From the NCBI GenBank assembly GCA_023473795.1, contig JAMCYS010000049.1:1-43435 (forward strand): a stretch of 43,435 bases of DNA, read 5' to 3'. Under the pieces are notes generated by a model. That model was not told the DNA's origin. It worked only from the letters and a program-made list of their open reading frames with translations, and did no database searches. Positions 1 through 43,435 of the stretch are shown here, piece after piece. The DNA is from Chloroflexota bacterium (GTDB lineage: Bacteria > Chloroflexota > UBA6077 > FW602-bin22 > JAMCYS01). Each line of letters opens with the position of its first letter. Within the stretch, counting starts at the first letter, position 1. A program made the translations under genes and the position numbers.

Positions 1-29
1 GCTTGATTCTCGAAAGACGGACCAGTATC

Positions 30-155
30 GTAGGGGCGAGGCACGCTTGTCCAGAGCGAAGCGTCGGATGCCTCGCCCGCCAGCGAAGTCCCCCTCAGCG
101 ATGCGGAGGGGGGCGGCCGCAGCCGCGGAGAATCCGCCCCAAGCAGGGTAGCGGG
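30..155 (+). repeat. GC-rich palindromic repeat, copy A
   Basis: Noncoding sequence at the window start with an inverted-repeat core (GTAGGGGCGAGGC at the left, GCCTCGCCC about 40 bases later) followed by a GGGGGCGGCCGC-like block. The same order of blocks (GTAGGGGCGGG, then CCCGCCAGC, then GGGGGCGGCCGCGGCCGC) occurs around the IS1182 element at 17.06-18.97 kb and, inverted, at the end of the window. Similarity to those copies is partial, so it is a diverged family member. Bases 156-209 show nothing recognisable. Confidence 0.6.
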
Positions 156-209
156 CCCCGTGGTGCCAGGCGGCCGCTCTTGTTCTCAACTCCGGCGCCG
201 GCATTCCGC

Positions 210-1262
210 TCAGCGGCCGACCAGCAGCCTCGTCGCAGCGGCCACTTCGGTCAGGGCAGCGAGCTCGTCCAGCAGTATCGTTCGCGCCAGGGCGCGGGCC
301 GTCTCCTTGGCAGCGGGCGTTTGTAGATACTCCACCGGCGACTTGCCGTCCACCCGGGCGGCGATGATGCAGCCGAGCAGGGCCACGGCGTGGCGTTCCA
401 GACCATCGGGGTCCGGGGGCCGGGCGGCCGCCAGGTATGCCCCCCACAGCTCCCCCGCCAGGGCCAAGTAGCCACTCGCGCGCTCGTGGAAAGCGACCGA
501 CTTGGTATGCAGATGGGTGAGGCAGAAGGCGACGTCGAAGGCCGGATCGCCCCAATGGGCCACCTCGTGGTCGAGCACGATCACGGCCGCCGGGTCGTCG
601 GGGCCGACCAGCAGGTTCTTCGGGCTGTAATCGCCGTGCACCAGACACTGCCGGGTTGCCAGCAGTAGATCCTTCTGCCGGGCGATGGCCCCGGCCAGTT
701 CGGGCCGACGCTCGGCGGTGGTATCCAGGTAGGGCTCGACCCGCAGGGTGAGGAAGAACTCTCGGCTGGCAAACTCGCGCGCCAATGCGGCGTCGCCGCG
801 ACTGCGCCGGTGCAGCAGGCCCAGCAGCTCGCCCACGCGGCGGGCCGTCGCCGTCGCCAGCTCACCCCGCAGCAGTTTGGCCTTCCAGGTCTCGGCGCCC
901 GCCGGGGCACAGGGCATCACAAAGAGGTGCCGCTGGGCGTCGGCGTGCAAAGGCGGCAGCACCGCGCCCGGCGGCAAGAGGCGCGCCAGAGCGGTCGCCG
1001 CTCGCGCTTCCGTCAGCGCCCGCTCCACCGGCGAGCGCCAGTCGTCGGCCACCCGCAATTTCGGCAAAGCCTGCTTCAATACCACGCACTGCTCGTCCGT
1101 CTCGGCTCGCAGCACCTGGCTGGAGACCCCACCGCCCAGTTCCTCCACGGACACCTGCTCGCCCGCCGGCAGGACGCCGGCTGCGCGCAGGTAATCCGAG
1201 GCCTCCTCCGGGGGCAGTGCCGACTCTGGGGTTTGTTCGCTAGGTGGCTCCTTGTCGCCCAC
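210..1262 (-). CDS. APH/choline-kinase-like phosphotransferase
   Basis: Predicted cytoplasmic small-molecule kinase of about 350 residues. The N-lobe has an ATP-binding lysine in VVLKQALPKLRV, a wording reminiscent of 5-methylthioribose kinase. The catalytic loop is HGDYSPKNLLV (H-G-D-x4-N) and the metal-binding segment is VLDHEVAHWGDPAFD, both hallmarks of the APH fold. The substrate cannot be told from sequence; methylthioribose, choline, an amino sugar or an antibiotic are all possible. The frame is open further upstream, but that would overlap the kinase gene ending at 1354. I therefore chose the GTG at 1262, which sits at a residue run typical of a start (VGDKEPPSEQ); no strong ribosome-binding site is seen. 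It lies 91 bases downstream of the histidine kinase on the same strand and may be co-transcribed with it. Confidence 0.8.
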   Translation of the reverse strand: MGDKEPPSEQTPESALPPEEASDYLRAAGVLPAGEQVSVEELGGGVSSQVLRAETDEQCVVLKQALPKLRVADDWRSPVERALTEARAATALARLLPPGAVLPPLHADAQRHLFVMPCAPAGAETWKAKLLRGELATATARRVGELLGLLHRRSRGDAALAREFASREFFLTLRVEPYLDTTAERRPELAGAIARQKDLLLATRQCLVHGDYSPKNLLVGPDDPAAVIVLDHEVAHWGDPAFDVAFCLTHLHTKSVAFHERASGYLALAGELWGAYLAAARPPDPDGLERHAVALLGCIIAARVDGKSPVEYLQTPAAKETARALARTILLDELAALTEVAAATRLLVGR

Positions 1263-1353
1263 GCTACCGCCATCCGTTTCCCGCGCCACGTACCCCGCGG
1301 CGAGTACGCACCGCCCTGCCCGAGACGCGGGTCTGGTTCCCGTCCCGGCTCTC

Positions 1354-3177
1354 TCAGTCCAGCGGCAGGGCGAAGAAGAACCGACTACCTTTGCCCGGGG
1401 TGCTGCGCACATGCATGCGCCCGCCGTGGGCCACCACCATGCGGTTGGCGATGTATAGCCCCAGCCCAAGTCCGGCCGGCTCCTGATAGTGCGCCGGGCC
1501 GGCCCGGTAGAAGCGCTGGAAGAGATGGGACTGCTGCTCGGCGGAGAGACCCAGACCGTGGTCCTTGATGCGCACCACTACCCAGCGGGGCCCAGGCACG
1601 CGACAAGACCGGTCGCCTTCGTTCTTGCGCGTCGCCTTGATCGTGACTTCAATCTGGCCGCCGTCGGGGCTGTACTTGAGCGCGTTTTCCAGAAGATTGA
1701 CCAGAACGCGGTTGATGCGCTCGCGGTCCCAGTCGCCCACCAAGCGCGACTCTCTGCAGGAAAGCACGATTTTCGGCTGGGCGCCAGCCGGCTGGAGGCG
1801 CCGTATCGCCTGTCGCGCCAGGGCCACGAGGTCGGTTGGCCGCCGGCGCAGCTCCAGTGGCGCCAGTCGCAGCTCGGAGGCATCGGCCAGTTTCTGCAGC
1901 AGATGGGACATCACGTTGGCCTTGCCGATTATGACGTCGAGGGCCGCCCCGAGCTGGCCGTCCTGCCCCTCGGCGTGCGTTCTGCTTTTCATGAGCTGCG
2001 CGGTGCCCTTGATCACCGTGAGCGGCGTGAACAGTTCGTGCGCCGTGACCGCCACGAACTGGTCCTTGGCCCTTTCCAGCTCCAGGCCGCTCGTGTCCTG
2101 AAAGACGACGACCGCCCCCTCCACCCGGCCGCTGGTGTCGTGCAAGGGCGCCGAGCTGACGAGCACCGTGGACTCATGGCCATCGCCCCGGCGGAGGAGC
2201 ATGTCCTCGCCCAGGACCGTCTCCCCCTCCCTGAGGGAGCGGGCCATCGGGGTACTGCGCCAGTAGTAGGGGTCGCCGTTGAGATGATACATCCCGTAGG
2301 CGGCCGGCATGTCCTCAAGTGCGGCTTCGGGCAGGGCAGGGTGGCCCCAGAGCCGCTGGGCGGCGTCGTTGGCTGAGACCACCTTGCCGCTCGGCGCCTC
2401 TAGGATGGCTACCCCGGTGGGGATGGTGCCGACGACGGTCTGCAGTTTCCGATTGGCCAGAGCCAGCTCGGCGTTGCTGGCCTTGAGCCGGGTATACAGC
2501 ATAGCGTAATGGATGCCCAGCGCCGCCTGGGCGGCCATGGCCGAGAGCCGGCGAACCTCGCCTGGGGTGAAGTCGTGCAGGTCCAGGCGGTCCACGTGGG
2601 CCACACCCAGCAGCTGGCCGTCCACGGTGATCGGCACCCCCAGCATGGAGCGTATCCCGCGGCGCCTGATTGACGGGTTGACGATGTTGGGCTCCCCGCT
2701 GGCGTCAAGGATGGCGATCGGCCTGCGCTCAGCTGCCACCCGGCCGGCAAAACCTCGCCCGAGCGGGACCACCAGCCCGCTCAGGTCTTCATCCCCGTAG
2801 CCGTAGTAGGCCCCGGGGTGCAGCGCTTCGGCCTGGGGGTCGAAAAGCAGAATGGCCCCGCAACTGGCGCCAGAGGCCAGCGTCATCCGCTCCGCCAGGC
2901 GCATTAGGAGGGCGTGGAGGTCGAGCCTCACCAATTCGGTCATGGCGGCTCTAGCGATTGTGCCGGTCTGTAGGTCGTCCTCGCTGGGCTGTTCGCCCCT
3001 GCCGGGAGCAACGTCAGCGACCCCGGCCTGGGTCGGGTTGGGAGCAAGCAGAGAGCGAAGGCCGAGGAACGAGCTGACGGCTGCCACTAAAGGCAGGCGC
3101 AAGATCACGGTAGAGAGCAGGCCACAGACGCGCTTCACCCTTAGCAGCCACTCAGGGTATAATCTGCTTAGATACAC
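1354..3177 (-). CDS. GAF-PAS hybrid sensor histidine kinase
   Basis: Orphan sensor kinase of up to 607 residues. In order: a hydrophobic N-terminal stretch (about 17-45) that may anchor it, a GAF domain (about 85-225), a PAS domain (about 240-360) and a HisKA dimerisation domain with the phospho-acceptor His380 in VTAHELFTPLTVIKG. The HATPase_c domain (about 465-607) carries the N box NLLENALKYSP, the G1 box DHGLGLS and the G2 box GLGLGLYIANRM. The GAF domain suggests a cytoplasmic small-molecule, light or redox signal; no chromophore cysteine is evident. No response regulator is adjacent. The start is uncertain: the GTG at 3177 is the first codon, but a start near Met79 would give a soluble GAF-first protein. 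Confidence 0.9.
   Translation of the reverse strand: MYLSRLYPEWLLRVKRVCGLLSTVILRLPLVAAVSSFLGLRSLLAPNPTQAGVADVAPGRGEQPSEDDLQTGTIARAAMTELVRLDLHALLMRLAERMTLASGASCGAILLFDPQAEALHPGAYYGYGDEDLSGLVVPLGRGFAGRVAAERRPIAILDASGEPNIVNPSIRRRGIRSMLGVPITVDGQLLGVAHVDRLDLHDFTPGEVRRLSAMAAQAALGIHYAMLYTRLKASNAELALANRKLQTVVGTIPTGVAILEAPSGKVVSANDAAQRLWGHPALPEAALEDMPAAYGMYHLNGDPYYWRSTPMARSLREGETVLGEDMLLRRGDGHESTVLVSSAPLHDTSGRVEGAVVVFQDTSGLELERAKDQFVAVTAHELFTPLTVIKGTAQLMKSRTHAEGQDGQLGAALDVIIGKANVMSHLLQKLADASELRLAPLELRRRPTDLVALARQAIRRLQPAGAQPKIVLSCRESRLVGDWDRERINRVLVNLLENALKYSPDGGQIEVTIKATRKNEGDRSCRVPGPRWVVVRIKDHGLGLSAEQQSHLFQRFYRAGPAHYQEPAGLGLGLYIANRMVVAHGGRMHVRSTPGKGSRFFFALPLD
3134..3163 (+). promoter_or_regulatory. 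Possible sigma70 promoter pointing toward sdh
   Basis: A perfect TATAAT at 3158-3163 is preceded by TTCACC at 3134-3139 with an 18-base spacer. It faces sdhC but would leave a leader of about 290 bases, and it lies within the 5' end of the longest version of the upstream kinase gene. If it is real, the kinase probably starts further in. The rest of the 3178-3460 gap shows no better promoter or clear gene. Confidence 0.3.
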
Positions 3178-3460
3178 TGCCGCACCATTTCACCTGCGAT
3201 AGGGCGGCGTGCAACCGATCAGGAGCAGGCCGCACCGGAGAAGGGTGGCCAGGAGACGACCGCCAGCCCCGCGGCCAGGGCGGGCACCGTCAGCGCCACT
3301 TGTCATGAAAAGCAAGAAGCATGCCAGCCGGGTACCGTCTAGAGCCATGCTTCTGCTGCTGTCCTGCTGCCTCGTGGGGCGCCGGTATGGTCGGCAGACT
3401 GCCGGTGCCATTCTAAGGGGGCGCACGAGGCAGGTGCCCTAAACACGAGGAGGTGCCTTT

Positions 3461-3850
3461 ATGAGCTCGTTCCGCTGGCGGACCATCGCCTGGTTCGCCT
3501 GGTACCGGGGCCAGTCGGGCCAGTGGGCCCAGCTGCTGCACCGCATTACCGGCCTGGGCATTGTCTTTTTCCTCGGCCTGCACATCCTCGATACTTCGCT
3601 CGTGGGCTTCGGCCCCAGCGTCTACAACACCGTCACCGCCATCTACCATAACTTCGTCGTGCGGCTGCTCGAGGTGGTGCTGGTGGGGCTGGTCATCTAC
3701 CACGCCCTTAACGGCTTGCGGGTGACGGTCATCGACCTCTGGGACGAGGGCGCGCTCTACCAGGCTCAGATGTGGGGCGTGGTCATTCTGCTCTTCCTAG
3801 TGCTTTTCCTACCCTCGGCCTTCTTGATGCTCGCCCCGTACTTCAGGTAA
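3461..3850 (+). CDS. sdhC: Succinate dehydrogenase cytochrome b556 subunit SdhC
   Basis: Membrane anchor subunit of complex II, 129 residues with three predicted transmembrane helices (about 26-50, 66-92, 103-127). It helps form the quinone pocket and binds heme b. Visible signatures are HRITGLG (His27-Arg28, quinone-site region of the family) and HALNGLR with His81 at the position of the SdhC heme ligand (family pattern H-x3-G-x-R). A strong ribosome-binding site (GAGGAGGTG) lies just ahead of the ATG. It is the first gene of a four-gene operon sdhC-sdhD-sdhA-sdhB with gaps of 13-20 bases. Confidence 0.93.
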   Translation: MSSFRWRTIAWFAWYRGQSGQWAQLLHRITGLGIVFFLGLHILDTSLVGFGPSVYNTVTAIYHNFVVRLLEVVLVGLVIYHALNGLRVTVIDLWDEGALYQAQMWGVVILLFLVLFLPSAFLMLAPYFR

Positions 3851-3865
3851 AGCGAGAGGTATGAG

Positions 3866-4255
3866 ATGTTAGGCTCGGCAAGTAGCCCCAGGCCGCGTAC
3901 CACGAACTTCGAGCTCTGGTCGTGGCTCTTCATGCGCGTTTCGGGCGCCCTCCTCTTGATCCTACTGCTGATCCACCTGGCGATAATGCACGTCACCCAA
4001 CCCATCGAGAACGTGAACTTCGCTTTCGTCGCCGCCCGCTGGGCCTCGCCCCTCTGGCGCTGGTACGACCTGGTTCTTCTAGGCCTGGGCTGGGTGCACG
4101 GCCTCAACGGCGTGCGGGTGGTGATGGACGACTGGATTCACTCGCCCGGCTGGCGGCTCACCCTGACCGCGCTCCTCTGGCTGATCGGCTTCATCCTGCT
4201 GGTCATTGGGGCGCAGGTGATCTTCTCCTTCCAGGCTCCGGCGGGCGCAGGCTAA
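3866..4255 (+). CDS. sdhD: Succinate dehydrogenase membrane anchor SdhD
   Basis: Second membrane anchor of complex II, 129 residues, three predicted helices (about 24-44, 66-84, 97-121). His78 in WVHGLNGVRVVMDDW matches the second heme-ligand position of the SdhD family (compare H-x3-G in the E. coli subunit). It starts 15 bases after sdhC with GAGAGGT as ribosome-binding site and ends 14 bases before sdhA. With SdhC it anchors the catalytic SdhA/SdhB pair and passes electrons to quinone. Confidence 0.9.
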   Translation: MLGSASSPRPRTTNFELWSWLFMRVSGALLLILLLIHLAIMHVTQPIENVNFAFVAARWASPLWRWYDLVLLGLGWVHGLNGVRVVMDDWIHSPGWRLTLTALLWLIGFILLVIGAQVIFSFQAPAGAG

Positions 4256-4269
4256 AGGGGGGGCAAAGG

Positions 4270-5994
4270 ATGTATCACAAATCGGACGTCGTGGTGGTCG
4301 GCGCGGGCGGCGCCGGGCTGATGGCCGCGCTGGAGCTGGCCGGCAAGGCCGACGTGGCCGTGCTCAGCAAGGTCTACCCTACGCGCTCCCACACCGGCAC
4401 CGCTCAGGGCGGGGTCTGCGCGGCCCTGGGCAATATGGAGGAAGATCACTGGGAGTGGCACTCCTTCGACACCGTGAAGGGCGGCGACTACCTCTGCGAT
4501 CAGGACGCGGTGGACGTCCTCTGCCAGACGGCCATAGACAACATCTATCACCTGGAGCACCTGGGCCTGCCCTTCAATCGTACGCCTGATGGCTTGATCG
4601 CCCAGCGCTTCTTCGGCGGCCACACCAAAGACTACGGCAAGGCGCCGGTGCACCGTGCCTGCTATGCCGCCGACCGCACGGGCCACATGATCCTGCAGAC
4701 GCTCTACCAGAACTGCATCCGCCAGAACGTGCGCTTCTACGACGAATATCACCTGCTCGACTTGATAATCAACGACGGCGTCTGCCAGGGGGTGGTGGCG
4801 CTGGAGTTGCGCACGGGCGAGATCCACACCTTCCACGCCCCGGCCGTGCTCTTCGCCACCGGCGGCTACGGGCGGGTCTACAAAATCACCTCCAATGCCC
4901 TCACCTACACTGGCGACGGCGTGGCCATCGCCATCCGCCACGGCGTGCCCATCGAGGATCCCGAGTTCTTCCAGTTCCACCCCACCGGCATCTACAAGAT
5001 GGGCATTCTGGTAACCGAGGGGGCGCGCGGCGAGGGCGGGGTGTTGCGCAACCGCACCGGCGAGCGCTTTATGGAGCGCTACGCCCCCACCCTTCTCGAC
5101 CTGGCGCCACGCGACATGATCTCCCGTGACATATATTTGGAGGTCAGAGAGGGTCGGGGCATCGACGGTAAGGACTACGTCCACCTCGACCTCACGCAAC
5201 TCGACCCCGCGGTGGTGCACGAGAAGCTGCCGGACATCACCGACTTCGTGGAGACGTACCTGGGCATCGATCCCACCAAGCAGATGATTCCCGTGCAGCC
5301 GACCGCCCACTACGCCATGGGCGGCATCCCCACCGACGTGGACGGCCGGGTGGTGGTGGACGAGAAGAACACGCCGCTGCCGGGCTTCTACGCCGCCGGC
5401 GAGTGCGCCTGCGTTTCCGTGCACGGCGCCAACCGCCTGGGCACCAACTCGCTGCTGGACATCACCGTCTTCGGCCAGCGCTCGGCTCGGCACATCCTGC
5501 GCTTCCTCAAGGAAGGCCAACACCTGCCGCTGCCGCCGGAAGCGGATGGCCCAGCACGAGCGGAGGTGTCGCGCGTCCTCAGCTCCACGGGAGAAGAGAA
5601 GGTGGCCGTCTTGCGGGCCGAGCTGCAGCAATGCATGGACGACAACGCGGGGGTGATGCGCGATGCCGAGAAGCTGCGGACCGCCCGGAGCAAGCTGGTC
5701 GAGCTGCGGGAGCGCTTCACGCACATCGGCATCCAGGACAGGGGCCTGACCTACAATACCGACCTGACCGAGGCCCTGGAGACGGGCAATCTGTTAGACA
5801 TCGCCGAGACGATAGTGCTGGGCGCGCTGAACCGCGAGGAGAGCCGGGGAGGCCACTACCGGGAGGACTTCCCCAAACGCGACGACGCGCATTTCCTCAA
5901 GCACACGCTGATCAAGCGCGTGGACGGCAAACTGTCGCTGGGCTACAAGCCGGTGGTAATCACACGCTTCCAGCCCAAAGAGCGCACCTACTAG
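4270..5994 (+). CDS. sdhA: Succinate dehydrogenase flavoprotein subunit SdhA
   Basis: Catalytic subunit oxidising succinate to fumarate (or the reverse) on the inner face of the membrane; 574 residues, the usual family length. Seen: the FAD dinucleotide motif GAGGAGLMAALE (about 11-22), the covalent-FAD histidine His41 in RSHTGTAQGG, the capping and active-site segment FHPTG with His237, and HGANRLGTNSLLD with His385 and the catalytic-loop Arg389. The C-terminal helical domain follows. The start was chosen at the ATG at 4270 behind GGGGGGGCAAAGG; the longer open frame upstream overlaps sdhD and is not coding. The sequence does not decide between succinate oxidation and fumarate reduction, but the E. 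coli-like C/D pair favours succinate dehydrogenase. Confidence 0.97.
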   Translation: MYHKSDVVVVGAGGAGLMAALELAGKADVAVLSKVYPTRSHTGTAQGGVCAALGNMEEDHWEWHSFDTVKGGDYLCDQDAVDVLCQTAIDNIYHLEHLGLPFNRTPDGLIAQRFFGGHTKDYGKAPVHRACYAADRTGHMILQTLYQNCIRQNVRFYDEYHLLDLIINDGVCQGVVALELRTGEIHTFHAPAVLFATGGYGRVYKITSNALTYTGDGVAIAIRHGVPIEDPEFFQFHPTGIYKMGILVTEGARGEGGVLRNRTGERFMERYAPTLLDLAPRDMISRDIYLEVREGRGIDGKDYVHLDLTQLDPAVVHEKLPDITDFVETYLGIDPTKQMIPVQPTAHYAMGGIPTDVDGRVVVDEKNTPLPGFYAAGECACVSVHGANRLGTNSLLDITVFGQRSARHILRFLKEGQHLPLPPEADGPARAEVSRVLSSTGEEKVAVLRAELQQCMDDNAGVMRDAEKLRTARSKLVELRERFTHIGIQDRGLTYNTDLTEALETGNLLDIAETIVLGALNREESRGGHYREDFPKRDDAHFLKHTLIKRVDGKLSLGYKPVVITRFQPKERTY

Positions 5995-6013
5995 GCCGGG
6001 ATGAGGTGAGACG

Positions 6014-6712
<699 letters not shown>

Positions 6713-6891
6713 GGGTGCGCGACCGCCATCGCGGGGAAAAGAGAAGAAAGTAACCGCCTGGCGCACCTTATCTGGCAACATAATCCGGCGATTACGTAGA
6801 ATGGCCTAACTGATAGCCGAGGCCCACTAGAGGCTCGCATTCGACGCGATAGGCGCCTGCCGCCGCGCCTGTCCTACCGTGGTGAGGGTGG

Positions 6892-6914
6892 GAGCGGCCC
6901 ATTGTGGGCCGCTC
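6892..6914. terminator. Hairpin between convergent genes
   Basis: Perfect 10-bp stem (GAGCGGCCCA / TGGGCCGCTC) with a 3-base loop in the gap between sdhB (+) and the next gene (-). There is no clear T-run, so a bidirectional or factor-assisted terminator is likely. The remainder of 6713-6972 holds nothing else I recognise. Confidence 0.6.
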
Positions 6915-6972
6915 TGGGACGGCGCTCGGCCTCTCTCCGCGCCCTCTGGGTGCTCTGCGGTAGTACCCGTCG

Positions 6973-7491
6973 TTACCTCGCTAGGTCGCGGCCGAGGAAG
7001 CCCTCCAGCAACGGGTACGACCAGAGGTGTACCTGGTAGTCCCCCGCGGGCACCCACTCTTGGGGGTAGGCCTGCTGGAAGAGGATCGCCAGGCGGAACT
7101 TGCCCTTGCGGTAGGCCGGATAGAGGGACCAGGGCTCCTTGTACTCCTCCCAGCCCGCGGCCAGCAGCTGCTGCCTGTAGAACGTGACCACCTCGCCGGT
7201 GCTGCTCTCGGAGCGATAGTAGTGGATGACGCGCGGTAGCACGCCCTCGCTTTGCCAGTAGAGCGGTAGGTTCTCCCAGCGTTCGTCCGTGCGCGTGAGG
7301 GTGGCCGCGGGGAAGGGCTGCAGCGTAGCGAAGAGGGCGCGCATCTCGTTCTTGTGGAAGTAGCCGGCGACGCGGTAGGCCCCGTAGAGCAAGGCCAGCA
7401 CAGCCAGCAGACTGAGCAACAGGCCCGTCGCCGTGCCCAGCCAGACCGCCCGCCGTCCCCGCGTCGTCTCACTTGCCCCCGCGCTCGCCAT
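6973..7491 (-). CDS. Single-pass membrane protein of unknown function
   Basis: 172 residues. A short positively charged N-terminus with one transmembrane helix (about 17-42) is followed by a domain of about 130 residues, probably outside the membrane, rich in Trp and Tyr, without cysteines and without a motif I can name. The ATG at 7491 has a strong ribosome-binding site (GGGGGGAGAAG) and a TATAAT -10 box lies about 30 bases upstream (7521-7526), so it is its own transcription unit. It faces the sdh operon. I do not recognise a family. Confidence 0.7.
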   Translation of the reverse strand: MASAGASETTRGRRAVWLGTATGLLLSLLAVLALLYGAYRVAGYFHKNEMRALFATLQPFPAATLTRTDERWENLPLYWQSEGVLPRVIHYYRSESSTGEVVTFYRQQLLAAGWEEYKEPWSLYPAYRKGKFRLAILFQQAYPQEWVPAGDYQVHLWSYPLLEGFLGRDLAR

Positions 7492-7520
7492 CTTCTCCCC
7501 CCGCTCGGCGTGGTCCGCCG

Positions 7521-7526
7521 ATTATA
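7521..7526 (-). promoter_or_regulatory. -10 box of the membrane-protein gene
   Basis: TATAAT on the minus strand, about 30 bases before the ATG at 7491. No good -35 box is visible at 16-18 bases, so this is a weak call based on the -10 element and position. Confidence 0.4.
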
Positions 7527-7789
7527 TCACGGCCCAGCGCGCCTCCGGCTACGCGCCCGGCAGTCAAGACATGGCGCTTCGCCCGCCCGTGCCACGGCTA
7601 TCTCCGCTTGTGCTTCCGCTTCGGCCACCTGCCCGATCCCTTCGGTAACGCGCCGCGCGGCCTCGCCCTTCAACTCGATGCGCAACGTCTCAGCCAAGGC
7701 ATCCACGGCATCACCGAAGGAGTCGTCGATGCCCAAGCGAGAGGCAACACGCTGCCAGCCAGGCGACAAAGCCCCGGCACCGATGCCGA
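7527..7789 (-). pseudogene. Transposase remnant, possibly ISKra4-like
   Basis: An open stretch of about 80 residues reads LSPGWQRVASRLGIDDSFG...EAARRVTEGIGQ. This resembles the N-terminal part of ISKra4-type transposases as I remember them. Only this internal piece is present: there is no proper start, the C-terminal catalytic part is missing and a 100-bp inverted-repeat element sits at its upstream edge. The family assignment is uncertain; it may be another relic protein. Confidence 0.35.
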
Positions 7790-7889
7790 GGGTGTGACAA
7801 GTTATTGTGGGTGTCTTGTCTCCCTGAGCGTGGCGATGGTCTCTGGGCCTTGCGCAACACGAGGGGCGTTACAGAGAGTTGTCACACCC
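7790..7889. mobile_element. 100-bp MITE-like inverted-repeat element
   Basis: Bounded by perfect 11-bp terminal inverted repeats (GGGTGTGACAA at 7790-7800 and TTGTCACACCC at 7879-7889). It has no coding capacity and lies directly upstream of the transposase remnant. No convincing target-site duplication was found. Bases 7890-7961 contain a further GTAGGGGCGACC-type repeat piece on the minus strand but no gene. Confidence 0.5.
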
Positions 7890-7961
7890 AGTCGGATGAA
7901 GTCCCCCGCGGGACCGGTCGCCCCTACCAGAACACGAGGCGGTTTGCTTGTCGCCTTAGCC

Positions 7962-8807
7962 CTAGCCCTTCACCGCGCCTGCCGTCAGACCGGAGACGTA
8001 TTGGTCGACGAAGAAGGAGTAGATGAACGCCACTGGCACAGAGCCGAGGATGGCCGACGCCATCAACGAGCCCCAGAAGAGCACGTCGGCCTTGATCAGG
8101 TCGCTCACCGTGCCGACGGGGATGGTCTTCATCGGCCCGGAGGACATAAAGATCAGGGCGTAGAGGAACTCGTTCCACGACAGCGTGAAGGAGAAGATGC
8201 CCGCCGACAGCACCCCAGGCAGGGCGAGCGGCAGAATGATCCGCACCAGCGAGCCCAGCCGGCTACTCCCGTCGATCAGGGCGCTCTCCTCGATCTCCTT
8301 GGGGATGGTGCGGAAGTAGCCCATCAGCAGCCAGGAGGCGAACGGTATCAGGTGCGTCGGGTAGGTGAGGATGAGCGCCCAGTAGGTGTTGAAGAGATCG
8401 AAGGTGGCGATCACCTGCGCCATCGGGATGAACAGCAACGTCGGCGGCACCAGGTAGGCCATGAAGATGCCCACGCCTAGGTAATTGCTGCCGGGGAAGC
8501 GCAGGCGGGCCAGCGCGTAGCCGATCAAGACGCTGCAGAAGATCGAGATGCCGGTCGAAGCCGTCGCCACGATCATGGTGTTCTTGAACCACGAGAGGAA
8601 GTCGGTCTCCTGGAACAGGTACAGATAGTTCTCAAACGTGAAGTGCTGTATCCAGAACGGGTTGTACTGGAGTTTGAACAGATCGTCGGTGGGCTTGAAC
8701 GACACGATGGTCATCCAATAGAACGGGAATAGCAGAAACACGAGAAACAGCACCAAAGGTAGGTATATGCCGAAGATACGGCGACCGAGCGTGCCACTGC
8801 CGACCAT
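7962..8807 (-). CDS. Carbohydrate ABC transporter permease, MalG type
   Basis: Inner-membrane permease of the CUT1 class, 281 residues, six predicted helices. The EAA loop that contacts the ATPase is ESALIDGSSRLGSLVRIILPLALPG in part (around residues 190-215, with the family Gly in DGSS). The N-terminal helix and the periplasmic segment before the core are typical of MalG partners. The ATG has GGAGGTCTGAG as ribosome-binding site and follows the TGA of the MalF-type gene after one base, so the two are translationally coupled. No MalK-type ATPase gene is in the window; a shared ATPase encoded elsewhere is common for such systems. Confidence 0.93.
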   Translation of the reverse strand: MVGSGTLGRRIFGIYLPLVLFLVFLLFPFYWMTIVSFKPTDDLFKLQYNPFWIQHFTFENYLYLFQETDFLSWFKNTMIVATASTGISIFCSVLIGYALARLRFPGSNYLGVGIFMAYLVPPTLLFIPMAQVIATFDLFNTYWALILTYPTHLIPFASWLLMGYFRTIPKEIEESALIDGSSRLGSLVRIILPLALPGVLSAGIFSFTLSWNEFLYALIFMSSGPMKTIPVGTVSDLIKADVLFWGSLMASAILGSVPVAFIYSFFVDQYVSGLTAGAVKG

Positions 8808-8808
8808 C

Positions 8809-9759
8809 TCAGACCTCCGTACGCAGGTATCGCAGAAGTAGAATGGCCAAGATAGCCAGAATCGGGAACATCGTGAGCGCTATGGCCGCGCCCTGCCCAA
8901 TGGCCGTCGCCCACAGGCCGACGTTGTACGCGTACGTGCCAAAGATGTGCGTCATGTTCGCGGGCCCGCCTTTGGTCAGCACGTAGACCAACTGGAAATC
9001 GGCGAACGTCCAGATGATCGACAGCAGGGTGGTGATGAGCACGATGCCCATAATCGCCGGCAGCGTCACGTTCCGGAAGCGCTGCCAGGCCCCCGCGCCG
9101 TCGATCGCCGCCGCCTCGAGCAGCTCCGCCGGCACCGTCTGCAGCGCCGCCAGAATGGCCACGGCAAAGAAGGGGGTGCCCCGCCATATGTTGGCGACCA
9201 TAATCGAGGTGATCGCCAGGTTGGGGTCGCCCAGGAAGTTGATGTTCTTCGTGATCAACCCCCAGCTCTTCAGCAACCACGAGAACGGGCTGAACACCGG
9301 GTCGAAGATCATAAACCAGCCCAGGCTGCTCAGCGCCGTGGGTACGATCCACGGCATCAGCACGCCGGCGCGGATGAAGTTGCGGAACGGCATTTGGTTG
9401 TTGAGCACTACCGCCAGCGCCAGTCCCAGCAGCAACTTGAAGGGCACGGTCACCGTCGAATAGATAAACGTGTTCCTTGCCGTCTGCTGGAAGATGCTGT
9501 CGGTCATCAGGTTCGCGAAGTTTTGCAGTCCGACGAAGTTGCCCGGCCTACCGAGCGTGGTATCGGTCATCGAAAGCCAGATGCCCAGGAAGAAGGGATA
9601 GGCCAAGAAGACGACGAGCAGCAGCGCTCCCGGCAGCATCAGAAGCGGACCAAGCGTGCTCTCCCGGTCCAACTGCTGCTGCACGCGCTGCAGGAAGCCG
9701 GCGCGCGGGCGCACGGCGGGCAAACTAGCGGCTGCATGTGGGGGTCCGGACCTGCTCAC
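8809..9759 (-). CDS. Carbohydrate ABC transporter permease, MalF type
   Basis: Inner-membrane permease of the CUT1 class, about 316 residues, six predicted helices with an EAA loop around AAAIDGAGAWQRFRNVTLPA. The frame is open for 83 codons further upstream, but the GTG at 9759 is preceded by GGAGG at a 5-base spacing and gives the usual family length, so I place the start there. It is separated from the binding-protein gene by about 260 bases that contain a strong hairpin, and is followed immediately by the MalG-type gene. Confidence 0.9.
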   Translation of the reverse strand: MSRSGPPHAAASLPAVRPRAGFLQRVQQQLDRESTLGPLLMLPGALLLVVFLAYPFFLGIWLSMTDTTLGRPGNFVGLQNFANLMTDSIFQQTARNTFIYSTVTVPFKLLLGLALAVVLNNQMPFRNFIRAGVLMPWIVPTALSSLGWFMIFDPVFSPFSWLLKSWGLITKNINFLGDPNLAITSIMVANIWRGTPFFAVAILAALQTVPAELLEAAAIDGAGAWQRFRNVTLPAIMGIVLITTLLSIIWTFADFQLVYVLTKGGPANMTHIFGTYAYNVGLWATAIGQGAAIALTMFPILAILAILLLRYLRTEV

Positions 9760-9969
9760 TACAACCTCCATAAGGACGGCGGCAGCCGCTGGGGCCACGG
9801 CTGCCGCCAAGTGGTATCGTGCCAGGCATCGAGCGCCACTCGGGCCGTGATGGCGCGACCCAACGCGTGTCAATCTGAGCCGCACCGTGCGAGGCCCGTC
9901 TCGTGCCACGTGGAGCCGTGCGGAGCCCGCCACGCGCGGTAAGCAGGGGGTTGGCTTCGCACGGTCGCT

Positions 9970-10000
9970 GGCCAGCGTCCCGAAAGCAGCGACGCTGGCC
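9970..10000 (-). terminator. Stem-loop between binding protein and permeases
   Basis: GGCCAGCGTC at 9970-9979 pairs perfectly with GACGCTGGCC at 9991-10000 (10-bp stem, 11-base loop), 20 bases after the binding-protein stop codon. Stem-loops here commonly stabilise or partly terminate the message, so that binding protein is made in excess over permeases. The rest of 9760-10020 has no gene. Confidence 0.55.
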
Positions 10001-10020
10001 GCGGGCATGCTGTATTGCCG

Positions 10021-11466
10021 CTAACCGCCGTAGATGCGCTTGAGCTCCTCGGCGCCCCACTCGATGGCCGCCTTGGCGTCGCCAGACTGCGTCGCCTTGG
10101 CGAAGGTATCGACGACGATGTACTTGGACCAGGCCAGCGAGGACTTCTCGCCTATCTGCCCCGCGTAGCCCTGATCGCGGCCGTACTTCGGGTTCTGCGT
10201 GTAGACCGATATCTTCGGGTCCTTGGTCCAGACGGGGTCCGTGGCCCACTTCTGGGTGTTCGCCACCTGGTAGCCTTCCTGGATGCGGAACCACTCTCCG
10301 TACTGCTTATCGTCGGCAAACCATTTAAGGAACTCCTTGGCCCCCTCGATGTTCTTCGATTTCTTGAGTATGCCCAGCGTGCGCGTGCTGAACTGGTAGA
10401 AGCGGCCGGAGGGGCCTTTTGGCATCAGGGTGTGGTTCATGTCGGCGGCCACGTCCGGAGCGCTCTTTTTGGAGGCGATGTAGATGCTGGAGCCGTTGAG
10501 CGTGGCGCAGATCTGCTGGGACATGAAGGCACGGTTGTTGTTGTTGTCGTCCCAGGAGGTGCCCGTCTCGTCGTAGCAGTCCTTCCAGGCCTGGATGAAC
10601 TTCTTCATCGCGTCCACGAACTCCGGCTTGTTGAAGGCGATTGTCTTGCCGTCCTTCTCGGTCTCCATCGCCCCGTTGCTCCACATGTACGGGTAGGCGA
10701 AGGACTGGGGGTCGCCGGTGCTATGGCCGAGGGCCTGGCCTATCGGCCGCCCCTGGGCCTTAAGCTTCTTGCCGAAGGCGAAGAACTGGTCCCACGTCCA
10801 GTCGGGCCACTTCCCCTCCTTGGCCTGCACCGCCGGATCGGGGATGTCTGCGCCGGCCTCTTTGAACCAGCTGATCCGGTAGTTCATCGACGTGCCCGAG
10901 TTGCCGATGGGCAGCGCGTAGTACTTGCCGTTGTCCAGGCTCGAGTTGAGGACGAACTGAGCGAAGCCGCCGCCCTTCTGGGCGACGCCATTGGCGAAGT
11001 CGGTGAGATCGACCAGCTGGTCCCTGTAGAGGAAGCACCAGCCAGGCCACAGCTCGACGATGTCGATGCCGCCGGCTTGCACGGCCGCGCCGATCTTGGG
11101 CTGGAGGTCAGGCCAGTTCAGGAAGTCGGTACTGACGGTGACCCCGTTCTGCTGGCCCCAGTCCTGAGCCATCTTCTTAAAGAGGTCCTGGCCGGCGGCG
11201 ACAAAGTACGTGCCCTCGAGGATGGCGAGCGAGGTGCCCTTGATCTGGGCAGGCGCCGCCGTGGGCTGGGCCGCGGGGGCGGGGGCGGTGGCTGCTACTG
11301 TCGGTTTCTCCGGTGCCTTGGTCGCGGCCGGTGCCTCCGGCGCCTTGGTCGCGGCGGGCGGGGGTGCTGCTGGGGGCGCCTGGCAGGCTGTTGCCAGGAG
11401 GATTGGCGTCGCGCCCAGCGCCAGCGCGGCGCGCGACAGAAACTGACGACGACTGACCTTCCCCAT
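10021..11466 (-). CDS. ABC transporter sugar-binding lipoprotein
   Basis: Extracytoplasmic solute-binding protein of family 1 type, 481 residues. The N-terminus has a twin-arginine motif (SRRQFL) and a lipobox ending in Cys28 (LLATAC), so it is probably exported folded and lipid-anchored. Residues about 30-75 are a flexible Ala/Pro/Thr linker with repeated ATKAPE units. The bilobal binding domain follows (about 78-481), rich in Trp and Tyr as in sugar binders. The ATG follows GGAGGAG. The substrate is not predictable; the two following permeases suggest a sugar, polyol or glycerophosphodiester. Confidence 0.9.
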   Translation of the reverse strand: MGKVSRRQFLSRAALALGATPILLATACQAPPAAPPPAATKAPEAPAATKAPEKPTVAATAPAPAAQPTAAPAQIKGTSLAILEGTYFVAAGQDLFKKMAQDWGQQNGVTVSTDFLNWPDLQPKIGAAVQAGGIDIVELWPGWCFLYRDQLVDLTDFANGVAQKGGGFAQFVLNSSLDNGKYYALPIGNSGTSMNYRISWFKEAGADIPDPAVQAKEGKWPDWTWDQFFAFGKKLKAQGRPIGQALGHSTGDPQSFAYPYMWSNGAMETEKDGKTIAFNKPEFVDAMKKFIQAWKDCYDETGTSWDDNNNNRAFMSQQICATLNGSSIYIASKKSAPDVAADMNHTLMPKGPSGRFYQFSTRTLGILKKSKNIEGAKEFLKWFADDKQYGEWFRIQEGYQVANTQKWATDPVWTKDPKISVYTQNPKYGRDQGYAGQIGEKSSLAWSKYIVVDTFAKATQSGDAKAAIEWGAEELKRIYGG

Positions 11467-11602
11467 GCTGTACTCCTCCTCTTACTCTTCCTCAAGCATC
11501 CTGCTCGAGGCGTGTGCCGGGCGGCCCGGCAAGCGGCGATGCCTATCGCCGAGATCCTCGCGGGTCAGGAAACACGGTTAAAGGTAGCCCAGGGATGAAG
11601 AA

Positions 11603-11735
11603 CTTGGGTCAAGGGTATGCCGTGTATTTGCACGAGCATAGCTCGCAGTTGCCTGAGGTAGGGTCAGGGACGCAGGGCTTGGGTCAAAGGTTGCCGTATA
11701 TGTGCACGAGCAGCACTCGCGGCTGCCGGAGGAAT
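11603..11735. repeat. Two degenerate 75-bp direct repeats in the ABC leader
   Basis: Units starting at 11603 and 11678 share CTTGGGTCAA, then GCACGAGCA, then a CTCGC block and a GCCTGAGG/GCCGGAGG block in register at a 75-base period. Each unit contains a small dyad (CGAGC/GCTCG in the first, CGAG/CTCG in the second). They lie between the promoter at 11774-11802 and the binding-protein start, so they would be in the transcript leader. They could be repressor operators or a tandem RNA structure; neither is proven. Confidence 0.5.
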
Positions 11736-11773
11736 ACAGTCGTGCATACGATTGACTATCGAGGTTATGACCT

Positions 11774-11802
11774 AGTGTACACGCCAATGGATAGGTTGTC
11801 AA
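11774..11802 (-). promoter_or_regulatory. Sigma70 promoter of the ABC importer
   Basis: On the minus strand, TTGACA (11797-11802) and TACACT (11774-11779) are separated by exactly 17 bases. The predicted transcript would begin near 11767, giving a leader of about 300 bases before the binding-protein ATG at 11466. The intergenic stretch 11467-11972 holds this promoter, the repeats above and no gene. Confidence 0.65.
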
Positions 11803-11972
11803 GTTGTGTGGGGCACCAATTATGGCGCGGGCAAGGAAGAGAGAACCCTTGCCCGCGGACCGTCACGGGCGATGCGCAGCCTCTGGCGCCCGCGGCCCAG
11901 CGGGTGCTACAATGACTAGCGGGCCGCCGACGGGGCGGCAGTCGAGCGTCCACTCCGCGGAGGTGCAGCGCC

Positions 11973-12515
11973 ATGCAGCCAGGGGGCCAGCTTAGCGGCA
12001 AGCCAGTCCAGGGCGAGGTGCGTGATGTCTTGGGGGACGACGTCGACCTGACGCTGAGCAGCGCCCGCAACGTCTCCGCCGAGCGCGTCTACCTGCGCCA
12101 GGGCCTGGCCCGGACGATCAACGGCCAGGCGGTGGACCTGCGCCAGGGCGCGGCCTTCAACATCGACAGCCAAAGCATCGGCGTCACCCAGGGTGCCGCC
12201 GCCCTGGTGCGGGCCGACGACGTCCACTTTGTCCAGGGGGCCAGCATCGTCACGTTGGCCAACTCAGCCGTCGTCGACCAGTCCGCGCCCCAGGCCATCA
12301 TCTGCCGCCAGGCCGAGCTGCAGCAGAGCGCCAGCGTCTTCCTGGCCGCGGGCACCGTCACGATGCGCAATTCCGCCGCCGTGCTGCTGCTGGCCAACCA
12401 GGTCAACGGCGACGTGCGCGTCCTCCTTGACCAGAAGGCCGCCATTGGCTTTGGCGCCGCGGCCGGTGCCGCCCTCGGCCTTGTCCTGGCCCTCAAGGGC
12501 TGGTTCAAGCGCTGA
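11973..12515 (+). CDS. Beta-solenoid-like repeat protein with C-terminal membrane segment
   Basis: 180 residues, not a family I can name. Most of the protein (about 20-150) consists of roughly eight degenerate units of 15-16 residues with a pattern like V-x-L-x-Q-G-A-A, for example VDLRQGAAFNIDSQ, IGVTQGAAALVRAD and VHFVQGASIVTLAN. The periodicity and alternation of polar and aliphatic residues predict a right-handed beta-helix, as in bactofilins and polymer-forming proteins. The C-terminus has one glycine/alanine-rich transmembrane helix (about 156-175) and ends in WFKR, so the solenoid is probably membrane-tethered. The ATG follows GCGGAGGTGCAGCGCC. It stands alone. Confidence 0.75.
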   Translation: MQPGGQLSGKPVQGEVRDVLGDDVDLTLSSARNVSAERVYLRQGLARTINGQAVDLRQGAAFNIDSQSIGVTQGAAALVRADDVHFVQGASIVTLANSAVVDQSAPQAIICRQAELQQSASVFLAAGTVTMRNSAAVLLLANQVNGDVRVLLDQKAAIGFGAAAGAALGLVLALKGWFKR

Positions 12516-12572
12516 GGCCTGGGCCAACCAGCATCCAATCGTAGTAGCACACCCATTTGACCCCATGGCTAA

Positions 12573-12615
12573 GGGGCCACTGCGCCCGTCTTTCAGACAG
12601 ACGGGGACTGTCTGT
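12573..12615. terminator. Overlapping hairpins between convergent genes
   Basis: The stretch contains alternative stems: CCCGTCT with AGACGGG, and AGACAG with CTGTCT. It lies between the ends of the solenoid gene (+) and the 57-residue gene (-) and probably serves both as terminator. Confidence 0.45.
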
Positions 12616-12616
12616 C

Positions 12617-12790
12617 CTATCCCTTCTCTTCCCTCTCGTCCAGCTGTCGGTGCAGGTCGGCGATGCGCTGCTCCACCTCGGCCAGGGTCGTGACCCCCAA
12701 CTCCTCCATGTCCTCGCGCAAGCTCTCCAACTGCTCCAGCACCAGCATCAACTTGTATTCCTCGGGGTCTTCCCGTGATCTGGGCGGCAT
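12617..12790 (-). CDS. 57-residue coiled-coil protein
   Basis: Short gene on the minus strand, ATG at 12788-12790, TAG at 12617-12619. The product is strongly charged and heptad-like over most of its length: LMLVLEQLESLREDMEELG, then LAEVEQRIADLHRQLDERE. It therefore likely forms a coiled coil. The ribosome-binding site AGGAGG lies 5 bases before the ATG. It starts 9 bases after the stop of the aminotransferase gene and is probably co-transcribed with it. Function unknown. Confidence 0.75.
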   Translation of the reverse strand: MPPRSREDPEEYKLMLVLEQLESLREDMEELGVTTLAEVEQRIADLHRQLDEREEKG

Positions 12791-12799
12791 GCCTTCCTC

Positions 12800-13723
12800 C
12801 TAGTGGCCCTCGTACGGCTCGATCTTACTCAGCAGCTGTTCCACCTTCTGCAGGGTCTCCATCTTCTTGGCGAAGCAGAAGCGCACGCGCTGGCTGCCCA
12901 GGCCCTCCCCGCGATAGAAGCTGCTGCCCGGCACCACGGCAAAGCCGACGTCGCGCACCAGATGGTGGGCGAACTCCAGGTCGTTCGGGTAGCCAAAGGC
13001 CGAGATGTCGGCCATCACGTAGTAGGCCCCGTCCGGGGCGAAGCAGCGGAAGCCGGCCTGCGTCAGCGTGGCCAGGCTGACGTGCTCCCCGTTGTACACC
13101 AGGTGCTCGTAGATCTCGTCGGTCACCGCCAGACAATCCCAGCGCTGGCAGAGGCCGGCAATCAGCCGCAGCTCCTGCCGGGTGAAGACCTTGCCGGTGG
13201 GGTTGTTGGGCGTATTGATCACGATGGCCTTGGTCCGGGGGCCGAAGGCCGCCGCCAGCTCGTCCGGGTCGACGTGCCAGTCGGGCTCGTGCAGGGTGAC
13301 GAAACGGGGCACGGCGCCCGAGAGGATCGTGTCGGGGCCGTAGTTCTCGTAGAAAGGCTGGAAGACCACCACCTCGTCGCCCGGGTCCAGCAGCGCCAGC
13401 AAGGTGGCGATCATCGCCTCCGTGGCGCCGCAGGTGACGGTCACCATCGTCTCGGGGTCGGCCTGGATGCCCCGCCAGCGGGCTACCTTGACGGCGATTG
13501 CCTCGCGCAGGTCGCGGGCCCCCCAGGTGATGGAGTACTGGTTCACCTCCTCGCGGATGGCCTGGCAGGCGGCCTCCTTGACGGGCTCGGGGGCGGGGAA
13601 GTCCGGGAAGCCCTGGGCCAAATTGAGGGCCTCCGAGCCCTGGTAGAGCATGCAGAGGCGGGTCATCTCGCGGATCACCGACTCGGTGAAGCCGAGCGTG
13701 CGGCGGGCGGCGAACTCTCGCAC
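12800..13723 (-). pseudogene. Class I/II aminotransferase lacking the catalytic lysine segment
   Basis: The product, about 307 residues, reads as a fold-type I PLP aminotransferase (aspartate/kynurenine/alanine class): SEALNLAQGFPDFPAPEPVKEA, the cofactor-binding GATEAM, and the substrate/PLP segment INTPNNPTGKVFTRQEL followed by DEIYEHLVY. It then jumps from VSLATL directly to TQAGFRCFAPDGAYYVMADIS. The roughly 75 residues that normally lie between, including the SxxK motif with the PLP-binding lysine, are missing in frame. The family is usually 380-400 residues. It cannot form the internal aldimine, so it is probably non-functional, or an assembly join. The second GTG (13723) is chosen because GGGAGG lies 6 bases before it. 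Confidence 0.85.
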
Positions 13724-13749
13724 GGGCACCCTCCCTGGGAAGTGAGGCC

Positions 13750-13755
13750 ATTATA
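13750..13755 (-). promoter_or_regulatory. -10 box of the aminotransferase gene
   Basis: TATAAT on the minus strand about 27 bases before the GTG start; the -35 region is poor (TTCGGC at 17 bases). Position and perfect -10 make it a plausible promoter for the aminotransferase and the 57-residue gene. Confidence 0.4.
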
Positions 13756-13862
13756 GCAAATGGTCTGGGAGGGCCGAAAAGCCGCGAAGCGCTCACTACG
13801 AGCGCGACGGCGTTGACCGGGGCGCGGAAGGCAACGGTTCGTGTTTCCCTGAGCTGGCCGTC

Positions 13863-15014
13863 CTATGGGGAAGATAGTGCCGGGTCGATTGGGTAGACGC
13901 CGTAACGTTGCCACAGCTCGGCAGTCTTGGCCAAGCGCGAGAAAAGGGCGTCGGTGGGGGCGTTGTCCCCGAAGCCGAGGATGAAGCGGTCGCCGGGGGC
14001 CACGGCGGCAAAGAGATCCAGGACGTAGCGCTCGAACTCCTCGTCGCCGAAAGTCTCGGTCAGCAACACGGTGGGCACGCCGCCCCAGACCGCCACCTTG
14101 TCCCGCCAGAGGGCGCGCAGCGAGCGCATGTCTATGGTGGTCATCGGTGCGGGCGTGATCGCCTCGCCCACGTCGAGGCCCGCCGCCGGCATCAACTCCA
14201 GCAGGCGGCGCATCTCGCCGTCGAGGTGGGCGGCCATCAGCTTGCCCCCGGCGTGCAGTACCTGGGCCGCCTCCCGGTAGAAGGGAAGCATGTACTTCTC
14301 GAAGATGCCGGGCGGCGTCATCTCCTCGTCGTAGTTGGCACCCACCTCCACCACCTCGGCCGGGCAGCGCGCCCCCAGCCGCAGGATCTGGCGCTGCTGC
14401 TCCACCAGCGCCTGGTGCAGCCGCTCCACCCTGGCCGTGTTGTCGTACAGCTGGTAGTAGAAGGTCTCGTAGCCCATGTAGTGGTGCATCAGCACGTGCA
14501 TGGGCACCCAGCCGGAGAAGGGCAGGGCCAGACCGTCCTCGCCGATGGCCTCCACTATGTTGCCGTACTCTTCGTAGTTCTCCAACACCCGGGTGTGCTC
14601 GAAGAGGTACTGCAGGGCGTCGTAGTCGCGTTCGTCCTTGAACTCGTGCTCCACCTGGGCGCCGGTGACGTCGGCGTCGCGCAGCTCCTCGGCCAGGAGA
14701 TTGCGGGCGCGGATGGTGCCGTAGGGGGTGACGTACTCGACGACCGCCTCGTCGGCCGTCGTCGTCCGCCGCACTTCCATTCCTGGGTACTCCAGCCGGT
14801 AGAAGGAAGCTGACCAGGCCCCGAAGCCGAAGATGCCGATGTCGAGGTCGCGCTGGACGTCCCAGAGGCTCCAGCCGCGGTACTTCTCGGGCAGGGTACC
14901 GCGGTTGTGGTTGTAATTGTACCAGAGCTCCATCCGGCCGATGAAAGGCAGGTGATCGACCGGCTCGCCGCGGATGGCCGCGACGGCGCGCTGGCGGTGG
15001 GTCATACTGGCCAC
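13863..15014 (-). CDS. URO-D/corrinoid methyltransferase-like protein
   Basis: 383 residues of the uroporphyrinogen decarboxylase superfamily, which also includes the methyltransferases MtaA and CmuA. N-terminal signature: MTHRQRAVAAIRGEPVDHLP, the usual start of these proteins. The barrel strands follow, with AHLDGEMRRLLELM and EAITPAPMTTIDM in the region of the C-terminal half that lines the active site. True HemE has a conserved FxxRP-type N-terminus with arginines for the porphyrin acids; those are not evident, so a methyl-transfer or unrelated role is more likely than heme synthesis. Start GTG at 15014 with GGGAGGTGT ahead. No corrinoid protein gene is adjacent. Confidence 0.85.
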   Translation of the reverse strand: MASMTHRQRAVAAIRGEPVDHLPFIGRMELWYNYNHNRGTLPEKYRGWSLWDVQRDLDIGIFGFGAWSASFYRLEYPGMEVRRTTTADEAVVEYVTPYGTIRARNLLAEELRDADVTGAQVEHEFKDERDYDALQYLFEHTRVLENYEEYGNIVEAIGEDGLALPFSGWVPMHVLMHHYMGYETFYYQLYDNTARVERLHQALVEQQRQILRLGARCPAEVVEVGANYDEEMTPPGIFEKYMLPFYREAAQVLHAGGKLMAAHLDGEMRRLLELMPAAGLDVGEAITPAPMTTIDMRSLRALWRDKVAVWGGVPTVLLTETFGDEEFERYVLDLFAAVAPGDRFILGFGDNAPTDALFSRLAKTAELWQRYGVYPIDPALSSP

Positions 15015-15087
15015 GGCACACCTCCCGATTGTCCGAGGACTTTTCTCCGAGTAGCAGTCTAGCCCGGGGCCGGCAGACCGTCAACGG

Positions 15088-15119
15088 CGGTTGGCCCCGG
15101 GGTCGGTTGGCCCCGGGGT
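15088..15119. repeat. Tandem 16-bp duplication
   Basis: The 16-base unit CGGTTGGCCCCGGGGT occurs twice head to tail in the gap between the URO-D-like gene and the FAD oxidoreductase remnant. Nearby, TCTAGCCCGG and GGCAGACCG also recur at about 15058 and 15141. This is probably local duplication without coding role. Confidence 0.7.
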
Positions 15120-15219
15120 CTTGACGGCGAGCGTCATCTGGTCTAGCCCGGCAGACCGCTCGCCCGCAGTCTGCTTTGCCGGGGGGCCGGCGTGACCGGT
15201 TTCCGTTGGAGGTGCACCA

Positions 15220-15846
15220 GTGAGCGCTACCGTCGAGTTGCCTGCGCAAACCCTGCCTGTGGTGGCCGAGGCGGAGGTGGTGGCGCTGGGCGGCGGGCCC
15301 GCCGGCCTGGCCGCCGCCGTCGCCGCGGCCCGCAACGGCGCCGGCACGGTCATAGTGGAGCGGTTCGGCTGCCTGGGTGGCATGGCCACTGCCGGCCTAG
15401 TCGGGCCCTTCCGAAGTTTTCTCAAGAGATAGGTGCCCGGCTGCGAGCACGCTTATGTGGCTAGCTCCGCCCAGACGGTAGGTGTGCGCGAGAGCCGCCA
15501 CATCCTGGGCCAATACGTGCTCACGGGCGCGGACGCCCTGGCCGGACGCAAGTTCGCCGACGCCATCGCCCGCTGCGCTTACGGCGTCGATATCCACGAC
15601 CCCCAGGGCGCCAACACCAGCATGCAGGCCATTGGCGGCGACGGTTCCTTCGACATACCCTATCGCTGCCTCGTACCACAGGCTATCGGCAACTTGCTGG
15701 TGGCAGGGCGCGCCATCTCCGGGGATCACGTGGCGCACGCCGCCTACCACGCCCGGCCGGACGATCCCCACGACGTCAAGCCGTTCCCAACTCGACTCCC
15801 CTTCGCCGTTCACGACATTTACCTGCCTTCCTTAGAGCCTGCGTAA
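15220..15846 (+). pseudogene. FAD-dependent oxidoreductase remnant, internal deletion and stop
   Basis: The 5' part encodes a dinucleotide-binding N-terminus (VVALGGGPAGLAAAVAAARNG, then ERFGCLGGMATAGLVGPF) typical of FAD_oxidored proteins of 430-470 residues. At 15430-15432 a TAG follows. In the same frame the sequence then resumes with the C-terminal family signature (TVGVRESRHILGQYVLT, HDPQG, YRCLVPQAIGNLLVAGRAIS). About 260 residues between the two are missing, and the very C-terminus after HAAY is also unlike the family. The start ATG/GTG region has GGAGGTGCACC ahead. This is a dead gene, or the join is an assembly error. Confidence 0.8.
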
Positions 15847-16054
15847 ACGAACCTTTGCTCGGGTATCCTCTTTGCATTTCCGGTGCCGCGGCCCGCCGCC
15901 GAGGTGAGTAGACGCGGCCGAGGCCGCCCCGACTCGTGGCGAGCGACGGCCGAGTGTCCAGAGGGCAGCGTGCCGCCTGGACGAGAGAAACGTGCGGGCG
16001 TCCGAGGCGACCAGACAGCACAGACAAAAGTTGAAGCTTGATTAAGGCTGCATC

Positions 16055-16073
16055 TTAGTATAGGCTAATATCA
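16055..16073. promoter_or_regulatory. DtxR/IdeR-like iron box upstream of the Ftr1 gene
   Basis: The 19 bases match the published IdeR/DtxR consensus (TTAGGTTAGGCTAACCTAA) at 14 of 19 positions, including the central TAGGCTA. The site is 60 bases ahead of the iron-permease ATG in an AT-rich island and overlaps a -10-like TAATAT (16066-16071). Iron-dependent repression of the permease is the natural reading. The remaining bases between 15847 and 16133 show nothing else. Confidence 0.55.
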
Positions 16074-16133
16074 ACCGACGACCCGACTGGTCCCGTGGGG
16101 CGGCGGCTGACGCATCCTACTGGGGAGGGGCAG

Positions 16134-16976
16134 ATGATAGGTTCGCTCATCATCACGACGCGCGAGGGGCTGGAGGCCAGCCTCATCATCGGCATCATTC
16201 TGGCCTACCTGGCGCGGACCGGCCACCACGGTTACACGCGCGCGGTCTGGGCGGGAGCGGCGACGGCCATAGCCATCAGTGTGACCATCGGCGCCGCCAT
16301 CTTCGTTACAGTCGGCGAGCTGACGGAAACTTCAGAGCAGGTAGTTGAGGGCGCCGCGATGCTGCTCGCGGCCGCCGTCCTTAGCTACATGGTGATCTGG
16401 ATGCGCCACCAGGCAAGTGGTCTGAGCGCAACATTACAGAGCCAGGTCAGCAACGCTGTGGGCACCGGCTCTGGGCTAGCCCTCTTCATACTGGCTCTCG
16501 TAGCGGTCTTGCGAGAGGGTGTGGAGACGGCGCTTTTTCTCTTCGCGGCCGCTAGTGCCTCATCCTCCAAGGACACTCTAATCGGCGGCCTCGTAGGTTT
16601 GGGCGTAGCCGTCGCCTTGGGCTATGCCGTCTACACCAGTAGTAACAGACTCAACCTGCGCGCCTTCTTCAACGTCTCCGGATTCCTTCTCATCTTCTTT
16701 GCCGCCGGCCTCCTGGTTCACGGCCTACATGAACTGCAGGAGGCGGCCCTGCTGCCGGCTGTTGGCGGCCAGGCGTGGGACCTGGGCTGGTTCCTGAGTG
16801 ACGAAGAGGGGCCAGGAATCTTCCTCAAAGCGCTGTTCGGCTATATCTCTGACCCTTCGCTGGGCGAAGTAACCGTTTACACAGGCTACCTGGCCGCCGC
16901 ACTATGGTACTACCTGGGCAGGCGACCGGAGCCTGCCCCGGGGCGCAGCCGGCGCGCCGCCAAATCCGGTCGCTGA
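16134..16976 (+). CDS. Ftr1-family iron permease
   Basis: Integral membrane protein of 280 residues with seven predicted helices, similar to the Ftr1/EfeU high-affinity iron permeases. Two REGLE-type iron-ligand motifs are visible: TREGLEASL (about residues 9-17) and LREGVETAL (about 125-133), the latter with the common Val variant. The ATG at 16134 is chosen because GGGGAGGGG lies immediately ahead; an in-frame start upstream lacks a ribosome-binding site. No EfeO or EfeB partner is adjacent. The DtxR-like box upstream supports a role in iron uptake. Confidence 0.9.
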   Translation: MIGSLIITTREGLEASLIIGIILAYLARTGHHGYTRAVWAGAATAIAISVTIGAAIFVTVGELTETSEQVVEGAAMLLAAAVLSYMVIWMRHQASGLSATLQSQVSNAVGTGSGLALFILALVAVLREGVETALFLFAAASASSSKDTLIGGLVGLGVAVALGYAVYTSSNRLNLRAFFNVSGFLLIFFAAGLLVHGLHELQEAALLPAVGGQAWDLGWFLSDEEGPGIFLKALFGYISDPSLGEVTVYTGYLAAALWYYLGRRPEPAPGRSRRAAKSGR

Positions 16977-17057
16977 GGCAAACCTGGCTCCGCCCTACGA
17001 GGCACCAGCGTGAGGCGGCACACCTACCCTGCGGGTGCTGGCATTCGTGCATAATCC

Positions 17058-17077
17058 CGTAGGGGCGGGCGTCTCCG
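17058..17077 (+). repeat. Palindromic repeat copy B, left part
   Basis: CCGTAGGGGCGGGCGTCTCC immediately left of the IS1182 element is the left arm of the repeat family seen at the window start. The right arm continues after the element at 18810. The insertion sequence therefore landed inside the repeat. Confidence 0.6.
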
Positions 17078-18809
17078 GCCTGTTGATGAAGGCACCTTTA
17101 CAGCCGAATAGTCCGCGCTGTGAGCGTCTGGCGGAGGCGACGGATAGCGGCAAGTAGAAGGGCCGGGGCGATCGTGCGCGCGTGCCCTGCTCCTTTCGTC
17201 TTCCTCCATATCCACTTGACGTACTTCTTGATGTTCTGGGCGGCCGCCGTCAGCAGCACCTGGCCCTTGAACTTGTGCGGGCCGCGGTACTTCGCCCTAT
17301 CCAACCCTTGCCATTGCTTGCCCTCGGCGAACTTCGCCTCGGGTCCCGCGCGCCGGGCAATCGCCGCCAGCCGTGCCCCCGGCCCGGCCAGCCTGGCATC
17401 CATCGTCTCGTAGTAGGGTTGATAGATGCCCACCTTCAGGTTCCGGTATCTGCTCGCCTTCGTGCACTTGGCGCGCGACGCGCAAGCCTCGCGGTCACTG
17501 GGCTTGGCCTGCCAGACGTGACCGGCCGTGGGCCAGCGCGCCTTGAGGCAAGAGTACTTCAACTCCTTGCCCCCCGGGCAGACATAGACGTTGCGCTGGG
17601 CGTCATAGGCGAAATCCTTGAGCTCATACAGACCGGGGCCGCTGGTGGAGTTGACGTACTTCTGGTGAGGCACGAAGGCCACGATGCCAAACTCCCGCCA
17701 CTGCCGGTACAGTCGGCCCTGGCCGCAACCTTTGTCATAGGCCATCGTGGCCAGGGCTAGACCAAACTCGCCGCGCTGCTGGATTAGGGCCCGCGTCGCC
17801 GTCGTGTGTTCGGGGGTGGCGGCGGTGAAGGCATCGGCGTGAGTAATCACCCCCGCCCTGGCATCGCTCCACGGCTCGGCACTGTAGGCCAGCATCGGCT
17901 TCACATCGGGCCTAGCCACCAAGGTGGCCTCGGGGTCGCTGGCACTGACGTGAGTCGCGTTGCCGAGCAGGGGCTTGGCAGTCGCGGGGCTGGATCCGGC
18001 ATCGCCAACCTGCCCGCTGGCGAAATCGACGGGAGTAGGCGGTGTTGCCGGCGAAATAGGGGGCAGTGCCGTGTCCGCGGCCACGGGCAGCAGAGTAGGA
18101 TAGTCGGGTTGTTCGCTCAGGGCAATCACCGGCGCTGGTTCCGGGCCAGGGGCGGGGTTCTGGGCATACAGGCGCTCGAGGAAGCCTTGCGGGCTATAGG
18201 GCACCAGCCTGGGCTCGAGGCTATCGAGGGAAGCGTTGGCCTTGACCAAGGTTCTATCCCCTGAGACGCGCAGGCCGCCGACCATCCCCGCCGCCTGGCA
18301 GAGGCGTACCGAGTAGGCGAACACCTCTTGGAAGAGGTCGCGCCCCAAGAGGTCGCGTGCCTTGGAGAGGGTGGAGTGGTCGGGCACGGCCTCGTCGATG
18401 TCATAGCCGATATAGCGACGCGGGGAGAGGCGATCGGCGATCTGACGCATTAGGGCCCGCTCGGAGGTGATGCCTTCCAGGTAGCCGATCAGTTCAATCT
18501 TGACGATGACCTCGGGGTCGATGGAAGGGCGGCCGATGTCAGAGTAGCAGTGGGCCACCTTGGGGCCGATCCAGGAAAGGTCGACGGCCTTCTCGAGTTC
18601 GCGGTAGAAGTCATCCGCGGGGACGGCGTCTTCCAAGGAGAAGCGGAAGAACAACTTGCTCTGGCTGACCTTCTTGCCTTGCATAGACCAGCGTACCTCC
18701 CAGCCCCTGAGCCCGGGCTGGGTTCATTCTAGCTCAAACTAGCCTATTGATCAAGCGATTACTCACACATCAGCAGATGAACCGGCCAAGCAGCCGTTCT
18801 TCAACAGGC
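17078..18809 (-). mobile_element. IS1182-family insertion sequence
   Basis: About 1.73 kb with imperfect terminal inverted repeats beginning GCCTGTTGA-T/A-GAA (left 17078, right ending 18809) and one full-length transposase gene. It is inserted in a palindromic repeat, a target preference known for several IS1182 members. No clean target duplication could be read because the flanks are themselves inverted repeats. Confidence 0.8.
17098..18684 (-). CDS. IS1182-family transposase
   Basis: 528 residues, DDE-type. The N-terminal part (about 1-130: DIGRPSIDPEVIVKIELIGY, then DHSTLSKARDLLG) is the DUF772-type domain of IS1182/IS5 transposases. The catalytic start is VSGDRTLVKANAS, and the C-terminal domain holds CPGGKELKY, a cysteine-bearing segment, and the final KYRGPHKFKGQVLLTAAAQNIKK with the family's terminal motif. 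A low-complexity Pro/Ala insert (about 175-250) is unusual in length. Reading frame and length are intact, so the element may still be active. Confidence 0.92.
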   Translation of the reverse strand: MQGKKVSQSKLFFRFSLEDAVPADDFYRELEKAVDLSWIGPKVAHCYSDIGRPSIDPEVIVKIELIGYLEGITSERALMRQIADRLSPRRYIGYDIDEAVPDHSTLSKARDLLGRDLFQEVFAYSVRLCQAAGMVGGLRVSGDRTLVKANASLDSLEPRLVPYSPQGFLERLYAQNPAPGPEPAPVIALSEQPDYPTLLPVAADTALPPISPATPPTPVDFASGQVGDAGSSPATAKPLLGNATHVSASDPEATLVARPDVKPMLAYSAEPWSDARAGVITHADAFTAATPEHTTATRALIQQRGEFGLALATMAYDKGCGQGRLYRQWREFGIVAFVPHQKYVNSTSGPGLYELKDFAYDAQRNVYVCPGGKELKYSCLKARWPTAGHVWQAKPSDREACASRAKCTKASRYRNLKVGIYQPYYETMDARLAGPGARLAAIARRAGPEAKFAEGKQWQGLDRAKYRGPHKFKGQVLLTAAAQNIKKYVKWIWRKTKGAGHARTIAPALLLAAIRRLRQTLTARTIRL

Positions 18810-18972
18810 TGTCTCTGCCCGCCCGCCAGCCATGTCCCCGAAGCGTAGCGAAGGGGGCGGCCGCGGCCGCCGTAGCGGCGTAGTTGCCAGCTCGGCGTGG
18901 GGATTAGACGGGCGGGCGGGTACGGAGCCCCGCCCCTACCGCCATACCTGCCAGTTATGCACGGATGTCAAG
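18810..18972 (+). repeat. Palindromic repeat copy B, right part
   Basis: Right continuation of the repeat interrupted by IS1182. Bases 18850-18972 are identical, in inverted orientation, to 43313-43435 (123 bases, no mismatch that I can find). It ends exactly where the second insertion sequence begins. Internal dyads include GGCGGGCGGGTACGG with CCCGCCCC-type partners. Confidence 0.85.
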
Positions 18973-20955
18973 GAGACTGCGTAATTGACGTTGGGGTTGA
19001 TCCTCTCCCAACACGCCAACCGGGCATAATCACCCAGGTGGGCAACCCTTTTCCGGCCTGGCGCGTTTCCGGACTGATGAACCGACTGAGAGAGCCCCTG
19101 ATCTAAGCCGCCATAACCGCCTGGGGTAGGATTCTGCCTCGGTGTGTGTGCTTCTTCCTCCCGCGCGAGCAACGAGCGGGCTCCGGCCTTTGCTCGGCCG
19201 TGGACTTTGCCCCGCTCGCTAGCGCTCGCACCTTGATGGCATCTTCAATGGACTGGTCCGAGCGCAAGGCGAAGTGCGGCGCCTGCAAGTGACGAAACGC
19301 TCTGGCCATGCGCTCCGCTCCGTTGCTCGTCGCCTCCCAATGAGGCTCACGCAAGAAATGCGTCAACTGGGTGAAGCGGGCCTCATCCACCTTGGCCAGG
19401 ATCCGCCGCAAAGGCCCCAGTTCACGATAGATTGCCTTTCGTTGCCACTGCCGATAACGATCCCACGCTTCCTCCAGGCTTCGTTTCCTTGCCCGCTCGT
19501 CGCGAAAGAGCCCGTACCACTCCACCAGGAAATCCCGCGCCGTCCTCAGCTTGGCGGCATTCGCATGCCCCAGCAGTTTGCCCAGCCTCTCCTTCTCCTC
19601 GGCCCTCAGGTGCTCCTGGCGATGTACCAGCAAGTAGCGCTGGGCAGTCAGCGTCTGGGCAAACTGGCGCACCTCGTCCCAACCGCACCAGGGGCCCGGC
19701 GGCACTGGCGAGCTGCCCATCCCTGCCGACGACGAGTCGTCGGTGGTAACGTAGCCAGCAGCATTCTGGGTGGTGGTTGTCGGAGGAGCCGGGCGGTTAA
19801 GCGGACGACGTTCTGCCTCAGCCCCATCCCCCTCCTTTGCTTCGGCCTGAGCTGAGCCCTCGGCTAGGGTTTCGGGTGCTCCCTCTCGCAGCCAACGGCG
19901 AACGGTGTTGCGGCTGTAGCCGGTGAGCCTGACGATGCCCCGCAGCGAATGCCCCTCCTGGCGTAGCCTCTTCACCGCCGCCACTCTTGCTGGCCGGTTG
20001 TACGGGACCGGTTGCCCCTCTCCGGTCGCCGCTTGCAGCCGCTCATACTTGCTCGGCCGGCCTGGCTTACGGCTGCTGAGGGGTACCTTGGGTAGCTCCC
20101 GCCTGATTTCCCTCACCACTTCCAGAACCGACTCCGTTACCGCTCTGGTCTCGTGAAAGAGGCAAAGCTGATGGGCGGCGGCTGGCCATACCTTCGCCAA
20201 CACCGCCGGGTAGAGGCTCGAGCCATCAGTCGCCACCTCCTCGGGCACTATCCCCACCTCGCGCAGGCCAAGCAGGAACTTCTCCACCTGGCACTGCTCC
20301 ACGTGCCCTCGCACCAACTGAAAGCCTAGCAGCCGATCTCCTTCTGGCCCTGCCGGATCCACAGCCAGGAGTAGAGCGAGATCGCCCTGATATACCTCGT
20401 CGACGCAAAGCACGCCGGTGAACTCCTGAACCACCCACTGCTGGTAATCCCCAGCCAAGTCCAGCCCCGCGGCATACTCACGACACCACAAGCGCACGCT
20501 GGCCTCACTCGGTTGCGCCCAGAAGTCCCGTCCCATCCGCTCACTCACTCGGGTCATCGCCATGCCGTCGAGGTTAACGGACTGCATGGCCTTGACCACC
20601 ACACGGTTGGTATAGGTGGCGTCGGGGCGCAGGAACGAGGGCTGGGCACGGAAGAAGTGGTTGCGGGCGGCGCGGTGGTGAACGCTCACCTGCACGAGCA
20701 AGAGCACAGGGCGGTCCAGGTCGATGTCGATGGCGACTCGCTCGGCCTCCCAGACCCGTTCTGCCGTGGCCTGGCAGCGGTCGCATTTCGCCCACGGCAG
20801 ACTGTAGGCAACCTGCCGCACGATGAGGACGGTGTAGTTGAGGCGTGGGGCCTGAGTATCCATACAGCAGCACTTCCTTCGATCAGCTTCTATGCCGCGA
20901 AGTGCCGCAAGTTCCTTGCCTGCACGCTAATCCCCAACGTCAATTACGCAGTCTC
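18973..20955 (-). mobile_element. Insertion sequence disrupting moeA
   Basis: About 1.98 kb bounded by perfect 24-bp terminal inverted repeats (18973-18996 and 20932-20955) that start GAGACTGCGTAATTGACG. It contains one transposase gene. The right end lies inside moeA, directly after the codons for GGVS; the left end abuts a palindromic repeat. The flanks do not share a target duplication, so a rearrangement or deletion followed insertion. The family is not certain (ISL3-like transposase but unusual ends). Confidence 0.85.
19103..20863 (-). CDS. DDE transposase, ISL3-like
   Basis: 586 residues. N-terminal zinc-ribbon-like start (AKCDRCQATAERVWEAERVAI), then a DDE/MULE-like catalytic domain with VLCVDEVYQGDLALLLAVD (first Asp) and VATDGSSLYPAVL (second Asp). 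The first helix-turn-helix-like insert is around residues 300-345 (GHSLRGIVRLTGYSRNTVRRW). The C-terminal EATSNGAERMARAFR probably supplies the catalytic Glu. A low-complexity acidic and Thr/Ser-rich stretch lies between about 345 and 395. Full-length and without stops. Confidence 0.85.
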   Translation of the reverse strand: MDTQAPRLNYTVLIVRQVAYSLPWAKCDRCQATAERVWEAERVAIDIDLDRPVLLLVQVSVHHRAARNHFFRAQPSFLRPDATYTNRVVVKAMQSVNLDGMAMTRVSERMGRDFWAQPSEASVRLWCREYAAGLDLAGDYQQWVVQEFTGVLCVDEVYQGDLALLLAVDPAGPEGDRLLGFQLVRGHVEQCQVEKFLLGLREVGIVPEEVATDGSSLYPAVLAKVWPAAAHQLCLFHETRAVTESVLEVVREIRRELPKVPLSSRKPGRPSKYERLQAATGEGQPVPYNRPARVAAVKRLRQEGHSLRGIVRLTGYSRNTVRRWLREGAPETLAEGSAQAEAKEGDGAEAERRPLNRPAPPTTTTQNAAGYVTTDDSSSAGMGSSPVPPGPWCGWDEVRQFAQTLTAQRYLLVHRQEHLRAEEKERLGKLLGHANAAKLRTARDFLVEWYGLFRDERARKRSLEEAWDRYRQWQRKAIYRELGPLRRILAKVDEARFTQLTHFLREPHWEATSNGAERMARAFRHLQAPHFALRSDQSIEDAIKVRALASGAKSTAEQRPEPARCSRGRKKHTHRGRILPQAVMAA

Positions 20956-21745
20956 TCGAGACGCCGCCCGTGGTGATCAGCAGGTCGCATTCGGCCGCCT
21001 GGCGCAGCTTCGGCACGATATCCTCCGCGTTGTCACGGCCTATGCCCAGCACGCGTGGCACACCCCCCGTGCGCGCCACTGCCGCGGCGATGGAGGTGCC
21101 GTTGCTGTTGTAGATTTGGCCTGGACTCAGACTCTGCCCCAGTGGCACGAGTTCGTCGCCGGTCGACAGCACCGCTACCACCGAACGGCGATGCACCGAC
21201 ACAGTCTCTCTGCCCAGCGAAGCGATCACGCCCAGTTCCGCCGGGCGCAGCACCGTGCCCCGGTGGACGACTACTTGTCCGGCGCGTATGTCCTCGCCCG
21301 CCTGGCGCACGTTGAGCCCTAAACTGGCCGCGCGCACGATAGTTACGGTTTGCTCCAGTCGCGGCTGGCTTTGCCCCTTTGCCCGTCGCGCTTGGCCGGT
21401 GTCCTCGAACTGCACGACCGCATCAGCGCCGGCGGGGAGCGGGGCACCGGTCATAATGCGTACCGCCGTGCCCTCGGTGACTTTGGTTGCCGTGGTGTAA
21501 CCCGCCGCAACCTCGGCAGTCACCTGCAGATAGACGGGGTTTGTCTCGCTGGCCCCTGCCGTGTCGAGGGCGCGGACGGCGTAGCCGTCCATCGCCGAGT
21601 TGTCCAGTGGTGGCACGTCCCGCTCGGCGAAAACGTCTTCCGCCAGTACCTGGCCAAGTGACTCCAGCAGGGGTTTCTCCTCCGCCGGCAGCGGCGCAAC
21701 CTGCCCGAGCACGCGTTCTAGTGCCTCTTCAACGCTAATCAGCAC
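20956..21745 (-). pseudogene. moeA: moeA, 3' part removed at an insertion-sequence boundary
   Basis: Encodes the first ~263 residues of molybdopterin molybdenumtransferase, which inserts molybdate into the pterin cofactor. Recognisable are PPLDNSAMDGYAVRA, MTGAPLPAGADAVVQFED and the start of the MoaB-like domain (VVAVLSTGDELV, YNSNGTSIAA, LLITTGGVS). The family then continues VGxxD and about 140 further residues (rest of domain III and domain IV), which are absent from the window. Translation runs nine codons into the insertion sequence and stops. GTG start at 21745. It is the last gene behind ttrA, a location that suits a cofactor-assembly gene for that enzyme. A second intact moeA elsewhere would be needed for molybdenum enzymes. 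Confidence 0.92.
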
Positions 21746-21858
21746 GCTACGACCTTCCCTCCCTGTCTGGCCCGAGCCAGGGCCGCCATCCAGCCAGTTG
21801 GGGCGTGCCGCCTATACGCGGCACACCCCGTGGCAGGCCCGCAGTAATTCTTCAAACC

Positions 21859-21926
21859 AGTCGACGCGGCTCGCTCTGCCTCGGAGCCGCGTCGACTGCC
21901 CAGCAGCGAGTCACCACTGCTGGGCC
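21859..21926 (-). terminator. Tandem hairpins after ttrA
   Basis: A perfect 14-bp stem (21859-21872 with 21884-21897; arms AGTCGACGCGGCTC / GAGCCGCGTCGACT, 11-base loop) is preceded, in transcript direction, by a second hairpin (CCCAGCAG with CTGCTGGG, about 21899-21924). Both lie between ttrA and moeA and would terminate or attenuate transcription into moeA. Confidence 0.7.
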
Positions 21927-21934
21927 TTGGTTTC

Positions 21935-24900
21935 CTACGCCTTCATCACTTTGACGCGCGTGTCGTAGAAGGACGCGCTTCCCCCAATAGGGTCCGTCAG
22001 GCAGGTCGTCTTCGTGCCCTGGTCCAGGGCGAGGAGAGGGTTGGTGCACAGCCCCGTTCCCCGCCGCGCGTCCCCGGGCACCTTCTGCCCGTCGACCTGG
22101 ACCTCCCGCGCCCCGTACGCCCAGTGCCCGTAGGAGAAGGACACCTGTACAGTCCCAGGGCGCACGCCCTCCGCCGCCTGCACCTTGCCGACGATAGCCT
22201 CGGGTTTGCCGGCGACTACCTCGATGGTTCCTGCCTGGTTCGTCCGTGAGGCAAATCGCACCAGGTCGCCTTCCTTGAGCCCCAGCCCCGCCACGTCCTT
22301 GGGGTTCATGCGCACCCGGTTCTCGGGTGTCACGGCAATTTGTGACCAGTAGTTGCCGGGCGTGCGCGTCTGGCAGCCGGTGACCTCCTTGAAGGTGACG
22401 AGGTAGAAAGGGAACTCCTCGTCCTTCAAGACCGACCCGTCGCTGTTCTTGATGGGCTCGTACTTGGCGACTCCGGAGAATGGCTTGCCAGTGATCGAGT
22501 CCTTGGCGGAGCCCACAGGCTCTACGTAGAGGTTCACCAATTTCCCGTACGGGTGGCCGAGGTAGTTGCCGCTGTAGGCCTTTTCGTACCCCTCGAAACG
22601 GCCACCGCGGTTGAGCACGTAGACGGTGCGCCCCCAGTTGGCCTCACCAACCGCACGCTTCCACTTCGCCTCGTCGAAAACCGACGGGGGCATCTGTTGG
22701 CGGGCCTCGCGGAAGATACGGATCTCCTCAGCATCAGCGGCCGGCACGGCGTCATTAGCGGCGTCACCGGCGCCGATGTTCGCGACCGCCTTCAGGTAGT
22801 AATCCTCCGGACGGGTGAAGTCGATGCCGTCGGCAAAGCCGCCCTTGCCGTAGCCGGGCGTGCCGAGTGCCTCTGCAAAGGCGAGCATCATCGCGTCCAT
22901 GGAGATGGGCATCTGCTCGCCAAAGACGGTGACGGTCTCCGGAATGGGGGCGATGATCGGCTGGCGTATCTTCGTCCCCTTGGTCTTCTCGCTCGGAGTG
23001 AGCCCCAGGAAGGCCCACCGCTCTGCATAGGAAAGGTCAGGGAAGAGATAGTCGGCGTACATCGAGGTCTCGCCGATCACGATGTCGTCCGCTATGAAGA
23101 GCGGCAGCTTGTCCACGTCGCGCAGCATCCGGATTTGGTCCCCGCCGGCCGGGGTGGCGAGCACAGGCGTGCCCTTGTGCAGCCAGAGAATCTTGACCGG
23201 GTAAGGGAATTGCGCGTCGATGGCCGGGATGACTTCCTGATAGACGTTGGAAGTGAAGGGATAGAAGGGGCGTGGGGCCGGGTAGCCCTTGAAGAGGGTT
23301 GTCGCCTCGTACTGGGTCCCCTCGCGGGTGACTTTGAGGCCGAAGGCGGCGATCTTGCCCGCATGCTGCTTGCCAAGGTCAAACGGCTGGTTATCCTTGC
23401 CCCCGGCGGAGGCCCAGGCGCCGCCACCGGCGTTCAGCCCCCCCTTCCAATCCAGGTTGCCGATGAGGAGGTTGAGGGTGACCAGAGCCTGGGCCACGTA
23501 GTAGCCGTTGGTGTGCTGGACCGCGCCCCGGTAGAACTCGACCGCGGCCTTCTTCCCATGGCCGGTGAGCTCCTGGGCCAGCGTCTGGATCTGAGCGACC
23601 GACACGCCGGCGATCTGAGCGTACTCCTCCAGGCCCTTTCCGGCAGCCTCTTCCTTCAAGAGCTGGAAGGCCGTCTTGGCCCTGAAGCCCTGGCCCGTTG
23701 CTTCTGCCACCAGGTCGCCCTCGACGGCGTTCTTGTCGTCCGCAGGGTCGACGGCAACGAGCTGTCCTCCCTTGCTCATTACGAAGAGGTGGGCAGCATC
23801 CTTGCCCTCGGGCGCGGAGAGCCCCGCGTCCTTGGCCCGGAGCAGCTTGCCTGGGACCCCCTGGTCGTCAATCTTCACAAGCAAGGTGGAGTTGGTCCAG
23901 CTCTTCTCCAGGTGCGCGGTCGCAGCGGCCTTATTGGCGCTTTGCAGGAAGACCTTGTCGTAGCGCTCGTTGTCGATGATCCACCGGATCATTCCCATCG
24001 CCAGCGCCGCGTCGCCGTCCCCCGGCTTGATGGGAACCCAGTACTTCGCCTTCGCGGCCGTCTTGGACATGCGGGGGTCTACCACCGCGAACTGCAGGCC
24101 GCGCTCGACCATGCCCTGAGTGATCTGCTCGGTCATCGAGGCGGGGCCGAAGTTCGCCTCGAACGGACTGGTACCCCAGAAAATGACGAACTCGGCGCCG
24201 GTGAAGTCCGGCTTCATATGGTTCGGGCCGGTCGCCCAGGCCCCCTGGTTGTACTGGGCAGTCATCCACGAGTAGGCGATGTGGTGGGACTGCTCGCAGA
24301 TGGACGTGTGGTCGTACCAGTTGTTCGAGCCGAAGGAACTGATGACCCACCGCTTGGAGTAGTCGTTGCGCCCTGGCTCGATTCGGCCGGCCAGAAACAC
24401 GAGCTGGTTATTCTTGGGCCCGAGGTCAGGGTGATCGGGATCGATCAGGAGGCCGAGCTCGGACGCATGCTTGCTCTTGAACTCTGCCAGCGTCATGGTC
24501 TTCTTGGCTACCGCCGAGGCGTCGTCGGCTAGGGCCTTCATTGTCTTAGCGTCCTTGATGACGAAGAGGTCCTTCAGCCCCGGCACGACTCTATCCTCGC
24601 CGATGCTGGCAAAGAGCTTGCCGCCCTGGACGATCTCCTTGATAGCCTGATCGAAGGGGATGGTCTGCCACTGGCTGGAGCCTCGGGGCCCGGCTCGCTT
24701 TAGCACTTTGCGGATCCGGTAGGGGTCATAGATAGTCTGGATGCCGGCCTGGCCCTTCGGGCACAGCTTGCCGTCGACTCTGGCCGCCTGATCCAGCGGA
24801 GTGCTGTAGCTGATCTGCGGTAGCATCGTCTGCGGCCCGTACGGGCTGCCATCGATCTTGAGCAGCAACCCGTTCAGTATCTTGCCCTTTATTGTGCACT

Positions 24901-25081
24901 GGGTATTGCACTGGAGGCAGGCGCTGTAGATCTGTTGTTCAGGCCCGGCCAGTGGATAGGCGCCGTCGGCACTCCCCGGGGCCTGCCCCACGGCCCCTAG
25001 GGCTCGGGGCGCCTGCGTGGCGAGCAAGGCGCCCGCCCCCAGGAACGCTCCCAGGCGAACAAAGTCGCGTCGTGTAACCAT
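21935..25081 (-). CDS. ttrA: Tetrathionate-reductase-like molybdopterin subunit
   Basis: Large catalytic subunit of the DMSO-reductase superfamily, 1048 residues. Tat signal peptide (TRRDFVRLGAFLGAGALLAT) for folded export. [4Fe-4S] site Cys55, Cys58, Cys62, Cys107 (C-x2-C-x3-C-x44-C). The likely molybdenum ligand is Cys262 in DHTSICEQS. Segments such as LLKIDGSPYGP, YDPYRIRKVLKRAG, GGKLFASIGEDRVVPGL and DLGPKNNQLVFLAGR match my memory of TtrA better than DmsA, PsrA or ArrA. The C-terminal cofactor-binding domain (about 930-1048) is present. Related selenate or arsenate reductases cannot be excluded. The ATG at 25081 overlaps the ttrC stop as TAATG; the frame is open upstream, but that is ttrC territory. 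Confidence 0.88.
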   Translation of the reverse strand: MVTRRDFVRLGAFLGAGALLATQAPRALGAVGQAPGSADGAYPLAGPEQQIYSACLQCNTQCTIKGKILNGLLLKIDGSPYGPQTMLPQISYSTPLDQAARVDGKLCPKGQAGIQTIYDPYRIRKVLKRAGPRGSSQWQTIPFDQAIKEIVQGGKLFASIGEDRVVPGLKDLFVIKDAKTMKALADDASAVAKKTMTLAEFKSKHASELGLLIDPDHPDLGPKNNQLVFLAGRIEPGRNDYSKRWVISSFGSNNWYDHTSICEQSHHIAYSWMTAQYNQGAWATGPNHMKPDFTGAEFVIFWGTSPFEANFGPASMTEQITQGMVERGLQFAVVDPRMSKTAAKAKYWVPIKPGDGDAALAMGMIRWIIDNERYDKVFLQSANKAAATAHLEKSWTNSTLLVKIDDQGVPGKLLRAKDAGLSAPEGKDAAHLFVMSKGGQLVAVDPADDKNAVEGDLVAEATGQGFRAKTAFQLLKEEAAGKGLEEYAQIAGVSVAQIQTLAQELTGHGKKAAVEFYRGAVQHTNGYYVAQALVTLNLLIGNLDWKGGLNAGGGAWASAGGKDNQPFDLGKQHAGKIAAFGLKVTREGTQYEATTLFKGYPAPRPFYPFTSNVYQEVIPAIDAQFPYPVKILWLHKGTPVLATPAGGDQIRMLRDVDKLPLFIADDIVIGETSMYADYLFPDLSYAERWAFLGLTPSEKTKGTKIRQPIIAPIPETVTVFGEQMPISMDAMMLAFAEALGTPGYGKGGFADGIDFTRPEDYYLKAVANIGAGDAANDAVPAADAEEIRIFREARQQMPPSVFDEAKWKRAVGEANWGRTVYVLNRGGRFEGYEKAYSGNYLGHPYGKLVNLYVEPVGSAKDSITGKPFSGVAKYEPIKNSDGSVLKDEEFPFYLVTFKEVTGCQTRTPGNYWSQIAVTPENRVRMNPKDVAGLGLKEGDLVRFASRTNQAGTIEVVAGKPEAIVGKVQAAEGVRPGTVQVSFSYGHWAYGAREVQVDGQKVPGDARRGTGLCTNPLLALDQGTKTTCLTDPIGGSASFYDTRVKVMKA

Positions 25082-26241
25082 TAGTTCGCGGTCTTCCACG
25101 TCTTGGGTCCTCCTTCCTTTCCGGTTACCAAGAGGGGCAAGCGGTCCAGGCCGACGAGGAAGACCAGCCCCGCAAGGCCAATAATGCCCGCGCTTACCGC
25201 CCACTCCATCGCGCTCGGGAAGTAGCTGAACTGTAAGCGGGGTTCGACGTACGCTCGCGCCAGCGCCTCGATCTCGGGGACGGCCAGCGCCGGCAGGATG
25301 ATGTTGACCCGGGCCACGGCAAAGCCCACGAGCGTCAACATTCCGGCGAGCCCCGCCGCCGTGCCGTTACGCGCCATTCTCGGTAGTGCCAGGATGGCGA
25401 TCGGAATGAGTGAGCCGGCCAGCAGCTGCAGCAGCCAGAAGGACCACCAATACTGTCCGTAGAGCACGGCGTTCACCGCATCGATATTCTGGGGAGTGCC
25501 ACCATAGACGCTTTGCGAGAAGTCCGCCCAGAGGAAGTATAGTTTGGCCAATTGCAGCCCAATCGTTAGAAGGGCAAGCGCCCATAGCCTGCTCGAGCGT
25601 AAGGCATCATGCCGATCGGTGAATAAGCTCACAATGACCAGCAGCGCCGCCGCCCCCGAAGCGACCGAGAACACCGGAAACTGCACCGGCAGCAGCCCGA
25701 CGTGCCAGAAGGGACGTGAGCCCACCACCCCGAACAAGGCGCCTACCCCACCGCTGAGGAACAGCGCCAAGACCACGCCGCCGACGAGCAGTAGGTTCAG
25801 CCCGCGACGAGCCGCACCACGCCCGGCGCTGAGGGCCAGGGCCGCCAGCGTGAGGGCGCCGAACGCCGTGTAGCCCCAAACAATCTGGGTCATCACGGAC
25901 TGGAAGTTGGGGTTGAAGTACACCTTCCAGATGCGCAGCGGATGACCGAGGTCCACCCAGATAAAGAACAAGCCGGTCCCCAGGCTGACCAGGGCGGCGA
26001 AGAGGGCGACGCGCCCCAGACCGACGAAGAGGCGCAGCCCGAACAGATAGTCTAGGGTAGCGAAGAAGAACAAACCACCTGCCAAGCCGACGAAGAAGAC
26101 GTACTGGGCCACCCACAGTCCCCATACCACGTAGGAACCATAGCCCACCTGCTCGTGCCCGGTAGTCAGCCGACCGAAGAAACCCCACAGTCCAACCAGG
26201 ATCAGGAGCCCGGCCAGTGCATAGAGGCCCTTGCGCAGCAT
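25081..26241 (-). CDS. ttrC: NrfD/TtrC-like quinol-oxidising membrane subunit
   Basis: Integral membrane protein of about 386 residues with nine or ten predicted helices, NrfD/PsrC superfamily. It takes electrons from menaquinol and passes them to the Fe-S subunit. Early helices contain YGSYVVWGLWVAQYVFFVGLAGG, and the loop WVDLGHPLRIWKVYFNPNFQS is the family's typical D-L-G-x-P segment near the quinone site. I prefer the ATG at 26241 (GGAGG 8 bases ahead) over the GTG at 26250. It follows ttrB by 12 bases and overlaps ttrA by one base, giving the order B-C-A as in the Salmonella ttrBCA operon. Confidence 0.9.
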   Translation of the reverse strand: MLRKGLYALAGLLILVGLWGFFGRLTTGHEQVGYGSYVVWGLWVAQYVFFVGLAGGLFFFATLDYLFGLRLFVGLGRVALFAALVSLGTGLFFIWVDLGHPLRIWKVYFNPNFQSVMTQIVWGYTAFGALTLAALALSAGRGAARRGLNLLLVGGVVLALFLSGGVGALFGVVGSRPFWHVGLLPVQFPVFSVASGAAALLVIVSLFTDRHDALRSSRLWALALLTIGLQLAKLYFLWADFSQSVYGGTPQNIDAVNAVLYGQYWWSFWLLQLLAGSLIPIAILALPRMARNGTAAGLAGMLTLVGFAVARVNIILPALAVPEIEALARAYVEPRLQFSYFPSAMEWAVSAGIIGLAGLVFLVGLDRLPLLVTGKEGGPKTWKTAN

Positions 26242-26253
26242 ACCGCTCACCTC

Positions 26254-27108
26254 CTACAAGAGATAGAAGACGCGGGGCGAAGTTCCCAGGTCTTCCTTAA
26301 GGCGCATTTGGTTGCTCTGGCCCACGAGCGAGGACACCAGGGCGGTGGTGTCGCCCAGATCGCCGAAGTAGGTCGCGTTGCCGATGCAGGTGCTCACGCA
26401 GGCCGGCAACATGCCCTCGGCGATGCGGTGCAGACAGAACTGGCACTTGCGCACGTTGCCGATGGGAGAGGTGTCATTCTGGCGAGGCCACTGCTTGCCG
26501 TACTCGAAACTTGGCGCGAGCTCGTAAGACTGTACGGCCGGGGTGTTGGCCGTGTAGAGCTCTCCGAAGTCGAAGGTACGTGCACCGTAGGGGCAGGCGG
26601 TGATACAGTAGCGGCAGCCGATGCACTGCTCGTAGTTCACTTCGACGATGCCGTCCGCTCGCTTGAAGGTAGCGCCCACCGGGCAGACCGGCACGCAGGG
26701 AGGGTTGTCGCACTGCATGCATGGACGGGGGGTGAAGCGGCGGGTGACGTTAGGGTACTTGCCCAGTTCCTCTTCCAGCACCGGCCGGTAGACCACCCCG
26801 GGTGGGAGACGGTTCTCCGACTTGCAGGCAACGGTGCAGGCCGAGCAGCCGACGCACTTGCGCAGGTCGATGACCATCGCCCAGCGCCGCTCGTTCACTG
26901 GCTTAGCCAGGGCTCGCTGCAGTTCGCGCTGCATCCGCAGCAATTGGCTCTCCCGCTCGACGACTTTAGGGAGCTCGGGCGCGTCGGCGGGCTTGGCGGG
27001 CGGTGCGGCCGACGTCCCGGTAGCCGTGGCACCTGCCAAACCTGCCAGCAGGCCAGCTGCCCCGCCTCCGAGAATGAAGCGGCGCCGCGACGCATTCTTC
27101 TCCTCCAT
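26254..27108 (-). CDS. ttrB: TtrB-like four-cluster ferredoxin subunit
   Basis: Periplasmic electron-transfer subunit, 284 residues. A Tat signal ([17 protein letters not shown]) is followed by a linker and then sixteen cysteines in four groups: 85-88-91-95, 130-133-138-142, 162-165-168-172 and 222-225-237-241. These can hold four [4Fe-4S] clusters as in DmsB, PsrB and TtrB. Presence of its own Tat signal agrees with TtrB and differs from DmsB. ATG with AGGAGAACAGGGAA ahead. First gene of ttrBCA. Confidence 0.92.
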
Positions 27109-27262
27109 TTCCCTGTTCTCCTTTACTGGCTTGTCCAGGTGGGTTTGTACCCCCCGGGCGAGTGCTCCCGGTCGGCAGGCACAGTCCGGTACCTAGCTCC
27201 CCAATATTGGGCCAAGGTAAGAGCGCCCGGTAGCAGGAAAAGCGATAGACATAGCGGTCTAC

Positions 27263-27313
27263 TGTCAGGAAAAGACCACGGGCCAAGCCGTTGATGTCAG
27301 GCTTTTCCTGACA
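27263..27313. promoter_or_regulatory. Palindromic operator candidate ahead of ttrB
   Basis: A perfect 19-bp palindrome (TGTCAGG-CTTTT-CCTGACA, 27295-27313) is accompanied by a second TGTCAGG at 27263-27269, 32 bases away (about three helical turns), and a weaker GCAGGAAAAG at about 27234. They lie 150-205 bases before the ttrB start in the 304-base gap to the response-regulator gene. Binding by that NarL-like regulator is the obvious hypothesis. A perfect CCAATATTGG palindrome is also present at 27201-27210. Confidence 0.5.
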
Positions 27314-27412
27314 TGTACATTCGGCCAGGATTGGGAGTGGCGTGGGAGCGGGGCAGGACGAGGTCGGGGTCGGACAGGTAGTGGCTCGCCCGCCGCGGAG
27401 CGCCTGTTACGC

Positions 27413-28075
27413 CTAGTCGCCTGTCGTGAGGAGGCCGTGGCGTAGGGCGTAGCGCACGAGCTCTGCCCGACTGCGTAGACTTAGTTTGTCCATCAAGCGC
27501 GCCTTATAGGTTTCGACGGTCTTGCCGCTCAGCCCCAGCTGTTCGCCTACCTGAAGGCTCGTGTAACCGGCGGCCAGAAGCTTGAGGACGGCTAACTCTC
27601 GTTCGCTCAGACCAGACGGGGACAGTGACGGGCGAGCGTCCTCGGGCCGTCCCAGGTATCTATTGACCAGTAGATGCGTGAGAGAGGGGTAGATGTAGGT
27701 TTCCCCGCGTGCCACGGCGCGAATGGCCGCCATCACTTCGGTGTCAGCGGCCTTCTTGAGGACATAGCCTGCCGCGCCGTTCTCAAGGGCTCGGCGCAGG
27801 TACCCCTCGTCGTCATACATCGTGAGCACGAGTACCCTGACTTCCGGTGCTGCCAGGCGCAACCGAGGGATGGCTGCCAGTCCATCCAGGTGTGGCATAT
27901 TAACGTCGAGGAGGGCGACGTCGGGGCGCAGGTTGGTGACCTCACGAATGGCGCTCTCGCCATCCTCTGCCTCGCCCACCACCTCCATATCGGGTTGGCC
28001 GTTGAGTAGGGCGCGCAGACCCGCCCGCAACACTGCGTGGTCGTCCGCAAGGAGCACCCTTATCTGCTTGCTCAC
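27413..28075 (-). CDS. NarL/TtrR-like response regulator
   Basis: 220 residues. Receiver domain with acidic pocket Asp11-Asp12 and phospho-acceptor Asp57 in VALLDVNMPHLDG. LuxR/GerE-type helix-turn-helix at the C-terminus (LSERELAVLKLLAAGYTSL, then GLSGKTVETYKARLMDKL). The GTG start at 28075 overlaps the stop of the kinase gene (GTGA), so the pair is translationally coupled. The longer open frame upstream overlaps the kinase and is not used. Role by context: transcriptional activator of ttrBCA, corresponding to TtrR. Confidence 0.92.
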   Translation of the reverse strand: MSKQIRVLLADDHAVLRAGLRALLNGQPDMEVVGEAEDGESAIREVTNLRPDVALLDVNMPHLDGLAAIPRLRLAAPEVRVLVLTMYDDEGYLRRALENGAAGYVLKKAADTEVMAAIRAVARGETYIYPSLTHLLVNRYLGRPEDARPSLSPSGLSERELAVLKLLAAGYTSLQVGEQLGLSGKTVETYKARLMDKLSLRSRAELVRYALRHGLLTTGD

Positions 28076-30009
28076 GATACCGTCACCTCCACTAGCGGCA
28101 CCTCTACGAAGACCGTGGTGCCGACACCAGCGCACGACTCTATGGTCAAGGTACCGCCCACAAGCGCCGCCCGCTCGCGCATGCCGAACAGCCCCAAGCC
28201 GCTTTCGTTACCGTCCATCTCGAAGCGTTTCGGGTCGAAGCCGCAGCCATCGTCCTCTACGATGCCAACTACCCGATCGTTTCGGCGCTCCAGAAGCACG
28301 GCCACCCGTCTCGCTTTGGCATGGCGGGCCACGTTAGTCAAGGCTTCCTGCACGACCCGGTAAATGGTCGTCTCTACCTGGGGCGGCAGGCGCAGCCCCT
28401 CCATCCCGGTGAGCTGGAAGTCGATCTCCAGGCGGTGACGGGTGGCGTACTCGCGCGCGTGATGCTCAAGCGCCGGACCCAGCCCCAAGTGATCAAGGGC
28501 GCTGGGGCGCAGTTCGCGGGCCAGCCCGTGCACCGCGGCCAGAGTACGGGCGGCGATCTCGCGTGCTTCCCTAGCACGGGGGCGCACTTCCCCCTGGTCG
28601 CTGCTCTCCTCCATCAGCCTAAGGGTCACTAGAAGCGAGGTAAGCGCCTGGCTCGTTTCGTCGTGCAGCTCGCGCGCGATGCGCTTCCGCTCCTCCTCTT
28701 GGGCGCTGATGATCTTGTCGAGCAGCTGCACGCGTAGCTCCTCTTTTCGGGTCACCTCCTCCCATAGGCGGGCGTTCTCGAGCGCGATGCCGATCTGGCT
28801 GCCGATCGCCGCGAGGATGTCCAGTTCCTCTCGAGCGAACTCGCGCTCAGTGGCTGCGGCGAGGTTCATTACTCCCAGGGTGCGCCCTTTGGCCACAAGC
28901 GGCACACTAAGATGTCCGTAGTAACCGAGGCGGCTGAGGAGTGCGCAACGTCCCGCGGCCGACTCGACGAAGCGAGCCTGGCCTGAGGCAATGACCGCCC
29001 GACAGTCGCACTCATCGCGCCCTTGGGTCTCGGATGAAGGAAGCCCAGCGTCGCTGAACCCCAGCTGCGCGCCCAGGCGAAGCGATGTGCCATCCGGCTC
29101 TAGAAGCCATACCCAGCCCGCCGCCAGCGCCGTCAGCTGGAGGGAACGGTCGAGGGCCGTATCCAGTACGTCGTGCAACGATCGCGACTGGCTGACGGCT
29201 GAGGCCATCAGGTTGAGGGCCGCCAGTTCGCGATTACGACGAAGCAGACGCTGGTTGTACTCCTCCCCCTGCCGGTGAGAGCGCGCCAGGCTCTCCGCCA
29301 TCGCGTTGAACGCCTGCCCAAGCACGCCGATCTCATCCCGGGTTCGCGGCCGCACGCGGGAACCAAGGTCGCCCCGTTCAACCGCACGGACCACGTTCAC
29401 CAGCTCGGAGACCGGCCGCGTGAGGATGATCGTCAGTAGGTAGGCGAACGCCAGCCCAAGCAGGCTGACTACGCCCGTCATAATGAGCAGTTGGCGTGTC
29501 GACGCCTCCAGTTCGGTAACCATCCGACGGTCCGATAGCCCCACCCTCGCCGTGCCGGCGTACCCCTCGAAGATGGGTACCGCCACGTCACGGATCAGCC
29601 CCTCCTCGGTCGCGAGAACCTCCAGATGGGAGCGACCCTGCGCCGTGACTGCGTTCGCCTCGACGAGCGCATCGGATATGGCACTGCCCAAAGTGTGCAC
29701 GAGCGGCGTGCCATCGCTCCCGAGCACAATAACGTACCGCACATCGCGGTTGTTCTCCAGGGTATCGCGCGCCAGCTCATAGAGACCGTACGTGTTGTTG
29801 GTCAGTATGAGATCGCTGGAGCGTGCCGCCAGGTCGCGGGCGACCGACACGGCCCGTTCGTCCAGCTCTCTCCCGAGTACTTCGGCCAGGTGCGCGTGCA
29901 GTTGGTAAGTTGCCCCCAGGCCCAGAAGCACCACCAGCCCGACGACGATGCCCATGATCTTGACCTGAATGCTTACGCGATCCGCCAACGCCAACAGCCG
30001 AAGGCTCAT
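28072..30009 (-). CDS. NarX/TtrS-like sensor histidine kinase
   Basis: 645 residues. Transmembrane helix 1 (about 18-36), an extracytoplasmic sensor region (about 37-172), transmembrane helix 2 (about 173-197), HAMP (about 198-250), GAF (about 270-415) and a HisKA_3 domain with His449 in RKRIARELHDETSQA. A HATPase with DDGCGFDP and GLGLFGMRERA completes it. The GAF domain has Cys334, Cys336 and Cys355, which could be redox-active or bind a metal. Unlike Salmonella TtrS it carries no PhnD-like periplasmic domain; that part is the separate upstream lipoprotein. The ATG overlaps the lipoprotein stop (ATGA). Confidence 0.92.
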   Translation of the reverse strand: MSLRLLALADRVSIQVKIMGIVVGLVVLLGLGATYQLHAHLAEVLGRELDERAVSVARDLAARSSDLILTNNTYGLYELARDTLENNRDVRYVIVLGSDGTPLVHTLGSAISDALVEANAVTAQGRSHLEVLATEEGLIRDVAVPIFEGYAGTARVGLSDRRMVTELEASTRQLLIMTGVVSLLGLAFAYLLTIILTRPVSELVNVVRAVERGDLGSRVRPRTRDEIGVLGQAFNAMAESLARSHRQGEEYNQRLLRRNRELAALNLMASAVSQSRSLHDVLDTALDRSLQLTALAAGWVWLLEPDGTSLRLGAQLGFSDAGLPSSETQGRDECDCRAVIASGQARFVESAAGRCALLSRLGYYGHLSVPLVAKGRTLGVMNLAAATEREFAREELDILAAIGSQIGIALENARLWEEVTRKEELRVQLLDKIISAQEEERKRIARELHDETSQALTSLLVTLRLMEESSDQGEVRPRAREAREIAARTLAAVHGLARELRPSALDHLGLGPALEHHAREYATRHRLEIDFQLTGMEGLRLPPQVETTIYRVVQEALTNVARHAKARRVAVLLERRNDRVVGIVEDDGCGFDPKRFEMDGNESGLGLFGMRERAALVGGTLTIESCAGVGTTVFVEVPLVEVTVS

Positions 30010-30929
30010 CGCTGCCCTCGTAACTCGCGCACCATCTGCCGCACGGGCTCATAGATCGCCTGGTCGGGCACCATGAAGCGGTCGATGCCGAGGCCACTCA
30101 GAATCGCCTGGCCCTCCGGGTCGACGTCAAGGCCAAGGATGATCTTGCTGAGGGCTTCCTTGAGGTCCGGAGAAAGGGCCGGGTGTACGACGACCGGTGG
30201 CGCCCCAAAGGGGACGGAGCGTAGGAGGACGCGAGTGCGCTCGGCCAGCTCGGGGTTACGCGAGATCGCCGCCTCGTACACCAGGCTGTCCACGGAGGCA
30301 GCGTCCACCATCCTGTCGGCAACCGCCTTGATGGAGTTGTCGTGACTGTAGGTGAAGACGACGCTGCGGAAGAAGCCGTCCGGGTTCTCCCCGCTCTGCC
30401 AGAGGAGGTAGGTAGGATAGAGGCGTCCAGTGTTGGAATTGGGGTCGGTAAAGGCGAAGGTCTTGCCCCGCAACTGCTCAAGGCGAACAACGGGGCTGTC
30501 GGCAGGGACAATGACGTAAGCCCGGTATAGGGGCTCTCCGTTTATCACCGGGGCAGCGATCAGCTCCATGCCGAAGTCCTGCTGCCCTTGCACGTACGCC
30601 AGGGTGCAAACGAAGGCGAGGTCGATGCCGCCGTCCCGGATGAGGTCATTCACTTCCGCGTAGGTCTTGCGTTGAACCAGTTCCACCGGGCGATTCAGCT
30701 TCTTGCTGATGTACTGCAGCAGGTCCTGGTAGGTCTTGAAGGTCTCCTTGGGCGAGATGACGCCGGAAATGGCCACCCGCAGCGGGGCGCGAGTCGGTTG
30801 TCCCGAGGGGTTGGGCTGAGCCTGGCCCGGCGCGGTGAGTTGCACTCGCTTATATTCTGGACCGGCCGAACACGCCGTGAGGAGCACCGCGAAGAGGGCA
30901 AGGATAAGCCAGGATGCGATCTTCCTCAT
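30006..30929 (-). CDS. PhnD/TtrS-type periplasmic binding lipoprotein
   Basis: 307 residues. Signal peptide with lipobox LLTAC (Cys20), then a PhnD-like periplasmic binding domain: LRVAISGVISPKETFKTYQ, YISKKLNRPVELVQRKTYAE, IDLAFVCTLAYV, LRGKTFAFTDPNSNTGRLYP. It is not next to any phosphonate permease or ATPase; it is coupled by a 4-base overlap to a histidine kinase. A role as ligand-sensing subunit for that kinase is therefore more likely than transport. In Salmonella TtrS the same fold is fused to the kinase. Confidence 0.88.
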   Translation of the reverse strand: MRKIASWLILALFAVLLTACSAGPEYKRVQLTAPGQAQPNPSGQPTRAPLRVAISGVISPKETFKTYQDLLQYISKKLNRPVELVQRKTYAEVNDLIRDGGIDLAFVCTLAYVQGQQDFGMELIAAPVINGEPLYRAYVIVPADSPVVRLEQLRGKTFAFTDPNSNTGRLYPTYLLWQSGENPDGFFRSVVFTYSHDNSIKAVADRMVDAASVDSLVYEAAISRNPELAERTRVLLRSVPFGAPPVVVHPALSPDLKEALSKIILGLDVDPEGQAILSGLGIDRFMVPDQAIYEPVRQMVRELRGQR

Positions 30930-31037
30930 ACAAGCCCGCCCCTCGGGTTAATATCTCCCGACAGAGACATGCCGTTCTGCAGCGTCGTACCCGACACTGG
31001 GCACGCGATACGACGTAGTCCGTAATGCCTAGCCGAG

Positions 31038-31089
31038 CGCAGTCGGCGCTGTCTTGACAGAACGGACCGACTGCGTGCCAGGATTATAG
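31038..31089 (-). promoter_or_regulatory. Promoter and nested leader hairpin of the sensor operon
   Basis: A TATAAT -10 box on the minus strand (31084-31089) has a weak TATACA-like -35 at 18 bases. Just downstream of the predicted start lies a nested dyad: CGCAGTCGG (31038-31046) with CCGACTGCG (31067-31075), enclosing CTGTC-TT-GACAG (31049-31060). A second dyad, CGTCGTA with TACGACG, lies at 30983-31015. The dyads may be operators or leader RNA structures. No gene is visible in 30930-31341. Confidence 0.5.
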
Positions 31090-31341
31090 TCGGGAGCTAA
31101 AGAAGTTGTATACAGGCCTACGCCGGTCAAGTGAAGTCTCCGTGCGTCCCGGGGAGCATAGGGGCTCGCCGCCTACAATCTCACTGCCTTCACGAAGGCC
31201 GATACGACCAGCGTGCCGGGGGCGAAGCCCAGATTCGCTGGCACTAACTGACGGAGTTCCTCGGGCGCGTCGGCGGCGCTATAAGCCTATAAGCCTTCAA
31301 CGGACCTTGACGAATACCAACGGTATCCGTAGACCCTAGCT

Positions 31342-31743
31342 TCAACCGTACCAGGGCTTGTCGTCCGGCTCGACCCGCAGGCCGTCCACGAGCTTGTTGA
31401 AGCCGCTGAATAGATCGACGACCGCCATCAGTTCGAGCACCGCCTCGTCGTCCAGGCCCAGCTTCCGCACCGCGGAAGTGTGGACCTCCATTCAGTAGCC
31501 GCAGGCGTTCACCGCCGAGACCGCTACGGCGATGATCTCCTTGGTCAGGCGGTCTAGCTTGCCGGTCCTCACCATGACGGCCTTGACCTTGTTCCAGTTG
31601 GCCTCCAGGTAGTCGGGGTTGGGGGCCGTGACCTTGTAGAGGTTGGGGACGAAGTCGATGCCGAGGGTGGCTTTGATGTCTGCGTAGATCTCTGCCACCT
31701 TCCCGGTCGCCTCCTCCTCGGAAACCATCTTGACGAGCGCCAT
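31342..31743 (-). CDS. AhpD-like protein, candidate selenoprotein (TGA as Sec84)
   Basis: Alkylhydroperoxidase D/carboxymuconolactone decarboxylase-like protein of 133 residues if TGA is read as selenocysteine. Residues 1-83 end in VAVSAVNACGY; the codon at 31494-31492 is TGA. The frame then continues MEVHTSAVRKLGLDDEAVLEL and runs to a TGA at 31342-31344, giving a normal family C-terminus. The family active site is C-x2-C-x3-H; here it reads Cys81-x2-Sec84-x3-His88, so the TGA replaces the reactive cysteine. Thirteen bases after the TGA a hairpin begins: arms CUUCCGC and GCGGAAG, loop GGU. The loop starts at base 21, close to the E. coli fdhF SECIS arrangement. ATG at 31743 with AAGGAGA ahead. 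Alternative: a plain nonsense mutation. Confidence 0.72.
31465..31481 (-). promoter_or_regulatory. Candidate bacterial SECIS hairpin
   Basis: In the transcript of the AhpD-like gene, 13 bases after the in-frame UGA, a perfect 7-bp stem (CUUCCGC/GCGGAAG) closes a GGU loop. Known bacterial SECIS elements place a small loop with G (often GU) roughly 16-37 bases after the UGA; here the loop begins at base 21. The hairpin also encodes conserved protein residues, so it is not free of coding constraint. Confidence 0.65.
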
Positions 31744-31839
31744 CGTTGCTGTCTCCTTTCTTGCCGCGTCATGCGGGCACGAGCGTGCTAGGCTAACGCA
31801 AGCCAACCACTGCCAGACTGTCCAGGAAGGGGATGATGG

Positions 31840-32142
31840 CTAGGGATTCTTATCCAACAGTTCGATAACGTCGGCCGCCACCTCGCCTGTGATGGCGATG
31901 CACTGCTCTAAATGTTCGGGCGAGCCCATTTCGAACTTGCGAATGAGCGCCAGCAGCAGCACGGCGGCCACCACACCCACCTTGCCGATCGCCTTGAACT
32001 GCGTCAGCCCGAAGCCATAAGCCAGCGTCGATAACGTGAATGAGCCCGCGCTCAAGCCGGTGAGGTAGAAGTAGATAGCGATTGGCAGCCCCAGCGGCGA
32101 CTCGTGCGCGACGTTGTAGATGACGACTATGTTGCCCTCCAA
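31840..32142 (-). pseudogene. Truncated NrfD/PsrC-like membrane subunit
   Basis: The first ~60 residues (HESPLGLPIAIYFYLTGLSA, then STLAYGFG and a helix to about 66) are the N-terminus of an NrfD/PsrC quinol-oxidising subunit, normally 300-400 residues. The sequence then switches to RKFEMGSPEHLEQCIAITGE...VIELLDKNP, a soluble tail of about 35 residues unlike the family and slightly less GC-rich. At least six helices are missing. The TTG start at 32142 has AGGAGGGG ahead. It follows the Fe-S gene by 32 bases. It may be a deletion fusion rather than a functional gene. Confidence 0.7.
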
Positions 32143-32174
32143 GCTCCCCTCCTGCCAGTTTCCTGCGGGCGAAA

Positions 32175-32762
32175 TCAGCGCTCGGCGCCGCCGTACGTTC
32201 GCATCGCCGCCGAGTCTGCCGCGATGTAATACACGTGAGGGTCGGTGTCCTTCTCGGGCTTCAGCACTTGGGTGGCGTTGGTGGCTAGAAGCTGCGATAT
32301 CTCGCTACGCGGGTCGTTGATGTCTCCGAAGACCAGCGCCCTCGTCGGGCAGGCGTCCACGCAGGCCGGCAGCAGCCCGGCGTCCACCCGGTGCTGACAC
32401 CACTGGCATTTCTGCACGATGTGCTTGGTCGGGCTGAGATAGCGCACGTCGTAGGGGCAGGACGCGATGCAGTATTTGCAGGCGATGCAGCGGTGCGGGT
32501 CGACCATTACGATGCCGTCTTCCCGTTGAAAAGTCGCCTGGGTGGGGCAATTCCGCACGCAGATTGGGTTGGCGCAGTTGTTACAGAAAGTGGGTAAGAA
32601 CGATTTGCTCACGTGGGGCAAGGCGCCCTTCTCCACCTGCTTGACCCAAGTGCGGTACACGCCCAGCGGCACCGCCATTTCGCTCTTGCAGGCGATGGAG
32701 CAAGCCTGGCAGCCGATGCAGCGGCGCAGGTCGACGAGCATAGACCAGCGAACCTTGCCCAA
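32175..32762 (-). CDS. Four-cluster ferredoxin-like subunit, DmsB/PsrB family
   Basis: 195 residues with sixteen cysteines in four groups (15-18-21-25, 60-63-68-72, 92-95-98-102, 119-122-134-138), enough for four [4Fe-4S] clusters. There is no signal peptide, so it is either cytoplasmic or exported with a Tat-bearing partner. The TTG start at 32762 (GGGGGTGA ahead) gives the usual beginning VRWSMLVDLRRCIGC. It heads a short operon with the truncated NrfD gene and probably the AhpD-like gene. No catalytic molybdenum subunit is present nearby. Confidence 0.88.
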   Translation of the reverse strand: MGKVRWSMLVDLRRCIGCQACSIACKSEMAVPLGVYRTWVKQVEKGALPHVSKSFLPTFCNNCANPICVRNCPTQATFQREDGIVMVDPHRCIACKYCIASCPYDVRYLSPTKHIVQKCQWCQHRVDAGLLPACVDACPTRALVFGDINDPRSEISQLLATNATQVLKPEKDTDPHVYYIAADSAAMRTYGGAER

Positions 32763-32948
32763 AACTCACCCCCGGCGACGCGCTAAATAGCGCCATCACG
32801 GCCAGGCGGGGCCGGGCTCGGCGCCCGCTGGTCCAAACGATAGTCAAGGAAAGGGGACGAGGGCGGCCCTCGGTCAGAAGCCAAGGGCTGGCGCTGCAGC
32901 TGCGCGAGCAATCCGGCGCTGGGGGAAAGGGCAGCTTAGCTCTTACTA

Positions 32949-33002
32949 AACACAGCAAACCGTGTGTTAGGGTAATGTAACATCCGGTCGTGGGTAAGTC
33001 AA
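32949..33002 (-). promoter_or_regulatory. Promoter with operator of the Fe-S operon
   Basis: On the minus strand TTGACT (32997-33002), a 17-base spacer and TACATT (32974-32979). The predicted start near 32967 is covered by an inverted repeat, AACACA (32949-32954) and TGTGTT (32963-32968) with 8 bases between, which would suit a repressor site. The leader is about 200 bases. The rest of 32763-33117 has no gene. Confidence 0.55.
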
Positions 33003-33117
33003 CTACTTGAGCCGTGGCAAGGTGGGCCGTTGCCCGGGCGGCGGTTCCCAATCGGTTCCCCTGAAGGGCTGCCTGATTGGCAGGTCGCTCCGGAAGGACC
33101 CCGCGCCCGGCCCCTCG

Positions 33118-33146
33118 TTGCCGGGCGCGGGGTGAGCCCCTATAAT
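33118..33146 (+). promoter_or_regulatory. Promoter of ilvD
   Basis: TTGCCG (33118-33123), 17-base spacer, perfect TATAAT (33141-33146), 35 bases before the ilvD ATG. No attenuator or T-box is seen in the short leader. Confidence 0.6.
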
Positions 33147-33181
33147 GGCCGTTACTGCCGCTCGATAATTGGAGGTTGCCC

Positions 33182-34864
33182 ATGTCCGTCCCCGGCAAAG
33201 ACCGCAGCGTCGAGATAGTCGAGACCCCCGAGCGCACGGCGCACCGCGCCCTCCTGTACTCGCTGGGTCTGACCCGCGAGGACTTCGCTAAGCCCTTTGT
33301 CGCCATCTGCAACTCGTGGAACGAGATCGTGCCCGGCTGCGTGCACCTGCGTCCGGTGGCGCGGGCGGTGCGCGAGGGCATTATCGCCGCGGGTGGCGTG
33401 CCCTTCGAGTTCAACACCATCGCCGTCTGCGACGGCTTGGCCCAGGGCCACGTGGGCATGAAGTACTCCCTGCCCAGCCGCGAGATCATCGCCGCCTCGG
33501 CCGAGATTATGTTGCAGGCGCACCGCTTCGACGCGGTCGTCTTCGTTTCGTCCTGCGACAAGATCACGCCCGGCATGTTGATGGCCGCGGCGCGGGTAAA
33601 CATCCCGGCTATCTTCGTTCCGGCCGGCATCATGGGGCCGGGCGTTTACCAGGGCAAGAAGTTTGCCCTGCCGGGAATGCGGGAGTACTCCGGCCGGCAT
33701 CTGGTGGGCGAGGTCTCCGACGAGGAGCTGGCGCACATCGAGGAGCTCGGCTGTCCCACCCCCGGCACCTGCGCCATGATCGGCACCGCAAATACTATGG
33801 CTTGCCTGGCCGAGGTGCTCGGTATGACCCTGCCGCTGGGGGCGACCACGCCCGCGGTGGCTTCGGCCAAGCTGCGCGAGGCGCGCGCCGCCGGCCGGCG
33901 GGTGGTGGCGCTGGCCAGGGAAGGCGTCCGCCCCTCGGACATCATGACCCGTGCCGCCTTCGAGAACGCCCTGCGCGTTACCCAGGCCGTGGGCGGTTCC
34001 ACCAATTCCCTGCTGCATCTGCCCGCCATCGCCTCCGAGCTGGACATCAAGCTGGATATGCGCGACGTCGACCGCGCCAACGACAGCACGCCGCTCATCG
34101 CCAAGATCAACCCTTCTGGCACGCACACTATGGACGACCTGCACCGGGCGGGGGGCATGCCGGCGGTCTTCCAGTCTCTGGGCGCGCTGCTCAACCGGGA
34201 GGCGCACAACGTCTGTGGCCGGAGCGTGGGGGAGATCGCCGACGGCGCGGCTTGGGCTGACAGGGAGGTCATCCGCCCACGGGAAGAGCCCTACGCCCCC
34301 AAGGGTGGTTTGGTGACTATGTGGGGCAGCCTGGCGCCCGAGGGCGCCGTGGTCAAGCAGTCGGCGGCCAGCCCCAAGATGTGGGTGCACGAGGGACCGG
34401 CCATTTGCTTCGATTCGATGGAGGAGGCAGTGGCAGGGGTGCTGACCCGCAAGGTACAGTCCGGTTCCGTGGTGGTCATCCGCTACGAGGGGCCGGTCGG
34501 CGGACCGGGGATGCGCGAGATGCACATGGTAACGTCAGTGATGTACGGCGCCGGCCTGGCCGAGACCACGGCCCTGGTGACCGACGGCCGCTTCTCCGGC
34601 TCCACGCGGGGGCCCAATATCGGCCACGTTTCGCCCGAGGCGGCGGCCGGCGGACCGATCGCCCTGCTGCACGATGGCGACGTCATCAGCATCAACATCC
34701 CCGAGCGCCGGTTGGAGCTCAAGGTGGGCGAGGCCGAGCTGGCCCGGCGCCGGGCCGACTGGCGCCCGCCGCAGCGGGTGGAGAAGGGCATTCTGGGTCT
34801 GTACGCCGCTCTCTGTGGCTCGCCTATGTCGGGGGCGGTCTGGAAGGCGGAGTGTAAACAATAA
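33182..34864 (+). CDS. ilvD: Dihydroxy-acid dehydratase
   Basis: Cytoplasmic enzyme of branched-chain amino acid synthesis: converts 2,3-dihydroxy-isovalerate and 2,3-dihydroxy-3-methylvalerate to the 2-oxo acids. 560 residues, normal length. Fe-S ligand cysteines are Cys53 (WNEIVPGC), Cys125 (VSSCDKITPGM) and Cys197 (PTPGTCAMIGTANTM). The C-terminal domain has VTDGRFSGSTRGPNIGH, the conserved segment of the IlvD/Edd family. The ATG follows GGAGG by 6 bases; the TTG two codons upstream is less suitable. It stands alone between its own promoter and a strong hairpin. Edd (phosphogluconate dehydratase) is less likely given the VCDGLAQGHVGMKYSLPSRE wording typical of IlvD. Confidence 0.96.
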   Translation: MSVPGKDRSVEIVETPERTAHRALLYSLGLTREDFAKPFVAICNSWNEIVPGCVHLRPVARAVREGIIAAGGVPFEFNTIAVCDGLAQGHVGMKYSLPSREIIAASAEIMLQAHRFDAVVFVSSCDKITPGMLMAAARVNIPAIFVPAGIMGPGVYQGKKFALPGMREYSGRHLVGEVSDEELAHIEELGCPTPGTCAMIGTANTMACLAEVLGMTLPLGATTPAVASAKLREARAAGRRVVALAREGVRPSDIMTRAAFENALRVTQAVGGSTNSLLHLPAIASELDIKLDMRDVDRANDSTPLIAKINPSGTHTMDDLHRAGGMPAVFQSLGALLNREAHNVCGRSVGEIADGAAWADREVIRPREEPYAPKGGLVTMWGSLAPEGAVVKQSAASPKMWVHEGPAICFDSMEEAVAGVLTRKVQSGSVVVIRYEGPVGGPGMREMHMVTSVMYGAGLAETTALVTDGRFSGSTRGPNIGHVSPEAAAGGPIALLHDGDVISINIPERRLELKVGEAELARRRADWRPPQRVEKGILGLYAALCGSPMSGAVWKAECKQ

Positions 34865-34900
34865 ATGAAGGAGCGGGCGCAGCAGCGCCCGCTCCTTCAT
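34865..34900. terminator. Bidirectional hairpin after ilvD
   Basis: Perfect 16-bp stem (34865-34880 with 34885-34900) and AGCA loop, starting right after the ilvD stop and ending 22 bases before the end of the convergent minus-strand gene. No T-run follows. Confidence 0.8.
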
Positions 34901-34922
34901 ATGACCGGTTGAAGCCAGCTGG

Positions 34923-35444
34923 CTAGCTCGGATTCAGCCAGCGACGGACCTGGCCTAGGAAGCGCTCGCGCCGGTCGGGGTCCGGATAATAGAGAATCAG
35001 GACCACCGAGCCCGCGGCCGCGAGCCAGAGTAGCGCCGAGATGGTGCCGAAAACGAAGCCCAGCAGTGACCCGGCAGCGTCGCCCAGCTCTCCGGCCAGG
35101 GCGTCTGTCCCTTTGCGCATGGTTTGGGCACCCTTGCGCAGAGAGCCGCCGATGCCGCTGGCCGCCTTGGTCCGCGCGCGGGCGCTGGCACCCGTCTCCA
35201 TGAGCGTGCCCCAGAGGCTCTCGAGGGTGGAGCTGACGCCCTGGGCCGTGCTTCGTCCCCTCTCGCCGAGGTCCCGGGTTATGTCCTGGCTCTGCAACGT
35301 GCCTTTGAGGTCGGACTGGACCCGCCGGCGAACGCCGGGCACGGCCAGCGAGGCCAGCCCGCCGAGCAAAAGGAAAGCCGTGCCGGCAGCGGCCAGCACG
35401 GACCACGAGAAGATACTGCCCCTGTTCGCGTTCTGACTATCCAC
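34923..35444 (-). CDS. Two-helix membrane protein of unknown function
   Basis: 173 residues with a transmembrane helix near each end (about 12-36 and 127-152) and a polar middle rich in Gly, Ser, Thr, Arg and Lys (about 40-120) that looks helical or apolipoprotein/YtxH-like (LGERGRSTAQGVSSTLESLW). GTG start at 35444 with GGGGGTGA ahead. I do not recognise a defined family. It lies downstream of the Gre-factor gene with a 50-base gap. Confidence 0.7.
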   Translation of the reverse strand: MDSQNANRGSIFSWSVLAAAGTAFLLLGGLASLAVPGVRRRVQSDLKGTLQSQDITRDLGERGRSTAQGVSSTLESLWGTLMETGASARARTKAASGIGGSLRKGAQTMRKGTDALAGELGDAAGSLLGFVFGTISALLWLAAAGSVVLILYYPDPDRRERFLGQVRRWLNPS

Positions 35445-35494
35445 TGCTTGTCACCCCCTGTGGGGATGGCAAGGTGCACAGCTCGTGCCAGGGA

Positions 35495-36301
35495 TCAGAT
35501 TATGACTCTCTCTATGCGGTAGCGCATCTTGCCGGCAGGGGCATCCACCTCGACTACGGCGCCCTGGGTATTGTCGAGCAGTGCCTTGCCGACAGGTGAG
35601 GCGATCGATAGCTTGCCTTCACGCGGGTTGGCCTCGCTGGGACTCACCAGCGTGTAGCGCACCTCTTCTTCGAAGTTGAGGTCACGCAAGACGACGACGC
35701 TGCCGATGCCCAGTCGCCCGCGGCTGACGCCGACTCCCTGGCCGATGATCTCGGCCCCTGCCAGCACGTGCTCCAACTCGCGGATGCGCGCTTCCACCAT
35801 TCCCTGCTGGTCCTTGGCGGCGTGGTAGGGCGCGTTCTCCCGGATGTCCTTGTCGCGGCGGGCCTCCAGGATCTGGGCGGAGATCTGCGGCCGAACAATG
35901 GTGGTTAGGTGGTCGAGCTCCTCCTGCAGCTGTTTGTAGCCCTCCGGAGTCAGCTGCACCACCTCGGCCTCGACGGTCTCCACGGCAGCGGATTTCCTGG
36001 TGCTGGCACGGCGAACCTTAATGTGCTTGGCCAGGTTCTCGCCGATGTAGTTTTGCGCCTCCAGAAAGCGCAGAAGGCCGCGCAGGGGCGCCAGCCGCAG
36101 GGCAACGTCGGCGCCGGTTGCTTCCACCTGTGACTGGTACGTCTCGACTTGGCGCAGGCCCAGGTCGGCCGGCGGCTGCTCGGCACCGAACCAGCGCACG
36201 AAGCGGAGCACTTCTGGCTGTTGATCTACACGCTCCGCCGGCGAGAGGCTGCTCAGGTACTCGGCGGCGGCTTCGGCCATCGTATTAGCATTCAGGGTCA
36301 T
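35495..36301 (-). CDS. GreA/GreB-type elongation factor with extra N-terminal domain
   Basis: 268 residues; ordinary GreA has about 158. Residues about 115-185 form the coiled coil that enters the RNA polymerase secondary channel; the tip reads DKDIRENAPYHAAK with the acidic Asp152 and Glu155 expected for transcript-cleavage stimulation. Residues about 190-268 are the FKBP-like C-terminal domain (IGSVVVLRD, ASPVGKALLDNTQGAVVEV). The first ~95 residues look like a helical SAM-like domain, similar in wording to the core-binding domain of tyrosine recombinases (EYLSSLSPAERVDQQPEVLR and later LAPLRGLLRFLEAQNYIGEN). ATG overlaps the thioesterase stop as ATGA. Confidence 0.88.
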   Translation of the reverse strand: MTLNANTMAEAAAEYLSSLSPAERVDQQPEVLRFVRWFGAEQPPADLGLRQVETYQSQVEATGADVALRLAPLRGLLRFLEAQNYIGENLAKHIKVRRASTRKSAAVETVEAEVVQLTPEGYKQLQEELDHLTTIVRPQISAQILEARRDKDIRENAPYHAAKDQQGMVEARIRELEHVLAGAEIIGQGVGVSRGRLGIGSVVVLRDLNFEEEVRYTLVSPSEANPREGKLSIASPVGKALLDNTQGAVVEVDAPAGKMRYRIERVII

Positions 36302-36774
36302 GGGCTGTCTCCCTCGGACGGTTCCTCGAAAACGATCTCTGCCAGTTCCTGGCGGTAGGAGGCCGGCAGTTCCATGAACAGGCCGTTGGCTTCGGCGGCC
36401 ACCTTGCCATCGGGCAGGAGGGCTCGCCCCGCTGCCTCCAGCACGCGACCGCGCACACGGACTATCTCAGCTTCGATGCGCAACTTCTGGCCCACGTGTA
36501 CCGGCTGCCGGTAGCGGACCTGCATCCGCGCCGTCACCACCCACATGTCCTTCAGGAAGGCGACGCGCCCGATCGTCTCGTCCAGGAGGGTGTAGATAAT
36601 GCCACCATGCATCACGCCCGGGTAACCCTGATGCTGATCGCCCGGGGTGAATTCGGTCCAAACCTTCTGGCCGTCGTGATAGAAGGCGACCTTGAGGCCG
36701 ATAGGATTCTCGTTGCCGCAGACGAAGCACTTGCGGTAGCCGGGCTGGCGCCGGGTCGCGCTCTTCTCAGACAT
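36298..36774 (-). CDS. PaaI-type hotdog thioesterase
   Basis: 158 residues, 4HBT family acyl-CoA thioesterase fold. Signature HGGIIYTLLDETIG with His56-Gly57-Gly58 and an acidic residue on the following helix (Asp65). The N-terminal CFVCGNENPIGLK, with Cys16 and Cys19, is shared by a subgroup of uncharacterised PaaI-like proteins. Substrate not predictable; an aromatic or fatty acyl-CoA is likely. Translationally coupled to the Gre factor downstream and six bases from the membrane protein gene upstream. Confidence 0.9.
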   Translation of the reverse strand: MSEKSATRRQPGYRKCFVCGNENPIGLKVAFYHDGQKVWTEFTPGDQHQGYPGVMHGGIIYTLLDETIGRVAFLKDMWVVTARMQVRYRQPVHVGQKLRIEAEIVRVRGRVLEAAGRALLPDGKVAAEANGLFMELPASYRQELAEIVFEEPSEGDSP

Positions 36775-36780
36775 AAACCC

Positions 36781-37518
36781 CTAGACGCCTAGAGCGGTCG
36801 AGATTCTTTGCAGCTGCTCGCCGTCGAGGCGCTCTTCCCGTCTCGACTTGCGCAGGAAGGCCTTGAGGTCTTTCTGGGTGAACACGGGCACTGCCGGATC
36901 AGTCACCGTCAGCTTGGCCCGGGCGTCGAGAAAGACGATCATCGGCTGGAATGGCAAGCCCTCCAATTCCTCCTCCGAGAACTCGGAGGCCAGCAGCTTG
37001 CGTACCGCCTCGGTCTCCCGGAGCGCATCCTGCGTTGGATTGCCAAAACTGCCCTCGAAAAGCGTGCGCAGAAACTGGAAAAGGCCCGTTTTGCGTCGCC
37101 ACTTGCTGCCTTGGTTGACGATTACGCCATCCTGGCGGCGCACGTGCATGACGAAGATGCCGGAAGGCCCGATTAGAACATGCAGTACCGACGGCAGTAG
37201 GGGCAGGTAATTGAAGAACCGGTAGCGGTGGTCCAGCCCCTTCAGGTCGAACGCCAGAACCTCGTCCTCTCTGGGTCTCATCACCCAGCGCACGTGGTAG
37301 GAGCGCCCCGTGTTGAACGCCGTGAAACCGCCGATGACCAGCACCCACATCAGGGCCGCGATGATCGGCTGGTTGAACAGCGTCGACAGGGGCTCGACGA
37401 AGGTGGCGACAATCAGAATCAAGTAGCCCGCGGCGAGCAGAGCGCCTCCGCCCCAGCTCATCACGCGGCTCCAAAACCGCCAGCGCTGAAGGAAGCGCTC
37501 GTTGACGACTACCTGCAA
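36781..37518 (-). CDS. Membrane protein with NERD-like domain
   Basis: About 245 residues. Two transmembrane helices at the N-terminus (about 22-44 and 51-70) are followed by a cytoplasmic domain with DHRYRFFNYLPLLPSVLHVL, then GPSGIFVMHVRRQDGVIVNQ and SKWRRK. This order (a start-of-domain helix, G-P-x-G-I-F, then a basic strand) is that of NERD/nuclease-related domains. Catalytic competence is unclear. I chose the TTG at 37518, 6-7 bases behind AGGAGG; TTG 37524 is too close to it. Downstream of fabF with a 13-base gap, so probably in the same operon. Confidence 0.78.
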   Translation of the reverse strand: MQVVVNERFLQRWRFWSRVMSWGGGALLAAGYLILIVATFVEPLSTLFNQPIIAALMWVLVIGGFTAFNTGRSYHVRWVMRPREDEVLAFDLKGLDHRYRFFNYLPLLPSVLHVLIGPSGIFVMHVRRQDGVIVNQGSKWRRKTGLFQFLRTLFEGSFGNPTQDALRETEAVRKLLASEFSEEELEGLPFQPMIVFLDARAKLTVTDPAVPVFTQKDLKAFLRKSRREERLDGEQLQRISTALGV

Positions 37519-37531
37519 GCCCAATCCTCCT

Positions 37532-38806
37532 CTAGTCCTCGTAGCGCGCGCAGATCAAGCAGGCGTTCTGGCCGCCAAAGCCAAAGGAGTTGGACATGGC
37601 GTAGCGGATGTCGGCCCGCCGGGCGACGTTGGGTACGTAGTCGAGGTCGCACTCTGGGTCCGGCGTCTCCTGGTTGATCGTGGGATGGATCATGCCTTCG
37701 CGCAGTGACATTATACACGTTATGGCTTCGGCCGCGCCCGCCCCGCCCAGCATGTGCCCCACCATCGACTTGCTGGAGCTGATCGGGACCTTGTAGGCGT
37801 AATCCCCGAATGCTTTCTTGATGGCCTTGGTTTCCGCGGCGTCGTTGAGCGGCGTCGCCGTGCCGTGAGCGTTGATGTAGCCGATCTCCTCCGGACGCAG
37901 GCCGGCGTCCTTAAGAGCGAAACGGATGGCTCGTGCCGGGCCCTCGCCCTCGGGGTCGGGCATCACGATGTGGAAGCCGTCGTTGGAGGCGCCGTAGCCC
38001 AGAATCTCCGCCAGGATGGGCACCCTCCGGCCCAGGGCGTGCTCCAAATCCTCGAGAATGAGCACTCCCGCGCCCTCGGCCGGCACGAAGCCATCGCGTC
38101 CGGCATCGAAGGGCCGGCTGGCCTTCGTAGGCTCCTCGTTGCGGCCGCTCATTGCCCGCATGATACAGAAGCCTGCCAGCCCCAGCTCGCACAGCCCCGC
38201 CTCGGTGCCGCCCACGATCATGGCCTTGGCCAGGCCACGGCGGATGACGTCGGCGCCCTCGCCGATGGCTTGCGTGCCCGCGGCGCAGGCCGTGATGACG
38301 GTGGCGTTGTAGCCCTTGGCGCCGAAGATACGGCTGGTGTGGGCGGCTGCCATGTTGGGCAAGAACATAGGTACAAAGAAGGGGCTGATCTTCGATCCGC
38401 CTTTGGCGACGAGTGCGCGGCATTCCTGTTCCAGCGTGCTGAAGCCGCCGACACCCGTGCCCATGTAGACCCCTACGTCCTCCTGGTTGGCGGGTTCGAT
38501 ACGCAGGCCCGATTGGGCGAGGGCGACGCGCGCCGCGGCCACAGCCAGCTGGCTAAAGCGAGCCATGCGCTTGGCTTCCTTGCCGTCCACGTAGTCGCGC
38601 GGGTCGAAATCGCGCACCTCGCCGGCGATGCGGGTCGGGTAACCGCTGGGGTCGAACTGCGTGATGGGGCCGATGCCCGAGCGGCCGGCCACGAGGCCGC
38701 GCCAATGGGCGTCCACGGTGTTCCCCAGCGGGCTGAAGACGCCCATGCCGGTGACGACCACGCGCCGGTCGCCCGGTCGGCCGTTCCTCGACCAACGCTC
38801 TGCCAT
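37532..38806 (-). CDS. fabF: 3-oxoacyl-ACP synthase II
   Basis: Condensing enzyme of fatty-acid elongation: malonyl-ACP plus acyl-ACP gives 3-oxoacyl-ACP. 424 residues, normal KAS II length with a short N-terminal extension. Catalytic triad visible: Cys174 in ITACAAGTQAI, His314 in INAHGTATPLND and His351 in KSMVGHMLGGAGA. Glycine-rich end NSFGFGGQNA. The ATG at 38806 follows GAGGTGG; a longer frame is less suitable. It follows plsX by 135 bases that contain a hairpin. The usual fabD/fabG/acpP cluster genes are not here. Confidence 0.96.
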   Translation of the reverse strand: MAERWSRNGRPGDRRVVVTGMGVFSPLGNTVDAHWRGLVAGRSGIGPITQFDPSGYPTRIAGEVRDFDPRDYVDGKEAKRMARFSQLAVAAARVALAQSGLRIEPANQEDVGVYMGTGVGGFSTLEQECRALVAKGGSKISPFFVPMFLPNMAAAHTSRIFGAKGYNATVITACAAGTQAIGEGADVIRRGLAKAMIVGGTEAGLCELGLAGFCIMRAMSGRNEEPTKASRPFDAGRDGFVPAEGAGVLILEDLEHALGRRVPILAEILGYGASNDGFHIVMPDPEGEGPARAIRFALKDAGLRPEEIGYINAHGTATPLNDAAETKAIKKAFGDYAYKVPISSSKSMVGHMLGGAGAAEAITCIMSLREGMIHPTINQETPDPECDLDYVPNVARRADIRYAMSNSFGFGGQNACLICARYED

Positions 38807-38881
38807 TTGTTGCCACCTCGCCGCCATTGCTGGCGAGCGCTCTATCGCCCTGGGCTAGGTTAGTCCAAGGACAAAAGCGTG

Positions 38882-38908
38882 CCTGCGTCGCCGCACGCGG
38901 CGCAGGCA
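38882..38908 (-). terminator. Hairpin between plsX and fabF
   Basis: GCCTGCGTCGCC pairs with GGCGCAGGC-type bases over about 9-10 bp (GCCTGCG / CGCAGGC outer arms). Either a terminator or an attenuator separating plsX from fabF. Confidence 0.45.
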
Positions 38909-38941
38909 ATAAGCGTAGGGTTGGCGCCCAGCGCCGGGGGC

Positions 38942-39946
38942 TCAGCTCGCCGGCACCGTTAGACCGGCCATCACCGCTTCGATGACGTTCTGCTCGGCGC
39001 CCTGTTGAGCCACCCGCAGGGCATTGCGAATGGCCTTGGCCTTGCTGCGCCCGTGGGCGATAATGACCATGCCCTTGACGCCCAGAAGGGGCGCCCCGCC
39101 ATACTCCTCGTAGTCCATGCGCTTCTTGATACGCCGGAAGGCCGGCATCATCGCCGCCGCCGCCAGTTTGCTGAGCAGGCTGCTGCTCAGTTCCTCTTTG
39201 ATCAGGCCGAAGAGGGTCTCACTCAGGCCTTCGCTCAGCTTCACCACCACGTTGCCCGTGAAGCCGTCGCAGACGATAACGTCGGCCTTCTCCCCGGTGG
39301 GCACGTCGCGCCCCTCCACGTTGCCGATGAAGTTGAGGTCGCTCTCGCGCAGCAGCTTGTGGGCCTCTTGCACCACCATAGTGCCCTTGGTGTCTTCCTC
39401 ACCATTGGCCAGTAGCGCCACCCGTGGCCTGGCGCGCCCGAGCACCTTCTCCATGTATACGCTGCCCAGGAGACCGAACTGCCGTAGGTACTGCGGGCGG
39501 ACCTCGGTATTGGCGCCGATGTCGAGCACCAGGCAGGGGCCGTGCGGAGTGGGGTAGAGGGCGCTGATGGCCGGGCGCTCGATGCCTTCGATGCGGCCCA
39601 GCACGAAGAGACCCGCCGCCAGGCAGGCACCGCTGTTGCCGGCGGAGACGAAGGCCTGCGCGCGGCCGTCACGTACCAGCTCCATGGCCACCACGAGCGA
39701 GGAGTCGCGTTTGCGCCGCACTGCCTGCACCGCGTGCTCCTCCATCTCCACCACCTCGGGCGCGTCGACCACCTCGAGGTCCAGACCGGCGGTGTCGTGT
39801 TTGGCCAGCTCGGCCTTGATCGCCGCTTCGCGGCCGACGAGAAGGGAGGAGATGCCGTGCAGACGCGCCGCCTCCACGGCTCCGGCCACCGGCTCGGCGG
39901 GGGCGTAGTCGCCGCCAAACGCATCCAGGGCCACCTTCAGCACCAT
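38942..39946 (-). CDS. plsX: Phosphate acyltransferase PlsX
   Basis: Converts acyl-ACP and phosphate to acyl-phosphate, the donor for PlsY in phospholipid synthesis; a peripheral membrane protein. 334 residues, usual length. Signatures: VALDAFGGDYAP at the start, FVSAGNSGACLAAG, VLDIGANTEVRP, VCDGFTGNVVVKLSEGL and GAPLLGVKGMVIIAHGRS. ATG at 39946 behind GGAGGATGAGGA. Promoter at 40031-40060. Proximity of plsX and fabF agrees with joint control of lipid synthesis. Confidence 0.97.
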   Translation of the reverse strand: MVLKVALDAFGGDYAPAEPVAGAVEAARLHGISSLLVGREAAIKAELAKHDTAGLDLEVVDAPEVVEMEEHAVQAVRRKRDSSLVVAMELVRDGRAQAFVSAGNSGACLAAGLFVLGRIEGIERPAISALYPTPHGPCLVLDIGANTEVRPQYLRQFGLLGSVYMEKVLGRARPRVALLANGEEDTKGTMVVQEAHKLLRESDLNFIGNVEGRDVPTGEKADVIVCDGFTGNVVVKLSEGLSETLFGLIKEELSSSLLSKLAAAAMMPAFRRIKKRMDYEEYGGAPLLGVKGMVIIAHGRSKAKAIRNALRVAQQGAEQNVIEAVMAGLTVPAS

Positions 39947-40030
39947 TCCTCATCCTCCAGGGAGCACGACGGCGGTCTGCCGAGGGGTGGGCGAACTATC
40001 GACCGTGCCGGCCGGCCGCGCAGTGGGCTA

Positions 40031-40060
40031 AATGTAGCATAGGGGATGCACGCCGGTCAA
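40031..40060 (-). promoter_or_regulatory. Promoter of plsX
   Basis: Minus strand TTGACC (40055-40060), 18-base spacer, TACATT (40031-40036); leader of about 78 bases to the plsX ATG. The remaining bases up to 40199 show nothing. Confidence 0.55.
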
Positions 40061-40199
40061 GAAAGCGCTGGCGGTGCCGTTCCACCGGTGGTCAGGGGGG
40101 CAGATTGCCGCGCGGGCAAGCATCTGCCACTTCCATCTCCTCAAGGCACGGATTCCCGGAAGGCGATCAAGCGCTGTACCCTCTGCCCGGCAAGGGCAC

Positions 40200-43148
40200 C
40201 TATGTCGCAATTGGCAGGGTGAAGAAGAACGTGCTTCCTTTGCCTTCTTCGCTCTCCACCCAGATCCTACCGCCCTGGGCCTCGACGATGAGGCGGCTGA
40301 TGTAGAGCCCCAGGCCCAGACCCTCGTGGCGCTGGCGCAGCTCCATCGCCCGATAGTAGCGCTGAAAGAGGTGGGGCAGTTCCGCGGGCCGGATGCCCGC
40401 ACCTTCGTCCACCACCGAGACGACGACCTCGCCCTGGCCAGCCACCACCCGCACCAACACCGGCTTGTCGGCCACGCTGTACTTCAAGGCGTTGCCCACC
40501 AGGTTCACCACCACTCGCTCGATCAGGGCGGGATCGACCAGGACCGGCGGCAGCCGACCCGGCGCCTCCACCCGCAGGCGGACCTGCTCGGCCACCGAGC
40601 TCACGTGGCCGGCGATCGCCGTGATTAGGCGCAGCGGCTCGACGGCCTCCTTATGTACCTCCATCTTCCCGGCTGCCAGGCGGGTCGAGTCCACCAGGTC
40701 CTGGATCATTCCTCCCATCCTCTTGGCGCTGACGGCGATGCGCTCGGAACCGGTCGCCTCGCGCGCCAGCCCCGCCTGCGCGAGCTTGGGCTGCAGCCAC
40801 TGAGCGGTGCCGCCGATGACGGTGAGCGGCTGGCGCAGGTCGTGAGAGACGGCCCGGATGAAGTCCTCGCGTTGCTCCTCCATCTCGTGCAGGGAGGTAA
40901 TGTCGGCGAAGACGACGACCGCCCCGAGGAGGCCCCCGTCGGCGCCACGAATCGGCGCCGCGGAGCTGCTGAGCCAGGTCTTGCGCTCGCCCCGCCGCAC
41001 GACCATCCGGTAGTCGAGCACCGTCTCGCCGCGTAGCGCCCTTGCCACCGGTACGTCGTGCGCCGGGAGGGGCTTTCCATCGGGTGCCTCCCGTGGCACG
41101 AGACGTAGTCGCTCCGCCACGCTCAGGCTGCATTGGTCGGGCGTGTAACCGAAGATCGCCTCGGCGGCCGGGTTCAGGCGGACGATAGTACCGTCGGGAG
41201 CGTCGATTATCACGCCATCCGGGATGGAGGCGATAGTGGCCTCCAACTCCGCCGCCTGGCGCTGGATCTCAGCCAGCAGCCGCTCCCTCTCAGAAGTCCT
41301 CGCCGCCAGTGTGTCGCGCATCTCGGCGAAGGATGAGACCAGGTCCCGCACGTCGCTCGTGCCGCTGTGGGGTAGAGGCACCGCGCTGTCGCCCCGCGCC
41401 AAAGCGGCCAGCGGACCCGCCAGCGCCCTCGCCACCTGGATGCCCGCCGCCATGGCCAAGACCATGGCCAGCAGCAGCAGTCCGAAAGCCGTGTTGCGCG
41501 CGCTTCTCACCGCCACCAGCGCCTCGCCGGCCGGCTGCTCCACCACCACGGCCCAGCCGAAGTCGGGTACGCCGGCGTAGGCCGCCAACACATCGCCGCT
41601 GGGCGTGGCAGAACTCACCACCCCGCGCTCGGCGGAGCGGGCCAGTAGGCTCGCCACCGTCGGCGTGGCGGAGAGGTCGGCGAAGCGCGCCACCAGGCTC
41701 TGGTCCGGGTGGGCGACAGCATGCCCCGCGGCATCGACCAGGTAGACCACGCCCCCCGACACTGGACTGGTCTGGTTGAGCAGTGCGGCGACGTGGTTGG
41801 ACGCGAGGGATACGCCCACTACCCCGATCAGACTGCCATTGGCCTGCCGGACGGGCTGAAACATCGCGAAGACCGGTTGCCGCGGAATGCGCCCGATGGC
41901 AACGCTGACTAGCGGCGCGTTGGTGCGCCGGAGCTCCTCGAAGGGCTCGCGCCCCCCGATGTCGGTCGGCGGCTGGCCATCGCTGCGGGCAAAGCCAGTG
42001 CCCGCGGCATCGAAGGTGTTAAAGGCGACGACATCGGGGTAAGTCTCGCCGTAGCTGCGAAGGACCGCCTGCTGGGCCGCCGGGGGCAGGTCGAGGAGGC
42101 CGGGGTAGGCCGCCAAAGTGACCAGGGACTTGCGATACGAGCCGACGTAGTGTGACACATCGCTGGCCGTGGCGACGGCCGACGCCTCCAGGCCGGCCTC
42201 CACCTCCGCTCGGGTCAGCCGCTCCTGGTCGGCGGTCACTAGCCCCACTACCAGAATCAGGGGTAGGGCAGCGGCGAGGGCCAGAACGAAGGCCAGCCTG
42301 GCGGAGAAGGAACGAGGGTCCAGCCGACCGAGGCGCGGACCGGTCCAGGGCAAGGAGGCGACCAGAGGCGCCAGACCGCAGTAGAAAGCGATACCGGTCC
42401 AAGTCCCAGCGGGGACGAAAACGGCCAGCCCGTAAGTCAGGCTCGGCAGCAGGATGGCCAGGTGCGCCAACCGGTAGGGCCAGGGTGAGAGCAGCGGGCG
42501 GAACTGGGCGAAGATCAGCCCGGCGCTGGTGACCAGGAAGGCAGCCCCGTAGAGCGAGAGGTGCGGGCGTAGGGGGTCATACAGGGGGGCGGTGAACTGC
42601 GCGGGGAGGAGGAGCATCAGCGTGCCGTAGATAGCGTTGACCGCGCCGAAGACGACGGCGAACAGATAGCCGGAGTTGACACGTCCCGGTCGCTCCACGC
42701 GGGTGACCAATGGCGCCAGGGCAGTGCCAAGAGCGAGAACGATCTGGAAGATCGCCCCCGGCCACAAGCCGACCAGGGCCAGGTTGTAGCTCAGGGTGAG
42801 CAAGGCCGCCGCGGCGACGAAGTGGCAGGCCACCACCCAGCGGCGCCGCGCCCCCAGCACCACGCAGCCGATCAGCGCTACTCCTACCGCTAGGAAGAGG
42901 GACCCCACCCAGGGCAACTGGCCCTGCAGCGAGCCCCAGATCGGCCCGCTGAATTGGTGGGGTACCACCACCATGAGCGCGCCGTTGAGGCCACAGTAGA
43001 GGCCAATCGCCCCCTGCAGGGTGGTTAGCCGCTGCACCGTCGGTCTGACTGCCGCTGGGCCTGCCGGCTGAGCCGCGCCTGGCAGGCGTTGATCTAGAGG
43101 GGCGGCAACGTGCTTCCGTGGCTGCAGACCGGTTCCCATCGTGCCCAC
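40200..43148 (-). CDS. Large membrane sensor histidine kinase (multi-TM, dCache, PAS)
   Basis: 982 residues. Residues about 40-275 hold seven or eight transmembrane helices in a block that looks like two related halves (GLYCGLNGALMVVVPHQFSG and AVNAIYGTLMLLLPAQFTA). Another helix (about 285-310) leads to an extracytoplasmic dCache-like region (about 310-550: AAYPGLLDLPP, then IGVVGVSLASNHVAALL). A further helix (about 555-580), a HAMP-like linker, a PAS domain (about 630-755), HisKA with His769 in RAVSHDLRQPLTVIGG, and HATPase with NLVGNALKYS, DEGAGI and GLGLGLYISRL follow. The GTG at 43148 or ATG at 43139 could start it. Orphan kinase with no regulator beside it. Confidence 0.92.
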   Translation of the reverse strand: MGTMGTGLQPRKHVAAPLDQRLPGAAQPAGPAAVRPTVQRLTTLQGAIGLYCGLNGALMVVVPHQFSGPIWGSLQGQLPWVGSLFLAVGVALIGCVVLGARRRWVVACHFVAAAALLTLSYNLALVGLWPGAIFQIVLALGTALAPLVTRVERPGRVNSGYLFAVVFGAVNAIYGTLMLLLPAQFTAPLYDPLRPHLSLYGAAFLVTSAGLIFAQFRPLLSPWPYRLAHLAILLPSLTYGLAVFVPAGTWTGIAFYCGLAPLVASLPWTGPRLGRLDPRSFSARLAFVLALAAALPLILVVGLVTADQERLTRAEVEAGLEASAVATASDVSHYVGSYRKSLVTLAAYPGLLDLPPAAQQAVLRSYGETYPDVVAFNTFDAAGTGFARSDGQPPTDIGGREPFEELRRTNAPLVSVAIGRIPRQPVFAMFQPVRQANGSLIGVVGVSLASNHVAALLNQTSPVSGGVVYLVDAAGHAVAHPDQSLVARFADLSATPTVASLLARSAERGVVSSATPSGDVLAAYAGVPDFGWAVVVEQPAGEALVAVRSARNTAFGLLLLAMVLAMAAGIQVARALAGPLAALARGDSAVPLPHSGTSDVRDLVSSFAEMRDTLAARTSERERLLAEIQRQAAELEATIASIPDGVIIDAPDGTIVRLNPAAEAIFGYTPDQCSLSVAERLRLVPREAPDGKPLPAHDVPVARALRGETVLDYRMVVRRGERKTWLSSSAAPIRGADGGLLGAVVVFADITSLHEMEEQREDFIRAVSHDLRQPLTVIGGTAQWLQPKLAQAGLAREATGSERIAVSAKRMGGMIQDLVDSTRLAAGKMEVHKEAVEPLRLITAIAGHVSSVAEQVRLRVEAPGRLPPVLVDPALIERVVVNLVGNALKYSVADKPVLVRVVAGQGEVVVSVVDEGAGIRPAELPHLFQRYYRAMELRQRHEGLGLGLYISRLIVEAQGGRIWVESEEGKGSTFFFTLPIAT

Positions 43149-43272
43149 AAATACCGACTTCTCCGGGTTGCTGAAGATGGCCCGGCTGGATCAAGCCCAA
43201 TCGAGCGGGGAGTGACCTCATTCGCGCCAATCGGCACGATGCAGCTGTGGTGACCACTGATGGTGACTACTC

Positions 43273-43306
43273 AGTATAGGTAGCTGTCTACCCCCCCCGT
43301 CAACAA
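43273..43306 (-). promoter_or_regulatory. Possible promoter with G8 tract in the spacer
   Basis: On the minus strand TTGACG is followed by a run of G bases (eight in total, including the last of the -35 box) and then TATACT (43273-43278), giving a 19-base spacer. The spacer length is above the optimum and would change with tract length. Two TGGTGAC direct repeats (43248-43254, 43261-43267) lie just downstream. Confidence 0.4.
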
Positions 43307-43312
43307 GTGGCT

Positions 43313-43435
43313 CTTGACATCCGTGCATAACTGGCAGGTATGGCGGTAGGGGCGGGGCTCCGTACCCGCCCGCCCGTCTAATCCCCACGCCGAGCTGGCA
43401 ACTACGCCGCTACGGCGGCCGCGGCCGCCCCCTTC
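43313..43435 (-). repeat. Palindromic repeat copy C, inverted relative to copy B
   Basis: Identical over 123 bases to the reverse complement of 18850-18972 and cut by the window end. With copy B it forms a long inverted repeat around a 24.3-kb segment. Confidence 0.88.

Follow-up and report, generated by a model that had tools for sequence, protein, structure and literature searches.

How many of the in-frame TGA codons of a minus-strand AhpD-like gene from a Chloroflexota bacterium are read as selenocysteine (Sec), and where does its protein end? The window analysed here, a stretch of 43,435 nucleotides (contig JAMCYS010000049.1), contains this gene at 31743-31342. Its ATG (31743-31741) has an AGGAG motif upstream; 83 codons lead to a first TGA at 31494-31492 (codon 84) and 49 further codons to a second TGA at 31344-31342. 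The original prediction described a selenoprotein with the first TGA at the position of the second, reactive Cys of the AhpD family, ending at the second TGA. Indeed, on the minus strand the first TGA is found at exactly this place, within a C-G-Y-U motif and ahead of H88. The 49 codons are also present, but the TGA that closes them is probably a second Sec codon and not the end of the protein; the frame past 31342 reads TGA AGC TAG. The standard frame would end at residue 83, in agreement with the expectation that a routine gene call would give at most 103 residues, and an annotator allowing one Sec would still end the protein at 133. As a whole, the locus is best explained by a two-Sec AhpD/CMD thiol-selenol oxidoreductase in which each UGA would have its own hairpin, a reading to which we assign a probability of about 0.88. 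The features concerned are collected in Table 1.

Table 1. Coordinates of the revised gene, its putative Sec codons and hairpins, and a recurrent neighbouring gene (window positions unless a locus is named)
Feature	Positions	Strand	Remarks
Revised AhpD-like gene, 135 residues, U84 and U134 (very probable)	31336..31743	-	stop TAG 31338-31336
Putative first Sec codon, TGA codon 84; C81-x-x-U84, H88 four residues on	31492..31494	-	TGA in 21/21; TGT (Cys) in double-Cys homologue L104
SECIS-like hairpin 1, CUUCCGC-GGU-GCGGAAG	31462..31478	-	conserved, covarying; outer helix extends window hairpin to 31454-31487
Probable second Sec codon, TGA codon 134	31342..31344	-	TGA in 21/21; GGN next in 20/21; Cys in L104
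Last sense codon AGC (Ser135; Gly in other orthologues) and probable true stop TAG	31336..31341	-	stop pattern across orthologues
SECIS-like hairpin 2, ACGGAUACC-GUU-GGUAUUCGU, beyond the coding region	31310..31330	-	97.6% of cells paired, covariation, no U tract
Protein of about 170 aa	L022:5520-6038, L023:5520-6038, L026:5561-6061, L028:5520-5900		

Codon 84 and its hairpin among orthologues

For comparison, 21 full-length copies from about seven phyla were assembled, several of them on complete chromosomes. Close orthologues came from a genome-contig scan (Anaerolineales, Thermoanaerobaculia, Thermoleophilia, Zixibacteria, Gemmatimonadota, Krumholzibacteriia, SAR202 and a Desulfosudis bin), and more were obtained by searching the phylum to which L022, a Zixibacteriota genome, belongs. 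They share 68-81% protein identity with the window and, with the SAR202 copy L030 left out, 65-96% DNA identity; since the orthologues are related, the counts given below are not independent. Two copies were left out of the 21. In one of them (L029:281-640) TGA84 is kept and other sequence takes the place of the 3' end beyond residue 116; the other, partial one (L031:5001-5359) diverges after about residue 61; both are damaged or rearranged.

Codon 84 is TGA in all 21 orthologues, always within C-x-x-TGA-x-x-V-H, and the frame is kept behind it with variation at third bases. In the 15 aligned orthologues, C81, U84, H88 and E69 are invariant. These observations bear on the competing view that a single TGC/TGT to TGA mutation, or a sequencing error, has interrupted a decaying AhpD gene. 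A truncated NrfD-like fragment just upstream (31840-32142) would fit such decay. On the other hand, because the same TGA occurs in every orthologue, and with the frame past it preserved at the identity stated above, a single mutation is excluded, and the probability left to a pseudogene or an error is negligible.

The original prediction also pointed to a 7-bp hairpin with its GGU loop at base 21 after the TGA. With the T of TGA counted as base 1, this corresponds to a stem at bases 17-33 with 7 perfect pairs and the loop at bases 24-26. The hairpin folds at -21.6 kcal/mol (z = -2.8), an equally good fold being reached in 2 of 200 shuffles, and a stem of at least 7 pairs at this place follows only about 3% of the TGA triplets throughout the window. 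The GGU loop at bases 24-26 is retained in 20/21 orthologues, L030 being different. Within the stem, C-G is replaced by U-A in 5/20 and U-A by G-C in 1, and the loop codons for Ala91 and Val92, where these residues are encoded, are frozen as GCG GTG amid surrounding codons that vary. Collectively, the conserved TGA, the covarying SECIS-like hairpin, a Cys counterpart and the presence of selA, selB and tRNA-Sec in the genome support the predicted selenoprotein with a CxxU motif.

The 3' end of the gene

At codon 134, the 21 orthologues again have TGA throughout and never TAA or TAG, while the true stops downstream vary between TAG, TGA and TAA. The next codon is GGN (Gly) in 20/21, with C, T, A and G all seen at the third base, the window carrying AGC (Ser), and the true stop follows one codon on in 18/21, two in 2 and four in 1. 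The arrangement TGA-GGN-stop accounts for 20 of the 3,740 TGAs in the orthologue loci (0.5%). Since codon 134 is always TGA and is followed by a conserved Gly codon whose third base varies freely, it is unlikely to be the true stop. The tail preceding it is equally constrained: P130, W131, Y132, G133 and U134 are invariant in the 15 aligned orthologues. The 3' end of L030 reads TGA GGC TGA GGC TGA, a frame that could in principle hold U-G-U-G.

Beyond the coding region lies a second hairpin, which in the window has 9 pairs and, counted from the second TGA, a loop at bases 24-26, the same spacing as in hairpin 1. Its consensus is GAAUGC-CGUGN-GCAUUC, with the loop some 21-25 bases from the TGA and an unpaired spacer of variable length; the loop is mostly CGUNN (CGGGN in three) and does not reproduce the GGU of hairpin 1 exactly. 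In addition to the level of pairing given in Table 1, two-sided compensatory changes were seen in 4/6 pairs, and the covariation score was reached by 0/500 shuffles, slid versions of the hairpin also falling short. At least 5 pairs are formed in 20/21 orthologues and at least 6 in 18/21, the corresponding shares among random TGAs being 14% and 6%; L083 forms only 4 uninterrupted pairs. We considered an intrinsic terminator and ruled it out, since none of the 21 orthologues has a U tract behind the stem (at most 4 U in 9 bases).

Cys homologues provide a further view of both positions. Many homologues with Cys at position 84 were found. One, L104, came from an Acidobacteriota-wide search and is 58% identical. 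Its frame is free of internal stops, with SGCEYC around the active site and DEKPWHGCGGG directly before the stop, so that both Sec positions are occupied by Cys (TGT). It is the only double-Cys homologue found; more distant Cys homologues, at 53-59% identity, have Cys at position 84 and lack the tail altogether. In a maximum-likelihood tree, L104 groups with the Sec form L086 inside the Sec clade (support 88/85, which is moderate, on a long branch). Because the double-Cys form branches inside the Sec clade, the tree suggests that both Sec became Cys in one lineage.

Could the second TGA still be an ordinary stop, with a single Sec at codon 84 and hairpin 2 serving as a terminator, an mRNA-stability element or a SelB-binding regulatory element? 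Termination is the default meaning of UGA, and hairpin 2 stands outside the long reading frame with a loop that is not GGU. However, this proposal is at odds with the strict use of TGA at codon 134, with the conserved Gly codon and second stop behind it, with the Cys of L104 at the same position, with the absence of U tracts, and with a spacing of hairpin 2 from its UGA that equals that of hairpin 1 and of the formate dehydrogenase gene described below. We consider it improbable. Judging from the comparison of sequences, selection has maintained both TGAs as codons, a Cys counterpart exists for each of them, and the two hairpins are RNA structures that have been conserved. The second TGA is very probably a Sec codon with its own SECIS-like hairpin, and a two-Sec structure of the AhpD-like gene appears highly likely. 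TGA at codon 134, the codon next to it, the hairpin and the double-Cys homologue together lead to a window gene that very probably spans 31743-31336 and encodes 135 residues with U84 and U134, ending in KPWYG-U-S (KPWYG-U-G elsewhere).

Selenocysteine machinery, distribution and neighbourhood

The genome of the window (4.44 Mb, 170 contigs, 95.9% complete), searched family by family, contains selA (544 bits), selB (363 bits) and a tRNA-Sec (the selC product; anticodon TCA, 71.9 bits). Its formate dehydrogenase alpha gene (FdhA) has one internal TGA followed by a hairpin with the loop GGUCU at bases 22-26, which, together with selA, selB and tRNA-Sec, speaks for the use of Sec as well as for the local spacing of the SECIS. 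Of the four genes expected for this pathway, selD did not appear above the curated cut-off in this genome (96% complete, 170 contigs), the best score being 83.6 vs 125 bits for a gene adjoining selB. The selD candidates look like HypE, ThiL or other AIR-synthase relatives more than clear SelD, the best hit being at least as HypE-like. A 334-aa protein of the AIR-synthase fold that adjoins selB (L112:6676-7680, minus strand) scores between HypE, ThiL and SelD; it is possibly a divergent SelD, possibly another protein, and no SelD above the cut-off was found in the same genome. Among the 16 genomes searched, selB scored over the cut-off in 15, namely the window's own and 14/15 others, including that of L031, which holds only the partial copy; in the remaining genome, a selB start runs into masked Ns.

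The gene is scattered among the genomes searched. It is carried by 8/133 genomes in the phylum around L022, by 2/395 around the Gemmatimonadota bin and by 1/80 around the Krumholzibacteriia bin, and the Sec form occurs in 1/396 genomes around the Thermoanaerobaculia bin and 1/399 around the Anaerolineales bin. Several carriers are bins on short contigs that may have been assigned to the wrong taxon; whole chromosomes carry the copies from Anaerolineales, Zixibacteria and Gemmatimonadota. Since the distribution is patchy and the sequences are so close across phyla, horizontal transfer is suggested. A scan of viral contigs with query A1 gave no relative.

A conserved operon was ruled out, as the neighbours differ between loci save for two recurring genes. 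The first encodes a SigZ-like ECF sigma factor and lies at most 3 kb from the gene in 7/15 loci (L016, L017, L018, L022, L023, L027 and L030); in L018 its end lies 268 bases upstream of the selenoprotein gene, with both on the same strand. Such a neighbour fits a stress response and names no substrate. The second encodes an uncharacterised protein of about 170 aa, directly downstream in four Zixibacteria loci (Table 1), for which the L022 copy gave no Pfam match. In one locus, a methyltransferase that looks ArsM-like by sequence is found near the gene. In the window itself, the short NrfD-like fragment just upstream (minus strand) matches only positions 10-81 of 313 and is adjoined by a 4Fe-4S protein at 32175-32762; it is a truncated membrane-oxidoreductase gene.

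Family placement and the predicted role of the tail

The read-through protein belongs to the CMD/AhpD family (PF02627, E=3.6e-16, 59.3 bits vs a cut-off of 23) and exceeds the cut-off of TIGR00778 (55.1 vs 27.8 bits). It falls short of the peroxidase-related subfamily TIGR01926 (79.3 vs 81.8 bits, matching positions 2-92 of 178) and of AhpD sensu stricto, TIGR00777 (35.1 vs 191.95 bits), and no matching equivalog was found in NCBIfam release 20. The best solved relative is 2ouw, an AhpD core protein of 138 aa, which covers residues 1-128 (E=3.3e-28); since this match stops before the tail, the Sec tail is left without a solved counterpart.

The bare CxxU AhpD-like selenoprotein has been known since 2005, in accordance with the metagenomic Sec forms invoked in the original prediction: surveys of the Sargasso Sea and GOS data reported CxxU selenoproteins of the AhpD-like and CMD-like types (PMC1088965, PMC2398784), and a 2026 review gives them with one Sec each (PMC13188914). 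Those of the COG2128/YciW type (TIGR01926) resemble the window protein in having Sec as the second residue of CxxU, like U84, with the SECIS directly after it. They differ in having one Sec and no KPWYGUG tail, whereas the window protein is shorter (135 aa) and probably has a second, C-terminal Sec. Chloroflexota relatives L057, L059, L060, L065, L066, L067 and L069 form a separate CxxU AhpD-like group with an in-frame TGA and no Sec tail; this longer group, mostly of 180-200 aa, with roughly 190-200 aa and the motifs CRFU, CRYU or CHYU in L057, L065, L067 and L069, looks like the known COG2128-type selenoprotein. The CMD-domain CxxU selenoprotein MBW1767730.1 (PF02627; PMC13188914) shares Pfam family and CxxU with the window protein and is listed with one Sec; it may be an orthologue with an overlooked tail Sec.

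Other named families are more distant. The NCBIfam families NF041537 (ArsM_AhpD_UU) and NF041238 (AhpD_rel_CFYUT) are likewise AhpD-domain selenoproteins, but fused or longer, the former being listed with three Sec (UxxG, CxxU); the window protein scores 21.5 bits against NF041537 (cut-off 510) and 31.1 bits against NF041238 (cut-off 175). UXX-star, KCU-star and the selenobacteriocin SGUG are bacterial families named for their Sec motifs (PMC13188914), and we take the "-star" names to mean a Sec close to the stop, whose SECIS would then have to reach past the coding region. No relation to UXX-star, KCU-star or selenobacteriocin appeared among the ten NCBIfam matches at E up to 10. In the literature covered, which was limited in scope, no mention was found of a free-standing AhpD-like protein with a second Sec at its C-terminus. 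Thus, the CxxU Sec of AhpD-like proteins is already known, and the new element would be the predicted second Sec on a C-terminal tail.

In Mycobacterium AhpD, the active site comprises Cys130-x-x-Cys133, His137 and Glu118, and the second Cys attacks the peroxide. We take E69, C81 and H88 of the window protein to be the counterparts of this Glu, Cys and His, and U84 that of the peroxide-attacking Cys. In the mechanism that we propose, each UGA would be decoded by SelB and tRNA-Sec via a separate hairpin some 10 to 17 bases downstream, and within the active site, C81-x-x-U84 ... H88, the reactive residue would be U84. U134, on a flexible tail, could exchange with the C81-U84 selenenylsulfide of its own or a neighbouring subunit and so act as a mobile relay, carrying electrons between the active site and a reductant or substrate. 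The two-Sec enzyme would then act as a peroxidase or reductase under stress. A relay by the tail Sec is the most economical idea, and we give it roughly even odds. Since an AlphaFold model computed with 15 close orthologues was too poor to use (mean pLDDT 56.6), it gives no structural backing to a tail that reaches the active site.

The main rival to this relay accepts both UGAs as Sec codons and makes the tail Sec a ligand for a metal, metalloid or electrophile, or a point of docking or exchange with a partner. The Sec residues of UXX-star and SaoC are possibly metal-binding (PMC13188914), and the SigZ-like and ArsM-like neighbours hint at a role connected with stress or metalloids. However, every element of the CxxU-His-Glu site typical of an AhpD redox enzyme is retained, the neighbourhoods are otherwise unconserved, and no metal-resistance operon was seen in them. 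We therefore regard a binding or docking tail as possible and rather less probable than the relay.

A model for the proposed relay is offered by animal thioredoxin reductase, whose flexible C-terminal Gly-Cys-Sec-Gly tail has a penultimate Sec beside another redox centre. The window protein shares the penultimate position of its predicted second Sec; on the other hand, thioredoxin reductase is an unrelated flavoprotein, and the tail Tyr-Gly-Sec-Gly of the window family has no adjacent Cys. With about an equal chance of being right or wrong, the family may represent a bacterial two-selenol enzyme in which a CxxU site is served by a penultimate tail Sec, in parallel to the animal enzyme and with the second SECIS outside the coding region.

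A terminal TGA is among the places where Sec finders and gene callers would search last, because nothing long follows it. As this family illustrates, what looks like the stop codon of a gene already recognised as encoding a selenoprotein may in fact be a further Sec codon, read with the help of a hairpin outside the coding region. The combination of TGA, one Gly codon, a true stop and a covarying hairpin provides a signature by which other families could be searched. Furthermore, the AhpD-like protein described here, being small, would lend itself to studies of two-selenium chemistry and of a relay by a Sec tail.
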